Assembly (NCBI GenBank): GCA_945861405.1
Contig: CAMAUL010000009.1
Coordinates: 1-63,092, forward strand
Direction of reading: 5' to 3'
From: Candidatus Methylobacter oryzae
GTDB lineage: Bacteria; Pseudomonadota; Gammaproteobacteria; Methylococcales; Methylomonadaceae
DNA length: 63,092 nucleotides
In this document: in pieces, positions 1 to 63,092 of the stretch
Layout of the letters: every line of letters begins with the position of its first letter
Numbering within the stretch: the first letter of the stretch is position 1
Program-made: the position numbers and the translations under genes
The notes under the pieces: model-generated
Seen by the model: only the letters and a program-made list of their open reading frames with translations
Told to the model about the DNA's origin: nothing
Databases searched by the model: none

Positions 1-52
1 CGCGAATTTATTCGCGCTTTTTAACAGCTATCGCGCGAATAAATTCGCGCCC
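1..52. repeat. Tandem GCGAATAAATTCGC-type hairpins
   Basis: Two self-complementary blocks, one reading CGCGAATTTATTCGCG and one GCGCGAATAAATTCGCGC, lie within the first 52 bases. They resemble the family D hairpin at 17810-17831. The element runs off the left edge, so its full extent is unknown. Confidence 0.6.
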
Positions 53-124
53 ACAACATTCAACCATAACTATTTTCGGTTTAACTTAATGGCAGTGACT
101 TAACTCAGGCATCGCAAAAATGTT

Positions 125-152
125 AGGGACGGGGTTGCAAACCCCGTCCCGC
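125..152. repeat. GC-rich hairpin, terminator-like
   Basis: GGGACGGGGTT and AACCCCGTCCC form an 11-bp stem around a very short loop. A related GGGGCGG..TTTGCAAC hairpin lies after the membrane protein gene near 45.0 kb. There is no U-run, so it is either a dispersed hairpin or a weak terminator of an upstream gene outside the window. Confidence 0.45.
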
Positions 153-211
153 CTGAGAAAAACCGACAATGATGTGCAAACACTATAATTTTAAATATTG
201 GATCTTTGGAT

Positions 212-547
212 ATGACAACCAGCGAAAAAAAAATACACATTACTGCCCGTGTGGCCGAATACGCCATTCCATCGTTAAAAGATATGCTGGTTATGGGCAA
301 GCAGTCGCCGATCGGCTGCGTAGCCATGCGCAGGTCAATAGAGTTGTTGGTCAAGGCGCCTTTCGAGCATATCGAACCTGAAGACGATGTGATTTCGGAT
401 ATTCTGGTGCGTCAGCACTTATTGAAGCGCATATCCAGGGACGGACTGATCGATTTCGTTATCACAAATGTGAAACCGCTGATGGAACCTGATGAAATTT
501 TGTGCGTGGAAATGGATGTTAACGTCTTTCTATCAGAGGATAGTTAA
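212..547 (+). CDS. Hypothetical protein, probable partner of the downstream c-di-GMP protein
   Basis: This encodes a soluble protein of about 111 residues that I do not recognise. It has no signal peptide, membrane segment or cysteine cluster. A TTG codon at 206 would add two residues; ATG at 212 is preferred. Its TAA stop overlaps the ATG of the GGDEF-EAL gene by one base (TAATG), so the two are very probably co-translated, and the product is likely to act with that signalling protein. Its exact role cannot be read from the sequence. Confidence 0.75.
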   Translation: MTTSEKKIHITARVAEYAIPSLKDMLVMGKQSPIGCVAMRRSIELLVKAPFEHIEPEDDVISDILVRQHLLKRISRDGLIDFVITNVKPLMEPDEILCVEMDVNVFLSEDS

Positions 548-2841
548 TGGATCGATTGATTGTCGGCGACTGTTTATGGCGACAGGTGGTTCGGGTGTTG
601 GAAGAAGAGCGCCCTGCACCTGCGGCAGCACAGCCCCTATTCGCGGTATTCAGAGAATCCGTTGACAGCGGTGTTTTCGTCGGACTGGCTACGGCGCACG
701 ATATCATGCGGCATCCTGACTGGATTTTTGCGGATCTAACCGGACACCGGGAATTATTGTCTGTTGCTCCGGATAGTAGTGCGCGCCGGGCGTTGAAAAT
801 GATGGATCAGCATGGACTGGACGCTCTGCCGGTACTTGAACAACAGCTATTTGTCGGCGTGGTGACCCGGCAGAGTATTCTGGGAATGTTGCTGCAACGA
901 GAGCATCTGTTATTAATGGAATCCCGCGAGTTAAAGAAAATGCTGGATGTTAAACACCAACAGATTTTTTCCTGGTCAGAGAAACTTGCCGGGTCGCATG
1001 AAGCTTCGCGCAGTCTGCTCAGAGTGCTGGCGCATACGTCGGTTCAAAATGATCTGCTGCAAACCGGCATAGAAGCGCTTTCCAAGCTATTGGAAGCGCG
1101 TTATGGCGCTATTGGCATTCTGGATGAATCAGGTGCGCTCAAGCATTTCGTTTATACCGGCGTTAGCCCTGAACAAGTACAAAGTATCGGGCCTGTACCT
1201 CAAGGAAAAGGTCTTTTGGGTGTCGTGATTCAGGAAAACGTTTCGCTGCGGTTAGATGATATGACCAAAGATCCGCTTAGCGTCGGTTTTCCTCTGCATC
1301 ATCCGCCCATGAAAACCCTGCTTGCGGTGCCCATCTCCCATCATGGCCGCGTGTATGGACGCATCTATCTGTGTGACAAGGAGGACGGCGAGCCCTTCAA
1401 CAAGAACGATGAAGAACTGGTTTTTAGTTTTGCGCATTCACTATCGCTGGTATTGGATAATGCCCGTGAAATGGAGGAAATTAAGCAAACCCGGCAAAGC
1501 ATGGATTACATGGCGCATTTCGATGCCCTGACCGGTCTTCCCAATAGGACACTGCTTAAGGATAGGACTGAACAGGCGATTTCCCATGCCCAACGTAATG
1601 GTGGCATGGTGGGCATACTGTTTCTTGATCTGGATAATTTCAAGATGGTCAACGATACCCTCGGCCACACGTTGGGTGATGTCTTATTAAAAAAAGTCGC
1701 TGATCGGATATCGGATTGTTTGCGTGATGGCGATACTGCCGCCCGCTTGGGGGGCGATGAGTTTATTGTGCTGCTGCCCGATATTTCCGATACCCAGGAT
1801 GCCGCCAAGGTGGCGGGCAAAATTCTGGAATCATTGATGTTGCCTTTGGATATTGACCGGCATGAAGTTTTTGTCAGCATCAGTATCGGGATCAGCATTT
1901 ATCCCGACAATTCCAAAGACATGGATGGCCTTTTGGCTGATGCCGATAGCGCCATGTATCACGCAAAAAAATTGGGGAAAAACAATTATCAATTCTTTAC
2001 GCCGGAAATGAACAGTTCGGCGCAGGATTATATGAAACTTGAAAAACATTTGCGGCGAGCCTTGGAACAGAATGAACTTGAGCTTTATTACCAACCCCAA
2101 GTAGATATTGAAACAGGGTTAATCATTGGGGTAGAGGCTTTGATCCGCTGGTTTAGTCCCGAATTGGGCTTGGTTGCTCCGGCAGACTTTATTCCGTTGG
2201 CGGAAGAAACCGGTTTAATCGTGCCGATTGGCGACTGGATATTGAAAACAGCCTGTACCCAGGCCAGATTTTGGCAGCAAAACGGATTGCCGGTTCGCGT
2301 TGCGGTCAATTTGTCGGGCCGCCAATTTCATCGGGCCCAGAATCAGCAGCAAAGCCGACATCCGCTTCTGGATGCTGTCCTGGATGCGCTGGATGAAACC
2401 GGTTTACCGCCTGATTTGCTTGAACTGGAAATCACTGAGGGCATACTGATGCAGCACCTTGATACGACGATGGAGATTCTCAATACCTTAAAAAACATAG
2501 GCGTGCGTTTATCGGTTGATGATTTTGGCACCGGCTATTCTTCACTCAGTTACCTCAAGCGTTTTCCTATCGATACGCTTAAAATCGATAAATCATTTGT
2601 CAACGACATTTCCACTGATCCTAGCGATAAGGCGATTGTTGCCGCTATTACCGTAATGGCCCAGCAACTTAAACTCGAAGTGGTTGCCGAAGGTGTGGAA
2701 ACCGAAGCGCAACTGGAGTTTTTACGCGAACTGCGCTGTCACTATGTTCAAGGCTATTACTTCAGTAAACCGCTGCCAGCGGACGAGGTTCTGTTGCTTT
2801 TGCAGCAAGGGAAGTATCCATGGCAGTGGGCAGGTAGATAA
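547..2841 (+). CDS. CBS-GAF-GGDEF-EAL bifunctional c-di-GMP signalling protein
   Basis: A cytoplasmic 764-residue protein that can in principle both make and degrade cyclic di-GMP. A CBS-like pair occupies about residues 30-120, a GAF sensor about 160-305, a GGDEF domain about 320-485 and an EAL domain about 495-755. The GGDEF motif is intact (LGGDEF, 402-406) and an RxxD inhibitory I-site (RDGD, 393-396) sits five residues upstream. The EAL signature (GVEALIRW, near 530) and the DDFGTGYSS loop are intact, so neither half looks dead. There is no membrane segment, so inputs should be cytosolic (nucleotide for CBS, small molecule for GAF). It is translationally coupled to the small gene upstream. 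The net activity cannot be predicted. Confidence 0.93.
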   Translation: MDRLIVGDCLWRQVVRVLEEERPAPAAAQPLFAVFRESVDSGVFVGLATAHDIMRHPDWIFADLTGHRELLSVAPDSSARRALKMMDQHGLDALPVLEQQLFVGVVTRQSILGMLLQREHLLLMESRELKKMLDVKHQQIFSWSEKLAGSHEASRSLLRVLAHTSVQNDLLQTGIEALSKLLEARYGAIGILDESGALKHFVYTGVSPEQVQSIGPVPQGKGLLGVVIQENVSLRLDDMTKDPLSVGFPLHHPPMKTLLAVPISHHGRVYGRIYLCDKEDGEPFNKNDEELVFSFAHSLSLVLDNAREMEEIKQTRQSMDYMAHFDALTGLPNRTLLKDRTEQAISHAQRNGGMVGILFLDLDNFKMVNDTLGHTLGDVLLKKVADRISDCLRDGDTAARLGGDEFIVLLPDISDTQDAAKVAGKILESLMLPLDIDRHEVFVSISIGISIYPDNSKDMDGLLADADSAMYHAKKLGKNNYQFFTPEMNSSAQDYMKLEKHLRRALEQNELELYYQPQVDIETGLIIGVEALIRWFSPELGLVAPADFIPLAEETGLIVPIGDWILKTACTQARFWQQNGLPVRVAVNLSGRQFHRAQNQQQSRHPLLDAVLDALDETGLPPDLLELEITEGILMQHLDTTMEILNTLKNIGVRLSVDDFGTGYSSLSYLKRFPIDTLKIDKSFVNDISTDPSDKAIVAAITVMAQQLKLEVVAEGVETEAQLEFLRELRCHYVQGYYFSKPLPADEVLLLLQQGKYPWQWAGR

Positions 2842-3030
2842 AAACATTGTGTCCGGGGTAAATACCCCATACGCATCAAGCTAAGCAAAAAGTCCGTATA
2901 GCCAATCAATAAAATGCAAGCTTGTGAGTAACTACTCACCCCTTTTTTAACCGCAAAGCCGATTCTTACTGTCCAAGGCCAGCTTTGGACTCCAGAAAGT
3001 ATGCTATCGGAGTTCAAAGCTTCCGCTCCT

Positions 3031-3076
3031 CGGCAACTGCTCCTGCGTTGCTCTACCTCCTGCATCCATGCAGTCG
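3031..3076 (-). repeat. Family A repeat, copy 1
   Basis: The complement of CGACTGCATGGATGCAGGAG followed by GTAGAGCAACGCAGGAGCAG and TTGCCG. It contains the palindrome CTGCATGGATGCAG and a shorter ACTGC/GCAGT end pair. Confidence 0.85.
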
Positions 3077-3212
3077 TGCTCACGCCCCTTACCTACATCC
3101 ATGTAGGCAAAGCTGGCTTTGAACATTACAGAAGCGGGCATTAGATAGGGTGAGTAGTTACGCTTGTGATTAATAAACCAGAAGGACACAAAGTTTTTAC
3201 CCCCGTTTTTCT

Positions 3213-3260
3213 CGGCAACCGCTCCATGCGTTGCTCTACCTCCTGCATCCATACAGTCGT
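3213..3260 (-). repeat. Family A repeat, copy 2
   Basis: Same orientation as copy 1 but with the variant CGACTGTATGGATGCAGGAG and CGCATGGAGCGGTTGCCGAG. Two copies in one element suggest internal duplication. Confidence 0.85.
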
Positions 3261-3359
3261 TCATGAACTTCATGTTCTTCATGGTTTTATGCCTTAGCTT
3301 GATGCGTATGGGTAAATACCCGGCGGCATCTCATGTTGCTATGAATTTCACCCTCCCCA

Positions 3360-4226
3360 TCACGCTCTAATTTGCCCGAGAATCCCATCCAGCTCTTCCA
3401 AGCTGGAATAAGCGATGACCAGTTTTCCGGTGCCGTTTTCTTTATGCTCGATTAGCACCTTAGCGCCCAGTTTTGCGGTCAGGTCTTCCTGCAAACGCAA
3501 GGTGTCTTTGTCTATTTCCTTGGGCTTGGTTATTTTAGGCTCGGCTTGGCTGTCTTTAACCAGACGTTCTGCCGCCCTGACCGTTAAACTTTCCTTGACG
3601 ATCTTGTTGGCCGCAGCCACTTGCTTGGGGCCGTCCAGGGACAGCAACGCCCGTGCATGACCCATTTCCAGCTGCCGTGTGACCAATAATTTTTTCACAT
3701 CCGGGTGCAAATCGATCAATCTTAATAGATTGGTCACTGTAGCGCGGGATTTGCCCACCGCATCGGCAACTTGCTGATGGGTCATTTCAAACTCGTCCAG
3801 TAAGCGCCTTAACGCTTCCGCTTCCTCCAACGGATTCAGGTCTTCCCGCTGAATATTTTCAATCAGCGCTATCGCCATGGCGGTGCGGTCGTCTATGTCC
3901 TTGATGACCACCGGCACATGCTGCAATCCGGCCAATTGCGCGGCTCGCCAGCGGCGCTCTCCGGCAATAATCTCGTATTTTTCAAAAGTAAGCTTACGCA
4001 CCACCACCGGCTGGATGATGCCTTGCGCTTTGATGGAGTCAGCCAATTCCTGTAGCTTTTCGGGGTTCATATCTTTTCTTGGCTGATACTTGCCCCGCTG
4101 CATATGTTCGATAGGCAGGGCATGAAGCTGATGGACTTCCCCTGTTTCCGCTTGTTCGTCTTTATTGGAAATAGTGCCCAATAAAGCATCCAGCCCTCGA
4201 TTTAATCCGCGTTTTCTTTCAGCCAT
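3360..4226 (-). CDS. parB: Chromosome-partitioning protein ParB
   Basis: A CTP-dependent DNA clamp that loads at parS and, with ParA, segregates the origin region. From the ATG at 4226 the product has 288 residues. An N-terminal RKRGLNRGLDALL helix (ParA-interacting in the family) is followed by the ParB/sulfiredoxin-like domain with GERRW (89-93) and ENIQR (123-127), both CTP-binding motifs. A helix-turn-helix follows (about 145-175), then a C-terminal dimerisation segment. A TTG start three codons upstream is possible. It follows the mini-ParB gene by about 410 bp of repeat DNA, which may separate it transcriptionally from parA. No perfect parS palindrome was noticed in the window. Confidence 0.96.
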   Translation of the reverse strand: MAERKRGLNRGLDALLGTISNKDEQAETGEVHQLHALPIEHMQRGKYQPRKDMNPEKLQELADSIKAQGIIQPVVVRKLTFEKYEIIAGERRWRAAQLAGLQHVPVVIKDIDDRTAMAIALIENIQREDLNPLEEAEALRRLLDEFEMTHQQVADAVGKSRATVTNLLRLIDLHPDVKKLLVTRQLEMGHARALLSLDGPKQVAAANKIVKESLTVRAAERLVKDSQAEPKITKPKEIDKDTLRLQEDLTAKLGAKVLIEHKENGTGKLVIAYSSLEELDGILGQIRA

Positions 4227-4290
4227 AAGGTTCAACTTTTCTCTTAATTTTAAATAATGTTTCGTTCCTACGCGCTACGCTTATTGCTAG

Positions 4291-4499
4291 ACACAAGTAT
4301 TTTAAAGCACGTCATCCCGGCAGGGATTGCCGGGATCCAGAAGCCATGGATGGCGATACCGAAAACAGACAACAATATCAAGCATTCACATCCCTGTGCT
4401 CTCGGCAACTGCTCCTGCATTGCTCTACCTCCTGCATCCATGCAGTCGTGGATTCCGGCAATCCCTGCCGGAATGACGGTGTACCGCAGACACTTGTGT
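4291..4499. repeat. Composite hairpin element, copy A
   Basis: The outer ends ACACAAGT (4291-4298) and ACTTGTGT (4492-4499) are inverted. Inside each is a hairpin-forming inverted repeat: CGTCATCCCGGCAGGGATTG on the left and CAATCCCTGCCGGAATGACG on the right. The interior holds a family A copy. A second copy in opposite orientation lies at 62589-62806. Such a structure is typical of a non-autonomous miniature element. Confidence 0.75.
4403..4449 (-). repeat. Family A repeat, copy 3
   Basis: A near-consensus copy inside composite element A, directly abutting the right-hand GGATTCCGGCAATCC arm. Confidence 0.85.
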
Positions 4500-4587
4500 A
4501 TAACGACGAGCGTGCCGCATGGGAACAAAACAAAGTATATTACGTGCTTTTAAATTAGCGCCTATACATATATATCCGCGCCATTCG

Positions 4588-4622
4588 TCGACTGCATGGA
4601 TGCAGGGCAATGCAGGAGCAGC
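4588..4622 (+). repeat. Family A repeat, shortened copy 4
   Basis: It begins CGACTGCATGGATGCAGGGC but lacks the internal GGAGGTAGA segment. It ends about 15 bases from the stop codon of the mini-ParB gene. Confidence 0.7.
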
Positions 4623-4637
4623 GTAGCGGTTCTATTC

Positions 4638-4895
4638 TTATTTATCCGGCACCTCAAACTCTTCAAGCAATTTTTTTAAACTCTCTGCTTCTTCCAGCAA
4701 AGCATGGTGCTCTTTTTGAGTGCTTTTGAAAAACGCCACCACCAGTGCCGTTTGCTTTTCGACTTCCGCGCCAGCCGCTGGCCGTGTTTCGCCCTGACGC
4801 GCACTTTTAACCGGCAGATGCTTCTCCTCATTTGCGGAATCATCAGCTAGCAACGCTTCAAGCCCCCGGCCTAAGCCACGCTTCTTTAAATTCAT
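4638..4895 (-). CDS. Miniature ParB-like protein lacking the CTP and DNA-binding core
   Basis: An 85-residue product. Residues 1-16 (KKRGLGRGLEALL) match the ParB N-terminal helix that contacts ParA. Residues 49-81 align without gaps to residues 115-147 of the full ParB at 3360-4226, ending LLEEFE versus LLDEFE. The part between, including GERRW, is missing, and ENIQR has become KSTQK. There is no HTH and no dimerisation domain. Its ATG overlaps the parA stop by four bases, so it is co-translated with parA. It looks like a duplicated parB with a large internal deletion and a lost 3' half; a shortened family A repeat lies just beyond its end. It may be a decaying remnant or a ParA modulator; the open frame and intact coupling mildly favour expression. 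Confidence 0.8.
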   Translation of the reverse strand: MNLKKRGLGRGLEALLADDSANEEKHLPVKSARQGETRPAAGAEVEKQTALVVAFFKSTQKEHHALLEEAESLKKLLEEFEVPDK

Positions 4896-5668
4896 GGGCT
4901 ATTTTGTTTTTCTTTTCTGATCATTTCACCCGCCAAAGCGATATAGGCCACAGACCCCCGGGACGTCCTGTCGTAGCTCAGCACCGGCAAACCATGGCTT
5001 GGCGCTTCCGCCAGACGGACATTTCTTGGTACGCAAGTCCTGAATACCTTATCGCCGAAATAGCGGATCAATTGCTCAGAAACATCCTTAGTCAGGCGGT
5101 TCCTGTCGTCATACATGGTGCGCAAAATGCCTTCCAGATACAGGCTCGGATTGACGGTGTCCTGAATGTTTTTAAGTGTGCTCATCAATGCCGACAAGCC
5201 CTCAAGAGCATAATACTCGCACTGCATCGGCACCAGCACGCTGTTGGCGGCGACCATCGCATTCAAGGTCAGCATGTTCAGTGAGGGAGGGCAATCAATC
5301 AGGATGTAATCGTAGTCCGGCTTAATCGGGATCAACGCATCGGCCAGCCGTCGCTCCCGGTGGTCGGCCTGCATCAACTGCACTTCGGCTGCGGTCAGAT
5401 CGCCATTGCCGGGAATCACCGAAAAACCGATGTCCGGCATTTTAATAACCGTTTCCGAAGCAGGCACATCTTCCATCAACAAATCATAGCTGGAATATTT
5501 GACCTCCTGCTTATCGATACCGCAGCCCATCGCCGCATTGCCCTGCGGATCAAGATCCACCAGCAACACGCGCCTATTCGCCGCAGCCAGCGAGGCCGCC
5601 AGATTTACGCTGGTGGTCGTTTTTCCTACACCACCTTTTTGATTGGTTACGGCAATTACTTTTCCCAC
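4892..5668 (-). CDS. parA: Chromosome-partitioning ATPase ParA (Soj)
   Basis: A 258-residue deviant-Walker P-loop ATPase that forms nucleoid-bound dimers and pulls ParB-parS complexes. KGGVGKTT at 11-18 is the deviant Walker A with its signature lysine, and DLDPQGNA and LIDCPPSL are the other conserved motifs. The short N-terminus without an HTH marks a chromosomal rather than plasmid ParA. The gene abuts rsmG upstream (stop at 5669) and overlaps the mini-ParB gene downstream by 4 nt, giving the order mnmG-rsmG-parA-mini-parB-parB. Confidence 0.97.
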   Translation of the reverse strand: MGKVIAVTNQKGGVGKTTTSVNLAASLAAANRRVLLVDLDPQGNAAMGCGIDKQEVKYSSYDLLMEDVPASETVIKMPDIGFSVIPGNGDLTAAEVQLMQADHRERRLADALIPIKPDYDYILIDCPPSLNMLTLNAMVAANSVLVPMQCEYYALEGLSALMSTLKNIQDTVNPSLYLEGILRTMYDDRNRLTKDVSEQLIRYFGDKVFRTCVPRNVRLAEAPSHGLPVLSYDRTSRGSVAYIALAGEMIRKEKQNSP

Positions 5669-6328
5669 TTACCCTACCTCGGCCTGTTCAGGCGATTGAA
5701 TTCGCACCAGACATCGTTCAACATCAGATCCCGGCACACCAACCGATATGACGGATTTTTTTGCGCTAATCTCGGCCAGTTCCGCATCCGGATTCTGCCC
5801 CTTCATTGCCAGCAACACGCCATCCTGAGTCAGTAAATGCGCGGTCAGCTTCACCATATCGGACAAGCCGGCAAATGCCCGAGTAAGAACTGCATCATAT
5901 GCCTGTTCAGGATGATAATTTTCCACGCGACTGTGGATAACGTCCACGTTTTTTAGCTTCAATTCCAACACGACCTGCTGCACAAACCGGGTTTTCTTGG
6001 CATTGCTATCGAGCAGGGTAAAGTGTATTTCGGGCAAACAGATCGCCAGCGGAATGCCCGGCAAACCCGCGCCGGTGCCTATATCGATAACCCGCTGGCC
6101 TTCGATATGGGGAGCAATCGCCAAGCTGTCCAGTATATGCAGCCGCGCCATCTCCTCCCGATTCCGTATCGCGGTCAGATTATAAGCTTTATTCCATTTT
6201 TCAATCAGTTTTATAAAGTCAAGCAACTGATCGAGTTGATGGTCGGTTACGTTTAAATTTAATGAGGCTATGCCGGAGACCAGGATGTTTCGGCAGGCCC
6301 TTCGGCTTTGCTCAGGACAGGCTTCCAT
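5669..6328 (-). CDS. rsmG: 16S rRNA (guanine527-N7)-methyltransferase RsmG
   Basis: A SAM-dependent methyltransferase modifying G527 of 16S rRNA. VIDIGTGAGLPGIPLAI is the SAM-binding motif; KWNKAYNLTAIR and HILDSLAI are family signatures. The 219 residues are slightly long because the N-terminus ([12 protein letters not shown]) is encoded by a family C repeat inserted directly after the start codon. The start overlaps the mnmG stop by one base (TGATG). The extension precedes the conserved fold and is probably tolerated. Confidence 0.95.
   Translation of the reverse strand: MEACPEQSRRACRNILVSGIASLNLNVTDHQLDQLLDFIKLIEKWNKAYNLTAIRNREEMARLHILDSLAIAPHIEGQRVIDIGTGAGLPGIPLAICLPEIHFTLLDSNAKKTRFVQQVVLELKLKNVDVIHSRVENYHPEQAYDAVLTRAFAGLSDMVKLTAHLLTQDGVLLAMKGQNPDAELAEISAKKSVISVGVPGSDVERCLVRIQSPEQAEVG
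6298..6321 (+). repeat. Family C repeat in rsmG
   Basis: CCCTTCGGCTTTGCTCAGGA followed by CAGG. On the coding strand it is read in frame as CPEQSRR near the N-terminus of RsmG. Confidence 0.85.
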
Positions 6329-8199
6329 CAGGCGCTTTTCTTCTTTAGATAAACCAGCAACAGGGAAATAGCAGCCGGTGTAATGCCGGGAATACGCGAT
6401 GCCTGACCCAAGGTTTCCGGACGCTGTTTTTTAAGTTTTTCACTCACTTCGTTTGAAAGACCGGGGACGCCGTTGTAATCGATAACTTCAGGCAAGCGCA
6501 GATGATCGTAGCGCAAAGCCTTGTCTATCTCGGTTTGCTGCCGGTCGATATAGCCTGCATATTTGGCCTGAATCTCAACCTGCTCGGCCACCTGCGGATC
6601 CATATCCCGGGCATCGTCCATAAACGACAGCAGCTGCTGAACATCGACTTCCGGGCGGCGCAGCAAGTCCATCAAATTGGCTTCGCGCATTAACGGCTTG
6701 CCCCAAAATTGCTCGACTTGACCAGCCTGTTCCGTTTCCATCCTGACCCATTTCTTTTTCAAGTCGTCCTGCAACTGGGAGACCGCAGCCCGTTTGGTCT
6801 CGAAAGCTTGCCAGCGCGCATCGTCAACCAAACCCAGTTCCCGGCCTTTTTCGGTCAGGCGCAAATCGGCGTTATCTTCCCTGAGCAGCAGCCGGTATTC
6901 CGCGCGGCTGGTGAACATCCGGTACGGCTCTTGAGTGCCTCGCGTAATCAGGTCGTCTATCATCACGCCGATATAGGCCTCATCGCGTCCTGGACACCAA
7001 CTGTCCAGCCCCTGAACCAGACGCGCCGCATTAAGCCCTGCGATTAAGCCTTGAGCCGCCGCCTCTTCGTAACCGGTGGTACCGTTGACTTGCCCGGCAA
7101 AAAACAGCGCATCCATGTGCTTGGTTTCCAGCGACGATTTCAAATCCCTGGGATCGAAAAAATCATATTCAATCGCATAACCGGGCCGCAAGATTTCGGC
7201 ATTTTCAAAACCCAGCATCGAGCGCACCAGCTCATACTGCACATCGAAAGGCAGGCTGGTCGATATGCCGTTGGGATAAATCTCATGGGTATTCAAGCCT
7301 TCCGGTTCGACAAAAATCTGGTGCGAATCCCGGTCGGCAAAGCGCACCACTTTATCTTCTATCGACGGACAATAACGCGGCCCGACGCCCTCGATAATCC
7401 CCGAATACAGCGGCGAACGATCCAGGCCGGAACGGATAATGTCGTGGGTTTTACTGTTGGTGCGGGTGATATGACACGGAATCTGCCGGGGATGCTGCTC
7501 ACGCTTGCCGATAAACGAAAACACCGGCACCGGATCATCGCCATGCTGCTCTTCCAGCTTGCTAAAATCAATCGTCCGGCCATCAATACGCGGCGGCGTG
7601 CCGGTTTTTAAGCGGTCGATCCTGAACGGTAATTCCCTTAAGCGCTCGGACAAAGCGATGGAGGCCGGATCGCCCGCACGGCCACCGCTGTAGTTTTCCA
7701 GACCGATATGTATTTTGCCGCCCAAGAACGTGCCGGTGGTTAAAACTACGGCTCTTGCGCTAAAGTCCAAGCCCATTTGAGTTTTAACACCGGCAACCCT
7801 GCCGCCCTCGACGATCAAATCGGACACGGTTTGCTGAAACAAGGCCAGATTAGGCTGGTTTTCCAGCGCCGTTCTTACCGCCTGCTTATAAAGCTGACGA
7901 TCCGCCTGAGCGCGAGTCGCCCGAACCGCCGGGCCTTTGCTGGCATTCAAGGTGCGAAACTGGATGCCGCCATGATCGATGGCCCGAGCCATTATGCCGC
8001 CCAACGCATCGACTTCCTTAACCAAATGCCCCTTGCCTATCCCACCAATTGCAGGATTGCAGCTCATTTGCCCCAAGGTGTCGATATTTTGCGTCAGCAA
8101 CAACGTGTTAGCACCGCACCGGGCCGATGCCAACGCCGCTTCCGTACCCGCATGACCGCCGCCAACCACGATGACATCAAAGTCTTTTCTAAATTTCAC
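6328..8199 (-). CDS. mnmG: tRNA 5-carboxymethylaminomethyluridine enzyme MnmG (GidA)
   Basis: An FAD enzyme that with MnmE installs the cmnm5 group at wobble U34 of several tRNAs. The 623 residues match the normal length. The N-terminal dinucleotide motif [13 protein letters not shown], the [11 protein letters not shown] segment and the C-terminal [13 protein letters not shown] region are all present. It is the first gene of the minus-strand mnmG-rsmG-parA cluster; the promoter should lie in 8200-8279, which it shares divergently with the arfA-like gene. Confidence 0.97.
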
Positions 8200-8279
8200 T
8201 AGCGCTATGTACTCTTAAAAAATGGTATATTACTGCTGTGTGGACTCACACAAACTTGGCACATTATAAGAGGTAAACG

Positions 8280-8486
8280 ATGAAAAAACGTAAAAATCCG
8301 AAGGGAACGGATGGTATTCCCAACCAAAACCCGGTCGCGAAGTACGCGCACCTGTTTAACAAAGCGCAAACTTTTTGCGATAAAAGCAAATACAGCCGCA
8401 AAGCAAAACACCCAAGGCAGGAGGCTAGTCCAATGGTTCCTCGCGGAATTATTGGACTAGCCTCTTGTTTTATCCTTCAAGCCTGA
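8280..8486 (+). CDS. arfA: Probable alternative ribosome-rescue factor A, with hairpin inside the ORF
   Basis: A 68-codon frame with a good ribosome-binding site (AGAGG, 6 nt upstream). Residues 17-48, NPVAKYAHLFNKAQTF followed by KSKYSRKAKHPRQE, resemble the conserved core of ArfA (in E. coli NAIEALLHDPLFR, then KGKGSYMRKGKH). ArfA rescues ribosomes stalled on non-stop mRNAs by recruiting RF2. From codon 48 the reading frame is itself a perfect 14-bp hairpin (8421-8464) followed by a T-rich run. In E. coli the equivalent hairpin causes termination or RNase III cleavage, giving a non-stop mRNA controlled by tmRNA; the same logic is inferred here. The hydrophobic tail encoded after the hairpin would then rarely be made. 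Confidence 0.75.
   Translation: MKKRKNPKGTDGIPNQNPVAKYAHLFNKAQTFCDKSKYSRKAKHPRQEASPMVPRGIIGLASCFILQA
8421..8464 (+). terminator. Intragenic hairpin of the arfA-like gene
   Basis: GAGGCTAGTCCAAT (8421-8434) pairs perfectly with ATTGGACTAGCCTC (8451-8464). TTCC/GGAA extends the stem inside the loop, and TTGTTTT follows. It starts at codon 48 and precedes the stop codon by about 20 bases. Confidence 0.85.
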
Positions 8487-8494
8487 GCTCACAG

Positions 8495-8539
8495 AGCGGT
8501 TTCACTTCGTGCTCTAACCGGGGCGCGTAGCAAACCGCC
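8495..8539. repeat. Family E repeat, uninterrupted copy
   Basis: It begins GCGGTTTCACTTCGTGCTCT and ends AGCAAACCGCC, so the ends GGTTT/AAACC pair. The copy at 17682-17772 has a family A repeat inserted near its right end. Confidence 0.65.
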
Positions 8540-8622
8540 AATCATCGCTTAACGCCGACTTCAGTCTGCCGTTGCGTGGTGTGGATTGCCTATCGGTGAG
8601 CCCACCTTACAGCGTTGATAGT

Positions 8623-9240
8623 TTAGGGCTTATAAGGAAAAGCAATATCAAACGGGTTAATATCATCTTCGTTAAGCTTAGGAATTGCATTCCCCCAAAA
8701 GGATTCACCTCCTACGTCATAAAAAAGCTCGTTATCAAATGCAGGTGAGTTACATTCTTGTGAAAAAACAACATTCTGATTTTTAGTAACATAAACTCCA
8801 GAATGCTCTTCTAAAGATCTAAGCCCTGTTTTTGGGTCGGGTCCTGTAACAGCAGACGCATCGTAGATGTAGTATTTGTAGCTTCTTTGAGAAAATCTGA
8901 TGTAGCTTGCATATCCGCCGTGACCGGTCGTATTAAAGTTGAAAGCAATGTCAGATTGACTTAACTTATGTTTTTTGGGAATGAGTATCTCCGGGCTACC
9001 AATTTCTCCAAACCTATATTGCATGTAACCACTAATATTGCTGAAGTCATTGCTGGCACAGACGGAAGCAACTTTCTGTTTAATTGTGCATGTAAAAACA
9101 ACACGCTCGTTGTCAGTGCAAAGAGACTCTGTTTTTGCCTTTGACTCCCTATCGTGAGCAGCCTTTACATGGTCAAATTTTGTTTCAGCAAACAGAGTTT
9201 GACTGAAAGCGACAAAAAAGCAGGAAAAAAACATTTGCAT
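8623..9240 (-). CDS. Hypothetical secreted protein
   Basis: About 205 residues starting at MQMFFSCFFVAFSQTLFAET, a plausible Sec signal peptide with cleavage after LFA; an upstream in-frame start (9321) would put charged residues before it. The mature part has several cysteines (CTDNERVVFTCT, CASND, QECNSP), consistent with periplasmic disulfides, and a YASYIRFSQRSYKYYIYDA segment suggesting a beta-rich fold. I do not recognise the family. The AT-rich composition and neighbouring toxin-antitoxin genes suggest an accessory region. Confidence 0.7.
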   Translation of the reverse strand: MQMFFSCFFVAFSQTLFAETKFDHVKAAHDRESKAKTESLCTDNERVVFTCTIKQKVASVCASNDFSNISGYMQYRFGEIGSPEILIPKKHKLSQSDIAFNFNTTGHGGYASYIRFSQRSYKYYIYDASAVTGPDPKTGLRSLEEHSGVYVTKNQNVVFSQECNSPAFDNELFYDVGGESFWGNAIPKLNEDDINPFDIAFPYKP

Positions 9241-9317
9241 CGCGTACCTTCTCGGCTTTCCCACGTCAGCCCATCCACTGGCTCTAATAATACAACGACG
9301 AATCAAGGTAAATTCCC

Positions 9318-9752
9318 TCACGGCGAGTCAGTTGATTTGGCATAAAAGCCATCAAAAAAAGCATTAAATCCTTTTGTTTCAAGACCTAAGCGCAATTTAG
9401 TATCGCCTGTCCACAGTAATCCATTCATTTCGATAGTAAGCGCAACGAATAGCATATCTTTTGGGTCAACGTCTTTTACAAGCTCCCAAGACTTTTGCAG
9501 CGCATCGACGGAAATTGTATTTTCATCAAAAAAATCGATATGCCTAATAAGCTCATAAAGAACTTCTAAAATTTCATCATGCGAGTGTTTGCTGATTTTG
9601 CAGATTTTTTCTTTATGCTTAAAAAGCTCAACAAAGCCAAACTTCGGCATTATCAACGCCTGTTGGGGTTCTAACAAAAACGAGGCGATTGGCGAATTTT
9701 TGTTCACCAATGCCGAAAATACGATATTGGTATCGACAATAATCGGCTTCAT
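9318..9752 (-). CDS. PIN-domain nuclease, VapC-like toxin
   Basis: 144 residues. The N-terminal VDTNIVFSAL gives the first catalytic aspartate (D7). An acidic residue sits in FGFVELFKHKE, and DVDPKDMLFVAL plus GLLWTGDTKL supply the remaining acidic residues expected of PIN-fold ribonucleases. The start overlaps the stop of the upstream small gene by four bases (ATGA), the usual antitoxin-toxin arrangement. The RNA target is unknown. Confidence 0.85.
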   Translation of the reverse strand: MKPIIVDTNIVFSALVNKNSPIASFLLEPQQALIMPKFGFVELFKHKEKICKISKHSHDEILEVLYELIRHIDFFDENTISVDALQKSWELVKDVDPKDMLFVALTIEMNGLLWTGDTKLRLGLETKGFNAFFDGFYAKSTDSP

Positions 9753-9979
9753 TGAATTTTTGCTAAAATACGGGCTTGGTTTTCATGCCACCATTTTTCT
9801 TTTAATTCATCATCAAGCGCCATTGCGTCATCTGTAGTCATTTGGCTTTTCGACAGCAATTCTTTAATGCGCAAGATTTCGATGAGCCGCAATAATTCAC
9901 GAGAATTTAGATATTCTTTAGAAAAGGTTAAATTTACAGTCTTTTCAGTGGCTTGATAGTTCAACATGATCGTTTCCAT
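9749..9979 (-). CDS. Probable antitoxin of the PIN toxin
   Basis: About 76 residues from METIMLNYQATEKTVNLTF; MLNYQ at 9967 is an alternative start. It is a short, acidic and basic helical protein, with TDDAMALDDELKEKWWHENQ near its end, overlapping the toxin start by 4 nt. The role is inferred from size and position; I see no clear AbrB or RHH signature. Confidence 0.7.
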   Translation of the reverse strand: METIMLNYQATEKTVNLTFSKEYLNSRELLRLIEILRIKELLSKSQMTTDDAMALDDELKEKWWHENQARILAKIQ

Positions 9980-10029
9980 TTCAAGATGGTTATAACCAAA
10001 AATTATTTCCCGACACCAGAGCACCGCAT

Positions 10030-10380
10030 TTAATCATGACAAACACCAGTCTTTGCGTGCTCTTTCAGCCATTCTTTAAGCGCCTCATTCATACGCGTTT
10101 GCCAGCCACGGCCTGTGCCACGGAAAGCTTCCAGAATGTCTTTATCGAAGCGAATAGCCACTTGCTCTTTATTGCCGCTACCGGCTGGCCGTCCTGCGCG
10201 GCGCTGGGTAATGGCTTCACGCATGAGCATAGACGCATCCGGCGAATCTTCATCGTCTTCCGGTTCAATGCCGGTCAGTTTGCGTTGGCGCAACATTGCC
10301 AAGTCGGTTTTGGATTCGCCGCGTTCTCGGGCAGCGCGCATCTCGTCAATCGTCATCGTAGCCATTTTCAAGCCAGTCAT
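10030..10380 (-). CDS. brnA: BrnA-type antitoxin
   Basis: A protein of about 116 residues. The C-terminal half carries GRPAGSGNKEQVAIRFDKDI then EAFRGTGRGWQTRMNEALKE, which is the BrnA ribbon-helix-helix signature. The start at 10380 is preferred because GAGAGG lies just upstream; an upstream ATG at 10398 exists. In the family, BrnA neutralises the RNase BrnT and represses the brnTA promoter. Here only a 3' fragment of brnT remains upstream, so BrnA appears orphaned. Confidence 0.85.
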   Translation of the reverse strand: MTGLKMATMTIDEMRAARERGESKTDLAMLRQRKLTGIEPEDDEDSPDASMLMREAITQRRAGRPAGSGNKEQVAIRFDKDILEAFRGTGRGWQTRMNEALKEWLKEHAKTGVCHD

Positions 10381-10500
10381 GGTACACCTCTCGTTCACTG
10401 CGTTTAGCAGGGCGGAAATTGATGATGTGAGGAATTGCTCCGGGTAGATAAGCCACGGTCAATACCCTACAGACTACATGATGAAACCGTCCAACACCAC
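10346..10500 (-). pseudogene. 5'-truncated BrnT-like toxin remnant
   Basis: Reading upstream of brnA on the minus strand gives VLTVAYLPGAIPHIINFRPA then KRSEREVYHDWLENG, ending TGA at 10346-10348 inside the brnA N-terminus. The IINFRPAKRSEREVY stretch resembles the IISARKATRSE..Y end of BrnT (DUF497) toxins. The frame runs into the tail of the DUF4124 gene at about 10500 with no start, so the catalytic N-terminal half is missing. The usual brnT-brnA overlap is preserved. Confidence 0.5.
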
Positions 10501-11495
10501 TATTTACCCACCGCCGCCTCAATAAACGGCCTGAACGCCGACCTTATATCGCGCACTTTCTGGCTGGCGCAAAGTTCATTGCCCAGCGAGGATTCCCGGC
10601 AGTGGATGTCGAGGAAAAGCTGCTGTTTTTTGTTCTCATCTTCCAATTTTGAGACCGACAAGGCCAGGTCGTTGTCGGTTGCGGGTGCGCGGCCCAAAAT
10701 CAATTTGTCGGTATCGGTGTCAATCGGGGTTGTGGCATTGGCTTTGATGAAGTCATGCGCGCTAGTCCAAGCTTTTGCACAAAGTGCATCAGTTTCACAG
10801 GCATACAGGCCGATTTCATCGACGGTTTTGTTTTCCGCCGTTTTTTCAACCGCTTTTGATGGATCGGTATTGTCCTGAGTTAAGAATTTAAAGCGTTCGA
10901 TGTTGGCTTCAAATTCGGCCTTGGCCCGATTCTTTTTTTCGATCTGCTTGTTTATTTCAGCATAAGCGACTTGTATCTGCGCTTCGGTTTGCTGGATTTC
11001 ATCAAGCACAGTTTTTGGAACTTTTTTTCCGTTACGTTCGAGCTCTGCGGCTTTCTTTTGTTGCGATTCCAGTTGGCTTTCTACCCGCTTTAAATTGCCC
11101 TGAGCTACATTCTTTTGCGCATCCAGAGATTGCATGGTTGCGTAAAGACTTGCTTCCATGTCCTTTACATTGCGAAAGGTGCTGAGCAGCACTTTGTCGT
11201 TAGCGGCTTGCTGAGCAATTATTTTTTCCTGGGCTTTTTTCAGGTCGCTTAGACGATTATCGATAGCTTGCTGTTCTTTGGTTTTTGCCTCTTCGGTAAC
11301 GGCAATAGACTGACCCTTTTTGTTTAATGATTCCCGACGGTATTGAGACTCTTCCGGCGGCACCTGATCGGAGAATTTGGTTTCGCCATGTTCATCTACC
11401 CATTTGTACATTTTTTTAGCTACTGCGGGTTGACTACCGCACAGAAAAAGAAAACAGGCTAAAAAAATACTGACTGAAAAGGGGTGTGTTTGCAT
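10500..11495 (-). CDS. DUF4124 domain protein, exported, coiled coil
   Basis: About 331 residues from MQTHPFSVSIFLACFLFLCG, a signal peptide that could be processed as a lipoprotein or by Sec. The start of the mature part, KKMYKWVDEHGETKFSDQVP, is the DUF4124 signature seen in many gammaproteobacterial envelope proteins. A long helical segment (about residues 65-210) rich in K, E, Q and A is a probable coiled coil. The C-terminal part has four cysteines (YACETDALCAK, DIHCRESSLGNELCAS). Function unknown; likely periplasmic. Confidence 0.8.
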   Translation of the reverse strand: MQTHPFSVSIFLACFLFLCGSQPAVAKKMYKWVDEHGETKFSDQVPPEESQYRRESLNKKGQSIAVTEEAKTKEQQAIDNRLSDLKKAQEKIIAQQAANDKVLLSTFRNVKDMEASLYATMQSLDAQKNVAQGNLKRVESQLESQQKKAAELERNGKKVPKTVLDEIQQTEAQIQVAYAEINKQIEKKNRAKAEFEANIERFKFLTQDNTDPSKAVEKTAENKTVDEIGLYACETDALCAKAWTSAHDFIKANATTPIDTDTDKLILGRAPATDNDLALSVSKLEDENKKQQLFLDIHCRESSLGNELCASQKVRDIRSAFRPFIEAAVGK

Positions 11496-11581
11496 GGTTG
11501 ATGTGTGATTTTTTAAGGAAAAATAAATTATATTGCAAACATGGCAGATTTGAAATTTTATTGCTTTATTAATCAATGCTG

Positions 11582-11884
11582 TCACAAGGAAAAATCAAAT
11601 TGCAGTGCATCCGGCAGAGCAGGCAGTTTTTTCGGCGAACTGATGGCGATACGTTTTTCCCGCCCGGACTCACCGGTCACCAGCGTGCAGGCCGCCTTGC
11701 TGACCCCAAACTGATCGGCGACAAATGCAATCAAATGTTGGTTGGCTTTGCCGTCTATCGGCGCGGCCTTGATTCTGAGTTTCAACCGCTCGCCATGCAG
11801 ACCCGCCCATTCATCTTTACTGGCTTTGGGTTGAACATGGAGATTCAGCGTCAAAACCCCATGCTCCCAATGGTACCAGTTCAA
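11582..11884 (-). CDS. yggU: YggU family protein (UPF0235/DUF167)
   Basis: 100 residues with HVQPKASKDEWAG, LKLRIKAAPIDGKANQHLIA and VTGESGREKRI, diagnostic of the DUF167 fold. The start is a TTG overlapping the TGA of yggT, so it is translationally coupled. Biochemical role unknown. It is usually linked to proC and yggT, as here. Confidence 0.92.
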   Translation of the reverse strand: MNWYHWEHGVLTLNLHVQPKASKDEWAGLHGERLKLRIKAAPIDGKANQHLIAFVADQFGVSKAACTLVTGESGREKRIAISSPKKLPALPDALQFDFSL

Positions 11885-12456
11885 CCGATCAGATTGGCTA
11901 ATTGATGCAACGGCGGCAGCACAACCATTTTTGCCAGTTGCAAAAGCATTAGCGCGGCTAAAGGCGATAAGTCTATGCCGCCCAGATCGGGAATGAATTT
12001 GCGGCAGAGGTTAAGCACCGGCTCAGTCAGGCTATGCAGGATGGACGATGCAGCACCAAACATGCCGGGATTCATCCAGCTGAGGATGGCTCTGGCAAAT
12101 ATCGCATAGACAAAGATATTAATCAGCAACGAAATCAGTTGGGTCAGCGATAAAATGGTCAATGCGCCGATATTAAGGGCGACGCCTTTGAGCAACAGTA
12201 TGGAAAAATCGGCCAGCATTTGCAGGCTGAGCACCAACACCAACGAGGACGTATCGATCTTGCCGATAGAAGGCACAAAGCGGCGCAGCAGTTTTAACGG
12301 CGGGTGCGTGGCCTTGACCAGGAATTGGGATATGGGGTTGTAAAAATCAGCGCCGCACCATTGCAATAAAAAGCGCAGCAGCACGGCCAGGATGTACAGC
12401 GAAAACAGCGAGTCGATGATAAAAATAGCCGGGTCGGTCATGTAACTGGAATCCAT
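11881..12456 (-). CDS. yggT: YggT family integral membrane protein
   Basis: 191 residues with two similar halves, each holding a hydrophobic pair and an LRFLLQWCGADFYNPISQ or ILSWMNPG...LTEPVLN signature. In the family these are inner-membrane proteins implicated in membrane-linked division or osmotic processes without an established biochemical activity. It overlaps the proC stop by one base (TAATG). Confidence 0.92.
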   Translation of the reverse strand: MDSSYMTDPAIFIIDSLFSLYILAVLLRFLLQWCGADFYNPISQFLVKATHPPLKLLRRFVPSIGKIDTSSLVLVLSLQMLADFSILLLKGVALNIGALTILSLTQLISLLINIFVYAIFARAILSWMNPGMFGAASSILHSLTEPVLNLCRKFIPDLGGIDLSPLAALMLLQLAKMVVLPPLHQLANLIG

Positions 12457-13283
12457 TATGAATTCTCCATTTGTTTAGACATTTCAATAGAACGGTCTCG
12501 CGCCGCGTGTAATGCTTCTGAAACCAGCTCGGTAAAGCCGCCTTGCTCAAAAGTCTCGATAGCTTGCTGCGTGGTGCCGCCGGGGGAAGTCACGCGTCTG
12601 CGAAGTTGTTCGGGCGATTCGGCAGATTCCAGCGCGATTTTGGCCGCGCCCAATGCGGTTTGTTGCACCAGTAAACGCGCGGTCTCTTGGCTCAATCCCA
12701 GTTCCACTGCGGCTTTTTCCATCGCTTCCATCAGCAGAAAATAATAGGCGGGGCCGCTACCGGACACGGCGGTTACCGCATCCAACTCGGCTTCATCGTC
12801 AACCCACAGTGCAATGCCGACTGAGCGTAAAATGTTTTCCGCCAGATCGCGTTGCTCATCCGTCACCTTGTCGTTGGCATGCAATGCGGTAGCGCCGGTC
12901 AACACCAGCGCCGGTGTGTTGGGCATGCAGCGCACGATGGCGGTATCTGCGCCCAGCCAACGGCTCAAGCTGTTCTGGTTGATACCGGCGGCGATAGACA
13001 CCACCAGCGATTTTTTTTGCTGAACCAGCGTGGCGATGCTTTGCGCCACAGCGTTTAGCGTCTGCGGCTTGACTGCCAGAACCACGACATCGACTGCATT
13101 TATGATGTCGTCATTGTTTGCCGAGGTGTTTACGTTTAGATCACGTTTCAGCACAGTCAGCGTGTCCGGGTTAATATCCGACACCCAAATCTGTTCCGGC
13201 GCATGGCCGCTGGCAATCAATCCGCTGATCAGGCTGGACGCCATGTTGCCGCCACCGATAAAACCTATCTTGTTTGTTTTCAT
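12456..13283 (-). CDS. proC: Pyrroline-5-carboxylate reductase
   Basis: The final step of proline synthesis: NAD(P)H-dependent reduction of pyrroline-5-carboxylate. 275 residues with the N-terminal Rossmann motif GFIGGGNMASSLI, the VRCMPNTPALV segment and the C-terminal VSGSGPAYYFLLMEAM and RRRVTSPGGTTQQAIE signatures. It leads the proC-yggT-yggU operon. The intergenic region upstream carries a family B element, so the promoter must lie in 13284-13417 or inside that element. Confidence 0.96.
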   Translation of the reverse strand: MKTNKIGFIGGGNMASSLISGLIASGHAPEQIWVSDINPDTLTVLKRDLNVNTSANNDDIINAVDVVVLAVKPQTLNAVAQSIATLVQQKKSLVVSIAAGINQNSLSRWLGADTAIVRCMPNTPALVLTGATALHANDKVTDEQRDLAENILRSVGIALWVDDEAELDAVTAVSGSGPAYYFLLMEAMEKAAVELGLSQETARLLVQQTALGAAKIALESAESPEQLRRRVTSPGGTTQQAIETFEQGGFTELVSEALHAARDRSIEMSKQMENS

Positions 13284-13417
13284 GATTGTTTAGTGTGTTT
13301 GTTGAATTGAAAGTATTTTACCCTATATAAGGTCGGCATGATAAATCACAAGGCTTTTGATGGGGCAAGCTGTGCTACATTACGCGCACCAAACGATAAA
13401 CCCGTATAAATTAAAAT

Positions 13418-13510
13418 AGAACGCAGATGACGCTGATAACTATGATGAACGCTGATAATTCAAGAAAAATCTTACATAATCATAACTATCAGCGTCATCT
13501 GCGTTCCATT
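13418..13510. repeat. Family B inverted-repeat element, copy 1
   Basis: GAACGCAGATGACGCTGATA at the left and its exact complement at the right enclose about 50 bp. The pairing extends with two mismatches to about 28 bp. It ends 8 bases before the SPL-type gene. Confidence 0.8.
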
Positions 13511-13518
13511 GTGCCTTT

Positions 13519-14523
13519 ATGATTGAAACCATTTACATCGAAGAAGCCATCCTGCAACACCCGCGTGTTTTGGACATAGTGGCGCGATTCCCGCAAGCCA
13601 GGAAAATAACCTGCGGCCGTTACGGCGAAGTGTTTAACCCCAAAGCGCAAAACTTTCGCCTGCAAAAACAACAGCCCGCCTTGATATTGGCGGAAAAATA
13701 TAAAAACTTTGCGCTGCCTGCGCCTCTGGGCTACGGCATCGGGGCGCAAAAGAATTATTATTTTTCGCACATGCTCAACTGCCTGTACGATTGCCGCTAC
13801 TGTTTTTTACAGGGCATGTACCAGTCGGCCAATTATGTGCTGTTTGTCAATTACGAGGATTTCCAGCAAGACATCCGCCAGCTGTGCTTTGACTCGCCTG
13901 GCGAAAACCTGCATTTTTTTTCCGGCTACGATTGCGACAGTCTGGCTTTGGAGCCGGTAACCGGTTTTGCCGAGCAGTTTTTGCCGTTCTTTGCAACGCT
14001 GCCCAATGCCTGGCTGGAATTAAGAACCAAAAGCACCCAAGTCAGAAGCCTGTTAAACCGCGAGCCGCTGCCCCGCTGCATCGTCGCGTTCAGTCTGTCG
14101 CCGGAACAAATCGCCGAAAAAGTCGAAGCTAAAGCGCCGTCGGTTGAGCGCCGTCTGGATGCGCTGTGCAAATTGCAGGAACAGGGCTGGCAAATCGGCC
14201 TGCGCTTCGATCCGTTGATTTATCAATCCGGCTACCAACAGCAGTACAGCGAATTATTCGAGCAGGTTTTTTCCCGTATCGATTTAAACCGGCTGCATTC
14301 GGTCAGCCTTGGCGTGTTCAGGCTGCCGGAGAATTTCTTTAAAAAAGTGCATAAACTCTATCCTGATGAAAAACTCTTTGCCGGGAACTTGATCAATCAG
14401 AAGGTCAGCCAGCAAGGCATGGTTTCCTACCAACAGGAACTGGAGCAAGAAATGATGCACTACTGCACCGAACAACTCTTAAACTACATTCCAGCCGACA
14501 AGTTTTTTCCATGCAACCTATAA
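13519..14523 (+). CDS. Radical SAM protein of the spore-photoproduct-lyase-like family
   Basis: 334 residues. C88xxxC92xxC95 (NCLYDCRYC) binds the SAM-coordinating 4Fe-4S cluster. The surrounding layout (KNFALPAPLGYGIGAQKNYY upstream, FFSGYDCDSLALEPVTGF downstream) matches SPL-like proteins found in many non-sporulating bacteria; sporulation is not implied. The substrate is unknown and may be a DNA lesion. The gene overlaps the SDR gene downstream by 13 bases. The family B element reaches to 8 bases before its start, so the promoter or leader must include repeat DNA. Confidence 0.85.
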   Translation: MIETIYIEEAILQHPRVLDIVARFPQARKITCGRYGEVFNPKAQNFRLQKQQPALILAEKYKNFALPAPLGYGIGAQKNYYFSHMLNCLYDCRYCFLQGMYQSANYVLFVNYEDFQQDIRQLCFDSPGENLHFFSGYDCDSLALEPVTGFAEQFLPFFATLPNAWLELRTKSTQVRSLLNREPLPRCIVAFSLSPEQIAEKVEAKAPSVERRLDALCKLQEQGWQIGLRFDPLIYQSGYQQQYSELFEQVFSRIDLNRLHSVSLGVFRLPENFFKKVHKLYPDEKLFAGNLINQKVSQQGMVSYQQELEQEMMHYCTEQLLNYIPADKFFPCNL

Positions 14524-15233
14524 AACGAACTATTTTGCTGACCGGAGCCAGTTCCGGCATAGGCCGCGCCATCGCCCGGAACTTATTGCAACAAGGGCAT
14601 CATGTGCTCGGTGTGTCCCGCGATAGCGGCAAGTTTATCCGGCAGATGGATAACTTCACGCCCGTGCTGCTGGATTTAAGCCGGTTAAACGACATACCGC
14701 AAAAAATTCGCGAACTGGAGCAGGCGTTTCCACAAATCGATGCGGCGGTTTTTTGCGCCGGGCGGGGGCAGTTCGGTTCGGTGGAAGAGTTTTCCTATGC
14801 GCAAATTGAAGACCTGATGATGCTGAACTTTACCAGTAATGCCTTTTTGGTTAAGGCGCTGCTGCCCGCCTTAAAGCGCAAAGATCATAGCGATTTGATT
14901 TTTATCGGTTCGGAAGCAGCTCTGAAAGGCAGCCGTAAAGGCGCGATGTACTGCGCTGCCAAGTTTGCCGTGCGTGGCTTTACCCAAGCCTTGCGCGAAG
15001 AGTGCGGAAAAAGCAATGTGCGGGTTTGCCTGATTAATCCCGGCATGGTTAAAACCGAGTTTTTCGAGCAACTGTCTTTTGAACCGGGCGATGAGGCTAG
15101 CAATTTTATCGAGCCGACAGATGTCGCCGAGGCGGTGTCCTACGTGCTTAATTCACGGGTGCAGATAGTGATCGATGAAATCAACCTGAGCCCTTTGAAC
15201 AAAGTCGTAAAGTTTAAAAAGTCACCTGATTAG
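14511..15233 (+). CDS. Short-chain dehydrogenase/reductase
   Basis: 240 residues. LLTGASSGIGRAIARNL (8-24) is the TGxxxGIG cofactor loop, FCAGRG the NNAG-equivalent, and YCAAK the YxxxK active site preceded by a serine in IFIGSEAA. A classical NAD(P)-dependent SDR whose substrate cannot be deduced. Translational overlap with the SPL-like gene suggests a shared, unknown pathway. Confidence 0.9.
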   Translation: MQPIKRTILLTGASSGIGRAIARNLLQQGHHVLGVSRDSGKFIRQMDNFTPVLLDLSRLNDIPQKIRELEQAFPQIDAAVFCAGRGQFGSVEEFSYAQIEDLMMLNFTSNAFLVKALLPALKRKDHSDLIFIGSEAALKGSRKGAMYCAAKFAVRGFTQALREECGKSNVRVCLINPGMVKTEFFEQLSFEPGDEASNFIEPTDVAEAVSYVLNSRVQIVIDEINLSPLNKVVKFKKSPD

Positions 15234-15351
15234 CAGGATTCAATCAGCACCGTCATCCCGATAGATACCGTCTTAAACGCATTTTTGCAAGGAGAAATTA
15301 GGGGCAAAAGGTTCGCCTGCTTTTAAGATAGCAAAGCCGGAATAGATGAGT

Positions 15352-16908
15352 TTACAAGATACAGCATCGATTGCGGCCTTGCTCTTTGGCCTGATAAAGC
15401 GCTTGGTCTGCGCGCTCAAATGCGATTTCATCGGTGTCGCTCAGGATAAACTCGGTAATGCCGCAGGAAATGGTAATGGCAACGGAAACGCCGCTGGCGT
15501 TGAAGCCGGTTTTTTCAATGGTTTGACGCAGCTGGTTGGCCAGTACCAACGCCGATTGGCTGTCAGTGTTCGGCAGCAGCATGGTGAACTCTTCGCCACC
15601 AAAACGGGAAATAAAATCGGTCGCGCGGGAATGATCGGATAATTGTTTAGCGATTAACAGCAGCACTTTATCACCGGCTTTATGACCATAGCTGTCATTG
15701 ATATTTTTGAAATGATCAATGTCCCAGATGATAAGGCTTAACGGCGAATGGTAACGTTTCCATCGGGCCAGTTCGGTTTCCAGGCGTTCATTATAAGCGT
15801 TACGGTTTGGCAGGCCTGTTAAGGTGTCGCGTAATGCCTGGGTATTGGCAATTTTCAGCTTTGATTTGAGGTCGCAGGATTCCGATTCCATGTTTTTTAT
15901 TTTATCGACCAAATCATCCAGTTGCTGCTGGGTTTTTTCGCGTTGAATCGCTTCTTTTTGGCTATGTTCCTGAATTTCTTTGGCAATCGTTGCTAATCGA
16001 TTATTAATGATGCCTTTTAAAGGTTCCAGTTTGGTGGCGGTGGACGAGCTTAACTGTAATTGTTCCATCTGTTCTGAAACAGATTGATCGAGTCTGCTCC
16101 GGTTTTCGGCCGATTCTATTGCGGCCGTGCTGGCCCCCATCACGCTGACATCCAGCGCCGCCAATTGCTCGGTAATGTGGGAGAGAAATTTGTCAATGTC
16201 TTGCTGTTCTGTTTGGTTGTGCTGCTTGATTTTAAGCAGTAATTTAAATGATTTATCCAGAATGATTTCAAAATCCGTTGTGGATTGGTTAGACGCTGAG
16301 AGCAATTGTTTTGCAATTTGCGCCTGCTGATCAAAGATACTGGGGATTTCGATGCCTTCCAGCAAAAGCAGCATCTGCCTGCTGACAATGCCAATATCGA
16401 TGTGGTTGGCGATGACATTCGGCGCTGATAGGTCGTTAGGCTCAATAGCTTCAAGAATAGCGATAAATAATTGATTGGGAGTCTCGAATTTTACGGTTTC
16501 CGCTTTTTCCTTCAGCCGTTTAAGTGAGCTTTGGTGTGTTTCGGTATTATATTGCTGAAGCAGAAAATCAAATAGCAGCCCGGTTTCCACTGACCGGTCT
16601 TGATGCGGCGTGTGCTTGATTTGAGCGACAGAAGTGGTAAATTTTTCAAGCTCATCTTTAAGCGCATGACTGTTTATGCCGTTTTTTAATTGATCGCGTA
16701 TACCCAACAGATGGGGGTCTAGAAGCGGATCGAGGCCAGTGGTTGCAATAGTTAAACGTACTATTGTTTTACAAAGCAGATCTTCTTTTTCTTTATAAGA
16801 CTCCTCTGATTTCTTGAAGGTGGCCTCTGACTGTTCTTGTTCATCAAGCAGATTTAAATATTTCTCTTTCCATTTATCCGGGTCGACTGCTTTAGTAAAA
16901 AAACTCAT
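15352..16908 (-). CDS. Soluble diguanylate cyclase with coiled-coil N-terminus
   Basis: 518 residues. The C-terminal GGDEF domain starts at about residue 350 (LTGLPNRNAYNERL) and holds an intact GGEEF motif with an RxxD I-site (RATD) five residues upstream, so c-di-GMP synthesis with product inhibition is expected. The first 340 residues are largely helical with no recognised sensor fold and no membrane segment (KWKEKYLNLLDEQEQSEATF at the start). It may belong to a scaffold-bound cyclase type, but I cannot name the input. Monocistronic on the minus strand. Confidence 0.92.
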   Translation of the reverse strand: MSFFTKAVDPDKWKEKYLNLLDEQEQSEATFKKSEESYKEKEDLLCKTIVRLTIATTGLDPLLDPHLLGIRDQLKNGINSHALKDELEKFTTSVAQIKHTPHQDRSVETGLLFDFLLQQYNTETHQSSLKRLKEKAETVKFETPNQLFIAILEAIEPNDLSAPNVIANHIDIGIVSRQMLLLLEGIEIPSIFDQQAQIAKQLLSASNQSTTDFEIILDKSFKLLLKIKQHNQTEQQDIDKFLSHITEQLAALDVSVMGASTAAIESAENRSRLDQSVSEQMEQLQLSSSTATKLEPLKGIINNRLATIAKEIQEHSQKEAIQREKTQQQLDDLVDKIKNMESESCDLKSKLKIANTQALRDTLTGLPNRNAYNERLETELARWKRYHSPLSLIIWDIDHFKNINDSYGHKAGDKVLLLIAKQLSDHSRATDFISRFGGEEFTMLLPNTDSQSALVLANQLRQTIEKTGFNASGVSVAITISCGITEFILSDTDEIAFERADQALYQAKEQGRNRCCIL

Positions 16909-17031
16909 GATAGACCTTGTAATGATTAATGAACAAAATGGCGTGCAATAGTAAGCGGCGTTACAGGACGTCGCCGTCGACTTGTTATTTGCTCAAATTA
17001 AAAAATAGTAATCCGTTGATACACGGCGCAG

Positions 17032-17652
17032 TTATTTTGCCTTGCTTTCCTGTTGAATCAGCTGATTCATAACTTCCAGCATTTTTTCATGGGAGCCGGC
17101 TATAGGACCATTCGTTTTATACTTGCCGTTAATAATGACGGCAGGAACGCCGGTTACGCCGTAACGACCAGCCGTGGTGGCGGCTTGGCGCATTTTGGCA
17201 TCAACCAGAAATGAATTGTAGGCATCATGGAATTCGGCTTCGTTAACGCCATGAGCAACAAAGAATTTGGCCAGCTGGTCTTCGGTTTCAAGGTTTTGTT
17301 TTTTGTTCTGCAAGGCATCGAAAAAATCAGTATGAACCTTATCGACTACGCCGAGCGCTTCAGCGGTAAAATAAGCCTTGGCATGTTTACCCCAAAGATC
17401 GCTGAATACAGCGGGTTGACGGATAAACTCAACATTTTTCGGTAGATTTTTTACCCAGGCCTCCAGCAGCGGTTCAAAACTATAGCAATGTGGACAGCCG
17501 TACCAGAAGAATTCAATGACTTCGATTTTATCGGGATTATGGGTCGGCTGTGCCGGTGACAGGGTTTCATAGCCAACCGATTCGGCTTTTACCAAGGTTG
17601 AACAGAAAAATACTACGATTAATAAGCTGGCTTGGGTGATTTTTTTTAACAT
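17032..17652 (-). CDS. dsbA: Periplasmic thiol:disulfide oxidoreductase DsbA
   Basis: 206 residues with a signal peptide (LLIVVFFCSTLVKAES). The active site CPHC is at 53-56 in FFWYGCPHCYSFEP and the cis-proline loop is GVTGVPAVIINGKY. It introduces disulfides into exported proteins. The dsbA-cytochrome c4-engB order matches the cluster found in pseudomonads and relatives. Confidence 0.95.
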   Translation of the reverse strand: MLKKITQASLLIVVFFCSTLVKAESVGYETLSPAQPTHNPDKIEVIEFFWYGCPHCYSFEPLLEAWVKNLPKNVEFIRQPAVFSDLWGKHAKAYFTAEALGVVDKVHTDFFDALQNKKQNLETEDQLAKFFVAHGVNEAEFHDAYNSFLVDAKMRQAATTAGRYGVTGVPAVIINGKYKTNGPIAGSHEKMLEVMNQLIQQESKAK

Positions 17653-17681
17653 AGCGTAAGGCTCTCTGTAAGGTTTTGTAG

Positions 17682-17772
17682 GGCGGTTTCACTTTGTGCT
17701 CTAACGAGTCGCGTTACGACTGCTGGATGCAGGAGGTAGAGTAACGCAGGAGCAGTTACCGAGCAAACCGCC
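17682..17772. repeat. Family E repeat interrupted by family A
   Basis: It starts GCGGTTTCACTTTGTGCTCT and ends AGCAAACCGCC like the copy at 8495-8539, but the segment just before the right end is replaced by a complete family A repeat. This is nested insertion of A into E. Confidence 0.7.
17717..17762 (+). repeat. Family A repeat, copy 5
   Basis: CGACTGCTGGATGCAGGAGG then TAGAGTAACGCAGGAGCAGT, with a small change in the first palindrome. Inserted in family E. Confidence 0.8.
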
Positions 17773-17809
17773 TATTCGTATATTTCAAGTTTGGCGAAGC
17801 ATGATAAAA

Positions 17810-17831
17810 GGGCGAATAAATTCGCCCCTAC
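17810..17831 (-). repeat. Family D hairpin supplying the cytochrome c4 stop codon
   Basis: On the minus strand GTAGGGGCGAATTTATTCGC; the TAG of GTAG is the stop codon of the cytochrome gene (17828-17830). The hairpin may also terminate transcription. Confidence 0.75.
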
Positions 17832-18493
17832 TTCATCATCGATATACGATAAGAAACGGCTTTGATTTCTTCATCGGTCATTTTCTTTGCAATCATGTGC
17901 ATGATGTTTTCCGGGTTCTTACTGCGCGCACCGGATTTAAAATCGGTAAGCGTTTTTATCAAGTAGTCGGCGTGTTGCGATTTTAATGCCGGAAATGAAG
18001 CCGGTTTGTTGCCTTCGCCCAACGAACCGTGGCAGGCGACGCAGGCGGAGACTTCGCTGCTCAGATTGCCGTTGCGGTAAAGATTGCTACCTTGGGCAAT
18101 CAGCGCCTGAACATCTTTGTTACCGACCGGTTTTTCGTCTTCATCATCAGCTGCCAAGACCGGCAAGGCGTTTTCCGAAATCTTTTGCGCCGCGTAGTAT
18201 GCGGATATGTCGGCCATATCCTCATCAGTTAAGGCCAGCGCCATAGCCGACATCATCGGGTCGTTGCGGCTGCCGTCTTTAAATGCGTGCAACTGACGCT
18301 CCAGATAGGACGAATGCTGCTGTGCAAGCTTAGGGAATGTTGCAACCATGCTGTTGCCGTTGTCTCCGTGACAGCTGGCGCAGGATTCTGCTTTTTGTTT
18401 TCCTGCGTTAATATTGCCTTCTGCGTGTAAAATACCTGCAGCACTGGTCAACGCCAGAGAAATTGAAAGTACCTGCCATTTTTTCTTCATCAA
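17828..18493 (-). CDS. Di-haem cytochrome c4
   Basis: 221 residues with a signal peptide (SISLALTSAAGILHAEG) and two CxxCH haem sites, CASCH (38-42) and CVACH (151-155), in two homologous halves; distal methionines are expected in each half. A periplasmic electron carrier, typically to terminal oxidases. It lies between dsbA and engB. The stop codon is formed by an inserted-looking family D hairpin. Confidence 0.93.
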   Translation of the reverse strand: MMKKKWQVLSISLALTSAAGILHAEGNINAGKQKAESCASCHGDNGNSMVATFPKLAQQHSSYLERQLHAFKDGSRNDPMMSAMALALTDEDMADISAYYAAQKISENALPVLAADDEDEKPVGNKDVQALIAQGSNLYRNGNLSSEVSACVACHGSLGEGNKPASFPALKSQHADYLIKTLTDFKSGARSKNPENIMHMIAKKMTDEEIKAVSYRISMMK

Positions 18494-18523
18494 GTTCCCC
18501 TTCAGGAATGGTTAATCATTTAT

Positions 18524-18583
18524 GTAGGGGCAATCCCTTGTGGGTGCCCGAGGCACAGGGCAACCACAAGGGATTGCCCCTAC
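18524..18583. repeat. Long hairpin of the GTAGGGGC type
   Basis: GTAGGGGCAATCCCTTGTGG (18524-18543) is exactly complementary to CCACAAGGGATTGCCCCTAC (18564-18583): a 20-bp perfect stem around a 20-base loop. It sits in the divergent cytochrome c4/engB intergenic region, so it is not placed as a terminator. Confidence 0.85.
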
Positions 18584-18627
18584 AGTTTTAAATTTTACTC
18601 TAAATAGTAACGCTAAGCGAGACAACG

Positions 18628-19260
18628 ATGAACCCAGTTTACACCCAAGCAAAATTTATTAACAGTTCGCCACATCTTCGCGATACGCCCCCGGATCAGG
18701 GCATGGAAGTGGCGTTTGCCGGGCGTTCAAATGCGGGCAAATCCAGCGCAATTAATACCTTAACCCGGCAAAATGCATTGGCTCGAATCAGCAAAACGCC
18801 GGGCAGAACCCAAATGCTTAATTTTTTTGAAATTAACGAGCGGCAGCGATTTGTCGATTTGCCGGGTTACGGCTACGCCAAAGTGCCTTTGGCGGTAAAG
18901 AAAAAATGGCATGAGTTGATGGAAACGTATTTAACCAGTCGCAAGTCGTTATGCGGCATTATTCTGGTGATGGATGTGCGCCATCCCTTAACCGAATTCG
19001 ACTGGCAGATGATAGAGTGGTGCGAACATACCGGGTTGCCGCTGCATGTATTGTTAACCAAGGCGGATAAGTTGAATTACGGCGCGGCTAAAACGACCTT
19101 GTTGCAGGTGCAAAAGGAGTTACAGGATGCCAGTTTCCCGTTGACGATACAGCTGTTTTCGTCTCTGAAAAAAAGCGGTATTGATGAAGTGCATAGCGCG
19201 CTGGATCATCTGTTTAATCCTGTTGTCCAGGATCAGAGCGAAATATCGACACCTTCCTGA
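18628..19260 (+). CDS. engB: Ribosome-biogenesis GTPase EngB (YsxC/YihA)
   Basis: 210 residues. The P-loop GRSNAGKS is at 32-39, switch motif DLPGYGYAKV, and TKAD in the NKxD position. An essential GTPase needed for large-subunit maturation. Divergent from cytochrome c4. Its last 28 bases overlap the convergent MBL gene. Confidence 0.96.
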   Translation: MNPVYTQAKFINSSPHLRDTPPDQGMEVAFAGRSNAGKSSAINTLTRQNALARISKTPGRTQMLNFFEINERQRFVDLPGYGYAKVPLAVKKKWHELMETYLTSRKSLCGIILVMDVRHPLTEFDWQMIEWCEHTGLPLHVLLTKADKLNYGAAKTTLLQVQKELQDASFPLTIQLFSSLKKSGIDEVHSALDHLFNPVVQDQSEISTPS

Positions 19261-20114
19261 GCAAGCAATAATTCGCAACCGGTTTCCGGATGATTTTGCA
19301 GCAAGCGTTGATAAATGGCCTCAAGACTTGCGTCGCTACGGGTGGGTTCATGGTGGGTGAAAAACAGTTTTTTTGCGTTTGCGGCGGCAGCCAGCTTTAT
19401 TCCCGAGTCATAAGTGCCATGTCCCCAGCCTTGTTTGGAGACATATTCCTCATTGGTATAGGATGAGTCGACGATCAACGCATCGACATCTTTCATGGCC
19501 AGCACGACTTCGTCCCATTTGGCATCGACAAACGATTGGAATTCAGCATATTCATCATCTTCCGGGTCATAAATGTTAAGTTGCGGTTCGTAATCGCCGG
19601 TAAAGAAAATGGATTGCCCGTCGCAATCGATACGATAGCCGAAATTTAATACCGGATGACTGAGCACAATGGGGGTGATGGTGGCGCTGCCCACCTTGAC
19701 CGGCCCCCCCGGCTTGACGGTGGTGTACTCAATCCGGGCATTCAGTTGCGCTTCCCGTATCGGAAAAAAACTGTATTGCAGTTGTACGGAAAGTGCGCGG
19801 TTGATAGTTTCATTGGTGACCGGATCAATTCCGCCGTAGATTTTAATCTGATTGTTCGGGATAAAAATAGGGATAAAGAAGGGTAGGCCCTGGATATGAT
19901 CCCAGTGGGTATGGGTGATGAAGATATGCGCCTGAATGGGCATTTCTTTCAGCAGATTTTGTGCAAGCGCGTGGATGCCGGTGCCGGCATCCAGAATGAT
20001 CAAGTCATTGTCGTCAGTTCTGATTTCTATGCAGGTGGTATTGCCGCCGTATTTAAGCGTATTGGCTCCCGGCGTTGGTATGGATCCTCTAACGCCCCAG
20101 AATTTAAATTTCAT
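19233..20114 (-). CDS. MBL-fold metallo-hydrolase
   Basis: 293 residues. THTHWDH (67-73) is the metal-binding HxHxDH motif; FTGDYEP and the late THHEPTRSD supply further ligands. The N-terminus KFWGVRGSIPTPGANTLKYG is characteristic of a phosphodiesterase-like MBL subgroup sometimes found with HD or cyclic-nucleotide regulators. The substrate is unknown. It sits 11 bases after the HDOD gene on the same strand, so the two are probably co-transcribed. Confidence 0.88.
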   Translation of the reverse strand: MKFKFWGVRGSIPTPGANTLKYGGNTTCIEIRTDDNDLIILDAGTGIHALAQNLLKEMPIQAHIFITHTHWDHIQGLPFFIPIFIPNNQIKIYGGIDPVTNETINRALSVQLQYSFFPIREAQLNARIEYTTVKPGGPVKVGSATITPIVLSHPVLNFGYRIDCDGQSIFFTGDYEPQLNIYDPEDDEYAEFQSFVDAKWDEVVLAMKDVDALIVDSSYTNEEYVSKQGWGHGTYDSGIKLAAAANAKKLFFTHHEPTRSDASLEAIYQRLLQNHPETGCELLLAQEGVDISL

Positions 20115-20125
20115 GGCTGTCCCTG

Positions 20126-20974
20126 CTATAGGTTAATAAAAGATTGAGCTTCTGTTTTGACGTAATCAAAATTGCCTAAAGCCTCGCACATCGCAGGGAG
20201 GTTCAGGCCAAAGCGGGCGATAATAGATGTAGGGAAATCTTCTATCAGGGGATTGCCGCTATCACCGAACTGCATGTATTTACTGATTTGGTTTGCGGCA
20301 AAAACGCAGTCCCGCAAAACATTCTGGCTATGACCGAGATCATGATGATGAGCGATGGCGTCAATTAACGTCTCGGACAGTTGCCATTTTTCGGCCAACA
20401 TTTTGCCTGCCTCTGTATGGCTAAGACCGATAAACTCATGTTCGGTCTGATACAGGGGCCGTTGTTGTTCTTTGCTTTTTTCCAGCGCCAGTTTAAATTC
20501 ATCGGGCATAAATTCGGCGAACACCACTTTCCCAAAATCATGCAATAACCCGGCGACAAAACAATCGCTGCTCTCTGTTGAAGACAGACCGATGCGTTCA
20601 GCAAGCATTTTGCTGATGGCTGCGGTGGTCAAAGAATGCAGCAGGAATTCTGAGGTATTGAAATTGGCCTTGTTATTGGCATTCAGCATGCCCATTGCAG
20701 CGACACCTAAAGCCATATTTTTTATGGTGTTAAGACCAATATGCACGACTGCCCGCTGTACCGAGGTGATTTTTTGAGGCAGGCCGTAGAAAGATGAATT
20801 AATGGCCTTAAGAATTTTAACGGTCATGACCGGGTCGCATTCAATAACCCGGACTATATCTTTTGCCGACGCATTGATGTCTGACGTTAACTGCACGACT
20901 TGCTGGACGCTTTTAGGAAAAGCGGGCATTTTTTCAACAAGGACGATGAGTTTGTCGTTTTTTGAGTTCGGCAT
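20126..20974 (-). CDS. HDOD-domain signalling protein
   Basis: About 282 residues from MPNSKNDKLI; an ATG at 20989 is an alternative. The HDOD core includes PAFPKSVQQVVQLTSD and AVVHIGLNTIKNMAL. The usually degenerate HD site here still reads LLHDFGKV, with a later HHHDLGHS. HDOD proteins generally act as signalling scaffolds. No output domain is attached; the MBL hydrolase downstream may be its partner. Confidence 0.88.
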   Translation of the reverse strand: MPNSKNDKLIVLVEKMPAFPKSVQQVVQLTSDINASAKDIVRVIECDPVMTVKILKAINSSFYGLPQKITSVQRAVVHIGLNTIKNMALGVAAMGMLNANNKANFNTSEFLLHSLTTAAISKMLAERIGLSSTESSDCFVAGLLHDFGKVVFAEFMPDEFKLALEKSKEQQRPLYQTEHEFIGLSHTEAGKMLAEKWQLSETLIDAIAHHHDLGHSQNVLRDCVFAANQISKYMQFGDSGNPLIEDFPTSIIARFGLNLPAMCEALGNFDYVKTEAQSFINL

Positions 20975-21168
20975 TGTGTGGTTAAGCAATAATAACTAAT
21001 AGAGCGTAGTAAAGAAAAAAGGGGGGTTAGTCATGTAGATCCAAGTTATGTCGTCACTATAATACAATATCGTCAAATGCTGAAAAATAATAGCTAACGT
21101 GGAGCTAAGGGGCTGCGCATTTTTGCGTCGTCTCGCTTAAGCGTAGGGTTACCATGACCGCCTAACAG

Positions 21169-23949
21169 TTAGTGGGCTTCATCCCAATTATTTCCAATAC
21201 CTATGTCGACAATCAGCGGCACATCAAGATCGGCCGCTGTACACATCAGGGTTCTGATATTCGCCGCGCAGTCGCCGACATGATCTTCGGCAATTTCAAA
21301 CACCAGTTCATCATGCACCTGCATGATCATTTTGGCATCCGGTTTATCCCGATACAACCACCGGTCGGCGGCAATCATGGCACGTTTAATAATGTCGGCA
21401 GCAGTACCCTGCATCGGCGCATTAATAGCCGTGCGTTCGGCGTATTGGCGGCGTGCCGCGTTGCGCGAGTCGATCTCCGGTAAATACAGCCGCCTACCGA
21501 ACAGAGTTTCAACATAGCCTTGTTCGCGGGCCAGTTCCCTGATGCTGTCCATGTAATTTTTGACGCCCGGATAACGGGTAAAATACAAATCGATATACGA
21601 TTGCGCCTGGCTGCGCGACAAACCCAGCTGCTGCGCCAAGCCAAAGGCTGACATGCCGTAAATCAGTCCGAAGTTGATGGCTTTGGCCGAACGGCGCAAA
21701 TCGGTGGTGACCTGCTCGGGAGCGACGCCAAAAACCTCGGCCGCTGTAGCCCGGTGGATATCCAGCCCTTCGCTAAATGCTTTTACCAAGCCTGCATCTT
21801 GCGACAAATGCGCCATGATACGCAATTCAATTTGCGAATAATCGGCGGCGACTATTTTTTTGCCTTCCGGGGCGATAAACGCCTGCCGGATTTTTCGGCC
21901 TTCCTCGCTACGTATCGGAATATTCTGCAAATTAGGGTCTGAGGAAGACAATCTGCCCGTTGCGGCGACCGCCTGATGGTACGAGGTATGAATCCGACCG
22001 GTTTGCCCGTCAACCTGTTGCGGCAGCTTATCGGTATAGGTTGACTTGAGCTTGCTCAAACTACGGTACTCCAGAATCAGTTTGGGCAGGGGATAATCGA
22101 GAGCCAATTCCTGTAGCACCGACTCTTCCGTTGACGGCTGGCCTTTGGGTGTCTTCTTGAGCACCGGCAGTTTCTGCTGGTCATACAATATATCCTGAAT
22201 CTGCTTGGGCGAACCCAGATTGAAGGTTTGCCCTGCCAAATCGTGAGCGTGTTGTTCCAGCGAGATAATCTGGCTGGAAAGCTCAAGACTTTGCTGCGCA
22301 AGCATCGCGGCATCAATCAATACGCCGTTGTTTTCGATGCGGGCCAGTACGCTGATCAGCGGCACTTCCATTTCCGTATAAAGGTTAAGCAATCGGGGCT
22401 GCTGCGCCAGCTTACCGGACAGTACCTGATGCAGTTGCAGGGTGATGTCGGCATCCTCTGCGGCGTACGGTGCGGCTTGTTCTATCGGCACCTCCTGGAA
22501 GCCTATTTGTTTGACGCCTTTTCCGGCCACATCTTCGTAATGGACGGTTTCAACGCCCAGATATTCTTTAGCCAGATCATCCATATTGTGCTTGGTCGCG
22601 GTGCTGTTTAACACATAGGATTCGAGCATGGTGTCGTGAGCAATGCCACACAGTGCAATGCCGTGATTGGCCAGTACATGCATATCGTATTTCAGGTTTT
22701 GCCCGAGTTTGGCTTTGTGCGGGTTTTCCAGCAGAGGCCGTAGTTTTTCCAGTATTTCCGAACGGTTTAGTTGATCCGGCACGCCAGGATAGTCGTGGGC
22801 CAAAGGCACATAAGCGGCTTTGCCCGGCGTTACCGCAAAGGACACGCCGACGATCTGCGCCTTGCTGTAATCCAGGCAGGTGGTTTCGGTGTCGAACGCA
22901 AACAAGTCGGCCTTTTCCAGTTGGGCCAGCCAATCGTTAAAGTGTTGCTCGGTTAAAATGGTTTCAAAGCTGGAGTCGATTTTGGCAGGCTTATCTTCAG
23001 TCGGCGCTGCTTCAACAGGCCTAGTTCTGATTGTTGCCGAAGAGCTTGTCTTGGACTCAGCGGAAGGATTATTCAGCATGTTCAACCAGGAGGTAAATCC
23101 CAGGTCTGACAGTAAATTCCTAAGCTCCGCCAGATCCATCGGTTGCTGTTTCAAGTCATCGATGCCGTAAGGCAAATTCAGGTCGCATTTAATGGTGGTC
23201 AGTTGTTTGGATAAAGGAAGCTTGTCCAAAGTGGCGCGCAGGTTTTCGCCGATTTTACCGCCGATTTCATTTGCGTGGGCGATCAGGTTTTCCAAGGTCT
23301 GGTATTGCTCCAGCCATTTTGCCGCTGTTTTGGGGCCGACTTTGGGTACGCCGGGAATATTGTCGACGGTGTCGCCGATCAGGGCCAGATAATCGATAAT
23401 CTGCTCAGGCCTGACGCCGAATTTATCGAACACGCCCTGAATATCCATGCGCGTGTTGGACATGGTGTTTTCCAGGATAATGTGTTCGGTAACCAGCTGC
23501 GCCATATCCTTGTCGCCGGTGGAAATAATAACGTCGTAGCCTTGTTGCTCGGCGTGTTGCGCCAAGGCCCCCAGAACATCGTCGGCTTCAACGCCGGACT
23601 CGATAATCAACGGCAGACCCATCGCCCGAATCAGATTGTGCAGCGGGGCAATCTGCACCCGCAAATCGTCAGGCATCGGCGGGCGATGGGCTTTGTACTG
23701 ATCGTAAAGCTCATTACGGAAGGTTTTGCCAGGCGCATCGAAGACCACGGTGATGTAGTCGCTGTGATAGTCGGAGATCAGTTTGCGCAGCATGTTGCTG
23801 ACGCCGTAAATGGCGTTAGTAGGCTCGCCGTTCGCGTTGGTTAGCGGCGGAATGGCATGGTAAGCGCGAAATAAAAAGGACGAGCCGTCAACCAGAATCA
23901 GGCGTTCCCTTCGGCTAGGCTCAGGATAGGTTTGCGTTTGTTGGGACAT
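21169..23949 (-). CDS. polA: DNA polymerase I
   Basis: About 926 residues from MSQQTQTYPEPSRRERLILV; an in-frame ATG at 23964 would add five residues. The 5'-3' exonuclease (1-300; DGSSFLFRAYHA), the 3'-5' proofreading domain (FDTETTCLDY retains the metal-binding DxE) and the polymerase palm motifs DYSQIELR and QVHDELVFE are all present. It repairs DNA and removes primers. The N-terminal YPEPSRRER is encoded by a family C repeat just before the first conserved strand LILVDGSS. Confidence 0.97.
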   Translation of the reverse strand: MSQQTQTYPEPSRRERLILVDGSSFLFRAYHAIPPLTNANGEPTNAIYGVSNMLRKLISDYHSDYITVVFDAPGKTFRNELYDQYKAHRPPMPDDLRVQIAPLHNLIRAMGLPLIIESGVEADDVLGALAQHAEQQGYDVIISTGDKDMAQLVTEHIILENTMSNTRMDIQGVFDKFGVRPEQIIDYLALIGDTVDNIPGVPKVGPKTAAKWLEQYQTLENLIAHANEIGGKIGENLRATLDKLPLSKQLTTIKCDLNLPYGIDDLKQQPMDLAELRNLLSDLGFTSWLNMLNNPSAESKTSSSATIRTRPVEAAPTEDKPAKIDSSFETILTEQHFNDWLAQLEKADLFAFDTETTCLDYSKAQIVGVSFAVTPGKAAYVPLAHDYPGVPDQLNRSEILEKLRPLLENPHKAKLGQNLKYDMHVLANHGIALCGIAHDTMLESYVLNSTATKHNMDDLAKEYLGVETVHYEDVAGKGVKQIGFQEVPIEQAAPYAAEDADITLQLHQVLSGKLAQQPRLLNLYTEMEVPLISVLARIENNGVLIDAAMLAQQSLELSSQIISLEQHAHDLAGQTFNLGSPKQIQDILYDQQKLPVLKKTPKGQPSTEESVLQELALDYPLPKLILEYRSLSKLKSTYTDKLPQQVDGQTGRIHTSYHQAVAATGRLSSSDPNLQNIPIRSEEGRKIRQAFIAPEGKKIVAADYSQIELRIMAHLSQDAGLVKAFSEGLDIHRATAAEVFGVAPEQVTTDLRRSAKAINFGLIYGMSAFGLAQQLGLSRSQAQSYIDLYFTRYPGVKNYMDSIRELAREQGYVETLFGRRLYLPEIDSRNAARRQYAERTAINAPMQGTAADIIKRAMIAADRWLYRDKPDAKMIMQVHDELVFEIAEDHVGDCAANIRTLMCTAADLDVPLIVDIGIGNNWDEAH
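23907..23930 (+). repeat. Family C repeat in polA
   Basis: CCCTTCGGCTAGGCTCAGGA then TAGG; read on the coding strand as YPEPSRR ahead of the first conserved strand of PolA. Confidence 0.85.
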
Positions 23950-23982
23950 AAGATTTAGTGGCAAAGTTAAAGAGGCTAGGCG

Positions 23983-26175
23983 TCAGGTTTTGCGCTTAAC
24001 ATCTACGATATTAGGCAATTGACTTATTTTATTAAGCACTTGGCTTAACTGATCGGTGTTTTCAATTTGAATGCTCAAATTGAGCAGCGCTGAAAAATCG
24101 GGATGCGTATCCAGCGCCGCATTGGAAATATGGATTTTTGCCTGGGCCAAAATCTGGGTCACATCACTCAGCAAATTATGCGAGTTAAAGGCATGAATAA
24201 CAATAGGCACCACATAGCTGGCCTTTTTTGCGCCCCAGTTAACCGAAATCAGCTGGGCCTGTTTTTCGGGATCCAGGTGCAAAATATTTTCACAGTCTTG
24301 GCGATGGATGGTAATGCCTTTCTTATGAGAAATATAGCCGATAATGTCATTGCCCTGAATCGGCGAGCAGCACTGGGCAAACGAGGTCAGCACATTATCA
24401 ATGCCGGCTACGGAAACTACGGATTTAGCCTCGGTTTTTTTACCTTGAAGGGCCTGCCCTGAGCGTAGCCGAAGGGGCGGCGTTTCCAGTTCAGGCACCT
24501 TAAAAAACGCCGCCAGCTGGCGGTTGTTAATATCGCTACGGCCTATGGCTTCGAGCAACTTGTCGGTATCAGGCTGATGAAAATGTTTAGCCAGCTCCGC
24601 CAGATTGAGCATTTTTAAGCCAAGACGTTGGCTTTCCTTGTCCAGAATAGCCTTGCCTGTCGCTATGTTCTGGGCTTGTTGCTGATTTTTAAACCAGCTT
24701 TTGACTTTGCCGATCGCCGCCGATGTTTTCAAATAGCCCAGATTGGGGTCGATCCAGTTATGATTGGGGCCGCCCTCTTTGGCGGTTAAAATTCTTACCT
24801 GCTCACCTGATTTTAAGTTGTAAGTCAGAGGCACAATGCGACCGTTCACTTTTGCCCCGCGACAACGGTGACCTATTTCGGTATGAATTGCATAGGCAAA
24901 ATCCAGCGGCGTAGCGCCTTTAACCAGATCGATTAATTTTCCGGCCGGAGTTAAAACGTAGACGCGGTCATTAAATAATTCGCTACGGAAATTTTCGGCT
25001 AGCACATCGTCGCCGCCTTCCTTTCGACTGCTGGTTTCTTCCAGCAACTTGCGCAACGAGGCGATGTTTTTTTCGATGGCCGCGTCATGCTTGCCGCCTT
25101 CTTTGTAAGACCAGTGCGCGGCAACTCCCAGCTCGGCAAAGTCGTGCATTTGTTGGGTGCGGATTTGTACCTCGATACGGTTGCCGTCAGCATCGATAAT
25201 GACGGTATGCAAGGACTGGTAGCCGTTTTCTTTGGGATTGGCGATGTAATCGTCAAATTCCTTAGGCACGGTTTGCCAAAGGCTATGCACGACACCCAAA
25301 GTGGCATAGCAGGCGGTCAGGTTATCGACTATCACGCGCACCGCCAACAGATCATACAGCTCGTCTATATCCAGCTGCTTGCGGCGCATCTTTTTCCAGA
25401 TGCTATAAATATGTTTAGGACGTCCATATATCTCGGAAGAAATTCCCCCGGCAATTGCTCCATGCATTGCTCTACCTCCTGCATCCATGCAGTCGTCTTC
25501 GGCGAGCTTTTTCTGTAACAGGACAATGAAGCTATTAATACAGTTTTCCCGCTGCACACGGTTATCGGTCAGCGACTTGGCGATGCGGCGGTAGGATTGG
25601 GGTTTCAGATAGCGGAAGGCCATGTCCTCCAGCTCCCACTTTAGCTGGTGAATACCCATCCGGTTGGCTATCGGCGCATAAATATCCAGCGTTTCCTGGG
25701 CAATAAAACGCCTCAATTCATACGACTCTTTGGGTAAAACCTTAAGCCGTTGAACCCGGTAAGCCAGCTTTATCAACACGGCGCGGACATCCCGAGTCAT
25801 GGACAGCAGCATCCGGCGCAAGGTTTCCGTTTGATTTGGCTGGTCGGTCATTTCCAGGGAATAAACGGTTAACTTATTCAACCAGTTAACATCGTCAACC
25901 AGCGTTGCAACCGTATCGCCGAACTGTTGCTTGATATTGGGCTTGGGATTTAGAGTGGCCAAACGCGGATCGCTTAAGATCGCGGCGAGGATGGTGTCCA
26001 GATCGACATTAAAATCCATCAAGACTGCCGCCACCTCAACGCCCTTGGGGCGAAAATACTGGGGGTCTTCAGGAATTAGCGCAATAATCGCCAGCGCCCG
26101 GTTTATTTGTTCAGTATCGGGCGCGGCAAATCCGCTAAAAAGCTGTTTATTCGATTCGGTTTTTTTTTGCATCAA
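23983..26175 (-). CDS. relA: GTP pyrophosphokinase RelA with two repeat-encoded insertions
   Basis: 730 residues. The domain order is a pseudo-hydrolase (1-200), ppGpp synthetase (245-390; YGRPKHIYSIWKKM, NPKENGYQSLHT), TGS (about 405-465), then helical, zinc-finger-like (CCSPIQGNDIIGYIS) and ACT domains. The hydrolase HDxxED site is degraded (LSDPR) and LADRLHN is replaced by LAYRVQR, so this is the monofunctional RelA rather than SpoT. It makes (p)ppGpp on starved ribosomes. Residues 229-244 (CMDAGGRAMHGAIAGG) come from a family A repeat inserted in frame in the linker before the synthetase. A family C repeat encodes LRLRSGQAL near residues 567-575. Both lie between conserved domains, so function is probably retained. 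Confidence 0.95.
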   Translation of the reverse strand: MMQKKTESNKQLFSGFAAPDTEQINRALAIIALIPEDPQYFRPKGVEVAAVLMDFNVDLDTILAAILSDPRLATLNPKPNIKQQFGDTVATLVDDVNWLNKLTVYSLEMTDQPNQTETLRRMLLSMTRDVRAVLIKLAYRVQRLKVLPKESYELRRFIAQETLDIYAPIANRMGIHQLKWELEDMAFRYLKPQSYRRIAKSLTDNRVQRENCINSFIVLLQKKLAEDDCMDAGGRAMHGAIAGGISSEIYGRPKHIYSIWKKMRRKQLDIDELYDLLAVRVIVDNLTACYATLGVVHSLWQTVPKEFDDYIANPKENGYQSLHTVIIDADGNRIEVQIRTQQMHDFAELGVAAHWSYKEGGKHDAAIEKNIASLRKLLEETSSRKEGGDDVLAENFRSELFNDRVYVLTPAGKLIDLVKGATPLDFAYAIHTEIGHRCRGAKVNGRIVPLTYNLKSGEQVRILTAKEGGPNHNWIDPNLGYLKTSAAIGKVKSWFKNQQQAQNIATGKAILDKESQRLGLKMLNLAELAKHFHQPDTDKLLEAIGRSDINNRQLAAFFKVPELETPPLRLRSGQALQGKKTEAKSVVSVAGIDNVLTSFAQCCSPIQGNDIIGYISHKKGITIHRQDCENILHLDPEKQAQLISVNWGAKKASYVVPIVIHAFNSHNLLSDVTQILAQAKIHISNAALDTHPDFSALLNLSIQIENTDQLSQVLNKISQLPNIVDVKRKT
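24453..24476 (-). repeat. Family C repeat in relA
   Basis: On the minus strand CCCTTCGGCTACGCTCAGGG then CAGG, in opposite orientation to the copies in rsmG and polA; it is read as LRLRSGQA. Confidence 0.85.
25444..25496 (-). repeat. Family A repeat, copy 6, in frame inside relA
   Basis: The minus strand carries CGACTGCATGGATGCAGGAG, GTAGAGCAATGCATGGAGCA and ATTGCCGG. It contributes 16 codons (48 nt), leaving the relA frame open. Confidence 0.9.
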
Positions 26176-26350
26176 ACGATAGTTAATAATTCAGAAGCTT
26201 GGTGGTTATAATAGGCCAATGCTGGTAAATGTAACAAGCGCTCATTGTCGGCAATGGGCGTGAGCACGATTGCATGGATACAGCAAGTGGAACACCTGAT
26301 TTTGGTGCAGAATGCTAGAAACAGATTCGCGCAATAAGTGTTTTAACTTA

Positions 26351-26378
26351 TTGAGAACAAAGTAAATAAAGATATGAT
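26351..26378 (+). promoter_or_regulatory. Likely sigma-70 promoter of ugd
   Basis: TTGAGA at 26351-26356 and TATGAT at 26373-26378 are spaced by 16 bases, about 75 bases before the ugd start. A good match by eye, not tested. Confidence 0.5.
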
Positions 26379-26453
26379 GCCTATGGCGGCTAACGGCTAG
26401 TCTGTGTCCGCAGCAATAGGGAGTATATTTTTAACTAAATTAAAGTTGAAAAA

Positions 26454-27773
26454 ATGAAAATTACTATATTCGGAAGCGGTTATGTGGGTTTGGTGACGGG
26501 TACTTGTCTTGCAGAAGTCGGCAATGATGTCATCTGTGTCGATATCGATGAGGCAAAGATTGCCAAGCTGCAACAGGGCATCATCCCGATCTATGAGCCG
26601 GGACTCGAAGCTATGGTCAAGGAAAACCAGTCGGAAGGACGCTTGAGATTTACCACCGATATTAAGGAAGCTGTAGACCATGGCGTGTTTCAATTCATCG
26701 CCGTCGGAACGCCGCCTGATACCGACGGTTCGGCAGATTTGCAGTACGTGTTGGCGGTTGCGAAAAGCATAGCCGAAAATATGGACGAGTACCGGGTGGT
26801 GGTCGATAAATCGACGGTGCCGGTGGGTACGGCGGATAAAGTCAAAGCGGTTATGCAAGAGGTATTGACCAGTCGCGGCAAGGAACTGGAGTTTGACGTA
26901 GTTTCAAACCCTGAGTTCCTGAAAGAAGGCGCGGCGTTAGATGATTTTATGAAACCGGATCGGATCGTCATCGGCACCGATAACCCCAGGACGGCGGAAT
27001 TGCTCAAAGCGCTTTATGCGCCGTTTAACCGTAGCGTCGACCGGGTCATCACCATGGACATCCGTTCGGCTGAATTAACCAAGTATGCCGCAAATGCGAT
27101 GCTGGCGACCAAAATCAGCTTTATGAACGAATTGGCAAATCTGGCCGAGCATCTGGGGGCAGATATTGAACATGTTCGACATGGCATAGGTTCCGATAGC
27201 CGTATCGGCTACAGCTTTATTTATCCCGGTTGCGGTTATGGCGGCTCCTGTTTCCCCAAAGACGTAAAGGCGCTGGAAAGAACCGCCCAGGAACAGGGCT
27301 ATCATGCCGAATTGCTTAATGCGGTAGAGAATGTCAATAACCGGCAAAAACACCGATTGTTTGAAAAGATTAACAAACATTATCAAGGCCATTTAACCGG
27401 CAAGGTGTTCGCGCTGTGGGGGCTGGCGTTTAAACCCAACACCGATGACCTGCGCGATGCGCCAAGCCGGGTTGTGCTGGAAGCCTTGATTGAAGCCGGC
27501 GCAACCGTTCAGGCTTTTGATCCGGAAGCGATGGAAGAAGCGCGGCGGCTATATGGCGACAAATCGGGGCTTAAGTTTTGCGACTCGCCCAAGGACGCTT
27601 TAAAACAGGCCGATGCGTTGGTGATTGTTACCGAATGGAAGCAGTTTCGCAGCCCCGATTTCGACGTGCTGAGTCAACAGCTGCAAGACAAAGTAATTTT
27701 TGATGGCCGTAACATGTATGAACCGGACAGAGTTAAGCGTAGCGGATTAGCCTATTACGCAATAGGGCGATAA
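26454..27773 (+). CDS. ugd: UDP-glucose 6-dehydrogenase
   Basis: 439 residues. It oxidises UDP-glucose to UDP-glucuronate with two NAD+, feeding exopolysaccharide or lipopolysaccharide synthesis. [18 protein letters not shown] is the NAD-binding loop, the catalytic Cys266 lies in GGSCFPKD, and [16 protein letters not shown] is the C-terminal signature. No glycan cluster flanks it here. Confidence 0.96.
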
Positions 27774-27899
27774 AAAAGTTGCATTAACATTGCAAACGGC
27801 TAAAATCATCTGCGAATGGTTAATAATTACTTGGTTGGCACTATATATAAGACTATTCACAAATCATAATTCAATAATTCTTCCAACAGGAAAATAAAG

Positions 27900-28232
27900 A
27901 TGAAAAGATTATTAGTCGTATTATTTGTCGCCTTCTGCTCATTAAATGTTATGGCCTCACCGGTCAACATCAATACCGCCGATGCAAAAACCATAGGCGA
28001 GGCATTGTCAGGCATAGGCCTGAAAAAAGCCCAAGCTATTGTTAAGTATCGGGAAGAAAAAGGCGCATTCAAGACCGTGGATGACTTGGTTAATGTTGAC
28101 GGGATCGGCCCGAAAACCGTCGAAAAAATCAAAAGTGATGTGTTGTTAAGCGATGCCGCTGCTGTAGATCAAAAGGCAGATAAAAAAGCAGACGAAAAAA
28201 CTGATAAAAAGACAGAAGAAAAAGCCAAGTAG
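27900..28232 (+). CDS. ComEA-type helix-hairpin-helix DNA-binding protein
   Basis: 110 residues: a signal peptide (LLVVLFVAFCSLNVMASP), then VNINTADAKTIGEALSGIGL and VNVDGIGPKTVEKI forming tandem HhH motifs, then a charged Lys/Asp/Glu tail (DQKADKKADEKTDKK). In the family it binds double-stranded DNA in the periplasm during uptake. The tail is unusual in length but common in gammaproteobacterial short ComEA proteins. It is followed by a strong terminator. Confidence 0.9.
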   Translation: MKRLLVVLFVAFCSLNVMASPVNINTADAKTIGEALSGIGLKKAQAIVKYREEKGAFKTVDDLVNVDGIGPKTVEKIKSDVLLSDAAAVDQKADKKADEKTDKKTEEKAK

Positions 28233-28256
28233 ATTATTGGCAGGTAGTACCAACGA

Positions 28257-28290
28257 CCAGCAGCCCCTCGTATTGGGCTGCTGGTTTTTT
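28257..28290 (+). terminator. Rho-independent terminator after comEA-like gene
   Basis: CCAGCAGCCC pairs with GGGCTGCTGG around an 8-base loop and is followed by TTTTTT. Confidence 0.9.
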
Positions 28291-28325
28291 ATTGTGTGGG
28301 GTTTGTGTTTTTATGCTCCTTCGCT

Positions 28326-28784
28326 TTATTCCAGTAAGAGGATGAACTCCCAGTGGTCTTTGCTGACCGGCATGATCGATAGCCGATTGCCGCGCCTCAC
28401 CAGCGCGAGGTCTGCCAGTCGATCTAAGCACTTTAATTCTTTCAAAGTAATGGTGCGGGACAGAGTTCTGACGTATTTAACGTCAACCATGAACCAGCGA
28501 GGATGCTCAGGGTCGCTTTTGGGATCGAAGTGCATGTCATCGGGATCGAAAGCCAAAAAATCGGGATAGCCTTCTTTGACGATTTCCATAATGCCAACTA
28601 TGCCCGGCACATCGCAGTTGGAATGATAGAAGAAAACCTGATCGCCGATTTTCATATCATCCCGCATCATGTTTCTGGCTTGGTAGTTGCGTACCCCATC
28701 CCAATGCTCGGTCTGGTTAAACTTGTTGTACAGGTCGTTAATCCCGAACGTATCGGGTTCTGATTTCATTAGCCAGTAGTTCAT
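28326..28784 (-). CDS. EVE-domain protein
   Basis: 152 residues beginning MNYWLMKSEPDTFGINDL, with GVRNYQARNMMRDDMKIGDQ and VFFYHSNC, the signature of EVE (PUA-like) domains of the thymocyte nuclear protein 1 group. Such domains bind modified bases in nucleic acids; the target here is unknown. It is on the same strand as and downstream of 6S RNA. Confidence 0.92.
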   Translation of the reverse strand: MNYWLMKSEPDTFGINDLYNKFNQTEHWDGVRNYQARNMMRDDMKIGDQVFFYHSNCDVPGIVGIMEIVKEGYPDFLAFDPDDMHFDPKSDPEHPRWFMVDVKYVRTLSRTITLKELKCLDRLADLALVRRGNRLSIMPVSKDHWEFILLLE

Positions 28785-28836
28785 GGGGATTTTGTTTTAT
28801 CATGGTGACGTGAAGGGCGTAGCGGATAGTTGTGGT

Positions 28837-29018
28837 GCATCTCCCACCTGCGCCGTAATGTGCTTTCGTCCTTGAACCGGAGGTTCAAGTGGGGACATGG
28901 CCGGTAAATCAGGCTTCCCGCATGAAACGGGCATGCACACCAATACTGGTATCCGCCCCCGGGGTAAAAACAGGTTCAGGAAACACCCAGCACACTCTCG
29001 GATGCTGCAGGAGATGCA
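28837..29018 (-). ncRNA. ssrS: 6S RNA
   Basis: About 182 nt. The 5' GCATCTCC pairs with a 3' GGGAGATGC to close the molecule. On the minus strand GCATGCCCGTTTCATGCGGG then AAGCCTG parallels E. coli 6S (GCATGCTCGG...CCGAGAAGCCT), and CTTGAACC..GGTTCAAG is the conserved hairpin of the 3' arm. 6S RNA mimics an open promoter and sequesters sigma-70 RNA polymerase in stationary phase. It lies directly after zapA, the classical gammaproteobacterial position; a TTTAGA-16-TAAACT promoter overlaps the zapA 3' end. Confidence 0.92.
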
Positions 29019-29037
29019 GGCCAATAGTTTAGCGTGT

Positions 29038-29337
29038 TTACTGATTTTCTAAAACGTTTTCTATTTTTCGAGTCATTTTCGCCAAGCATTCACTCAAGAC
29101 AGGGTTGAGCATGGCCGTTTGATTCTTCAGCTGCTGTAACTCATGCGCCAGATTCAACGCTGCCATTACCGCAATTTTGTCAGCGCCGGTCACTTTGCCG
29201 GAATCTCTCATCTTGCGCATTTGAACATCCAGCTGCCCTGCCGACTGGATCAGGTCGATTTGTTCATCAGGAGCGCAGACAACTTTGTATTCCTTACCCA
29301 TAATAGTCAGGGATACCGCTTGGGGTTTTTTGTTCAT
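29038..29337 (-). CDS. zapA: Cell-division protein ZapA
   Basis: 99 residues. It stabilises FtsZ protofilaments at mid-cell. VSLTIMGKEYKVVCAPDEQI is the N-terminal FtsZ-binding head; a helical coiled-coil tail follows. Its ATG overlaps the stop of the small coiled-coil gene upstream by 4 nt (ATGA). 6S RNA follows. Confidence 0.93.
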   Translation of the reverse strand: MNKKPQAVSLTIMGKEYKVVCAPDEQIDLIQSAGQLDVQMRKMRDSGKVTGADKIAVMAALNLAHELQQLKNQTAMLNPVLSECLAKMTRKIENVLENQ

Positions 29338-29555
29338 GATCCGTTCTCCATTGCTTTCAGGCGGGTAATCATCGCTTCGACTCGGGTTCTGGCCAGCGTG
29401 GTTTTTTCCAGCAGCTTGGCTTTTTCCCGAACCAATGAATCCTGCTTGGTTTTCAGTGAGCTGTTTTCGTTTTTTACGTTGGCATATTGCTCGATAAGCT
29501 TATCCAGCTTGTCCTCGAGGTCTTTTAATTCTAAAGATTGATTTGATTGCGTCAT
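29334..29555 (-). CDS. Small coiled-coil protein (ZapB-like, TIGR02449 type)
   Basis: About 73 residues from MTQSNQSLELKDLEDKLDKL, an almost uninterrupted coiled coil. Such genes precede zapA in many gammaproteobacteria and are thought to serve division. ATG at 29555 is preferred to the upstream in-frame codon at 29627 because the extra stretch is not coiled coil. A role with ZapA is inferred from the 4-nt overlap. Confidence 0.8.
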   Translation of the reverse strand: MTQSNQSLELKDLEDKLDKLIEQYANVKNENSSLKTKQDSLVREKAKLLEKTTLARTRVEAMITRLKAMENGS

Positions 29556-29705
29556 GTCGGTAACTGGGTTGTTGCAAGGTAGGCACGCAAAATATTGCGT
29601 CTTTACCGGGCGATTCAAGATTAACAAATATTATCCAAGTTAATGATCAATGGTAGCATAAGCGATATTTTTAGTCCGCGATAGTGAAATTATTATGTGG
29701 AATTT

Positions 29706-30206
29706 ATGACTTACCAAATAATTAATGCAATAGTTGTACAAAGCGATGCCGAACTGTCGGCGGCACAAGCCCACGGCATGGCGACGGGCATGTTATGCGC
29801 CAATGAGCAGGCCCAAAGCGCCGCGTGGTTAACCGAGTTGTTTTTGCATGCAATACCGACAGATGATGAAGGCCGGACAACGCTGGTGCATTTGTTCGAA
29901 GATACGCAAGACTTATTTGCCAGCGATGACTTCGAATTCGACTTATTGTTGCCGGGCGATGAGGCCCTGTTGAGTGAGCAGGTTGAGGCGTTAACAGACT
30001 GGTGCAGAGGCTTTTTATTGGGCGTGGGTTTTACGCATGCCGCCTCCGATTTGTCCAGGGAAGCGACCGAAATACTCAAAGACATTGCCGAATTCACCAA
30101 GCTGGATACGGAGGCTGAAGGCGAGGAAGATGAGAGTGATTTTATGGAAATTACCGAATACATGAGATCGGCGGTTTTGTTGCTGCGTAGCGAGTTCAAT
30201 GCGTAA
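29706..30206 (+). CDS. ygfB: YgfB family protein (UPF0149)
   Basis: 166 residues from ATG at 29706; an upstream GTG (29697) is possible. SAAQAHGMATGMLCANE, LTDWCRGFLLGVGFTHA and ITEYMRSAVLLLRSEF are the hallmarks of UPF0149/YecA-like proteins. It is cytosolic with no metal-binding tail. It is divergent from zapA-zapB and upstream of pepP-ubiH-ubiI as in E. coli; a family B element separates it from pepP. Confidence 0.92.
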   Translation: MTYQIINAIVVQSDAELSAAQAHGMATGMLCANEQAQSAAWLTELFLHAIPTDDEGRTTLVHLFEDTQDLFASDDFEFDLLLPGDEALLSEQVEALTDWCRGFLLGVGFTHAASDLSREATEILKDIAEFTKLDTEAEGEEDESDFMEITEYMRSAVLLLRSEFNA

Positions 30207-30221
30207 GATAAGCTGTAAGAA

Positions 30222-30342
30222 ATGGAACACGGATGCCACGGATTAGACGGATAACCACTGATTTAAAGCACATAACAAATTTGACGCGACTATTAGAAAT
30301 CCGCGTAAATCCGTCTAAATCAGCGTCATCCGTGTTCTATGT
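30222..30342. repeat. Family B inverted-repeat element, copy 2
   Basis: GGAACACGGATGCCACGGAT at the left faces ATCAGCGTCATCCGTGTTC at the right. Internal arms (AGACGGAT; ATCCGTCT) also pair. It lies in the ygfB-pepP gap. Confidence 0.75.
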
Positions 30343-30370
30343 AAGAACCTTAACCTTTACTTGATTGCAA

Positions 30371-31681
30371 ATGAAACAAAGCGAATTTAAGAACCGCCGT
30401 AAGCAATTAATGCAGCACATCGGCATCGGCAATATTGCGCTGATAGGCAGTGCTGCAATCCGTACCCGCAACCGCGATGTGAATTATCCGTTCCGGCAGG
30501 ATAGCGATTTTTATTATCTGACCGGTTTTAATGAGCCCGATTCTCTGGCCGTTTTTATCCCCGGACGCAAGCAAGGCGAATACATCTTATTTTGCCGCGA
30601 GTTCGACGAAAAAAAGGCTTTATGGGAAGGCGCGCACGCAGGCCTAGAAGGCGCCACCACGCATTACAAGGCCGACGATTCTTTCCCGATTGACGACCTG
30701 GACGACATCTTGCCGGGCATGCTGGAAGACAAGAGCAAGGTTTATTATCCGATAGGGCGGGATTCCGATCTCGACCACAATTTATTGGTCTGGATAAACC
30801 ATATCCGCGGCCAGTCCAGAAGCGGCGTTACTGCGCCGGGCGAGCTGGTTTCGCTGGAACATATTCTGCATGAGATGCGCCTGTTCAAGAGCGCTGAAGA
30901 GCTTAAATTGATGCGCCGCGCCGCAGATGTTTCCGCCAATGCCCATGTCAAAGCCATGCAAAAATGCAAGCCCGGCCTCTATGAGTACCAGATAGAAGCG
31001 GAAATTATTTATAATTTTGTTCAGGACGGACTGCGTGCCGTGGCTTACCCTTCGATAGTGGCGGGCGGAAAAAATGCCTGCGTCCTGCACTACACTGAAA
31101 ATGCCGATAAATTAAAAAGCGGCGATTTACTGTTAGTTGATGCCGGAGCCGAGTGCGACCATTATGCCGCCGATATTACCCGCACGTTTCCGGTTTCCGG
31201 GCGTTTTAGCGAGCCGCAAAAACTGCTTTATCAATTGGTTTTAGATGCCCAAGCCGCGGCCATCGCCCAGATCAAACCCGGCTTGCCGTGGAATCTGGCG
31301 CACGACGCTTCGGTCGAGGTGCTGACCAAAGGTTTGGTGTCGTTGGGGCTGTTAAAAGGCCGTGTAGCCAAGCTGATCAAGGATGAAAAATACAAGCAGT
31401 TTTACATGCACCGGATCGGCCACTGGTTAGGCATGGACGTACATGATGTCGGCGACTACAAACTGGATAAAGAGTGGCGCTTGCTGGAACCCGGCATGGT
31501 GCTGACCGTAGAACCGGGCTTGTATATCCCGGCTGACTGCCTGACTGTTGACGAGCAATGGCGCGGCATAGGCATACGCATTGAAGACGATGTGCTGGTA
31601 ACCGCCCTGGGGCATGAAATCTTAACCGGCGGCGTGCCCAAAACCATTGCAGAAATTGAAAGCTTAATGCAGGCGACCTGA
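30371..31681 (+). CDS. pepP: Xaa-Pro aminopeptidase
   Basis: About 436 residues; ATG at 30371 is preferred to a TTG at 30365. Dimetal aminopeptidase of the pita-bread fold releasing N-terminal residues before proline. LLVDAGAECDHYAADITRTF gives the two Asp ligands, HRIGHWLGMDVHDVG the His, and GMVLTVEPGLYI and IGIRIEDDVLV the Glu ligands. Its stop overlaps the ubiH start (TGATG), forming the pepP-ubiH-ubiI operon. Confidence 0.95.
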   Translation: MKQSEFKNRRKQLMQHIGIGNIALIGSAAIRTRNRDVNYPFRQDSDFYYLTGFNEPDSLAVFIPGRKQGEYILFCREFDEKKALWEGAHAGLEGATTHYKADDSFPIDDLDDILPGMLEDKSKVYYPIGRDSDLDHNLLVWINHIRGQSRSGVTAPGELVSLEHILHEMRLFKSAEELKLMRRAADVSANAHVKAMQKCKPGLYEYQIEAEIIYNFVQDGLRAVAYPSIVAGGKNACVLHYTENADKLKSGDLLLVDAGAECDHYAADITRTFPVSGRFSEPQKLLYQLVLDAQAAAIAQIKPGLPWNLAHDASVEVLTKGLVSLGLLKGRVAKLIKDEKYKQFYMHRIGHWLGMDVHDVGDYKLDKEWRLLEPGMVLTVEPGLYIPADCLTVDEQWRGIGIRIEDDVLVTALGHEILTGGVPKTIAEIESLMQAT

Positions 31682-32892
31682 TGCAACATGATTACGACTT
31701 AGTAATTGCCGGAGGCGGCTTGGCAGGTAACTGTCTGGCGCTGGCGCTGAAAGACACCGGCTTGAAGATTGCGATAATTGAAGCCAACAGCCGCGAACAA
31801 TTGCACGATTCCCCAGCCGGTGATAGGGCCTTGGCTTTAGCCGCAGGCACCGTAAAAATGCTCGAGGCGATGGGCATTTGGCAGGGCATCAGTCAGGCCG
31901 CGACAGCCATTAAAAATATCCATATTTCCGACCAAGGCCATTTCGGCAAGGTCAGGCTTTCCGCGCAACAAGAACACGTGGAAGCGCTGGGCTATGTCAT
32001 CACCGCAAGGGAGATTGAAACGCATGTCGCCAAGCTGGTAACTCAAGCAGGTATCGAATTGATTTGCCCGGCCCGTCTGGTCGGTTTGATGGCCGGAAAT
32101 GACACCGTCAATATCAGCCTGAAACGCGGCGACGAACCGTTAAATATTTCCGCCAAGCTGCTGGTCGGCGCGGACGGAGGCAACTCCTCGGTACGCAATC
32201 TGCTGGAAATAGCCCAGCACATCACCGAGTACGGACAGACCGCGCTGGTCACCACAATTAAAACATCCCTGCCCCATAACAATACCGCATTCGAGCGCTT
32301 TACCGCTTCCGGGCCATTGGCCTTGTTGCCGGTTGAAACCGACCATTGCGCCGTGGTCTGGACGCGCAGCAGCGAAGATGCCGATGCGTTGATGTCCGGT
32401 AGCGAGACGGATTTTTTAGCCGAACTTCAGCAGTGTTTCGGTTATAAACTGGGCGAGTTTAGTTTGGCGGCACCTCGGCGGGCGTTCCCGTTGTCGCTGA
32501 TCCGCGCCGAAAAAATGATCGCAGAGCGTACCGTGATTATCGGCAATGCGGTGCATCAGTTACACCCGGTTGCGGGACAGGGATTTAATCTGGGCCTGCG
32601 CGACGTGGTGCAGCTGGCCGAAATGATCATCAAGCAGCATCAGGAAAACCAGGATATAGGCGCTGCTGATTTCTTAACGGCTTATGCCCAATCCAGACAG
32701 CAAGATCATGACCGTACTATCGGTTTTACCAACAGCGTGGTGCGGATTTTCTCCAACGACTGGCTGGCATTGGCTGCGGCCAGAAATGTCGGTCTAGCGA
32801 TACTGGATCATATTCCGGCGGCAAAAACATGGCTTACCCGTCATGCGATGGGCTTAGCCGGACGCTTGCCCAGGCTAGGCAGCAGGAGATAA
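31681..32892 (+). CDS. ubiH: 2-octaprenyl-6-methoxyphenol hydroxylase UbiH
   Basis: 403 residues. An FAD monooxygenase of ubiquinone synthesis. The dinucleotide motif GGGLAGNCLALAL, the GDRALALAAGT segment, the VGADGGNSSVR motif and GNAVHQLHPVAGQGFNLGLR identify the UbiH/COQ6 family. Assignment to UbiH rather than UbiI or UbiF rests on position after pepP and best overall flavour. Two such paralogues sit in tandem. Confidence 0.9.
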   Translation: MQHDYDLVIAGGGLAGNCLALALKDTGLKIAIIEANSREQLHDSPAGDRALALAAGTVKMLEAMGIWQGISQAATAIKNIHISDQGHFGKVRLSAQQEHVEALGYVITAREIETHVAKLVTQAGIELICPARLVGLMAGNDTVNISLKRGDEPLNISAKLLVGADGGNSSVRNLLEIAQHITEYGQTALVTTIKTSLPHNNTAFERFTASGPLALLPVETDHCAVVWTRSSEDADALMSGSETDFLAELQQCFGYKLGEFSLAAPRRAFPLSLIRAEKMIAERTVIIGNAVHQLHPVAGQGFNLGLRDVVQLAEMIIKQHQENQDIGAADFLTAYAQSRQQDHDRTIGFTNSVVRIFSNDWLALAAARNVGLAILDHIPAAKTWLTRHAMGLAGRLPRLGSRR

Positions 32893-32896
32893 AACG

Positions 32897-34117
32897 ATGC
32901 CCGAACGTTATGAAGTGATAGTCTGCGGCGGCGGCATGGTCGGCGCGGCGGCGGCTTGCGCGTTGGCGCATGGCGGCATCAAGGTTGCGCTGCTGGAGCG
33001 GTTTAACCCGACGCGGCAGTGGCCGCCGGAACCGATTGATATTCGCGTCTCCGCCCTAACCAAGGCCTCGCAAAACATACTGGAAATCTTGGGTGCTTGG
33101 CCGGGCATGGAGCAACGCGGCATTTGCCCTTACCGGGACATGCGGGTATGGGATGCTCGTGCCGATGGCGAATTGCATTTTAACTGCGCCGACACCGAGT
33201 TTAATGAGCTAGGCCATCTGGTCGAAAACAGGGTCACCGTCGCCGCTCTTTGGGATCAGCTGGACAGTTTACCCTCAGCCACTTGCATAACGCCTGCAAC
33301 CGTTGTCGATATGCAGCTTAACGACAACGGCAGGCAGCTGCGTCTTGAAGATGGCCGAATCCTGGAGGCCGACGTGGTGATTGCCGCCGACGGGCGCGAC
33401 TCTGCATTAAGGGCGATGGCAGGCATTAGCGTTACCGGCTGGGAGTATCATCAGGACGGTTTGGTCGCTACGGTAACTACCGAAAAAAGCCATCAATTTA
33501 CCGCATGGCAACGATTTCTGGACGAAGGACCCTTGGCTTTTTTGCCGCTGAAAAACGGGCAGTGTTCAATCGTTTGGACCTTGAGTTCGGCAACGTCTAA
33601 AAGCCATCTGGCGCTTGCCGATCAAGACTTCCTGCAAGTTCTGGAGCAAGCCTCCGGCGGCATTTTAGGCAAGATGCTGGAGGTCGGCCCCCGCGCTGCA
33701 TTTCCTTTGCGCTTTCAATATGCGAACAACTATATCGGCGAACGTTTCGCGCTGTGCGGAGACGCTGCTCATGCGATGCATCCTTTGGCCGGACAAGGCG
33801 TTAATGCAGGGTTGCTGGATGCCGCAGCGATTGCCGAGCTGGTCATCCAAACTCGGCAGGAAAATAGACCCTTATCCAGCTCTCGTTTCCTGCGTCGTTA
33901 TGAGCGCTGGCGTAAAGGCGATAACCTGATGATGATGTCGGCTATGGATGCGCTGAACAAGACCTATGGCGTAACCTCTCAACCCTTGGTCGGCTTGCGC
34001 TCAGCAGGAATGAACCGGGTCAATAACACGCCTCTGGTCAAGGCTTATTTTAACCGCTACGCGATGGGTTTGCGGGACGATTTGCCTAAGCTGGCAAAAA
34101 GACAAATATGCTGGTAA
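32897..34117 (+). CDS. ubiI: UbiI-type FAD-dependent ubiquinone hydroxylase
   Basis: 406 residues, with GGGMVGAAAACALAHGG, RVSALTKASQNILE, AADGRDSALR and GDAAHAMHPLAGQGVNAGLLD. It is a paralogue of the preceding ubiH, four bases downstream, in the place of visC/ubiI in the pepP-ubiH operon. It hydroxylates the ring at another position (C5 in E. coli). The exact regiospecificity cannot be read from the sequence. Confidence 0.85.
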   Translation: MPERYEVIVCGGGMVGAAAACALAHGGIKVALLERFNPTRQWPPEPIDIRVSALTKASQNILEILGAWPGMEQRGICPYRDMRVWDARADGELHFNCADTEFNELGHLVENRVTVAALWDQLDSLPSATCITPATVVDMQLNDNGRQLRLEDGRILEADVVIAADGRDSALRAMAGISVTGWEYHQDGLVATVTTEKSHQFTAWQRFLDEGPLAFLPLKNGQCSIVWTLSSATSKSHLALADQDFLQVLEQASGGILGKMLEVGPRAAFPLRFQYANNYIGERFALCGDAAHAMHPLAGQGVNAGLLDAAAIAELVIQTRQENRPLSSSRFLRRYERWRKGDNLMMMSAMDALNKTYGVTSQPLVGLRSAGMNRVNNTPLVKAYFNRYAMGLRDDLPKLAKRQICW

Positions 34118-34219
34118 ACGCCAAGTTTCAACACTAAGTATCGGACAGGTTTGCAGTTTTTCGAATTAGAGTTTTCCCTGCGCACTGGCTTCTGGTATAT
34201 TCCGCCTCTAGCGATAAGG

Positions 34220-34280
34220 TTTGCTTACATGGACGTAGGTAAGGAGCGTGAGCAGGAGCGGAAGCTTTGCCTACATGGAC
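34220..34280 (+). repeat. Family F repeat
   Basis: TTTGCTTACATGGAC (34220-34234) and TTTGCCTACATGGAC (34266-34280) flank GTAGGTAAGGAGCGTGAGCA. The complement of the same unit is in the large element near 3078-3116. Confidence 0.65.
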
Positions 34281-34370
34281 AGATATTCGCTCCTGCTTTG
34301 CTTGCGGCCGGCAGCGCTTAATTTCAAAGCAGTGAAGAAAAAATTAACTTAAATGAGGTGGAGAGCCATT

Positions 34371-34961
34371 ATGACTGAAGGGTTGTTTATATTAACTACT
34401 ATTTTTGTTGCCTATGTTGTTTATGCAATCATAGACGAACAAAAAGCATCTGCTAAATCCAAAGCGCCAGCGGCAAAGCCTGAAGCAAAGGCAGCCGCTG
34501 TGCAACAAGCCAAACCCCAAGCTACCGTTGCAAAAGCAAAACCGGCCGCAGCTAAGCCTGTTGCGGCTAAAGCTGTTGCACCTAAAGCTGTTGCGCCTAA
34601 AGCGGCGGCAACTAAAGCAGCACCTAAGCCTGTGGCAACCAAAGCAGCGGCTGCGCCTAAGGCAGCAGTTGCACCAAAGGTAGCGGCAGCTAAACCCGCA
34701 GCAACCGCAGCCAAACCGGCAGCCGCCAAAAAAGCCCCTGCTGCCTCCGCGCCAAGCGCCGGGTTAAAAGATCCGAAAACAGGTGAGGTTACTACGGCGT
34801 ACAGCAATTACCGATTCACCAAGCGTTGGATAAAAGACGCATTGGTTGCAGAAGGTTTGCTGGATAAGGTTTATGCCGCTAGCGAACTGAATGCTGCGGC
34901 TGAAGCGAAAATAAAAAGAGCTATAGTACAGCTTGAAAGCATGGCTAAATATAGGGCTTAA
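34371..34961 (+). CDS. Membrane-anchored Ala/Lys/Pro-repeat protein
   Basis: About 196 residues from ATG at 34371, chosen because AGGTGGAGAG lies just upstream. A single N-terminal membrane helix (LFILTTIFVAYVVYAII) is followed by about 105 residues of AxxKPxAAKA repeats resembling the C-terminal tail of histone H1 or AlgP. A folded C-terminal domain of about 55 residues follows (TAYSNYRFTKRWIKDALVAE). The basic tail may bind DNA or acidic polymers; not established. Repeat slippage could vary its length. Confidence 0.8.
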   Translation: MTEGLFILTTIFVAYVVYAIIDEQKASAKSKAPAAKPEAKAAAVQQAKPQATVAKAKPAAAKPVAAKAVAPKAVAPKAAATKAAPKPVATKAAAAPKAAVAPKVAAAKPAATAAKPAAAKKAPAASAPSAGLKDPKTGEVTTAYSNYRFTKRWIKDALVAEGLLDKVYAASELNAAAEAKIKRAIVQLESMAKYRA

Positions 34962-34990
34962 GTACAAGTACAACATTTGAGATGTATTGA

Positions 34991-35092
34991 AAAGGGGGGC
35001 TGGTTCGACTGCATGGATGCAGGAGGTAGAGCACCAACAGTAGGCGCTTTAGGCGACGCAGGAGCAGTTGCCGAGGCCTCCCCTTTTTATTG
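34991..35092 (+). terminator. Terminator with a family A repeat in its loop
   Basis: AAAAGGGGGGC and GCCTCCCCTTTTT form the stem, with the U-run at the end. The loop region holds a complete family A repeat (35006-35073). It terminates the Ala/Lys/Pro-rich gene. Confidence 0.65.
35006..35073 (+). repeat. Family A repeat, copy 7, with internal insertion
   Basis: CGACTGCATGGATGCAGGAG then GTAGAGCA is followed by about 21 extra bases (CCAACAGTAGGCGCTTTAGG) before CGCAGGAGCAGTTGCCGAG. Confidence 0.85.
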
Positions 35093-35175
35093 AGTTTAAA
35101 AACTCTTTATATTGACCACTCGTTTTCAAAAAGGACTGGGAACCGCATGGCTTTTTGCTCTTTGTTTTTCGCCTT

Positions 35176-36537
35176 TTACCTTTCACCTGCTTTTTCATCC
35201 ATATCAAGCTTTTTCAAGCGATAGTGTAGCGATCTGTAAGACAATCCCAGCTGTTTGGCGGCGGCCATTTTGTCCCATTTGTTTTCTTCCAGCGCAAGAC
35301 TGATGGCTATCTTTTCTATTTTTCCCAGATGATCTTCCAGCGATCCCAAAGCAGGGTCAAAATCCTGAGATTTGGCAACATAATGTTCATCTGTCGGCAG
35401 ATTTAAATCATCAATTTCAATGCGACTGCCGTCATACAGCGCCAAGGCTCGTTCCAGGATATTTTCAAGTTCACGGACATTGCCCGGAAACTGATACCGT
35501 TGTAATGCCGCTAATGCCGATACCGACAAGCCCGGCCTGTCCTGTTTATTGGCACCGGTCAATTTGGCTAAAATATGATCGACCAGGACGGGTATATCAT
35601 CAGGCCGCTCACGCAAGGGTGGAACATGAAGATCAATCACGTTGATTCGGTAATACAAATCCTGCCTGAAACTGCCGTCCCGAACCATGTCGTTAAGGTT
35701 GCGATGAGTGGCGCTGAGCAAGCGAATATCAACCGGGATTTCCTGCTGATCCCCGACCGGACGAATTTTCTTTTCCTGGATAGCGCGCAATAATTTGACT
35801 TGCAGGGACAGCGGCAAATCGGCAACTTCATCAAGAAACAAGGTGCCGCCTTCTGCTGCCTGGAATAAGCCTTTTTTGTCGCTGAGCGCGCCGGTAAAGC
35901 TACCTTTTTTATGGCCGAAAAACTCACTTTCCATTAGCTCATGCGGAATAGCGCCGCAGTTAATCGCGACGAACTCATGGTCGCTACGGGAGCTGTGCTG
36001 ATGAATCAGCCTTGCAACCAGCTCCTTGCCTGAGCCCGATTCGCCGCTGATATAAACTGGCGCTTGGCTGCGCGCGAGTTTGTCTATTTTCGCCCTAATC
36101 TCCTGCATGATTAACGATTCGCCCAACAGCGTATGGCGGGGTCGTCTTTCTTTAATAGAGCTTGTTGCATCGGAAAGTTTTAAGGCATTGTTAACGAGTA
36201 GTCTAAGCGCGGGCAGATCAACCGGTTTAGACACAAAATCGAACGCGCCCTTTTTCATCGCCAGAATGGCCGACTCCATATTGCCGTGTGCGGTAATAAC
36301 GGCAACCGGTATCGGGCTGGGTAGTGTTTGTATAAAGTCAACCAGACCCAAGCCGTTGCCGTCAGGCAGTTTCATGTCGGTCAGGCAAAGATCGAATGAT
36401 TTTTGCTGCAATAAGTTTTTGGCATCGGCAACATTTTCAGCGCAGCAGGTCTGGATATTCATCCGGTTAAGGGTGATTTCCAACAGCTCGCGAATATCGG
36501 GTTCGTCGTCTACAATCAATGCCAGTGGTTTATTCAT
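35176..36537 (-). CDS. pilR: PilR-type sigma-54 response regulator
   Basis: 453 residues: receiver (1-120; LTDMKLPDG contains the phosphoacceptor Asp), AAA+ domain (GESGSGKELVARL Walker A, GSFTGA sigma-54 contact loop, GGTLFLDEVADL Walker B) and a C-terminal Fis-type HTH (AAKQLGLSYRSLHYRLKKL). It activates sigma-54 promoters, classically pilA of type IV pili. It overlaps pilS by 4 nt. No pilA in the window. Confidence 0.93.
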   Translation of the reverse strand: MNKPLALIVDDEPDIRELLEITLNRMNIQTCCAENVADAKNLLQQKSFDLCLTDMKLPDGNGLGLVDFIQTLPSPIPVAVITAHGNMESAILAMKKGAFDFVSKPVDLPALRLLVNNALKLSDATSSIKERRPRHTLLGESLIMQEIRAKIDKLARSQAPVYISGESGSGKELVARLIHQHSSRSDHEFVAINCGAIPHELMESEFFGHKKGSFTGALSDKKGLFQAAEGGTLFLDEVADLPLSLQVKLLRAIQEKKIRPVGDQQEIPVDIRLLSATHRNLNDMVRDGSFRQDLYYRINVIDLHVPPLRERPDDIPVLVDHILAKLTGANKQDRPGLSVSALAALQRYQFPGNVRELENILERALALYDGSRIEIDDLNLPTDEHYVAKSQDFDPALGSLEDHLGKIEKIAISLALEENKWDKMAAAKQLGLSYRSLHYRLKKLDMDEKAGER

Positions 36538-38162
36538 AAGTCAATTAAGGTCTGATCCGCGTTCAACAAGCAAAGCCGAAAACAGCTTTGATTATTGTCG
36601 GTTAAATAATAGTTCAATTTCGCCTGATTTAATTCGGCTAATTCTTTTGAGAGATAAAGCCCCAGTCCTGTGCCGCTGGAAGAGGTGGTAAAAAAGGGTT
36701 CAAACAGCTGGCTCAGGTGTTCACGGTTGATGCCGGAACCGTTATCGATGACTTCTATGCAGGGCGCCTGTTGCAGGGCAAAAGCGCGTATGACTATTGG
36801 CCCGGTCTCCGGCTTGCCGTATTTGAGTGCATTGCGACACAGGTTGCCCAGAATTTGCCTTAAATGACCGGGATCTATAAATGCATATAAGGGTTCATCA
36901 GGATACGAAAGCTTGAATGCGTCAATATCAACGGTATGTTCAAGCGTGAAATTTTTCAGGTAATTGTCCAGCCAGGGCTTGAGATGAATCTTTTCCCGTC
37001 TTGAATCGGTTCTTCTGGAAAGCTGCAAAATATCCTCAATGATATGGTTGACGCGGACTGAGTGGATCTGGATGATTTCTGCCAAGCGCTGATCCTGAAT
37101 GGATAGCAGCGGATTTTCCGAAAGTAATTGCCCTGCGTGACTGATAGCGCCTAACGGGTTGCGGATTTCGTGGGCAATGCTGGCGGTGAGTCGACCCAGC
37201 GATGCGAGTTTGCTTTGCTGCACCTGCTGGTTATAAAGGGCAACATCTTCAAGGATAATCATATAGAAAAACTCATGTCCGGTCGGCAGGGGCATGAACC
37301 GACAATGAATTTCGGATTGATTCGACAATCGCAACAGCACCAGATTCTGTTCGGGATCAGCTAGCCAGGATTGAAAAGCTTCCGTTAAATAGCTTGAAAT
37401 GTCGCCTAGTTCGACCGGCAATACCGATAAATTCGCCAGCCGCAATGCAGACTCATTGGCCATCTGAATGGCTTGCTGTTTGTTGATAATAATGATGCCC
37501 GATTGCAGGTGCTGGATAATGTACGTGTTGAGATCTTCCAACTTAGTGATAGTTTGTTGCTGCTGATCGGCAAGTTGGAATATCTGCTCGCTACGTTTTG
37601 CAAGGATATATGACAGCAGGGCAATGGTAAAAAATGCAGCGCCGAGCATTCCGGAATTGGCATAAGAGGTTGAGTTAAAACTGTGCGTGTAATTGGCAAC
37701 GAATTGTTCGGTTAATACGGCCAAACTGGCTAGCGCGGCAAAAAGCATAGCGCAACGGCCGCCGACTAATAACCCGCCTGCGGCGATGGATACGGCGAGC
37801 AAAGCGCCCATGCCGCTGTCAATACCGCCGGAGGCATGCATGATCAAGGTGAGGATGAGTATGTCTGTAAAAATGAGCAGCTGCGCTTGTGTGCTGTAGC
37901 TTGTGAGTCGCCAAGCTATGCAGATACCGGATAAGATTGAGAGCAGCAAGTAGCTTTGGCTACTGTAAACAAATAATTGGCTGTCGTAAGTACCGAGTAA
38001 TGAAGAATCTGTGTAACTATAAAATAGCGTGACAAACAGACCGGCCAGGATGAGTCGATAGCCTAAAAAAACTTTTAGCAACAACCAGGCTTGTCGAGCC
38101 GGAATGCCGTAACCTTTGGAGAAGGGACAGGGGAAGATGGTTTCGTTGGTATTTGGCGGCAT
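36534..38162 (-). CDS. pilS: PilS-type membrane sensor histidine kinase
   Basis: 542 residues. About six membrane helices (30-200), a PAS segment (205-320), HisKA with the phosphoacceptor in SIAHEIRNPLGAISHAGQLL, and HATPase with ALKYGKPETG and SGTGLGLYLSKEL. The polytopic sensor fits PilS, which senses pilin in the membrane. Divergent from sucCD. Confidence 0.92.
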   Translation of the reverse strand: MPPNTNETIFPCPFSKGYGIPARQAWLLLKVFLGYRLILAGLFVTLFYSYTDSSLLGTYDSQLFVYSSQSYLLLSILSGICIAWRLTSYSTQAQLLIFTDILILTLIMHASGGIDSGMGALLAVSIAAGGLLVGGRCAMLFAALASLAVLTEQFVANYTHSFNSTSYANSGMLGAAFFTIALLSYILAKRSEQIFQLADQQQQTITKLEDLNTYIIQHLQSGIIIINKQQAIQMANESALRLANLSVLPVELGDISSYLTEAFQSWLADPEQNLVLLRLSNQSEIHCRFMPLPTGHEFFYMIILEDVALYNQQVQQSKLASLGRLTASIAHEIRNPLGAISHAGQLLSENPLLSIQDQRLAEIIQIHSVRVNHIIEDILQLSRRTDSRREKIHLKPWLDNYLKNFTLEHTVDIDAFKLSYPDEPLYAFIDPGHLRQILGNLCRNALKYGKPETGPIVIRAFALQQAPCIEVIDNGSGINREHLSQLFEPFFTTSSSGTGLGLYLSKELAELNQAKLNYYLTDNNQSCFRLCLLNADQTLIDL

Positions 38163-38285
38163 GTTTTGTTTTTAAAATGGCGTTTTGCAGGGACTTCGTT
38201 AAAATGCTCAGTAACGTCTATTAATCGTAGCATTAAGTTGTCATCTGTAGTATTAAAAATACCCGCGCCAATCAAGGAGTCATAA

Positions 38286-39452
38286 ATGAATATTCATGAG
38301 TATCAGGCTAAACAGCTGTTTTTGCATTACGCGATACCGGTGCCTGATGGCAAGCAAGCGACAACGCCCGAAAGCGCCGAGCAGGTCGCCAAGGAACTGG
38401 GCGGTGACGGTTGGGTAGTTAAAGCCCAGGTTCATGCCGGTGGACGGGGCAAAGTCGGCGGCGTAAAGCTGGCCAAAACTCCGGCTGAAGTAGCCTTGTT
38501 TAGCAGGGAAATGCTCGGCAAACGATTGGTGACCAAACAAACCGGTGCGGAAGGTTTGCCGATTAACTCGCTGTTGATCGAAAAGACTTACCCGATCAAG
38601 CGCGAACTCTATTTGAGCATTCTGGTTGACCGGGGCACCGAACGCATTATTTTTATCGCCTCGGCAGCGGGCGGCATGGATATAGAAACCGTCGCCCACG
38701 AAACGCCCGAGCAGATTATCTCGGTGCCCGTGCATCCTGCCGCAGGTTTACAAGGCTATCAATGCCGGAAGGTCGCCTACGCGTTGGGGCTTAAAGGATC
38801 GCAGATCAAAGCACTGGGAAAAATCATGCAGGGCTTGTACGACTTGTTTCTAGCCAAGGATGCCAGCCAGATTGAGATTAATCCGCTGATAGAAACCGAC
38901 AGCGGCGAGCTGATGGCGCTGGACGCCAAGATCAATTTCGACGATAACGCGGTCGAAGCGCATCCCGATATAAGGGCGATGAAAGACGCCGACCAGGAAG
39001 ACGAAAAAGAAAACAAAGCCCAGCAATTCGGGCTGAATTACATCACCCTGGAAGGCAATATCGGCTGCATGGTCAACGGTGCGGGACTGGCCATGGCGAC
39101 CATGGATCTGGTCAAACTCAAAGGCGGGCTACCGGCCAATTTTCTCGATGTCGGCGGCGGCACCAGCGTTGAAAAAGTCTGCGAGGCGTTCAAGCTGATC
39201 CTGTCTGATCACAGCGTCAAAGCAGTCTTGGTGAATATTTTCGGCGGCATCGTCCAGTGCGACATTATCGCGGCGGGCATTTTGGCCGCAGTCGAACAGG
39301 TTCACGTCGTCATACCGGTGGTGGTGCGCCTTGAAGGCACCAATGCCGAACAGGGCCGGGCCTTGCTGAGCAACATGGGATTGAATCTTTATGCGGCGGA
39401 CGATTTGGCTCACGCGGCAGAACAAGTCGTAGCATTGGCGGAGGCCGCATGA
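38286..39452 (+). CDS. sucC: Succinyl-CoA synthetase beta subunit
   Basis: 388 residues. ATP-grasp domain with [20 protein letters not shown] and the [17 protein letters not shown] loop; the CoA-ligase domain has [15 protein letters not shown] and [11 protein letters not shown]. It makes or uses succinyl-CoA in the TCA cycle. AAGGAG lies 6 bases upstream of the start. Malate-CoA ligase MtkA of serine-cycle methylotrophs is a close relative, but no serine-cycle genes lie nearby. Confidence 0.93.
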
Positions 39453-40315
39453 GCATTTTAATCGACAAAAACACCAAAGTGATTTGCCAGGGCTTTACCG
39501 GCAAGCAAGGCACTTTCCATTCCCAGCAAGCGCTGGACTACGGCACCTTATTAGTCGGCGGCGTTACCCCGGAACGCGGCGGCGAAACCCATTTGGGCTT
39601 GCCGGTATTCAACACCGTGCAGGATGCAGTGGACGGCACGGGAGCCACCGCCAGCGTCATTTACGTGCCGCCTTTTTATGCCGCCGACGCGATTCTGGAA
39701 GCCGTCGACGCGGGGATTAAACTGATTGTTTGCATCACTGAAGGCATCCCAATATTGCAAATGTTGCGCGTTAAAGCGGCGATGGCCGGTACCGGCGCGC
39801 TGTTGATCGGCCCCAACTGCCCCGGAGTGATCACCCCCGGCGCATGCAAAATCGGCATCATGCCCGGCAAAATTCACCTGCCGGGATCAATCGGCATCGT
39901 GTCGCGCTCGGGCACCTTAACCTATGAATCCGTGCATCAAACCACCGCGCAAGGTCTGGGGCAAAGCACCTGCGTCGGCATCGGAGGCGATCCGATACAC
40001 GGCATGAACTTCGTCGATGTACTCAGCCGTTTCCAGGCCGACGAGCAAACCAAAGGCATCGTGATGGTCGGCGAAATCGGCGGCGGCGAAGAAGAAGATG
40101 CGGCAGAATATATTAAAGCCCACGTCACCAAACCCGTGGTTGCGTATATCGCAGGGCAAACCGCGCCTCCCGGAAAACGCATGGGCCACGCCGGCGCGAT
40201 AGTGACCGGCGGCAAAGGCACGGCTGAAGGCAAAGTCGCCGCACTTAAAGCAGCGGGGATTGAGGTGGTGAGTTCACCGACCGATATTGGTGTGGCGATG
40301 AAGGGATGTTTGTAG
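39449..40315 (+). CDS. sucD: Succinyl-CoA synthetase alpha subunit
   Basis: 288 residues. CoA-binding [19 protein letters not shown] and the active-site histidine in [17 protein letters not shown], phosphorylated during the reaction. Its ATG overlaps the sucC stop by 4 nt. Its TAG stop is the TAG of a family D hairpin (40312-40335), so the last codon borders the repeat directly. Confidence 0.94.
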
Positions 40316-40335
40316 AGACGCGATTTATCGCGTCT
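40312..40335 (+). repeat. Family D hairpin supplying the sucD stop codon
   Basis: GTAGAGACGCGATTTATCGC then GTCT. The stem is AGACGCGAT/ATCGCGTCT with almost no loop; it may double as a terminator. Confidence 0.8.
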
Positions 40336-40383
40336 TAATCCAGCAAATCAGCAAACATTCGTAGCTAAAGAAATGGAGCAAAT

Positions 40384-40608
40384 ATGAAAACCAAAGACCT
40401 CATAGCTGAAGCTGTGTCACTGCCCGTCGAAGAACGGGCATTAGTGGTGGATTCCTTGCTTCGAAGTTTAAATGCCCCGGAATCTGAGATCGATACGAAA
40501 TGGATTGCAGTAGCAAAACACCGCTTACAGCAACTCAGGTCAGGCGAGGTAACCGCAATTTCCAGTGACGCCGTATTAAAAAAAATAGAAGCTAGATTCC
40601 AGTCGTGA
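40384..40608 (+). CDS. Addiction-module antitoxin
   Basis: 74 residues, MKTKDLIAEAVSLPVEERAL then VVDSLLRSLN, the signature of the TIGR02574-type addiction-module component. It precedes and overlaps the toxin gene by 4 nt (GTGA). Confidence 0.88.
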   Translation: MKTKDLIAEAVSLPVEERALVVDSLLRSLNAPESEIDTKWIAVAKHRLQQLRSGEVTAISSDAVLKKIEARFQS

Positions 40609-40895
40609 ACGCCTTATTTCATCCGGCTGCGGAATCTGAATTTAATGCCGCCATTGATTATTACGAAGATATTGAAAAAGGTTTGGGATATGATTTTTCA
40701 CGGGAGGTCTTCTCTGCTCTTGAACGAATTATCGCTTTTCCAAAAGCATGGGTAGTCATTGAGGATGAGATTAGAAGGTCTTTGGTAAGAAGATTTCCAT
40801 ATGGGATTTTATATGCTGAAGAAAAAGATAAAATCTATATTGTTGCGGTTATGCACCTTCATAGAGATCCTGAGTATTGGAAGCACAGAATATAG
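40605..40895 (+). CDS. RelE/ParE-superfamily toxin
   Basis: 96 residues from a GTG start that overlaps the antitoxin stop. FHPAAESEFNAAIDYYEDIE then RRSLVRRFPYGILYAEE and VAVMHLHRDPEYWKHRI are typical of the RelE/ParE fold. Whether it cleaves mRNA (RelE) or targets gyrase (ParE) is not decidable; the two-gene order antitoxin-toxin fits. Confidence 0.9.
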   Translation: MNALFHPAAESEFNAAIDYYEDIEKGLGYDFSREVFSALERIIAFPKAWVVIEDEIRRSLVRRFPYGILYAEEKDKIYIVAVMHLHRDPEYWKHRI

Positions 40896-40973
40896 TGATC
40901 ACATTATTCCGGTAATCTCTGCCGCAATTGGTTAACAAATACCACCGACAATCTACAAAAATTACTGCTAAGA

Positions 40974-42593
40974 ATGACCCTAAAAATAGCCCTGGCCCAA
41001 ACCAACTTCCTGGTCGGCGACATCGCCGCCAATGTTGACAACATCGTTCAAGTCGCCATTCATGCCCGTGATGAATTGGGCGCGGAGTTGATCGTTTTTC
41101 CTGAACTGACTATTACCGGCTATCCGGCGGAAGACCTGTTATTGCGCGCCGATTTTATTACCGCCGCCAATAACGCGCTGTATCAACTGGCCGACCGGGT
41201 TGCCGGTATTGCGCTGGTCATCGGCTTTCCCGAACGCGATGGCGACAAGATTTACAACAGTGCGGCGGTGTTGCATCAGGGCGCGATACTGGCCTGTTAT
41301 CGCAAACGGGCGCTACCCAATTACGGCGTATTTGACGAGCAGCGTTATTTTACGGCGGGCAGCCAGCCTTGCGTATTTGAATTCAACGGCACGTTTATCG
41401 GGCTGACCATTTGCGAGGATGTTTGGCGGCCGGGCATTATCGAAGATAACAAACAGGCAGGAGCGGAACTGCTGCTGACCCTTAACGCCTCGCCGTTCAA
41501 CTCGGGAAAGATCCATCAACGCGAAGCCGTTATTTGCAGTCAGGTTAAAGCCACGCAGATTCCGTTGGTTTATGTCAATCAAATCGGCGGTCAGGATGAG
41601 CTGATTTTCGACGGCGCGTCTTTCGTCGTAGCCGCAAACGGAGACATCGTGTTTCGTGCGGCAGAGTTTAAAGAGCAGATCAGCGTGGTCGAGTTTGACG
41701 GCAATCAGCCGGTAAAAACTGCCTGCGCGCCGCTTTATGCTGAAATCTCCAGCGAATATCAGGCTCTGGTGCTGGGCATTAAAGATTATGTACGCAAAAA
41801 CGGTTTCCAGGGTGCCATTTTGGGCTTATCCGGCGGCATCGATTCGGCGCTGGTTCTGGCTCTCGCCGTCGATGCGTTGGGCGCGGATAAAGTCGAAGCC
41901 GTGCTGTTGCCGTCGCGCTATACCCAGGACATGAGCAACGAAGATGCGGTGCTGGAAGCGGAACTGTTAGGCGTCAAACATCACACCATTCCGATAGAAC
42001 CGGCCGTAAATGCGTTCACCAGCATGTTGGCCGATATTTTTGCCGGCACGGCCAAAGACGCGACCGAGGAAAACATTCAGGCGCGTTGCCGGGGCGTGGT
42101 ATTAATGGCGCTGTCGAATAAGCAGGGCAAACTGCTATTAACCACCGGCAACAAGAGCGAAATGAGCGTCGGTTATGCGACCTTGTACGGCGATATGTCC
42201 GGCGGTTTTGCGCCGATCAAGGACGTGCCAAAGATGCTGGTTTACCAATTGGCGCGTTATCGCAACACGCTGTCCGAAGTCATACCGGAACGGGTTATTA
42301 TTCGTCCGCCATCGGCTGAGTTAGCGCCGAACCAAATCGACCAGGATTCATTGCCTCCGTACGACGTTTTAGACCCGATTCTTGAACGTTATGTGGAACT
42401 GGATCAAACATTTGAACAAATCATTGCCGCCGGTTTCAAGGCGGAAGATGTCGCCAGAGCCATCACTCTGGTAGACAAAAATGAATATAAACGCAGGCAA
42501 TCCCCGCCAGGAATTAGAATTACGGGCCGGGCGTTTGGTCGCGACCGGCGCTACCCCATTACTTCCGGCTATAAGGGCGTCCATATAAAGTAA
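40974..42593 (+). CDS. nadE: NAD+ synthase, glutamine-hydrolysing
   Basis: 539 residues. The N-terminal nitrilase-type glutaminase (FPELTITGYPAEDLL, a Lys in the CYRKRALPNYG segment, Cys in LTICEDVWRP) feeds ammonia to the C-terminal NAD synthase (GLSGGIDSALVLALAVDALG PP-loop). It converts deamido-NAD+ to NAD+. Confidence 0.96.
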   Translation: MTLKIALAQTNFLVGDIAANVDNIVQVAIHARDELGAELIVFPELTITGYPAEDLLLRADFITAANNALYQLADRVAGIALVIGFPERDGDKIYNSAAVLHQGAILACYRKRALPNYGVFDEQRYFTAGSQPCVFEFNGTFIGLTICEDVWRPGIIEDNKQAGAELLLTLNASPFNSGKIHQREAVICSQVKATQIPLVYVNQIGGQDELIFDGASFVVAANGDIVFRAAEFKEQISVVEFDGNQPVKTACAPLYAEISSEYQALVLGIKDYVRKNGFQGAILGLSGGIDSALVLALAVDALGADKVEAVLLPSRYTQDMSNEDAVLEAELLGVKHHTIPIEPAVNAFTSMLADIFAGTAKDATEENIQARCRGVVLMALSNKQGKLLLTTGNKSEMSVGYATLYGDMSGGFAPIKDVPKMLVYQLARYRNTLSEVIPERVIIRPPSAELAPNQIDQDSLPPYDVLDPILERYVELDQTFEQIIAAGFKAEDVARAITLVDKNEYKRRQSPPGIRITGRAFGRDRRYPITSGYKGVHIK

Positions 42594-42796
42594 CTGGAAA
42601 AGCTTTGTAAATCATCATATACTCTTTCTTAAATAAATGTTCCATGCGCGGTCGACAGGCTATTCCGCAAATGTGACTGCTTGAAAATATATTCGTTCAA
42701 ATCAACAAATTTATAATAATACAGGAGTTCAACATCAATGATAGATACAGTAAATTGCGCAGGAATGCTCCTCTCAAACAGCCCAAGGGACATCCA

Positions 42797-43879
42797 ATGA
42801 ACACTCTTTTTCGAATTCTGCTGCTTAGCCTTCTGGCAATAAGCACCCCTTCCATAGCGGCCAAAAATGTTATTAGAAATGCCGTTACTAAACAGGCTTT
42901 CTCCGCTTACACACAACTCAGCGAAACCAAACTTAACGCTGCGGTAAGCAACTCTCAAAAAGACATCCAGATTATTCAGATACGGCTCGACAGCCAAGAC
43001 AAGCGTTTGGATGACCAAAGCAAATTTATAGGTTCGCAGGAATCCCGAATCAGCGATATCGGCCTTTATCTGACTGCATTTGGCTTGCTCCTCGTAACCA
43101 TTCTCACATTATTGGGATTAATCATCTTTTTCACCGTTCGCGGCCGCGCCCGTGAGGAAGCTCGTATCAGCGCAGAAAAATGGTTCAACAAAAAAACCGC
43201 TGATCTGGAACAACAAATACAAATCTTTCGTGAACGCCTGTCCCAACAGGAACAGCAATTCAATACACAAGTCAAAACGCAAGCTAAACCCCTGCGCGCC
43301 GCAGTTGAAAATACTGTCGAATCAGCCGCAGAACCGACGGTAACAGAACATCAGCTACCACAAGCCAATCCTTTCAAATCACCCCCACTTACGCCGGTAA
43401 ACATCACGGCAGATTGGGCGCTTAACGATATCGCCGAGAACCTGTTCGGAAAAACCGAGGCCGACACCGAAGAAGCTAAAAACAGTTTCGAGGACTGGAA
43501 TAATAAGGGATGTGACCTGCTCATCCTCGCCAAAGAAGCTTGGGAAGAGACCGATCTACGGGCAGATTATCTAACCGATGCGGCAGTTTGCTTTGATGCC
43601 GCGCTGGATAATGAACTCGATGACCCTGAGCTGGGCTTGGTTCTGGGCAACCAGGCCTACACGGCAGCTTTGCAAGAACAGCCCGAAGCACAAGTACGCG
43701 CTCAATTGCACAAAGCCCTGTCACTGGGTGGAGAAGCCCTGTACAACAACATATTGAAGAGCCTGGAAATCAACCCAGTGCCTCTTGATAGCGACTTCCG
43801 TACCTTGCTGGACTCAGCCTGGGCTGAAGCCAAAAAAACCGGATGGCTGGGCTTCACCAGCATGGGTCGCAAACCGTAA
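42797..43879 (+). CDS. Hypothetical membrane and coiled-coil protein
   Basis: About 360 residues from ATG 42797; the upstream in-frame 14 codons do not extend a signal peptide. A signal sequence (LFRILLLSLLAISTPSIAAK), a coiled-coil stretch (about 40-85), one membrane helix (LYLTAFGLLLVTILTLLGLI), a second coiled coil (REEARISAEKWFNKK onward), a Pro-rich linker and a C-terminal helical TPR-like domain (about 225-355; AAVCFDAALDNELDDPEL). I do not know the family. The topology suggests an envelope scaffold. Confidence 0.75.
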   Translation: MNTLFRILLLSLLAISTPSIAAKNVIRNAVTKQAFSAYTQLSETKLNAAVSNSQKDIQIIQIRLDSQDKRLDDQSKFIGSQESRISDIGLYLTAFGLLLVTILTLLGLIIFFTVRGRAREEARISAEKWFNKKTADLEQQIQIFRERLSQQEQQFNTQVKTQAKPLRAAVENTVESAAEPTVTEHQLPQANPFKSPPLTPVNITADWALNDIAENLFGKTEADTEEAKNSFEDWNNKGCDLLILAKEAWEETDLRADYLTDAAVCFDAALDNELDDPELGLVLGNQAYTAALQEQPEAQVRAQLHKALSLGGEALYNNILKSLEINPVPLDSDFRTLLDSAWAEAKKTGWLGFTSMGRKP

Positions 43880-43891
43880 CAATTCATACCA

Positions 43892-43922
43892 TCATACGTC
43901 TCCACTCCAGCTGGAGACGTAT
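43892..43922 (+). terminator. Perfect hairpin after the membrane/coiled-coil gene
   Basis: CATACGTCTCC pairs exactly with GGAGACGTATG around 9 bases. There is no U-run, so terminator function is only likely. Confidence 0.6.
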
Positions 43923-44209
43923 GAGTCTTTACAAGGTAACCGATTACCTTTCTCAATTCTTGTCCATTTGTAATACAATAGCCGGGTTAATTTCCGTTCG
44001 TTTCGATCCCGTAGTTTTCCAACTAGCGGATGATTAAAAAACGAAGCTATCGTTGTATGTTACTTATTGATCCTGATTCAAGATCAACAAATGGAAGCAA
44101 CACCCCAGCAATTAACAGAGCAAAAAAACATTACCGTTATTTCAACTTGATATGCTCGTAAAAAGGCTGTTGGGATACGGTATTTTATAATTATAAAAGG
44201 GTCAGTTTT
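43923..44209. other. Intergenic region without a supported gene
   Basis: A 38-codon frame from 43921 has no ribosome-binding site and begins inside the hairpin. Otherwise the region is AT-rich and presumably carries the promoter of the following membrane protein gene. Confidence 0.5.
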
Positions 44210-44965
44210 ATGTGTTGGAGTGGTGAAGCGTCCGGTGTTTTAGCCGTCGCAGGTCTTAGTACCGCAGCTTATGTTGCAATTAAACAGGGGGAGTCGAAAG
44301 AACTCTGGATTCCGTTAACTTATTTTGCCTTAATGGAATTATTACAGGCGGCAACATACGTTTATATCGATATGTGTGACAATCCGAGCAATCAGATACT
44401 TACACTGTTAGGCTATTTGCATGTATCGTTCCAGCCGTTCTTTGTCAACATGGTCGCGATGTACTTCATCCCTGAAAGCGTCAAAATAAAAATTCGAACG
44501 ACGGTCTATACCATCTGCGCTATCGGCACGATCACCATGCTGATCAAGATGTACCCTTTTGCCTGGGCGGGCTCCTGCAACATCGGCATCGAAGGTTTTT
44601 GCGGGCCGAGTGTCTGCTCCACCTCCGGCTCCTGGCATATCGCATGGCAAATGCCGTTGAACGGTTTGATGTCAGATCCTGTTGCTTGGCTATTCGGCTT
44701 TAACTGGGGCTTGCATGCGTTTACCTATATCGTGGTCGCTTTTTACCTGCCGCTTATGTACGGCTCCTGGCGGTTCGTGGGCTTCCATTATTTAATCGGT
44801 CCGTTTATTTCCGACGTGACCACCACCGATCCCAACGAATATGCCGCAGTTTGGTGCTTGTTTTCCATCGCTTTATGCGTATCGGTCATTAAATCCCCGA
44901 TCAGAAAACATCTGCACGTTAAAACCTGGCCTTTTTACAAAAAGTATATTGGCGATTCGCTGTAA
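44210..44965 (+). CDS. Polytopic membrane protein, DUF5765-like
   Basis: 251 residues starting MCWSGEASGVLAVAGLSTAA, with about seven membrane helices and conserved aromatic and cysteine residues (WAGSCNIGIEGFCGPSVC). The MCWSxEAS start recalls the DUF5765 family shared by bacteria and fungi. Function unknown. It is followed by a terminator, then convergent to the radical SAM gene. Confidence 0.75.
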   Translation: MCWSGEASGVLAVAGLSTAAYVAIKQGESKELWIPLTYFALMELLQAATYVYIDMCDNPSNQILTLLGYLHVSFQPFFVNMVAMYFIPESVKIKIRTTVYTICAIGTITMLIKMYPFAWAGSCNIGIEGFCGPSVCSTSGSWHIAWQMPLNGLMSDPVAWLFGFNWGLHAFTYIVVAFYLPLMYGSWRFVGFHYLIGPFISDVTTTDPNEYAAVWCLFSIALCVSVIKSPIRKHLHVKTWPFYKKYIGDSL

Positions 44966-44987
44966 TTTAACGTTATCAATCCCCAGG

Positions 44988-45013
44988 CGGGGCGGAGTTT
45001 GCAACCCCGCCCC
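44988..45013 (+). terminator. GC-rich hairpin between convergent genes
   Basis: GGGGCGGAGTT pairs with AACCCCGCCCC with one mismatch. It lies between the convergent membrane protein and radical SAM genes and could serve both. A related hairpin is at 125-152. Confidence 0.65.
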
Positions 45014-45037
45014 ACTTTGTTTCTTTAATGTTCCCAA

Positions 45038-46123
45038 TCACCCCATAACCACCGCTTGCCGTTTCGCCCCCCAGTTCCCCGGCTTAGCATTAAACACCCC
45101 CGCACAACGTTCGCCGCAAAAACGGCAATTTCCCGACGCATCCAGATTCCAGTCGGACAATTCGTACCAATCGCGGCCTATCAGCAGCTTTTTGCATCTG
45201 TGGCAATAGGTGCTCTCTTCGACTTTATCATGCACATTGCCCACATAGGCATAATGCACCCCATTTTTTAAAGCGATTTTTCGCGCCTGCAATAAGGATG
45301 ATAGCGGCGTAGGCGGCTTGTCGCGCATCTTCCAGTCGGGGTGAAACGCGGTAAAGTGCATTGGGACATCCGTGCCCAAATTCTCGACTACCCATTGGGT
45401 CATGGCCTCCAGTTCCGCTTCTGAATCGTTCTCGCCAGGAATAACCAGAGTGGTCAGTTCCAGCCAGACCGATGTTTCATGCTTGATGTATTTCAGCGTT
45501 TCCAGTACCGGTTCCAGATGTCCGCCGACAATTTTATGATAGAAATGTTCGGTAAAGGCCTTCAAATCGATATTGGCGGCATCCATCCATTGATAAAATT
45601 CGGCTCTGGGCTCTGCGCAAACATAGCCTGCGGATACCGACACTGATTTTATGCCCAGACTCCGGCAGGCCTTGGCGGTATCAATCGCATATTCATGAAA
45701 AACTACCGGATCGTTATAGGTATAAGCGACGCTGTGACAGCCATGATCCCGTGCCGCCTGTGCAATCTGATCGGGCGATGCCTTGCTCATCAGAGTGTCC
45801 ATTTCCCGCGATTTACTGATGTCCCAATTCTGGCAAAAGTTGCAGGCCAAGTTGCAACCGGCGGTGCCGAAAGAAAATACCGAGGTGCCGGGTAAAAAAT
45901 GGTTCAGCGGCTTCTTTTCGATAGGATCTATCGCAAAGCCGCTGGAACGACCGTAACTGGTCATCACGATCTGGTCGTCCAGATTTTGTCTGACGAAGCA
46001 CAAACCGCGCTGGTCTTTGTGCATCTTGCAAAATCGGGGGCAAAGATCGCATTGCACGCGACCATCGTCCAGGACATGCCAGTAGCGGGTTTTTACGGTG
46101 TCTTTGGTAATAAATTCGGTCAT
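45038..46123 (-). CDS. AmmeMemoRadiSam system radical SAM enzyme
   Basis: About 361 residues from MTEFITKDTVKTRYWH (ATG 46123, with a CCCAGGAG site upstream); the in-frame extension to 46261 lacks conservation. CNLACNFC gives the SAM 4Fe-4S cluster. Extra cysteine pairs at the N-terminus (CDLCPRFC) and C-terminus (CHRCKKLL, CRFCGERCAG) may bind metal. It is related to the PflA-like group. Gene families AMMECR1 and MEMO co-occur with it; here they are adjacent and divergent. The reaction of the trio is unknown. Confidence 0.92.
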   Translation of the reverse strand: MTEFITKDTVKTRYWHVLDDGRVQCDLCPRFCKMHKDQRGLCFVRQNLDDQIVMTSYGRSSGFAIDPIEKKPLNHFLPGTSVFSFGTAGCNLACNFCQNWDISKSREMDTLMSKASPDQIAQAARDHGCHSVAYTYNDPVVFHEYAIDTAKACRSLGIKSVSVSAGYVCAEPRAEFYQWMDAANIDLKAFTEHFYHKIVGGHLEPVLETLKYIKHETSVWLELTTLVIPGENDSEAELEAMTQWVVENLGTDVPMHFTAFHPDWKMRDKPPTPLSSLLQARKIALKNGVHYAYVGNVHDKVEESTYCHRCKKLLIGRDWYELSDWNLDASGNCRFCGERCAGVFNAKPGNWGAKRQAVVMG

Positions 46124-46436
46124 TATTGTTCTCCTGGGTTTGCCACCAACAACAAAGTGTTTTTTGTTATCCAGCATGACTGATCGACGAAATAAAATAA
46201 ACGATTTTCGTAGCCTTAAGTAATGGTACGTATAGCTGCCGGAAGGCTTTAACTCTATCATTTCCTGCCATTAAAAGGTGGCGGTCGCACCACAAAGTCA
46301 TTTTAACTAATGAATGGCTTAATCACTCGGTAACAATAAATGTTACTATCTTGCGGACTGAAACACCGGAACCGCCCAAATATTTTCCCAGTAACTGCTC
46401 CATACAGTGGTACTGATTAAAGAACAGGACACATAA

Positions 46437-47216
46437 ATGAACAGACAACCCGCCGTAGCAGGTTCTTTTTATCCTGCCAATCCAGAGCAACTCCATCTGA
46501 TGGTGGATCAGTTTTTAAGTGATGCCGTAACCGATGAAAAAGCTCCCAAGGCCATCATTGTGCCTCATGCGGGCTATATTTATTCCGGCCCGATTGCCGC
46601 AACTGCCTATGCCCGGTTAATAAAAGTCCATGACCGGATAACCCGCGTGGTGCTTATCGGCCCCTCTCATCGCGTCGCTTTCAGGGGCTTGGCCGTGAGC
46701 AGGGCGGAAACTTTTACCACGCCTTTAGGTAACGTCCCTGTAGATCAGGCGGCCGTACAGACCATCGTCGAGCTGCCTTTTGTCGAATACATCGAACAGG
46801 CGCACACCTTTGAGCACAGCCTGGAAGTGCATCTGCCTTTTTTGCAGGAAGTGCTGGATAATTTCGAAATCGTACCCATCGTTGCCGGGGACGCCTCGCC
46901 GGAACAAGTCAGCCAAGTGCTTGAGGCGCTGTGGGGCGGCGATGAGACACTGATCGTGATCAGTTCCGACCTGAGCCATTACCATGATTATGCAACCGCT
47001 CAGCAGATGGACAAATCTACCAGCCATGCCATAGAACAACTGCAATATGAGCATCTGGCCTCCGAATCCGCCTGTGGCAAAGTACCGGTCAGCGGACTGC
47101 TAAAACTGGCCCGGAAAAAATCGCTGTCAGTCAAAACCATCGACTTGCGCAACTCCGGCGACACGGCAGGGGATAAAGCCAACGTGGTAGGTTACGGCGC
47201 TTATGTCATTGAATAA
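46437..47216 (+). CDS. AmmeMemoRadiSam protein B (MEMO1 family)
   Basis: 259 residues. NRQPAVAGSFYPANPEQLHL and IVPHAGYIYSGPIAATAYAR are the MEMO signatures. Conserved histidines (VPHAGY, GPSHRVAF, EHSLEVHLPFL, SSDLSHY) and Cys (ASESACGKVP) line the presumed dioxygenase-like metal site. Human MEMO1 is reported as an iron protein. It overlaps the AMMECR1 gene by 14 bases. Confidence 0.95.
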   Translation: MNRQPAVAGSFYPANPEQLHLMVDQFLSDAVTDEKAPKAIIVPHAGYIYSGPIAATAYARLIKVHDRITRVVLIGPSHRVAFRGLAVSRAETFTTPLGNVPVDQAAVQTIVELPFVEYIEQAHTFEHSLEVHLPFLQEVLDNFEIVPIVAGDASPEQVSQVLEALWGGDETLIVISSDLSHYHDYATAQQMDKSTSHAIEQLQYEHLASESACGKVPVSGLLKLARKKSLSVKTIDLRNSGDTAGDKANVVGYGAYVIE

Positions 47217-47760
47217 GGAAAACCGGCAACGCCTGCTTGAGCTGGCCAAACGCTCCATACAGCATGGTTTGCAAACAAGCCGACCGATAAAAATAGACTT
47301 GGCTGATTATCCGGCAGAATTGAGCGAGCGGCGCGCCACGTTTGTTACTTTGGAGATAAACCATCAGTTGCGCGGCTGCATCGGTATGCTGGAGGCGGCC
47401 AGGCCGCTGGCAGAAGATATTGCTGAAAATGCATATTCCGCCGCCTTTAAAGATCCGCGTTTTCCGCCGCTGGAAGCCCATGAACTGGATAAGCTGGACA
47501 TACATTTGTCGATACTCACGCCCGCCGAGCCGGTGGCGTTTAGTTCCGAACAGGATTTGCTAACACAATTGCAGCCCGGTACTGACGGACTGATTTTAGA
47601 AGAAGGTCATAGGCGCGGCACTTTTTTGCCGTCGGTATGGGAATCGTTGCCGGAGCCGGAGCAATTTTTACGGCATTTAAAACAAAAAGCCGGATTAGCG
47701 CCCGACTACTGGTCAAAAACTATCCGGATTTACCGCTACCGGGCAGAGATAATAGGCTGA
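47203..47760 (+). CDS. AmmeMemoRadiSam protein A (AMMECR1 domain)
   Basis: 185 residues. RRATFVTLEINHQLRGCIG is the AMMECR1 motif (LRGCIG), followed by AFKDPRFPPLEAHELDKLDI and EEGHRRGTFLPSVWE. Function unknown. The translational overlap with the MEMO gene argues for a complex. Confidence 0.94.
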   Translation: MSLNKENRQRLLELAKRSIQHGLQTSRPIKIDLADYPAELSERRATFVTLEINHQLRGCIGMLEAARPLAEDIAENAYSAAFKDPRFPPLEAHELDKLDIHLSILTPAEPVAFSSEQDLLTQLQPGTDGLILEEGHRRGTFLPSVWESLPEPEQFLRHLKQKAGLAPDYWSKTIRIYRYRAEIIG

Positions 47761-47783
47761 GAATAAACCCCTGTATCTTCATG

Positions 47784-47810
47784 ACAGTCCCTGAGTTTTT
47801 CAGGGACTGT
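47784..47810. terminator. Bidirectional hairpin between AMMECR1 and microprotein genes
   Basis: ACAGTCCCTGA pairs with TCAGGGACTGT. On the plus strand the loop is GTTTT; on the minus strand AAAAC. It can end both convergent transcripts. Confidence 0.7.
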
Positions 47811-47858
47811 GTTGAATCCACGTTTAAAAATCTGCAAAACCGCTTCATACTCTGGCAA

Positions 47859-47966
47859 TTAGCCGTCAAGATCGACAATGTGCATATAAATCTTACGGTT
47901 AAAAAGCAACGCCATTAGTAATGTGAGTTGAACAATGATATTGAAAATCCAGACTATGTTTTTCAT
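47859..47966 (-). CDS. Single-span membrane microprotein
   Basis: 35 codons. MKNIVWIFNIIVQLTLLMAL then LFNRKIYMHIVDLDG: one hydrophobic helix, positively charged end, acidic tail. GAGG lies 8 bases before the ATG, and a hairpin follows. Too short for homology by eye. Its length, membrane span, ribosome-binding site and terminator make it credible, but it is not confirmed. Confidence 0.5.
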   Translation of the reverse strand: MKNIVWIFNIIVQLTLLMALLFNRKIYMHIVDLDG

Positions 47967-48374
47967 GATGATTTCCTCATGTTGAAACTATATAAATGAT
48001 GCCAGTCAATCATGACTGCTACATCCTTGTCTTAGTTATCGGCTGACATGCTAATTTTTAAAGAAAAAATATTAAGTTCTTATTACCTCGGTAAATGTCC
48101 AAAAACACTATTTTATTGATAATCACTTTTGTAACAGTGAAATCGACCTTGGTTTTATATTTTGCCGGGTCAGGTCTGTCTAAAAATAAGTCAATCTGAC
48201 GTGTTTTTTAAAGCATAAAAAACGCCATCTATTTAATTATCTTATATTACAGCGCGTTATATTTTTTGATGGTGTTTTCCGCCGCTGTTTTACATGAGCG
48301 CAGGCTTAAGCCAATAGATTTTCTACTTCTTCTGCGGATGTTTGTGTTGGAAAGGGCAATTATCTGCCGGACGG
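47967..48374. other. AT-rich intergenic region without a supported gene
   Basis: About 400 bases that should contain the microprotein promoter (minus strand) and the 3' end of the MscS transcript. No credible reading frame or strong hairpin was found. Confidence 0.5.
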
Positions 48375-49931
48375 CTAGTTAGGATTCCCAAGCCCAAAAA
48401 AACTACGAATCTGTTCCAGAAAGGTGTTTTGTTGCTGAGCCATCAGCTGCGCCATGGATTCGTTATCCAGTTGTTGCTGCACGTTATCGATATTGAAGCG
48501 GCGATTCGCCAACAGCTTGCTGATTTCCACAGCGAGTTCAGGGCGTTTCTCCAACACTTTTTGAAATGAATTTTTGTCCAAACGATAAGCTAATACTTCG
48601 GATTGGGCAATGACGGTGGCGCTACGGGGATCGCCGGTCATCAAGCCTCCCTCGCCCAGAAAACATCCTCCATGAATGGTATCGATCCGCCGACGTCCGC
48701 CATCCGGCAATTCCAAAAATACATCGGCAGTACCGCTGATAATGATATAAAGCCAATGCGCTATCGTACCTTGACGCAAAATGATGTCGCCTTGCGCGAA
48801 TGGCGTGTAGACCAGCTGCTCGGCAATTTCGGCCAGTTCATCGTCATGCAGGGTGTTGAACAATTCCACTTGCTGCAAAGCATCCATCCGCTCTTTGAGG
48901 CGGCGTTCCTGCTTGCTTTGTTCATGTTTATCATCTTTAGCGGTCATGTGGATATGATATTGCGGATAAGGCAAACTGATTCCGGCCCGCTGCAATGCCG
49001 CATAGATTCGGCCACGCACTTGTGAATCGGTAGCATCGTCCGCCTCAATATCACTTAGCCAATAGCGCAACGCATAGCGCGATGAACTGGGGCTGAAATC
49101 CATCAGCAAGCAATTCGCCGCCGGGGTGTCGGCAACATTAGGGATATGTCCATTGCGGATAGCGTTTTGCGCAATATCGATGACCTTTCCGGCGAAATGT
49201 TCGTAACCGACATCAAAATACACCCAGCGCCGCCATTGCAACGGCTTGCCGCTACGACGCCCGATAACGGAAAACTTGCCCTTCATCAACGAGCTGTTCG
49301 GGATGATGATCGTCTCCCAGTTACGCGTTTCTATCGCCGTGTACCGCCAGCGAATGTCGGCGACGCGGCCGGTGACGTCGTCCACTTTAATCCAATCGTT
49401 AACCTTGATCGAATTGTCCAGTTGCAGGGCCAAGCCGCCCAGGATATTGCCCAAGGTGTCTTGCATCGAAAAAGCCAGCACCGCCGTCATTACCGCCGAG
49501 GTGGTCACGATGCCGGACACATCAAGCCCCGCAGCATGCAGATGTATCATCAGCCATGCACAGTATCCGGCGAGCTCGGCCAGGTCTTCAAGGATGCGTA
49601 CCAGCCTAATACGGCATAGCGGCAGTATTAAACGGAACAGAAACAAGCCGAACAGCCGGATAGCCGCCATGCCGCTGGCAAAAACACTGACTTGGTGCAG
49701 TCCTTTTGCGAAAGATTTAATCTCTAATGCAGCCAACACACCGCTGAGCACAAGACCGCAAAGTGAGACCATAAAAAACAGCAAAGTGGCGGCAATGGTC
49801 TTACGGTCTTGAGGACGCCAGCGCCATAGCGATGCGGCAATAATCAGTGCGAGGATAAGCAGCAAGCCGAATTGGCTATGATGCTGTGCAAAAATACGCA
49901 AGTCGTTCCAAAAGAATTCGGATAGGGGCAT
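48375..49931 (-). CDS. MscS-type mechanosensitive channel with cyclic nucleotide-binding domain
   Basis: 518 residues. Membrane helices lie in the first 190 residues. The pore helix region VMTAVLAFSMQDTLGNILGG and the beta domain (DDVTGRVADIRWRYTAIETR) are of the MscS family. The C-terminal domain (about 375-490) has FAQGDIILRQG and GGCFLGEGGLMTGDPRSATV, the phosphate-binding cassette of CRP/CNB domains. It is probably a tension or ligand-gated inner-membrane channel; the ligand (cAMP or cGMP) is not proved. Confidence 0.93.
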   Translation of the reverse strand: MPLSEFFWNDLRIFAQHHSQFGLLLILALIIAASLWRWRPQDRKTIAATLLFFMVSLCGLVLSGVLAALEIKSFAKGLHQVSVFASGMAAIRLFGLFLFRLILPLCRIRLVRILEDLAELAGYCAWLMIHLHAAGLDVSGIVTTSAVMTAVLAFSMQDTLGNILGGLALQLDNSIKVNDWIKVDDVTGRVADIRWRYTAIETRNWETIIIPNSSLMKGKFSVIGRRSGKPLQWRRWVYFDVGYEHFAGKVIDIAQNAIRNGHIPNVADTPAANCLLMDFSPSSSRYALRYWLSDIEADDATDSQVRGRIYAALQRAGISLPYPQYHIHMTAKDDKHEQSKQERRLKERMDALQQVELFNTLHDDELAEIAEQLVYTPFAQGDIILRQGTIAHWLYIIISGTADVFLELPDGGRRRIDTIHGGCFLGEGGLMTGDPRSATVIAQSEVLAYRLDKNSFQKVLEKRPELAVEISKLLANRRFNIDNVQQQLDNESMAQLMAQQQNTFLEQIRSFFGLGNPN

Positions 49932-50036
49932 TGGGAGGCCTTATGGGTTAATCAAATAGCTATGCAACGCCAAGCGGGCACCGCCTTAATTGGTTATGGT
50001 TATACGCATCATGCACCAAAATTCGGTACCTTTGCT

Positions 50037-50056
50037 CCCTCTCCTGCTGGAGAGGG
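50037..50056. repeat. CCCTCTCC hairpin repeat
   Basis: CCCTCTCC and GGAGAGGG flank TGCT, followed by TTGGGGTGAGG. A sequence type often dispersed in bacterial genomes; only one copy was noticed here. Confidence 0.5.
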
Positions 50057-50111
50057 TTGGGGTGAGGAGGTTTTAAAAGCCAAACTATGAAGTGCAAACA
50101 GAATAGCGCAT

Positions 50112-50924
50112 TTACTCATCTTCTTGTTGCTCTATCTTATCCAGCCTAGCTTCCATTTCGGCATCGTCTGGCATTTGGTAATCGCTGTCAGGCTTGGGCA
50201 CAAAAAACCTTGAACATAACAAGCCCAGCTCGAACAGCATCCACATCGGCACCGCCAATAAGGTTTGCGATATGGCATCGGGGGGGGTTAAAACGGCGCC
50301 TACGATAAACGCGCCGACGATCACGTAAGGGCGTTTATCGACAAGACCTTCGGGGGTTACCAGTCCGGTCCAGACCAATACGATGGTGAATATCGGCACT
50401 TCAAAGCAAACGCCGAACGCAAAAAACAGGGCCAGGACAAAATCGAGATACTTGGCTATATCGGTCATGACCGCCACGCCCTCGGGTGCGGCGGCTGTCA
50501 AAAAACCGAACACCAGCGGAAAAACCACGAAATAGGCAAAGGCCACGCCCATATAAAACAACAGGGTGCTGGCAACCAGCAACGGCAAAATCATGCGTCG
50601 CTCACGCTTGTACAAGCCGGGAGCCACAAACGCCCAGAACTGGTAAAGAATAAAGGGGACGGAAATAAAAGCCGAGACGATCAGCGCCAGTTTAAACGGC
50701 GTGAAAAACGGGGAGGCCACATCAATAGCAATCATCGTGCTATTTTTCGGCATGTGTTGCATCAAAGGCCCGGCCAGCAGGCTGTAGATTTCATTGGCGT
50801 AGGAAGCCAGTCCTAAAAATACGACTAAGACGCACAAAACAATACGCAACAGCCGGTTGCGCAATTCAATCAGATGGCTGATAAAGGGCTGTTCACCACC
50901 CCCGTCAAATTTACTTGGGTTCAT
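50112..50924 (-). CDS. tatC: Twin-arginine translocase subunit TatC
   Basis: 270 residues, six membrane helices, with [14 protein letters not shown] at the N-terminus and [21 protein letters not shown], the TatC signatures. It is the receptor for twin-arginine signal peptides. Overlaps tatB by 14 bases. Confidence 0.96.
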
Positions 50925-51213
50925 GCGGTTCGGCGCTGTCAGGCGGCGGGACTAGCGGGGATTTGAGCGCGTCGGTGGTTTCGTCGAGTATTTGTTGGAA
51001 ATTTTGCAGGTCGGACTGCTCTTTAAAAATCTGGCGCATTTCTTCGGCTTGCAGTTCCAGCTTGATTTCTTCTTTGACTGACGCGACCATGCTGCGCGTT
51101 TTGCCCAGCCAGAACCCTGCAAGCCTAGCCACTTTGGGCAATCTTTCCGGGCCTATCACCAATAAGCTGACCAGACCGATCAGGAGAAGTTCCGAGAATC
51201 CTACATCGAACAT
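50911..51213 (-). CDS. tatB: Twin-arginine translocase subunit TatB
   Basis: 100 residues. [20 protein letters not shown] is the N-terminal anchor and GPERLP the hinge; an amphipathic helix and an acidic, proline-rich tail follow. It works with TatC in substrate recognition. Confidence 0.95.
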
Positions 51214-51218
51214 CGGTG

Positions 51219-51428
51219 TTAATCTTTATCGGTTTTGGAAGTGACTTCGCCTTCGATGGCTTCGCCCTTGTCGGCGGCAGGTTTGTTTTCTTCCCCTTCT
51301 TTGATGGCGGTACGGAAGCCTTTGATGGCTCCGCCCAAATCGGCGCCGATATTGCGCAGGCGCTTGGTGCCGAACACAACGATAACGATCGCTAATACGA
51401 CTAATAAGTGAGTAACGCTAAGACCCAT
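51219..51428 (-). CDS. tatA: Twin-arginine translocase subunit TatA
   Basis: 69 residues. An N-terminal hydrophobic helix ([20 protein letters not shown]), the FGTKRLR hinge, an amphipathic helix ([20 protein letters not shown]) and a charged tail. It forms the translocation pore. Between tatB and hisE in the his-tat operon. Confidence 0.95.
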
Positions 51429-51463
51429 TTCTAACTCCTATGAGACCTTGCCGGGCAAAGTCT

Positions 51464-51781
51464 TTACTTGTTACGTTGCGCCTTTTCTTCCAGACCGGAC
51501 AAGCCGAAACGACGTTGCAGTTCCTGCAATACATCATCCGGCCCCAGTCCTTGGTCGGCCAGCAACACCATGCAATGAAACCACAAATCGGCAGTTTCAT
51601 AAATAATCTGTTTTTTATCGCCGCCTTTGGCGGCGATAACGGTTTCGGTCGCTTCTTCGCCGATTTTTTTCAGTATGCTGTCCAGCCCTTTTGCATACAG
51701 GCTGGCGACATAGGATTTATCGGCAGGTTCCAGTTTACGCTGTTCCAGAATTTGCGCCAATTGTTGCAATATATCGCTCAT
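51464..51781 (-). CDS. hisE: Phosphoribosyl-ATP pyrophosphatase HisE
   Basis: 105 residues, all-helical, with [20 protein letters not shown] and [14 protein letters not shown]; the Glu/Asp residues bind Mg. It performs step two of histidine synthesis. Confidence 0.95.
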
Positions 51782-51807
51782 GATTTGTAACTACTCAGAT
51801 TAGAAAA

Positions 51808-51902
51808 ATGGAACGCTGATGACGCAGATAGTTAAGATCAAGTAAGATTTTTTAAATTATCTGTGTCCATCATATTTATCAGCGTCATCTGCGTTCCATT
51901 GT
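51808..51902. repeat. Family B inverted-repeat element, copy 3, inside the his operon
   Basis: GGAACGCTGATGACGCAGAT faces TCAGCGTCATCTGCGTTCC. It is flanked by GTAACTACTCAG at about 51787. It separates hisI from hisE. Confidence 0.8.
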
Positions 51903-51925
51903 ATTTGATAGCTGAGTCCTTACTC

Positions 51926-52315
51926 TTATTTTTTATAGATAGTTTCGGGATCTTTCAAAACCGGCTGGACGGTTTGCCATTGCCCGTCAATCAGGCTGCG
52001 GTAAAAACAGCTTTCACGGCCGGTATGGCAGGCAATGCCGCCTTCCTGTTCAATTTTAAGCAGGATTACGTCTTCATCGCAATCCAAAAATAAACCGATC
52101 ACTTTCTGCCGGTTCCCGGATTCCTCGCCTTTGCGCCACAATTTTTGGCGCGACCTCGACCAGTAAACCGCATAACCTTCGGCGACCGTTAACGCCAATG
52201 ACTCGCGATTCATCCAGGCGAACATCAACACGGTTCCGGTGTCTGCCTGTTGTGCGATAACCGGCACCAAGCCGTCCTCAGTCCAGCGTATCTCATCCAG
52301 CCACGATGCACTCAC
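51926..52315 (-). CDS. hisI: Phosphoribosyl-AMP cyclohydrolase HisI
   Basis: 129 residues. [14 protein letters not shown] and [20 protein letters not shown] then [10 protein letters not shown] are the zinc-binding and catalytic signatures. HisI and HisE are separate genes here, as in many non-enteric gammaproteobacteria. Overlaps hisF by 4 nt. Confidence 0.95.
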
Positions 52316-53085
52316 AGCCGCACCTCGATGCCGCGTGCAGCCATGTGCCGTTTGGCTTGTTCAATAGTGTATTCGGCAAAATGGAAAATACTGGCGGCCA
52401 ACACCGCATCGGCCTTGCCTTCAATAACGCCATCGGCCAGATGATCGAGGTTGCCAACGCCGCCGGATGCGATTACCGGCACCGTTACCGCCTCACTGAT
52501 GGCGCGGGTCAAAGGCAAATCGAAACCTTCGCGGGTGCCGTCCCTGTCCATGCTGGTCAACAGGATTTCCCCGGCACCGTAAGCGACCATTTTTTTTGCC
52601 CAGGCTATCGCATCAATGCCAGTCGGTTTGCGCCCGCCGTGGGTGAAAATTTCCCATCGACTTTCTTCGCCGGGCTGACTAACTTTTTTAGCGTCTATAG
52701 CCACGACTATGCATTGCGAGCCGAAACGCTCCGCCGCCTCACGCACAAAATCCGGGTTAAACACTGCGGCGCTGTTAATGCCGACTTTATCGGCACCGGC
52801 ATTCAGCATACGGCGAATATCGTCCAAGGTTCTGATGCCGCCGCCGACCGTCAGCGGAATAAAAACCTCGCTGGCGACTTGCTCAACAACATGAACAATA
52901 GTGTCCCGATTGTCATGGGTGGCGGTGATGTCCAAAAAAGTGATTTCATCTGCGCCTTCGCGGTCATAACGTCTGGCGATTTCTACGGGGTCTCCGGCAT
53001 CGCGAATATCGACAAATTTTACGCCTTTGACCACGCGGCCATTATCGACATCCAGGCAGGGAATAATGCGTTTGGCTAAGCTCAT
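52312..53085 (-). CDS. hisF: Imidazole glycerol phosphate synthase cyclase subunit HisF
   Basis: 257-residue (beta/alpha)8 barrel. The catalytic Asp lies in [15 protein letters not shown] and [15 protein letters not shown], with phosphate-binding ASGGVGN. It partners with HisH for the fifth step. Confidence 0.97.
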
Positions 53086-53087
53086 GG

Positions 53088-53822
53088 TTATTCAAATGAT
53101 TCCGCTAATTTTTCGGCTTCTGCAAAATCCAGCGTGCCTTCATAAATCGCCCGGCCAGTGATCGCGCCCATAATGCCTTCGTGAGCGACAGCGCCCAAGG
53201 CCCTGATGTCGTCCATATTGGTAATGCCGCCGGACGCGATAACCGGAATCCGAATCGCACGCGCCAGTTTTGCGGTCGCCTCGACATTGACCCCGGACAT
53301 CATGCCGTCCCTGGAAATATCGGTATAGATAATGGCCTCGACGCCGTCTTCCTCAAAATGCTGGGCCATGTCAATCACATCATGTTTGGATAGTTTCGAC
53401 CAGCCGTCAATAGCTACTTTGCCGTCTTTTGCATCCAGTCCGATAATGATGTGGCGTGGATATTCCAACGCCATATCCCGTACAAAATGCGGCTCATTTA
53501 CCGCCTTGGTGCCGATAATAACGTACTCCACACCGGCATTCAGATAAGCCTGGATAGTATCTTCATCGCGAATGCCGCCGCCTATCTGCACCGGCACATT
53601 GGGGTAAGCTTCGACGATGGCATGAATCACGTCGGCATTTCTGGGTCTTCCGGCGAATGCGCCATCCAGGTCGACCAGATGAATTCTTCTCGCACCGGCG
53701 GCAACCCACTTGCCAGCTACGGCGACCGGGTCATCTGAAAAAACCGTATTGTCATCCATGCGTCCTTGACGCAAACGAACACACTTCCCTTCTTTTAAAT
53801 CGATTGCAGGTATTAATAACAT
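53088..53822 (-). CDS. hisA: ProFAR isomerase HisA
   Basis: 244-residue (beta/alpha)8 barrel. The catalytic Asp residues lie in [19 protein letters not shown] and [19 protein letters not shown] binds phosphate. It catalyses an Amadori rearrangement in histidine synthesis. Confidence 0.97.
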
Positions 53823-53855
53823 AAACAGTGAATCCTCAATAACGTGTAATCAGAA

Positions 53856-53882
53856 GTAGGGCGACCAGCCGGTCGCCCCTAC
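53856..53882 (-). repeat. Family D hairpin supplying the hisH stop codon
   Basis: On the minus strand GTAGGGGCGACCGGCTGGTC then GCCCTAC. The TAG of GTAG is the hisH stop (53879-53881). It forms a long hairpin between hisH and hisA inside the operon. Confidence 0.8.
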
Positions 53883-54526
53883 AAAACGCGTCCATCCCAA
53901 TGCAAAAAATTCTTTAGCAGCTGTAAACCGACTGCCTGACTTTTTTCGGGGTGGAATTGTACGGCAAACACATTGTCTTGCGCCAAAGCACAGGTAAATG
54001 CCTCCGGGTATTGCGTGGTCGCCGCCATTACCGCCGCATCATCGGGCTGCGCGTAATAACTGTGCACAAAATAAAAGCGGCTGTCTTGGGGAATGTTTTC
54101 CCATAGCGGATGCGGGTGGAGCTGATGAACCTGATTCCAGCCCATGTGCGGAATTTTCAGCACATTGTCATCATCACCTGTTAACGCTTCAGGAAAATGC
54201 AAAACGTGTCCGGCAAAAACATCTAAGCATGGGGTGCCGCCATTTTCTTCGCTGTCGGTCAATAAGGCTTGCATGCCTAGGCAGATTCCCAACAAAGGCT
54301 TGCTTTCGGCAACCTGTTGAATAACGGCAGACAAGCCCGATTGATTAAGCGCCTGCATGCAGTCCCGTATTGCGCCAACGCCGGGGAAAACCACCCGGTC
54401 AGCGCGAAGGATGGCATCAGCATCGGACACGCAAACCACATCAACGTCAGGCGCTGCATGTTGCAACGCCTTGACGATTGAATGCAGATTACCCATTCCG
54501 TAATCGATTACAGCGACAGAGGACAT
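53879..54526 (-). CDS. hisH: Imidazole glycerol phosphate synthase glutaminase subunit HisH
   Basis: 215 residues. A class I glutamine amidotransferase with nucleophile Cys in PLLGICLGMQALL and FAVQFHPEKSQ as the His/Glu dyad. Its stop codon is formed by a family D hairpin. Confidence 0.96.
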   Translation of the reverse strand: MSSVAVIDYGMGNLHSIVKALQHAAPDVDVVCVSDADAILRADRVVFPGVGAIRDCMQALNQSGLSAVIQQVAESKPLLGICLGMQALLTDSEENGGTPCLDVFAGHVLHFPEALTGDDDNVLKIPHMGWNQVHQLHPHPLWENIPQDSRFYFVHSYYAQPDDAAVMAATTQYPEAFTCALAQDNVFAVQFHPEKSQAVGLQLLKNFLHWDGRVL

Positions 54527-54559
54527 ATGAAATACAGATTAAAGGTAAAAGGTAAAAGA

Positions 54560-55153
54560 CTAAAGACTGCCTTTGGTTGATGGCATGATACCCGCCATAC
54601 GCGAGTCTGCGGTAATCGCCATGCGTATGGCTCGACCCATGGCTTTAAAAATGGTTTCGGCGACATGATGGGCATTGGCGCCCTTCAAGCTATCGATATG
54701 CAACGTCACCCCGGCATGATTGACGAAGCCCTGGAAGAACTCGCGGAACAAATCGACATCAAAACTGCCGATCACCGCTTTCGGATATTCGACCTGATAA
54801 AACAAACCGGGGCGACCGGAAAAATCGATCACGACCCGCGACAAGGCTTCGTCCAAAGGCACATAGGCATGCCCGTAACGGTAAATGCCTTTTTTGTCAG
54901 CCGTGGCTTTGGCAAACGCCTGGCCTAGGGTAATGCCGATGTCTTCTACGGTGTGGTGGTCGTCAATATCCAAATCGCCTTTGGCGACAATGTCCATGTC
55001 AATCAAACCATGCCGGGCAATCTGATCGAGCATGTGTTCAAGAAAAGGCACGCCGGTAGAAAACGAGGTTTTACCCGATCCATCCAGGTTGATTTTGATT
55101 TTGATTTGAGTTTCAAGCGTATTTCGCTCTACTTCCGCAGTACGTTGATCCAT
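54560..55153 (-). CDS. hisB: Imidazoleglycerol-phosphate dehydratase HisB
   Basis: 197 residues: the single-function dehydratase. [14 protein letters not shown] and [20 protein letters not shown] hold the Mn ligands. First gene of the minus-strand hisB-hisH-hisA-hisF-hisI-hisE-tatABC operon. Confidence 0.97.
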
Positions 55154-55380
55154 GTTGGTATTATTTATATGGTTAATTAATAATATTTTACTATGACAAG
55201 CAAGATTTTGCAGTGTTTGTTATTCATTGTAGACCATAGCCATAAGCTGTTTAAAAAATATAGGCGGTTAATAGGTCGCAGAGCTTACCCACACAATGCC
55301 GGGGGACTCGTCAATGTAATTTTAAGCGTACGCTAAGTTCAGCTTTAACCGGCTTTTTTTAGGCTTATTTTCTGGGACAA
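55154..55380. promoter_or_regulatory. Divergent promoter region of the his operon
   Basis: AT-rich spacer upstream of hisB and of the putative RNA. AAGCGTACGCTT-like symmetry is present at about 55325 and a T-run follows AACCGGC at about 55350. No histidine leader peptide (His-rich) was found. Confidence 0.4.
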
Positions 55381-55511
55381 TAGTCATGTCGCCAAAACAG
55401 GAGACGGATCTTAAGAAATCTCAATAGGACGTTGCTAAGCATGGATCGCAATGCCAACCAAGCAGGCGATTTTTAGCCCCAGCATTTCCCCATGCTTTGG
55501 GGCTTTTTTTA
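55380..55511 (+). ncRNA. Candidate non-coding RNA or leader upstream of fapA
   Basis: Untranslated sequence ending in a strong terminator (55475-55511). AGGAGACGGATCTTAAGAAA and GCATGGATCGCAATGCCAAC suggest folding. No known riboswitch signature (GEMM included) is recognised. It could be an sRNA or a transcription attenuator for the fapA gene 270 bases on. Confidence 0.35.
55475..55511 (+). terminator. Rho-independent terminator upstream of fapA
   Basis: AGCCCCAGCAT pairs with ATGCTTTGGGGCT and is followed by a run of T. No open reading frame ends just before it, so it ends either an RNA or a leader. Confidence 0.85.
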
Positions 55512-55784
55512 TAGCAGCAAGACGCGTTCACAATGAAAAAACACACACTTTAAAAAGTGTGCCGCACAAAATTCCGTCGCTGCAACTGCCCGATACAAGC
55601 AAGCCAGTCGAGCGTTTTTTTTATAATGTGCTACCCTTAGAAAGATTGAATCACCTTGTTAATTTTAAACATTGTTCCCAATTCCGCCTACCGTGATTAA
55701 TAGCGATCAGATCGATAACGTATGGCCGTTTTTCATATTCTCATCGCTGATGATAAGCGGCAATAATTCTCCAAGGAGTAAGCA

Positions 55785-57437
55785 GTGAACGATGCGTCAC
55801 CCCTAGCCGCCGATGTGCTGACATTTAAGTTGAACGATGACGGCAAGCTGCTTGCCACCGTTGAAGCTTGTGAAAGAAAGCCGTCACTGGACGCGGCAAT
55901 GATCAAAGAAATGCTGGCCGAGCAAGGTCTATCCGAGCTGTTTTTGTATGAAAATGCACTGTCAAATCTGCTAAAACAGTACAACAATCCTAACGAGGGT
56001 TTTGAGCTGGAAATTGGTGAGCGTCGGGATGGCATCTGTACATTCAAAATTGATGACGACAAAATGACCGCCAAGCTTACTTTAATCCCTCCCTACGGCG
56101 GCGCTCCCGTTGCTCTGCTTCAAGTCCAGCTGGCCTTGCAGGAAAAAGGCGTGACCAGCGGCATCTTGCTAGATGAAATCAAGGCGGCCTTAAAGGAAGG
56201 CTACGCCACAGAGCGGATCATCGCCCAAGGGCTACGTCCTGTGCCGGGCGCTGCCGCGCAGTTTCAAAGTCTGGTGCCGGAAATAAGAGCGCGAAAACCT
56301 CAGGTAGACGAGCGAGGCATCGCTAATTACCGCGATCTTGGGCAGCTTATTGTTGTAAAGCAAGGCGATTTGCTGATGCGGCGCATCCCGCCTACCGAAG
56401 GCAAAAAGGGGCAGGACGTTACCGGGCAAATATTGACGCCTCAATCAGGACAAGATATCCCGTTTTCATCGGGGCTACTGGGTACAGAGCTTGATCCGAA
56501 TGACAACAGTCGGCTGCTGGCTACGATCACCGGACAACCCAAGCTGGTTCCTAATGGCGTCGTGGTGGAACCCACCATTAACCTGTCGAGGGTGGATCTT
56601 TCAACCGGCAACACGAGCTTCGATGGCACCATCAATATCAAAGGCGATGTCAAGGACGGGATGAAAATTTATGCGTCGGGAGACGTGTTCGTGGGAGGAA
56701 CCGTCGAAGCAGCAGAAATTGAAGCGGGAGGAAATATCGTTATCAAGGGCGGTGTAATTGGTCACAGTGATTCAAATGAAGCGCCCACCTTTAGCGCGAA
56801 AATTATCAGCAAAGGTTCGATAAGTGCTCACTTTGCTGAAAATGCCTGCATGGAAGCGGGCGTAGACATCATTATTGAAGAATTTTCCATGCATAACCAT
56901 TTGACGGCACTTAATCGGATATTAGTCGGCAAATCCGGCAGCAAAAAAGGTCGTATCATCGGCGGCATTACCTGCGCATCATCTCTAGTCAAAGCAGCCA
57001 TAATGGGTTCGAATTCCGGCGCTATAACCAAGATCAGGGCCGGCTTTAATCCCCACCTTCAGGCGCAGTTTGATACGCTTAAACTTGAGATTGATGCGAA
57101 TGAAAAGGAACTGGAAGATATCAAGAAGATTATCACCTTTGTTTTGGCGCATCCCGAAAAAAATAAAAATAATCTGTTAAACAAAGCTCTCCAGACAAGG
57201 GAAAAACTCGAAACCGACTGCACCCAGCTTCACGCCGAACGAACGCATCTTTTATCGGAAATGACGCTTCCCGAAAACGTCCAGGTTATTGTGGAAGACT
57301 CCGTTCATTGCGGGGTAGAAATCCAGATTGGAAATGCTGTTTGGAAAAATAACGAAGAGCGGGGCAAAGGTGTTTTTCAAATTGTCGAGGGCGAGATTAA
57401 TTTTGGAAACATTATGTTGAGTGTCAGCGGATCATAA
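55785..57437 (+). CDS. fapA: FapA-family protein (DUF342)
   Basis: 550 residues. The N-terminal domain ends near residue 170. GELINFG-like beta-helix repeats follow (DGTINIKGDVKDGMKIYASG then DVFVGGTVEAAEIEAGGNIV). A coiled coil (about 415-490) and a short end domain finish it. FapA-type proteins are linked to flagellar or polar assembly and sometimes to cyclic-di-GMP; no flagellar genes are nearby. Confidence 0.88.
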   Translation: MNDASPLAADVLTFKLNDDGKLLATVEACERKPSLDAAMIKEMLAEQGLSELFLYENALSNLLKQYNNPNEGFELEIGERRDGICTFKIDDDKMTAKLTLIPPYGGAPVALLQVQLALQEKGVTSGILLDEIKAALKEGYATERIIAQGLRPVPGAAAQFQSLVPEIRARKPQVDERGIANYRDLGQLIVVKQGDLLMRRIPPTEGKKGQDVTGQILTPQSGQDIPFSSGLLGTELDPNDNSRLLATITGQPKLVPNGVVVEPTINLSRVDLSTGNTSFDGTINIKGDVKDGMKIYASGDVFVGGTVEAAEIEAGGNIVIKGGVIGHSDSNEAPTFSAKIISKGSISAHFAENACMEAGVDIIIEEFSMHNHLTALNRILVGKSGSKKGRIIGGITCASSLVKAAIMGSNSGAITKIRAGFNPHLQAQFDTLKLEIDANEKELEDIKKIITFVLAHPEKNKNNLLNKALQTREKLETDCTQLHAERTHLLSEMTLPENVQVIVEDSVHCGVEIQIGNAVWKNNEERGKGVFQIVEGEINFGNIMLSVSGS

Positions 57438-57637
57438 ATGAGATAAGAGGTATTATCTGTTGGCTTTGGTATTGATAAAGCATCCGTTCTTCAACAATCG
57501 CCCCATGTGTCGCCTCATGTATTGCCTAAAGCACAGCTCCCATCTTCTGCAATAGCTATCCTTGCCTACAGGGATAGTAACGGTTCATTCCCGCTATGAT
57601 AAAATCCCCCGCACCAAAACACTTAAGAGGAAATACC

Positions 57638-57853
57638 ATGAAATTTAATCCCTGTATTGATAAATGCACCTACGAAGGAACTCATTGCGAAGGCTGCGGA
57701 CGAGCGCACACAGAAATAGCGGAAACCAAAAAGTTAGTCATGGCGTTAGTCAATTTTGCCCAAGAGCAGGAATATGAAAATGCCGAGGATTTTGTAAACG
57801 CTGTCGGGCAGAGCGTCCTTAAAAAATTAAAAAAAGCCGCTGCTGAAAAATGA
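57638..57853 (+). CDS. DUF1289-like small cysteine protein
   Basis: 71 residues from ATG 57638 with a good AAGAGGAAA site. NPCIDKCTYEGTHCEGCGRA has the Cys spacing of DUF1289-type proteins, followed by a helical tail. It may bind metal. Overlaps the SemiSWEET gene by 4 nt. Confidence 0.8.
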   Translation: MKFNPCIDKCTYEGTHCEGCGRAHTEIAETKKLVMALVNFAQEQEYENAEDFVNAVGQSVLKKLKKAAAEK

Positions 57854-58137
57854 TGCCACTTGACTTAAATCCTCATGACATAGTCGGCTATCTAGCCGCG
57901 ACACTGACGACCGCCTCATTCGTACCCCAAGCTATCTTGACGATAAAAACCAGGGACACCGAATCCCTTTCCTTAGGGATGTACAGCACCTTCACCTTGG
58001 GCGTGTTGTGTTGGCTTCTTTACGGCATTCATCTCGGCGACAAGGCGATTATATTTTCAAACGCAATAACGCTGCTGCTGGCCTTATTGATACTAAGCTT
58101 CAAGCTCTACAATTTGATCCACAACAAGAAAGCATAA
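57850..58137 (+). CDS. SemiSWEET-type sugar transporter subunit
   Basis: 95 residues with three membrane helices. IVGYLAATLTTASFVPQAIL then TIKTRDTESLSLGM is the PQ-loop signature. Bacterial SemiSWEETs dimerise to move small sugars. The substrate is unknown. Confidence 0.92.
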   Translation: MMPLDLNPHDIVGYLAATLTTASFVPQAILTIKTRDTESLSLGMYSTFTLGVLCWLLYGIHLGDKAIIFSNAITLLLALLILSFKLYNLIHNKKA

Positions 58138-58142
58138 GTAAT

Positions 58143-58517
58143 TTAAGCCTGCTGGAGAATCTCCAGTGCATTGCCGTCCGGATCGCGGCAAAACAGCGCT
58201 TGTCGCCCGGATTTGCTCAAGGTATAGCCTATACCATTTTGATCCAGCACGGCTTTAACCGGCGCTAGCTCCGGCACGCTCAAGGCTATGTGCCGGTCGC
58301 GCCCGCCATGTTCGGGACGACCGGTTGTAGGATCGGGGTTGTCCAGTTCCAGTAAATGAATCTGCTGCGAGCCCAGCTGCAACCACGCGCCGGGAAAGCC
58401 CAGGTCGGGTCTGTCAGTCTGCTGCATGCCGAGAATACCGCTATAAAATTTCAGCGAAACAGCGGTATCGGCAACAACGAGGCTGGCATGATGCACAGTG
58501 AAATTAAAGTTCGGCAT
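58143..58517 (-). CDS. VOC-superfamily protein (glyoxalase-like)
   Basis: About 124 residues from MPNFNFTVHHASLVVADTAV, which begins 5 bases after the bcp stop. The VOC beta-alpha-beta units include HHASLVV and FYSGILGMQQ, with a metal-type HIALSVPE and late DPDGNALEILQ. Substrate unknown. Confidence 0.88.
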   Translation of the reverse strand: MPNFNFTVHHASLVVADTAVSLKFYSGILGMQQTDRPDLGFPGAWLQLGSQQIHLLELDNPDPTTGRPEHGGRDRHIALSVPELAPVKAVLDQNGIGYTLSKSGRQALFCRDPDGNALEILQQA

Positions 58518-58521
58518 CGTG

Positions 58522-58986
58522 TTACAAACCTTTAACTTTTTCCAAGACGCCCTGGGCATGACCCTCAGGCGTAACGCCGTAAGCCACGTCAACCAATAGT
58601 CCTTGCTTGTCGATAATGAACGTGGAGCGAAGTATCGCCATGCTTTTTACGCCGTTCTTTTCCCGTTCCTGCCATACGCCATAGCTCTCGCAGAGCTTAC
58701 CATCGACATCGGCCAATAAATCCACTTTCAGGCCGAATTTGCTGATAAACGCGGCATGGCTGACGCAAGTATCCTTGCTGACCCCGATAACCACGGTATC
58801 GGCCTTGGCAAATTCATCGGCAAGCTGGGTAAACTGGTTCGCTTCGATGGTGCAGCCAGGGGTGTCGTCTTTGGGGTAAAAATACAAAACAACATTCTTT
58901 TTGCCCAGGTAATCGGACAAACTGACCGGTTCATTGAATTGATTTTTTGAGCTAAGCAGTGGGGCTTGTTGGTGTTTTTCTAACAT
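58522..58986 (-). CDS. bcp: Thioredoxin-dependent peroxiredoxin Bcp
   Basis: 154 residues. The peroxidatic Cys lies in YPKDDTPGCTIEANQF. It reduces peroxides using thioredoxin. VOC gene follows closely on the same strand. Confidence 0.94.
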   Translation of the reverse strand: MLEKHQQAPLLSSKNQFNEPVSLSDYLGKKNVVLYFYPKDDTPGCTIEANQFTQLADEFAKADTVVIGVSKDTCVSHAAFISKFGLKVDLLADVDGKLCESYGVWQEREKNGVKSMAILRSTFIIDKQGLLVDVAYGVTPEGHAQGVLEKVKGL

Positions 58987-59179
58987 GGGAATCTCCTTGA
59001 GAGCTCGCGGATAGTTAAAACCAGAACCCGCAGTGTAAGCGCATCATGGTTTCGCTGCAAGCCGCCAATAATGTCTAGGTGATTGTGCGTAGCCTAAGAA
59101 ACAGGGCGATTAAAAGTCCTTCGTGGTGATAATCTTTCCTGATTAGCCAGATGCCTCAGCTAGCCAATTAAGCAATCTT

Positions 59180-59339
59180 GTAACTACTCAGCGAAAAAAG
59201 AAATAGAACACGGATGACACTGATTAAACGGATAATCGCTGATTAAAAGCACAGCATAGTTTAAAAAATCCGTGTAAATCCGTCCTATCTGTGTCATCCG
59301 TGTTCTATTAATCGTAGATAGCATTCGCTGAATAGTTAC
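59180..59339. repeat. Family B inverted-repeat element, copy 4, with outer ends
   Basis: GTAACTACTCAGCGAA at the left and TTCGCTGAATAGTTAC at the right form outer inverted repeats. Inside, AGAACACGGATGACACTGAT faces TCTGTGTCATCCGTGTTCT. The inner core spans about 59202-59311. It fills most of the bcp-rdgC gap. Confidence 0.8.
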
Positions 59340-59363
59340 GTAATCTTTTAATTAAAAGTCAGA

Positions 59364-60272
59364 TTACGCCTTATTCTCGCCGCCGAAAAACTCCAGCAAA
59401 CGCGGCAGGAAGTTTGCCAGTTCCAGCGACATAATCGAAAAATCCACGTCGAACTGCTCGGCTTCCGATTCGGTATCAATATCAGACACCTGATCCTGGA
59501 TCAAATCCAGAAACTTAAGACGTTTAACAGCCAAATTTTCATCGATAATGAAAGACAAACGGTTGGCCCAATTGACCGCCAGCTTGATGACTTCCTTGCC
59601 GGTATCCAGATGGTTTTTGATTTCCGGCAGGCTCAGGTCATGGCGCTTGCAACGGATAATGCCGCCTTCCTCTTCCGGCGAACGCAACTCGCATTCGTCC
59701 TCGATAGTGATGTCGTCCGGCGCTTGATTGTTGACCAGCCATTCGGTCATGACTTTGACCGGTTTTTCGATAGTATTGAGCGGCACAGCCGGCAGCGATC
59801 CCAAACATTTGCGCAAACTGCTCAGCAAATCTTCGGCTTTTTTCGCGGACGCCGCATCGACGATCAGCCAGCCGCCTTTAGGGTCGATATAGGCGTAAGT
59901 CTTGTTCGAGAAGGTAAACGCTCTGGGCAATAACTCAAAGATCAGCTCGTCCTTGATCGCGCTGCGTTCTTTTTTGGATAGCTTGCGGCCTTGCTGCTCC
60001 TCGGTTTCGAGGATCTTTTCCTGCATCATTTCATTGACGACAGACGCAGGCAGCACACGTTCCTCTTTCTTGCCGCAGACCATCAAAAAGCCGTTTGCGC
60101 TATGCACCAGTTGTTCGGACGACTTGCCCACCGGCGAAGTCCAGCCGAAAGTAAACTCCTCATGACTGCCGCAAGGGCGAAACGCCATTTGCTCAAGTTT
60201 TGATTCCAGCTCTGCCGGAGTCAATGCGAATTCTTCAGTAAGACGGAAAATGCTCAGATTTTTAAACCACAT
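59364..60272 (-). CDS. rdgC: Recombination-associated protein RdgC
   Basis: 302 residues from MWFKNLSIFRLTEEF (ATG 60272; a TTG two codons upstream is in frame). FGWTSPVGKSSEQLVHSANG matches the family. RdgC is a ring-forming DNA-binding protein modulating RecA. Confidence 0.95.
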   Translation of the reverse strand: MWFKNLSIFRLTEEFALTPAELESKLEQMAFRPCGSHEEFTFGWTSPVGKSSEQLVHSANGFLMVCGKKEERVLPASVVNEMMQEKILETEEQQGRKLSKKERSAIKDELIFELLPRAFTFSNKTYAYIDPKGGWLIVDAASAKKAEDLLSSLRKCLGSLPAVPLNTIEKPVKVMTEWLVNNQAPDDITIEDECELRSPEEEGGIIRCKRHDLSLPEIKNHLDTGKEVIKLAVNWANRLSFIIDENLAVKRLKFLDLIQDQVSDIDTESEAEQFDVDFSIMSLELANFLPRLLEFFGGENKA

Positions 60273-60565
60273 GTGCAACGGAACCCTTGTAAATAAAATG
60301 ACTGGGTATTATCGCAAATTTGGCGAGGTAAAAATGGATTTTGTCACTGTGTCGGTTGATGTGGGGAGATTTAACCTTTCTGTATGAAGGGGTCTAAATC
60401 TATGGAGACTAAATTAACGACACCACCCCATTGATTGTTGTGGATAATTGCGGAATCTAGCGTTTAGGTTTATTATCATCGTCCATTGTGAGTGGATACT
60501 ATGCTTAAATTTCTTGTACCTCTTTTCTTTGCTAAATATTCGATCATTAACCATGGATAAGTCTT

Positions 60566-61585
60566 ATGAACACTACAATAAAAAAAAGCTTAATGCACAT
60601 ATTGTTGCCGTTAACCATATCGCTTGTTCTTGAGACTATTATTGATCATACTCCAAAGACAGGAGTGCAAGAGGCGACTCTTACTGTATTTCTTTTGCCT
60701 CACCTCCATCTATTAAAAGAATTTTGCTTCTATTCTGGCCTCATAGGTGTCGCTCTTTTGATGATTGAGCATTTACTAAAAGAAGGACCAATTTTCGATG
60801 AATTAGAAAAAGTTTTAAGGAATGTAATTCCATTAGCTAATAGCTCAAAATATGATAATCACGCAAATGCTTCCTTGCTATACGAGCAATTACTTAAAGA
60901 GAATATAAAACTTAAATGGCTTTCAACAGATTTGTCGACTGATAAAAACGATGAATTACAAAAAGCAAAAAATGAGTTGGCGAGTGGAAATGTGAGCGAC
61001 GCCATACAACGACTTGACACATTGTCAAAAGTGCATCCAGAATATAAATCTGATTTACTTACAGCGCTTATTGCTTCAACGGAGCTAAAAGATTGGGAAC
61101 GTGCCGAGACCTTACTCGAAGAACACGGAAAACCAATCGACTATACAAGATTAGCTTATAAGCGATGGGCTAATGGAAATATGGAAAAAGCTGCATTACT
61201 GGCACAAAAAGCTTATGACTCTGCTTTAGCGCTCCCGAAAACCAATCCGACAACTAAGACAGTATTTGCGAAAACTCAAAATAACTTGGCATATTTTAGC
61301 GCTGACATACACTACAACGATAAGAGCCTTAAAGATAAGGCAGCCGAAATCATCAGGCTAGCAGAAGACGGGGCAATACTTGCAAAAGAGTTGGAAGGAG
61401 AGGAAAGCAAACTATATGCACAGCATCTTGACACGCGTGGATATACAAAAATAGTCTTTGGAAAAGATAAAAAGGATGTGTACGATGGAATTGCTGATTG
61501 TGAATTAGCAAGAAAGAGAGGGACAGACGAGGCTTTCTACTTAAAACATACTTCGCGTGCACTAGAGCGACTAAAAGTCTTATAA
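60566..61585 (+). CDS. AT-rich membrane-anchored TPR-like hypothetical protein
   Basis: 339 residues. One or two N-terminal hydrophobic helices (HILLPLTISLVLETII, FYSGLIGVALLMIEHLL), then a long helical TPR-like region (about 120-335; AKNELASGNVSDAIQRLDTL and WERAETLLEEHGKP). The composition is far more AT-rich than rdgC or rsxB, indicating recent acquisition. I do not recognise a family. A strong bidirectional terminator follows. Confidence 0.75.
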   Translation: MNTTIKKSLMHILLPLTISLVLETIIDHTPKTGVQEATLTVFLLPHLHLLKEFCFYSGLIGVALLMIEHLLKEGPIFDELEKVLRNVIPLANSSKYDNHANASLLYEQLLKENIKLKWLSTDLSTDKNDELQKAKNELASGNVSDAIQRLDTLSKVHPEYKSDLLTALIASTELKDWERAETLLEEHGKPIDYTRLAYKRWANGNMEKAALLAQKAYDSALALPKTNPTTKTVFAKTQNNLAYFSADIHYNDKSLKDKAAEIIRLAEDGAILAKELEGEESKLYAQHLDTRGYTKIVFGKDKKDVYDGIADCELARKRGTDEAFYLKHTSRALERLKVL

Positions 61586-61592
61586 TTTTCGC

Positions 61593-61626
61593 AGTTTGTT
61601 TGGGGAGCTAAATCCCCAAACAAACT
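61593..61626. terminator. Bidirectional terminator
   Basis: AGTTTGTTTGGGGA and TCCCCAAACAAACT form a perfect 14-bp stem with a 6-base loop. It serves the TPR-like gene and the minus-strand tiny peptide ORF. Confidence 0.9.
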
Positions 61627-61645
61627 TTCTCAAACAAAAGCCTTA

Positions 61646-61711
61646 TTACATCCCCGGACCAACAAAAATCACAGGCGTACTAGCATTTATATTGTTAATA
61701 ACGTTTTTCAT
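61646..61711 (-). CDS. Candidate 21-residue peptide
   Basis: MKNVINNINASTPV then IFVGPGM, followed by TAA. GAGG lies 7 bases before the ATG, and a strong terminator lies 20 bases after the stop. Upstream the sequence GAATCAGAAAATAAT occurs twice. Size, expression signals and isolation fit a small peptide or an sRNA with a coding part; no maturation genes are adjacent. Confidence 0.4.
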   Translation of the reverse strand: MKNVINNINASTPVIFVGPGM

Positions 61712-61991
61712 TTTCAAACCTCTAATTATTTTCTGATTCTTCTTATTATTTTCTGATTCTTTGCCAGACGTATAGTCTAACATTGAATTTGACTATAGCC
61801 ATAATCAATCAATTTTACAAGTGACAAATTGCCGCATCCTTATTGTTTTTCGGATAGTGTCAAAATCCAACATTCCACTTGTTGTACATATTTTCATGAT
61901 TTACTGAGCATTGCAATTGGTATAAATACCTAAGGCCTGTAGGCCAATGGGATCGGTCTGGGCGACAAGATTCCGCCCATCAACCCGACGC

Positions 61992-62564
61992 CTATTTTTT
62001 AGCCTCCTGCATCGTCAGCAACGCCTGTTTTTTCTTTTTCGCCCGCTCCGCTTTTTCCGCCTCTTCTTTTTCCTTACGCAAACAACGCGCATCGTAGCGC
62101 CGTTTTGCCTGTGCGGATTTTTGCGCCCGACTCTGTTCGGCATTGCCGACCGGCGCGGGTTGCATGACGATGCAATCGACCGGGCACGGCGCTATGCACA
62201 ATTCGCAGCCGGTGCATTCCTGGGCGATAACCGTGTGCATGAATTTTGCCGCGCCCACTATCGCATCGACCGGACAGGCGGCGATGCATTTAACGCAACC
62301 GATGCAGTCTTGCTCAATGATAAACGCGACGCTGGCAGGTTTGTGCAGGCCGAATTTGGTATTCAGCGGCTTGGCGGGGATGCCTAATAAATCGGCTAGG
62401 TCGCGGATGCCTTCGTCACCGCCCGGCGGGCATTGGTTGATGTCCGCCGCGCCCGAGGCAATGGCCTCGGCGTAAGGGCGGCAACCTGGGAAGCTGCATT
62501 GGCCGCATTGGGTTTGCGGCAGCAAGGCGTTTATTTGGTCGGTTAGGGTCGGGGATTCAAGCAT
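61992..62564 (-). CDS. rsxB: Ferredoxin-type electron-transport protein RsxB/RnfB-like
   Basis: 190 residues. The N-terminal Fe-S motif CGQCSFPGC and CPPGG are followed by two 4Fe-4S clusters, [17 protein letters not shown] and [17 protein letters not shown], and a Lys/Glu-rich basic tail. It lacks the N-terminal membrane helix of classical RnfB, so it is a soluble variant. No other rnf genes in the window. It lies upstream of metG's 3' end in the same direction but with a repeat element between. Confidence 0.9.
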
Positions 62565-62588
62565 GGGAATCTACGCAAGCCCCATTGC

Positions 62589-62806
62589 CGTCATTCCGGC
62601 AGGGATTGCCGGAATCCACGACTGCATGGATGCAGGAGGTAGAGCAATGCATGGAGCAATTGCCGAGCGCACAGGGATGTGAACAATAAATAAAAAAAGG
62701 TTTCATGCGACTAAAAATGATTATCGATCCCTGGGCACTTGCCATCCATGGCTACTGGATCCCGGCAATCCATGCCGGGATGACGTGCTTTAAAATACAC
62801 TTGTGT
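62589..62806. repeat. Composite hairpin element, copy B
   Basis: CGTCATTCCGGCAGGGATTG at the left and CAATCCATGCCGGGATGACG at the right, followed by TGCTTTAAAATACACTTGTG. It is inverted relative to copy A (4291-4499) and has a different, AT-rich middle. It fills the rsxB-metG gap. Confidence 0.75.
62619..62666 (+). repeat. Family A repeat, copy 8
   Basis: CGACTGCATGGATGCAGGAG then GTAGAGCAATGCATGGAGCA and ATTGCCGAG, almost identical to the copy in relA. It adjoins the left arm of composite element B. Confidence 0.9.
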
Positions 62807-62844
62807 ATAAGGATGTCCACCGGAGCGGGGGAACAATAACGAGG

Positions 62845-63092
62845 TTACTTAACCCGCATCCCCGGTTGTGCGCCCTCGTCCGGGCTCAAAACCCAAATAT
62901 CCTTGCCGCCGGGGCCTGCGGCCAGCACCATGCCATCGGACAAGCCGAAACGCATTTTCCTCGGCGCAAGGTTGGCGATGACCAAGGTCAATTTGCCTTC
63001 CAGGTCTTCCGGGCTGTAGGCGGATTTAATCCCGGCAAAGATGTTGCGGGTTTCATCGCCGATATCCACGGTCAGCTGTAACAACTTGTCCG
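62845..63092 (-). CDS. metG: Methionyl-tRNA synthetase, C-terminal tRNA-binding domain (partial)
   Basis: The C-terminal part of an enzyme whose start lies beyond the right edge. [20 protein letters not shown] then [20 protein letters not shown] and [20 protein letters not shown] are the OB-fold tRNA-binding (Arc1p-like) domain characteristic of MetG. A free-standing domain cannot be excluded from the fragment. Confidence 0.9.

Follow-up and report, generated by a model that had tools for sequence, protein, structure and literature searches.

The DNA analysed here (the window, 63,092 nt in its whole length) belongs to a draft genome of Candidatus Methylobacter oryzae (3.58 Mb, 154 contigs, 93.6% completeness). 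It carries an open reading frame (ORF) which domain profiles identify as RelA (HD_4 at residues 44-175, RelA_SpoT at residues 251-361, TGS and ACT). Within this ORF lies a copy of a short dispersed repeat, element A, which contributes residues 229-244, CMDAGGRAMHGAIAGG, to the protein. The gene, the parts of the repeat and the other copies in the window are listed in Table 1.

Table 1. Position of relA, of the element A copy within it and of further element A copies in the window
Feature	Position	Strand	Remarks
relA ORF, 730 aa	23983-26175	minus	frame open through the insert
element A copy in relA, 48 nt, +16 codons	25448-25495 (unit CGAC...GCCGG)	minus	sense, phase 2; ends ambiguous by 1-2 nt
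hairpin H1 of relA copy, CTGCATGGATGCAG	25479-25492	minus	from fold and pair counts; 5-bp stem, TGGA loop
GTAG of relA copy	25472-25475	minus	one base 5' of H2
hairpin H2 of relA copy	25451-25470	minus	from fold and compensatory changes; 7-bp stem, one bulged A
element copy outside relA	62619-62666	plus	as relA copy except last base; at end of a CGTC-type palindromic repeat
47-nt copy	4402-4448	minus	at end of a CGTC-type repeat
47-nt copy	3030-3076	minus	coordinates from core match
48-nt copy	3212-3259	minus	
copy, one base shorter	17717-17762	plus	
long copy, 69 nt	35006-35074	plus	second repeat (GTAGGCGCTTTAGGCG type) within

An in-frame repeat copy in relA

An earlier note, made from the letters of the window, had proposed that a dispersed repeat entered relA in frame and added 16 codons, and this is borne out. 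The relA block 25449-25496 is identical to 62618-62665 of the window over 48 nt (48/48, 100%); the note's stretch 62619-62666, which differs in its last base, was fairly described as nearly identical. A further copy identical to the relA copy across the 48 nt is found at C36:21843-21890. The query protein found a counterpart in every one of the sixty relatives searched (paralogues counted), and the best 30 loci of those matches, the window's own included, were aligned. This alignment, which the note had suggested as a check, reveals the gap: residues 229-244 are absent from all 29 other loci, so that relatives do not share the residues, and the segment is the repeat itself over its 48 nt. The nearest relA among the best 30 loci, that of G012, encodes a RelA which is 96% identical and has no insert. 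At the DNA level, an exact 48-nt gap is present in each of eight relatives compared. The solved RelA structure 5iqr, which we take to be the E. coli protein, aligns on both sides of the insert with a 16-residue gap, as expected from the note's remark that E. coli RelA reads straight across this point.

Full identity across 48 nt between the relA copy and copies elsewhere marks the insertion as recent, as had been supposed; the empty sites of the relatives likewise support this. A native, strain-specific loop of RelA resembling the repeat by chance has a negligible probability and is rejected. In a pattern scan of the window allowing up to 3 mismatches the relA copy and the 62618-62665 copy were matched, with 0 matches in 100 shuffles, and this adds to the complete identity, the 29 loci without insert and the clean empty sites with their exact gaps. 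An assembly artefact is very improbable too. The genome is a fragmented and incomplete draft and repeats can mislead assemblers, but both flanks come from one relA, the frame is preserved, and the surplus between them is exactly 48 bases; moreover, equivalent copies within genes occur in the 3-contig genome G019.

Concerning its position, the insert had been assigned to the linker between hydrolase and synthetase. The two Pfam domains do flank it, with ...QKKLAE and ISSEIYGRPKHIYSIWKKM on either side of the turn where it sits, but it stands only 6 residues ahead of GRPKHIYSIWKKM, the start of the RelA_SpoT match, which places it at the entry of the synthetase domain and not mid-linker. The GRPK motif, presumably catalytic, follows 6 residues after the insert. 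This neighbourhood, together with the presence of the element in rpoS, another stress regulator, would suit a domesticated regulatory loop which alters RelA, for instance the balance of the synthetase domain. We consider this quite improbable, because just 1 of the 30 aligned relA loci has the insert and its 48 nt match other copies exactly, which leaves little time for adaptation, and because the element resides in many unrelated genes. Such a spread over genes with nothing in common suggests selfish DNA that is tolerated, and the effect of the insert on RelA and on ppGpp synthesis would most likely be none or slight.

A second dispersed repeat, unlike element A, lies in frame in the C-terminal part of the same relA (24452-24477, LRLRSGQAL; GCCTGCCCTGAGCGTAGCCGAAGGGG). 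It is also present in G012, and several other members of the genus have different extra residues there. A repeat of this type at 23906-23931, at the start of a 931-aa ORF (21169-23964) which by reading is DNA polymerase I, adds YPEPSRRER immediately ahead of LILVDGSS.

Unit, fold and distribution of element A

A 17-nt core of the element was matched 113 times in the own genome at up to 2 mismatches, evenly on both strands (57 and 56), and 0 times by a reversed control. One hundred of the 113 matches were listed, and 99 copies from this genome and 94 from G019 were aligned. The unit is 5'-CGAC...GCCGA-3' and measures 47 or 48 nt: 47-nt copies make up 42/99 in the own genome and 42/94 in G019, 48-nt copies 37/99 and 36/94, and other lengths are rarer. 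Of 80 non-redundant copies, 78 open with the four bases CGAC. By reading, the end sequences CGAC and CCGA show no more than a weak inverted match.

The limits of the unit follow from the joined flanks, which correspond to an uninterrupted site elsewhere in the examined DNA for 78 of 203 flank-deduplicated copies (tandem cases counted). Where empty sites are known, the element was inserted without target duplication and without deleted bases. With 173 copies reduced to 80 non-redundant flank pairs, a target of approximately [G/T]A^G emerges: position -1 is A in 75%, -2 is G or T in 77% and +1 is G in 76%. Element A frequently lies in or next to a different palindromic repeat, e.g. directly following one of the CGTC type, or within another copy of itself; tandem copies exist (L008), and some long copies contain a different repeat. 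Another dispersed repeat family with inverted arms (ATCAGCGTCATCTGCGTTCCATT type) is present in the window at 13405-13512, 51848-51910 and 59202-59311.

DNA and RNA energy models agree on two hairpins. The twelve pairs of H1 and H2 form in 92-99% of 144 distinct copies, which are related and not independent events, and a possible sixth pair of H1 in 70%. Changes on both sides of a pair were seen at 30-40 (TA 73, CG 59, TG 6), the strongest case, at 27-43 (CG 130, TA 8) and at 6-15 (GC 135, CG 5). As a control the register was slid by one position; of the nine shifted pairs, seven occur in 0-4% of copies, whereas the other two reach 95% (28-41) and 63% (30-39). One base ahead of H2, GTAG is found in 138 of the 144 distinct copies and GTGG in 1.

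Across the order, the core occurs at up to 1 mismatch in 86 of 201 genomes, with the highest counts in this genus. An exact 29-mer is also present, among the matches listed, in records of Pseudoalteromonas, Shewanella benthica, Rhodanobacter, Cycloclasticus and Sedimenticola. The element was found in 8 of 72,556 plasmid records, six of them from Pseudoalteromonas, and in 4 viral contigs; a search of phages gave no match. The first 36 nt of the element are matched in the BREX gene pglX of a Salmonella plasmid (NZ_CP133280.1, L415:3001-3036) and of a Moellerella plasmid (NZ_CP093250.1); the Salmonella copy is read in the same frame, NADDCMDAGGRATQDAKAD. This match on plasmids suggests gene transfer from an element-bearing bacterium.

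Element A within other genes

The repeat had been described as otherwise intergenic, which does not hold. About 14 of the 99 aligned copies of the own genome lie in ORFs (13 by in-silico removal, and rpoS), leuS and rpoS among them. Most of a bacterial genome is coding, and so modest a share indicates that genes are avoided by the element or purged of it. By profile, the in-frame hits of the own genome comprise leuS (editing domain), a UvrD/Rep-type helicase (UvrD_C), a PAS histidine kinase, a hybrid kinase with two receivers, a cobaltochelatase-type subunit, oligopeptidase A, a MurG-like glycosyltransferase (N and C domains of Pfam family 28), a SagB-like ORF and the N-terminal part of rpoS. 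Those of G019 comprise MurF ligase, a pyridine-nucleotide oxidoreductase, an M3 peptidase, an ORF with FlgJ domains, a molybdopterin oxidoreductase, an ABC transporter, a SAM methyltransferase and an ORF resembling PDH E1-alpha at a score below the model cut-off. Hits on named contigs are a TatD DNase, HypF, an alpha/beta hydrolase, a histidine kinase and an Lhr-type helicase.

Single ORFs show further variants. An ATP-grasp ORF of G019 (L338:1459-2583) harbours two separate in-frame copies. In a PAS-GGDEF-EAL ORF (L174, G000:C13:16412) the in-frame copy measures 69 nt and consists of element A plus an inserted repeat. The cobN ORFs of G019 (L337:12527-16963) and Candidatus Methylobacter titanis (L102:2081-6448) have a copy at the same place, 61 codons in, which may lie just upstream of the true start.

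So that the choice of sites would not favour intact ORFs, the reading frame was examined by removing the element in silico and calling a site genic if the spanning ORF has at least 60 codons on each side; 189 of the 193 copies from the own genome and G019, those with an alignment score of at least 60, were included. A spanning ORF was found at 29 of the 189 sites. At 27 of these 29 the length of the element is divisible by three and the ORF is open with the element, compared with a divisible length at 60 of the remaining 160 sites (Fisher P = 1.2e-8). Both exceptions are 47-nt copies of G019 (L306, and L324 at 15598) which would break the ORF formed by the joined flanks. The frame-preserving lengths inside ORFs are 48, 57 or 69 nt. 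The 47-nt and 48-nt forms amount to a natural experiment, which shows selection on frame.

The genic copies counted for their frame number 28, made up of the 27 sites with an open spanning ORF and rpoS, the second copy of the ATP-grasp ORF left out; the frame read as DDCMDAGGRAMHGAIAE is the commonest, with 16/28. Expected frames were derived from a target matrix based on 65 non-genic flanks and 18 ORFs (42,030 bases). Target preference as the sole cause of the favoured frame is rejected, since sense phase 2 accounts for 16/28 against 26% expected (P = 6e-4); leuS is counted in both genomes, and its removal gives 15/27 (P = 0.0013). Antisense copies number 5/28 against 60% expected from target preference (P = 6e-6), a scarcity which would fit the loss of copies adding stops or hydrophobic residues. 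Within the sense copies, target preference does account for phase 2 being commoner than phase 1 (16/22, 66% expected, P = 0.65). As to the genic status of these 28 ORFs, two match no family (L163, L296), L169 and the L337 copy at 2043 stood outside the family search, L006 was matched mainly on one side, and the L324 and L337 cobN copies may precede the true start.

The most unusual point is that rpoS and leuS contain the element at the same nucleotide in separated lineages, with sister species lacking it. The leuS site is empty in 19 of 21 genomes examined, and an exact 48-nt insert occupies the same site in the own genome and G019; the element is absent from G012 and G009 on one side and from G011 and G021 on the other. 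In rpoS it is found at one identical nucleotide in 7 of 22 aligned genes of the genus (own gene L387, G000:C18; others within L388-L398). G017 has a probable decayed copy and G016 is ambiguous; the copies of G011 and G001 each enclose a further A-like element, which in G011 comprises 48 nt at GTA^G (by eye). The carriers of the rpoS copy are scattered on a tree of 1,854 concatenated columns of RelA, LeuS and RpoS, in which the nearest relatives of the own genome, G012 and G009, have an rpoS without the element. The rpoS copies differ from the 48-nt consensus at 1 position in the own genome and at 2 in G021, 10 in G019, 8 in G002 and 11 in G022. The flanks of the own rpoS copy are closest to those of element-free G012 (6/87 differences, versus 21/84 to G021).

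Either of two histories would account for this pattern: the element entered again at one nucleotide, or it entered long ago and was then cleanly lost several times, with some of the copies refreshed. The rpoS copies read all share a CATG form, which favours one old insertion. It seems doubtful, if conceivable, that element A returns in a homing-like manner to the same nucleotide (rpoS TT^GG; leuS GACGA^) in separate Methylobacter lineages, so that frame-compatible, repeated gain and clean loss would switch short peptides in and out of RpoS, LeuRS and now RelA. With the same site in rpoS and leuS filled in some genomes and empty in others, it becomes possible to test directly how such elements are gained and lost. 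Moreover, RelA, RpoS and LeuRS with their natural 16-residue inserts are test cases for the absorption of foreign peptides by proteins.

Mobility and relation to known elements

Clean insertion, hairpins, GTAG and the lack of target duplication suggest the action of a Y1 single-strand transposase. We think it likely that element A is a selfish, non-autonomous, REP-like miniature mobile element, whose movement probably depends on a Y1/RAYT-type transposase acting in trans and which is tolerated at the turn of RelA. A RAYT/TnpA-REP-like enzyme would recognise the hairpins and GTAG and paste the element, and insertions which shift the frame or upset folding would be lost. The relA copy may have survived owing to the small Gly/Ala-rich loop, DCMDAGGRAMHGAIAG, which it would form at the turn entering the synthetase domain.

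The own genome encodes four Y1_Tnp domains, and every one of 23 genomes of the genus has at least one. None of the four own Y1 genes is flanked by element A, nor is any of 29 further loci taken from a longer match list. When 1.9 Mb of examined DNA was searched with the four own Y1 ORFs for a Y1 gene near an element copy, the matches were limited to a broken gene (L098) and a 19-residue fragment (L171). The broken, RAYT-like gene (L098:7191-7820) is situated about 100 bp from an intact copy of element A. Across the 23 genomes, the copy number by peptide match is weakly correlated with the Y1 count (Spearman 0.49, P = 0.017), with genome size and completeness as confounders.

The finding of no cognate transposase among the Y1 loci examined would suit ectopic recombination, template switching or repair synthesis as the process which brought the repeat into relA, and so would the short, near-identical and partly tandem copies. 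Constant ends, a target preference, copies in different genes with unrelated flanks and a structure preserved through changes on both sides of its pairs argue against these processes, which we therefore regard as improbable compared with transposition in trans.

Several known systems resemble element A in part. A classical MITE has terminal inverted repeats and a target-site duplication, neither of which characterises element A. Miniature elements derived from IS200/IS605 share with it the lack of target duplication, hairpins near both ends and Y1 transposases in the genome. IS200/IS605-type elements are recognised by a fixed tetra- or pentanucleotide at the left flank; element A has just the preference for [G/T]A at -2,-1, and no autonomous parent was found. 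Rickettsia palindromic elements (RPEs) keep the reading frame. They are alike in their in-frame residence in many unrelated genes and different in taxon, element A being of 47/48 nt with a CGAC start and GTAG between two hairpins.

RPE-1, RPE-4 and RPE-6 are dispersed palindromic repeats inside genes which add residues to unrelated proteins; RPE-4 and RPE-6 carry a CGTC tag, and intragenic copies are reported for both GTAG and CGTC REPs (PMC3733652). Compared by this tag (PMC3733652), element A does not match RPE-4 and RPE-6. The resemblance to Rickettsia palindromic elements, which the earlier note had pointed out, is therefore one of behaviour rather than of demonstrated membership, given the CGAC start, the internal GTAG and the lack of a CGTC tag. 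For REPs, a second source gives the rule that GTAG or GTGG lies 0-2 nt 5' of the hairpin, and describes REPs inside tnpA-REP genes with the frame kept (PMC6006769). Element A agrees with GTAG-tagged REPs and REPINs, which are thought to be moved by RAYT (TnpA-REP), in having GTAG 5' of a bulged hairpin, in high copy number and in some frame-keeping intragenic copies (PMC3733652, PMC6006769). GTAG-tagged REPs end in the tag, whereas the GTAG of element A is internal, with CGAC and H1 beginning 20 nt upstream, and the REPtron arrangement, a RAYT gene flanked by the repeat, is absent from the Y1 loci examined (own 4 and 29). Enterobacterial RU sequences, small mobile sequences which occur intragenically, are likewise MITE-like repeats able to contribute coding sequence; they are set apart by description, namely by a length of 103-168 bp, another sequence and another host (PMC2759123).

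Four sequence strings of the element A family had no match in the running text of the papers searched. Since frame-keeping REPs inside genes are in print (PMC3733652, PMC6006769), the kind of element is already known. The insertion of palindromic elements into coding sequence, a familiar phenomenon in Rickettsia, is now extended to a methanotroph genus, with empty sites and a target consensus.
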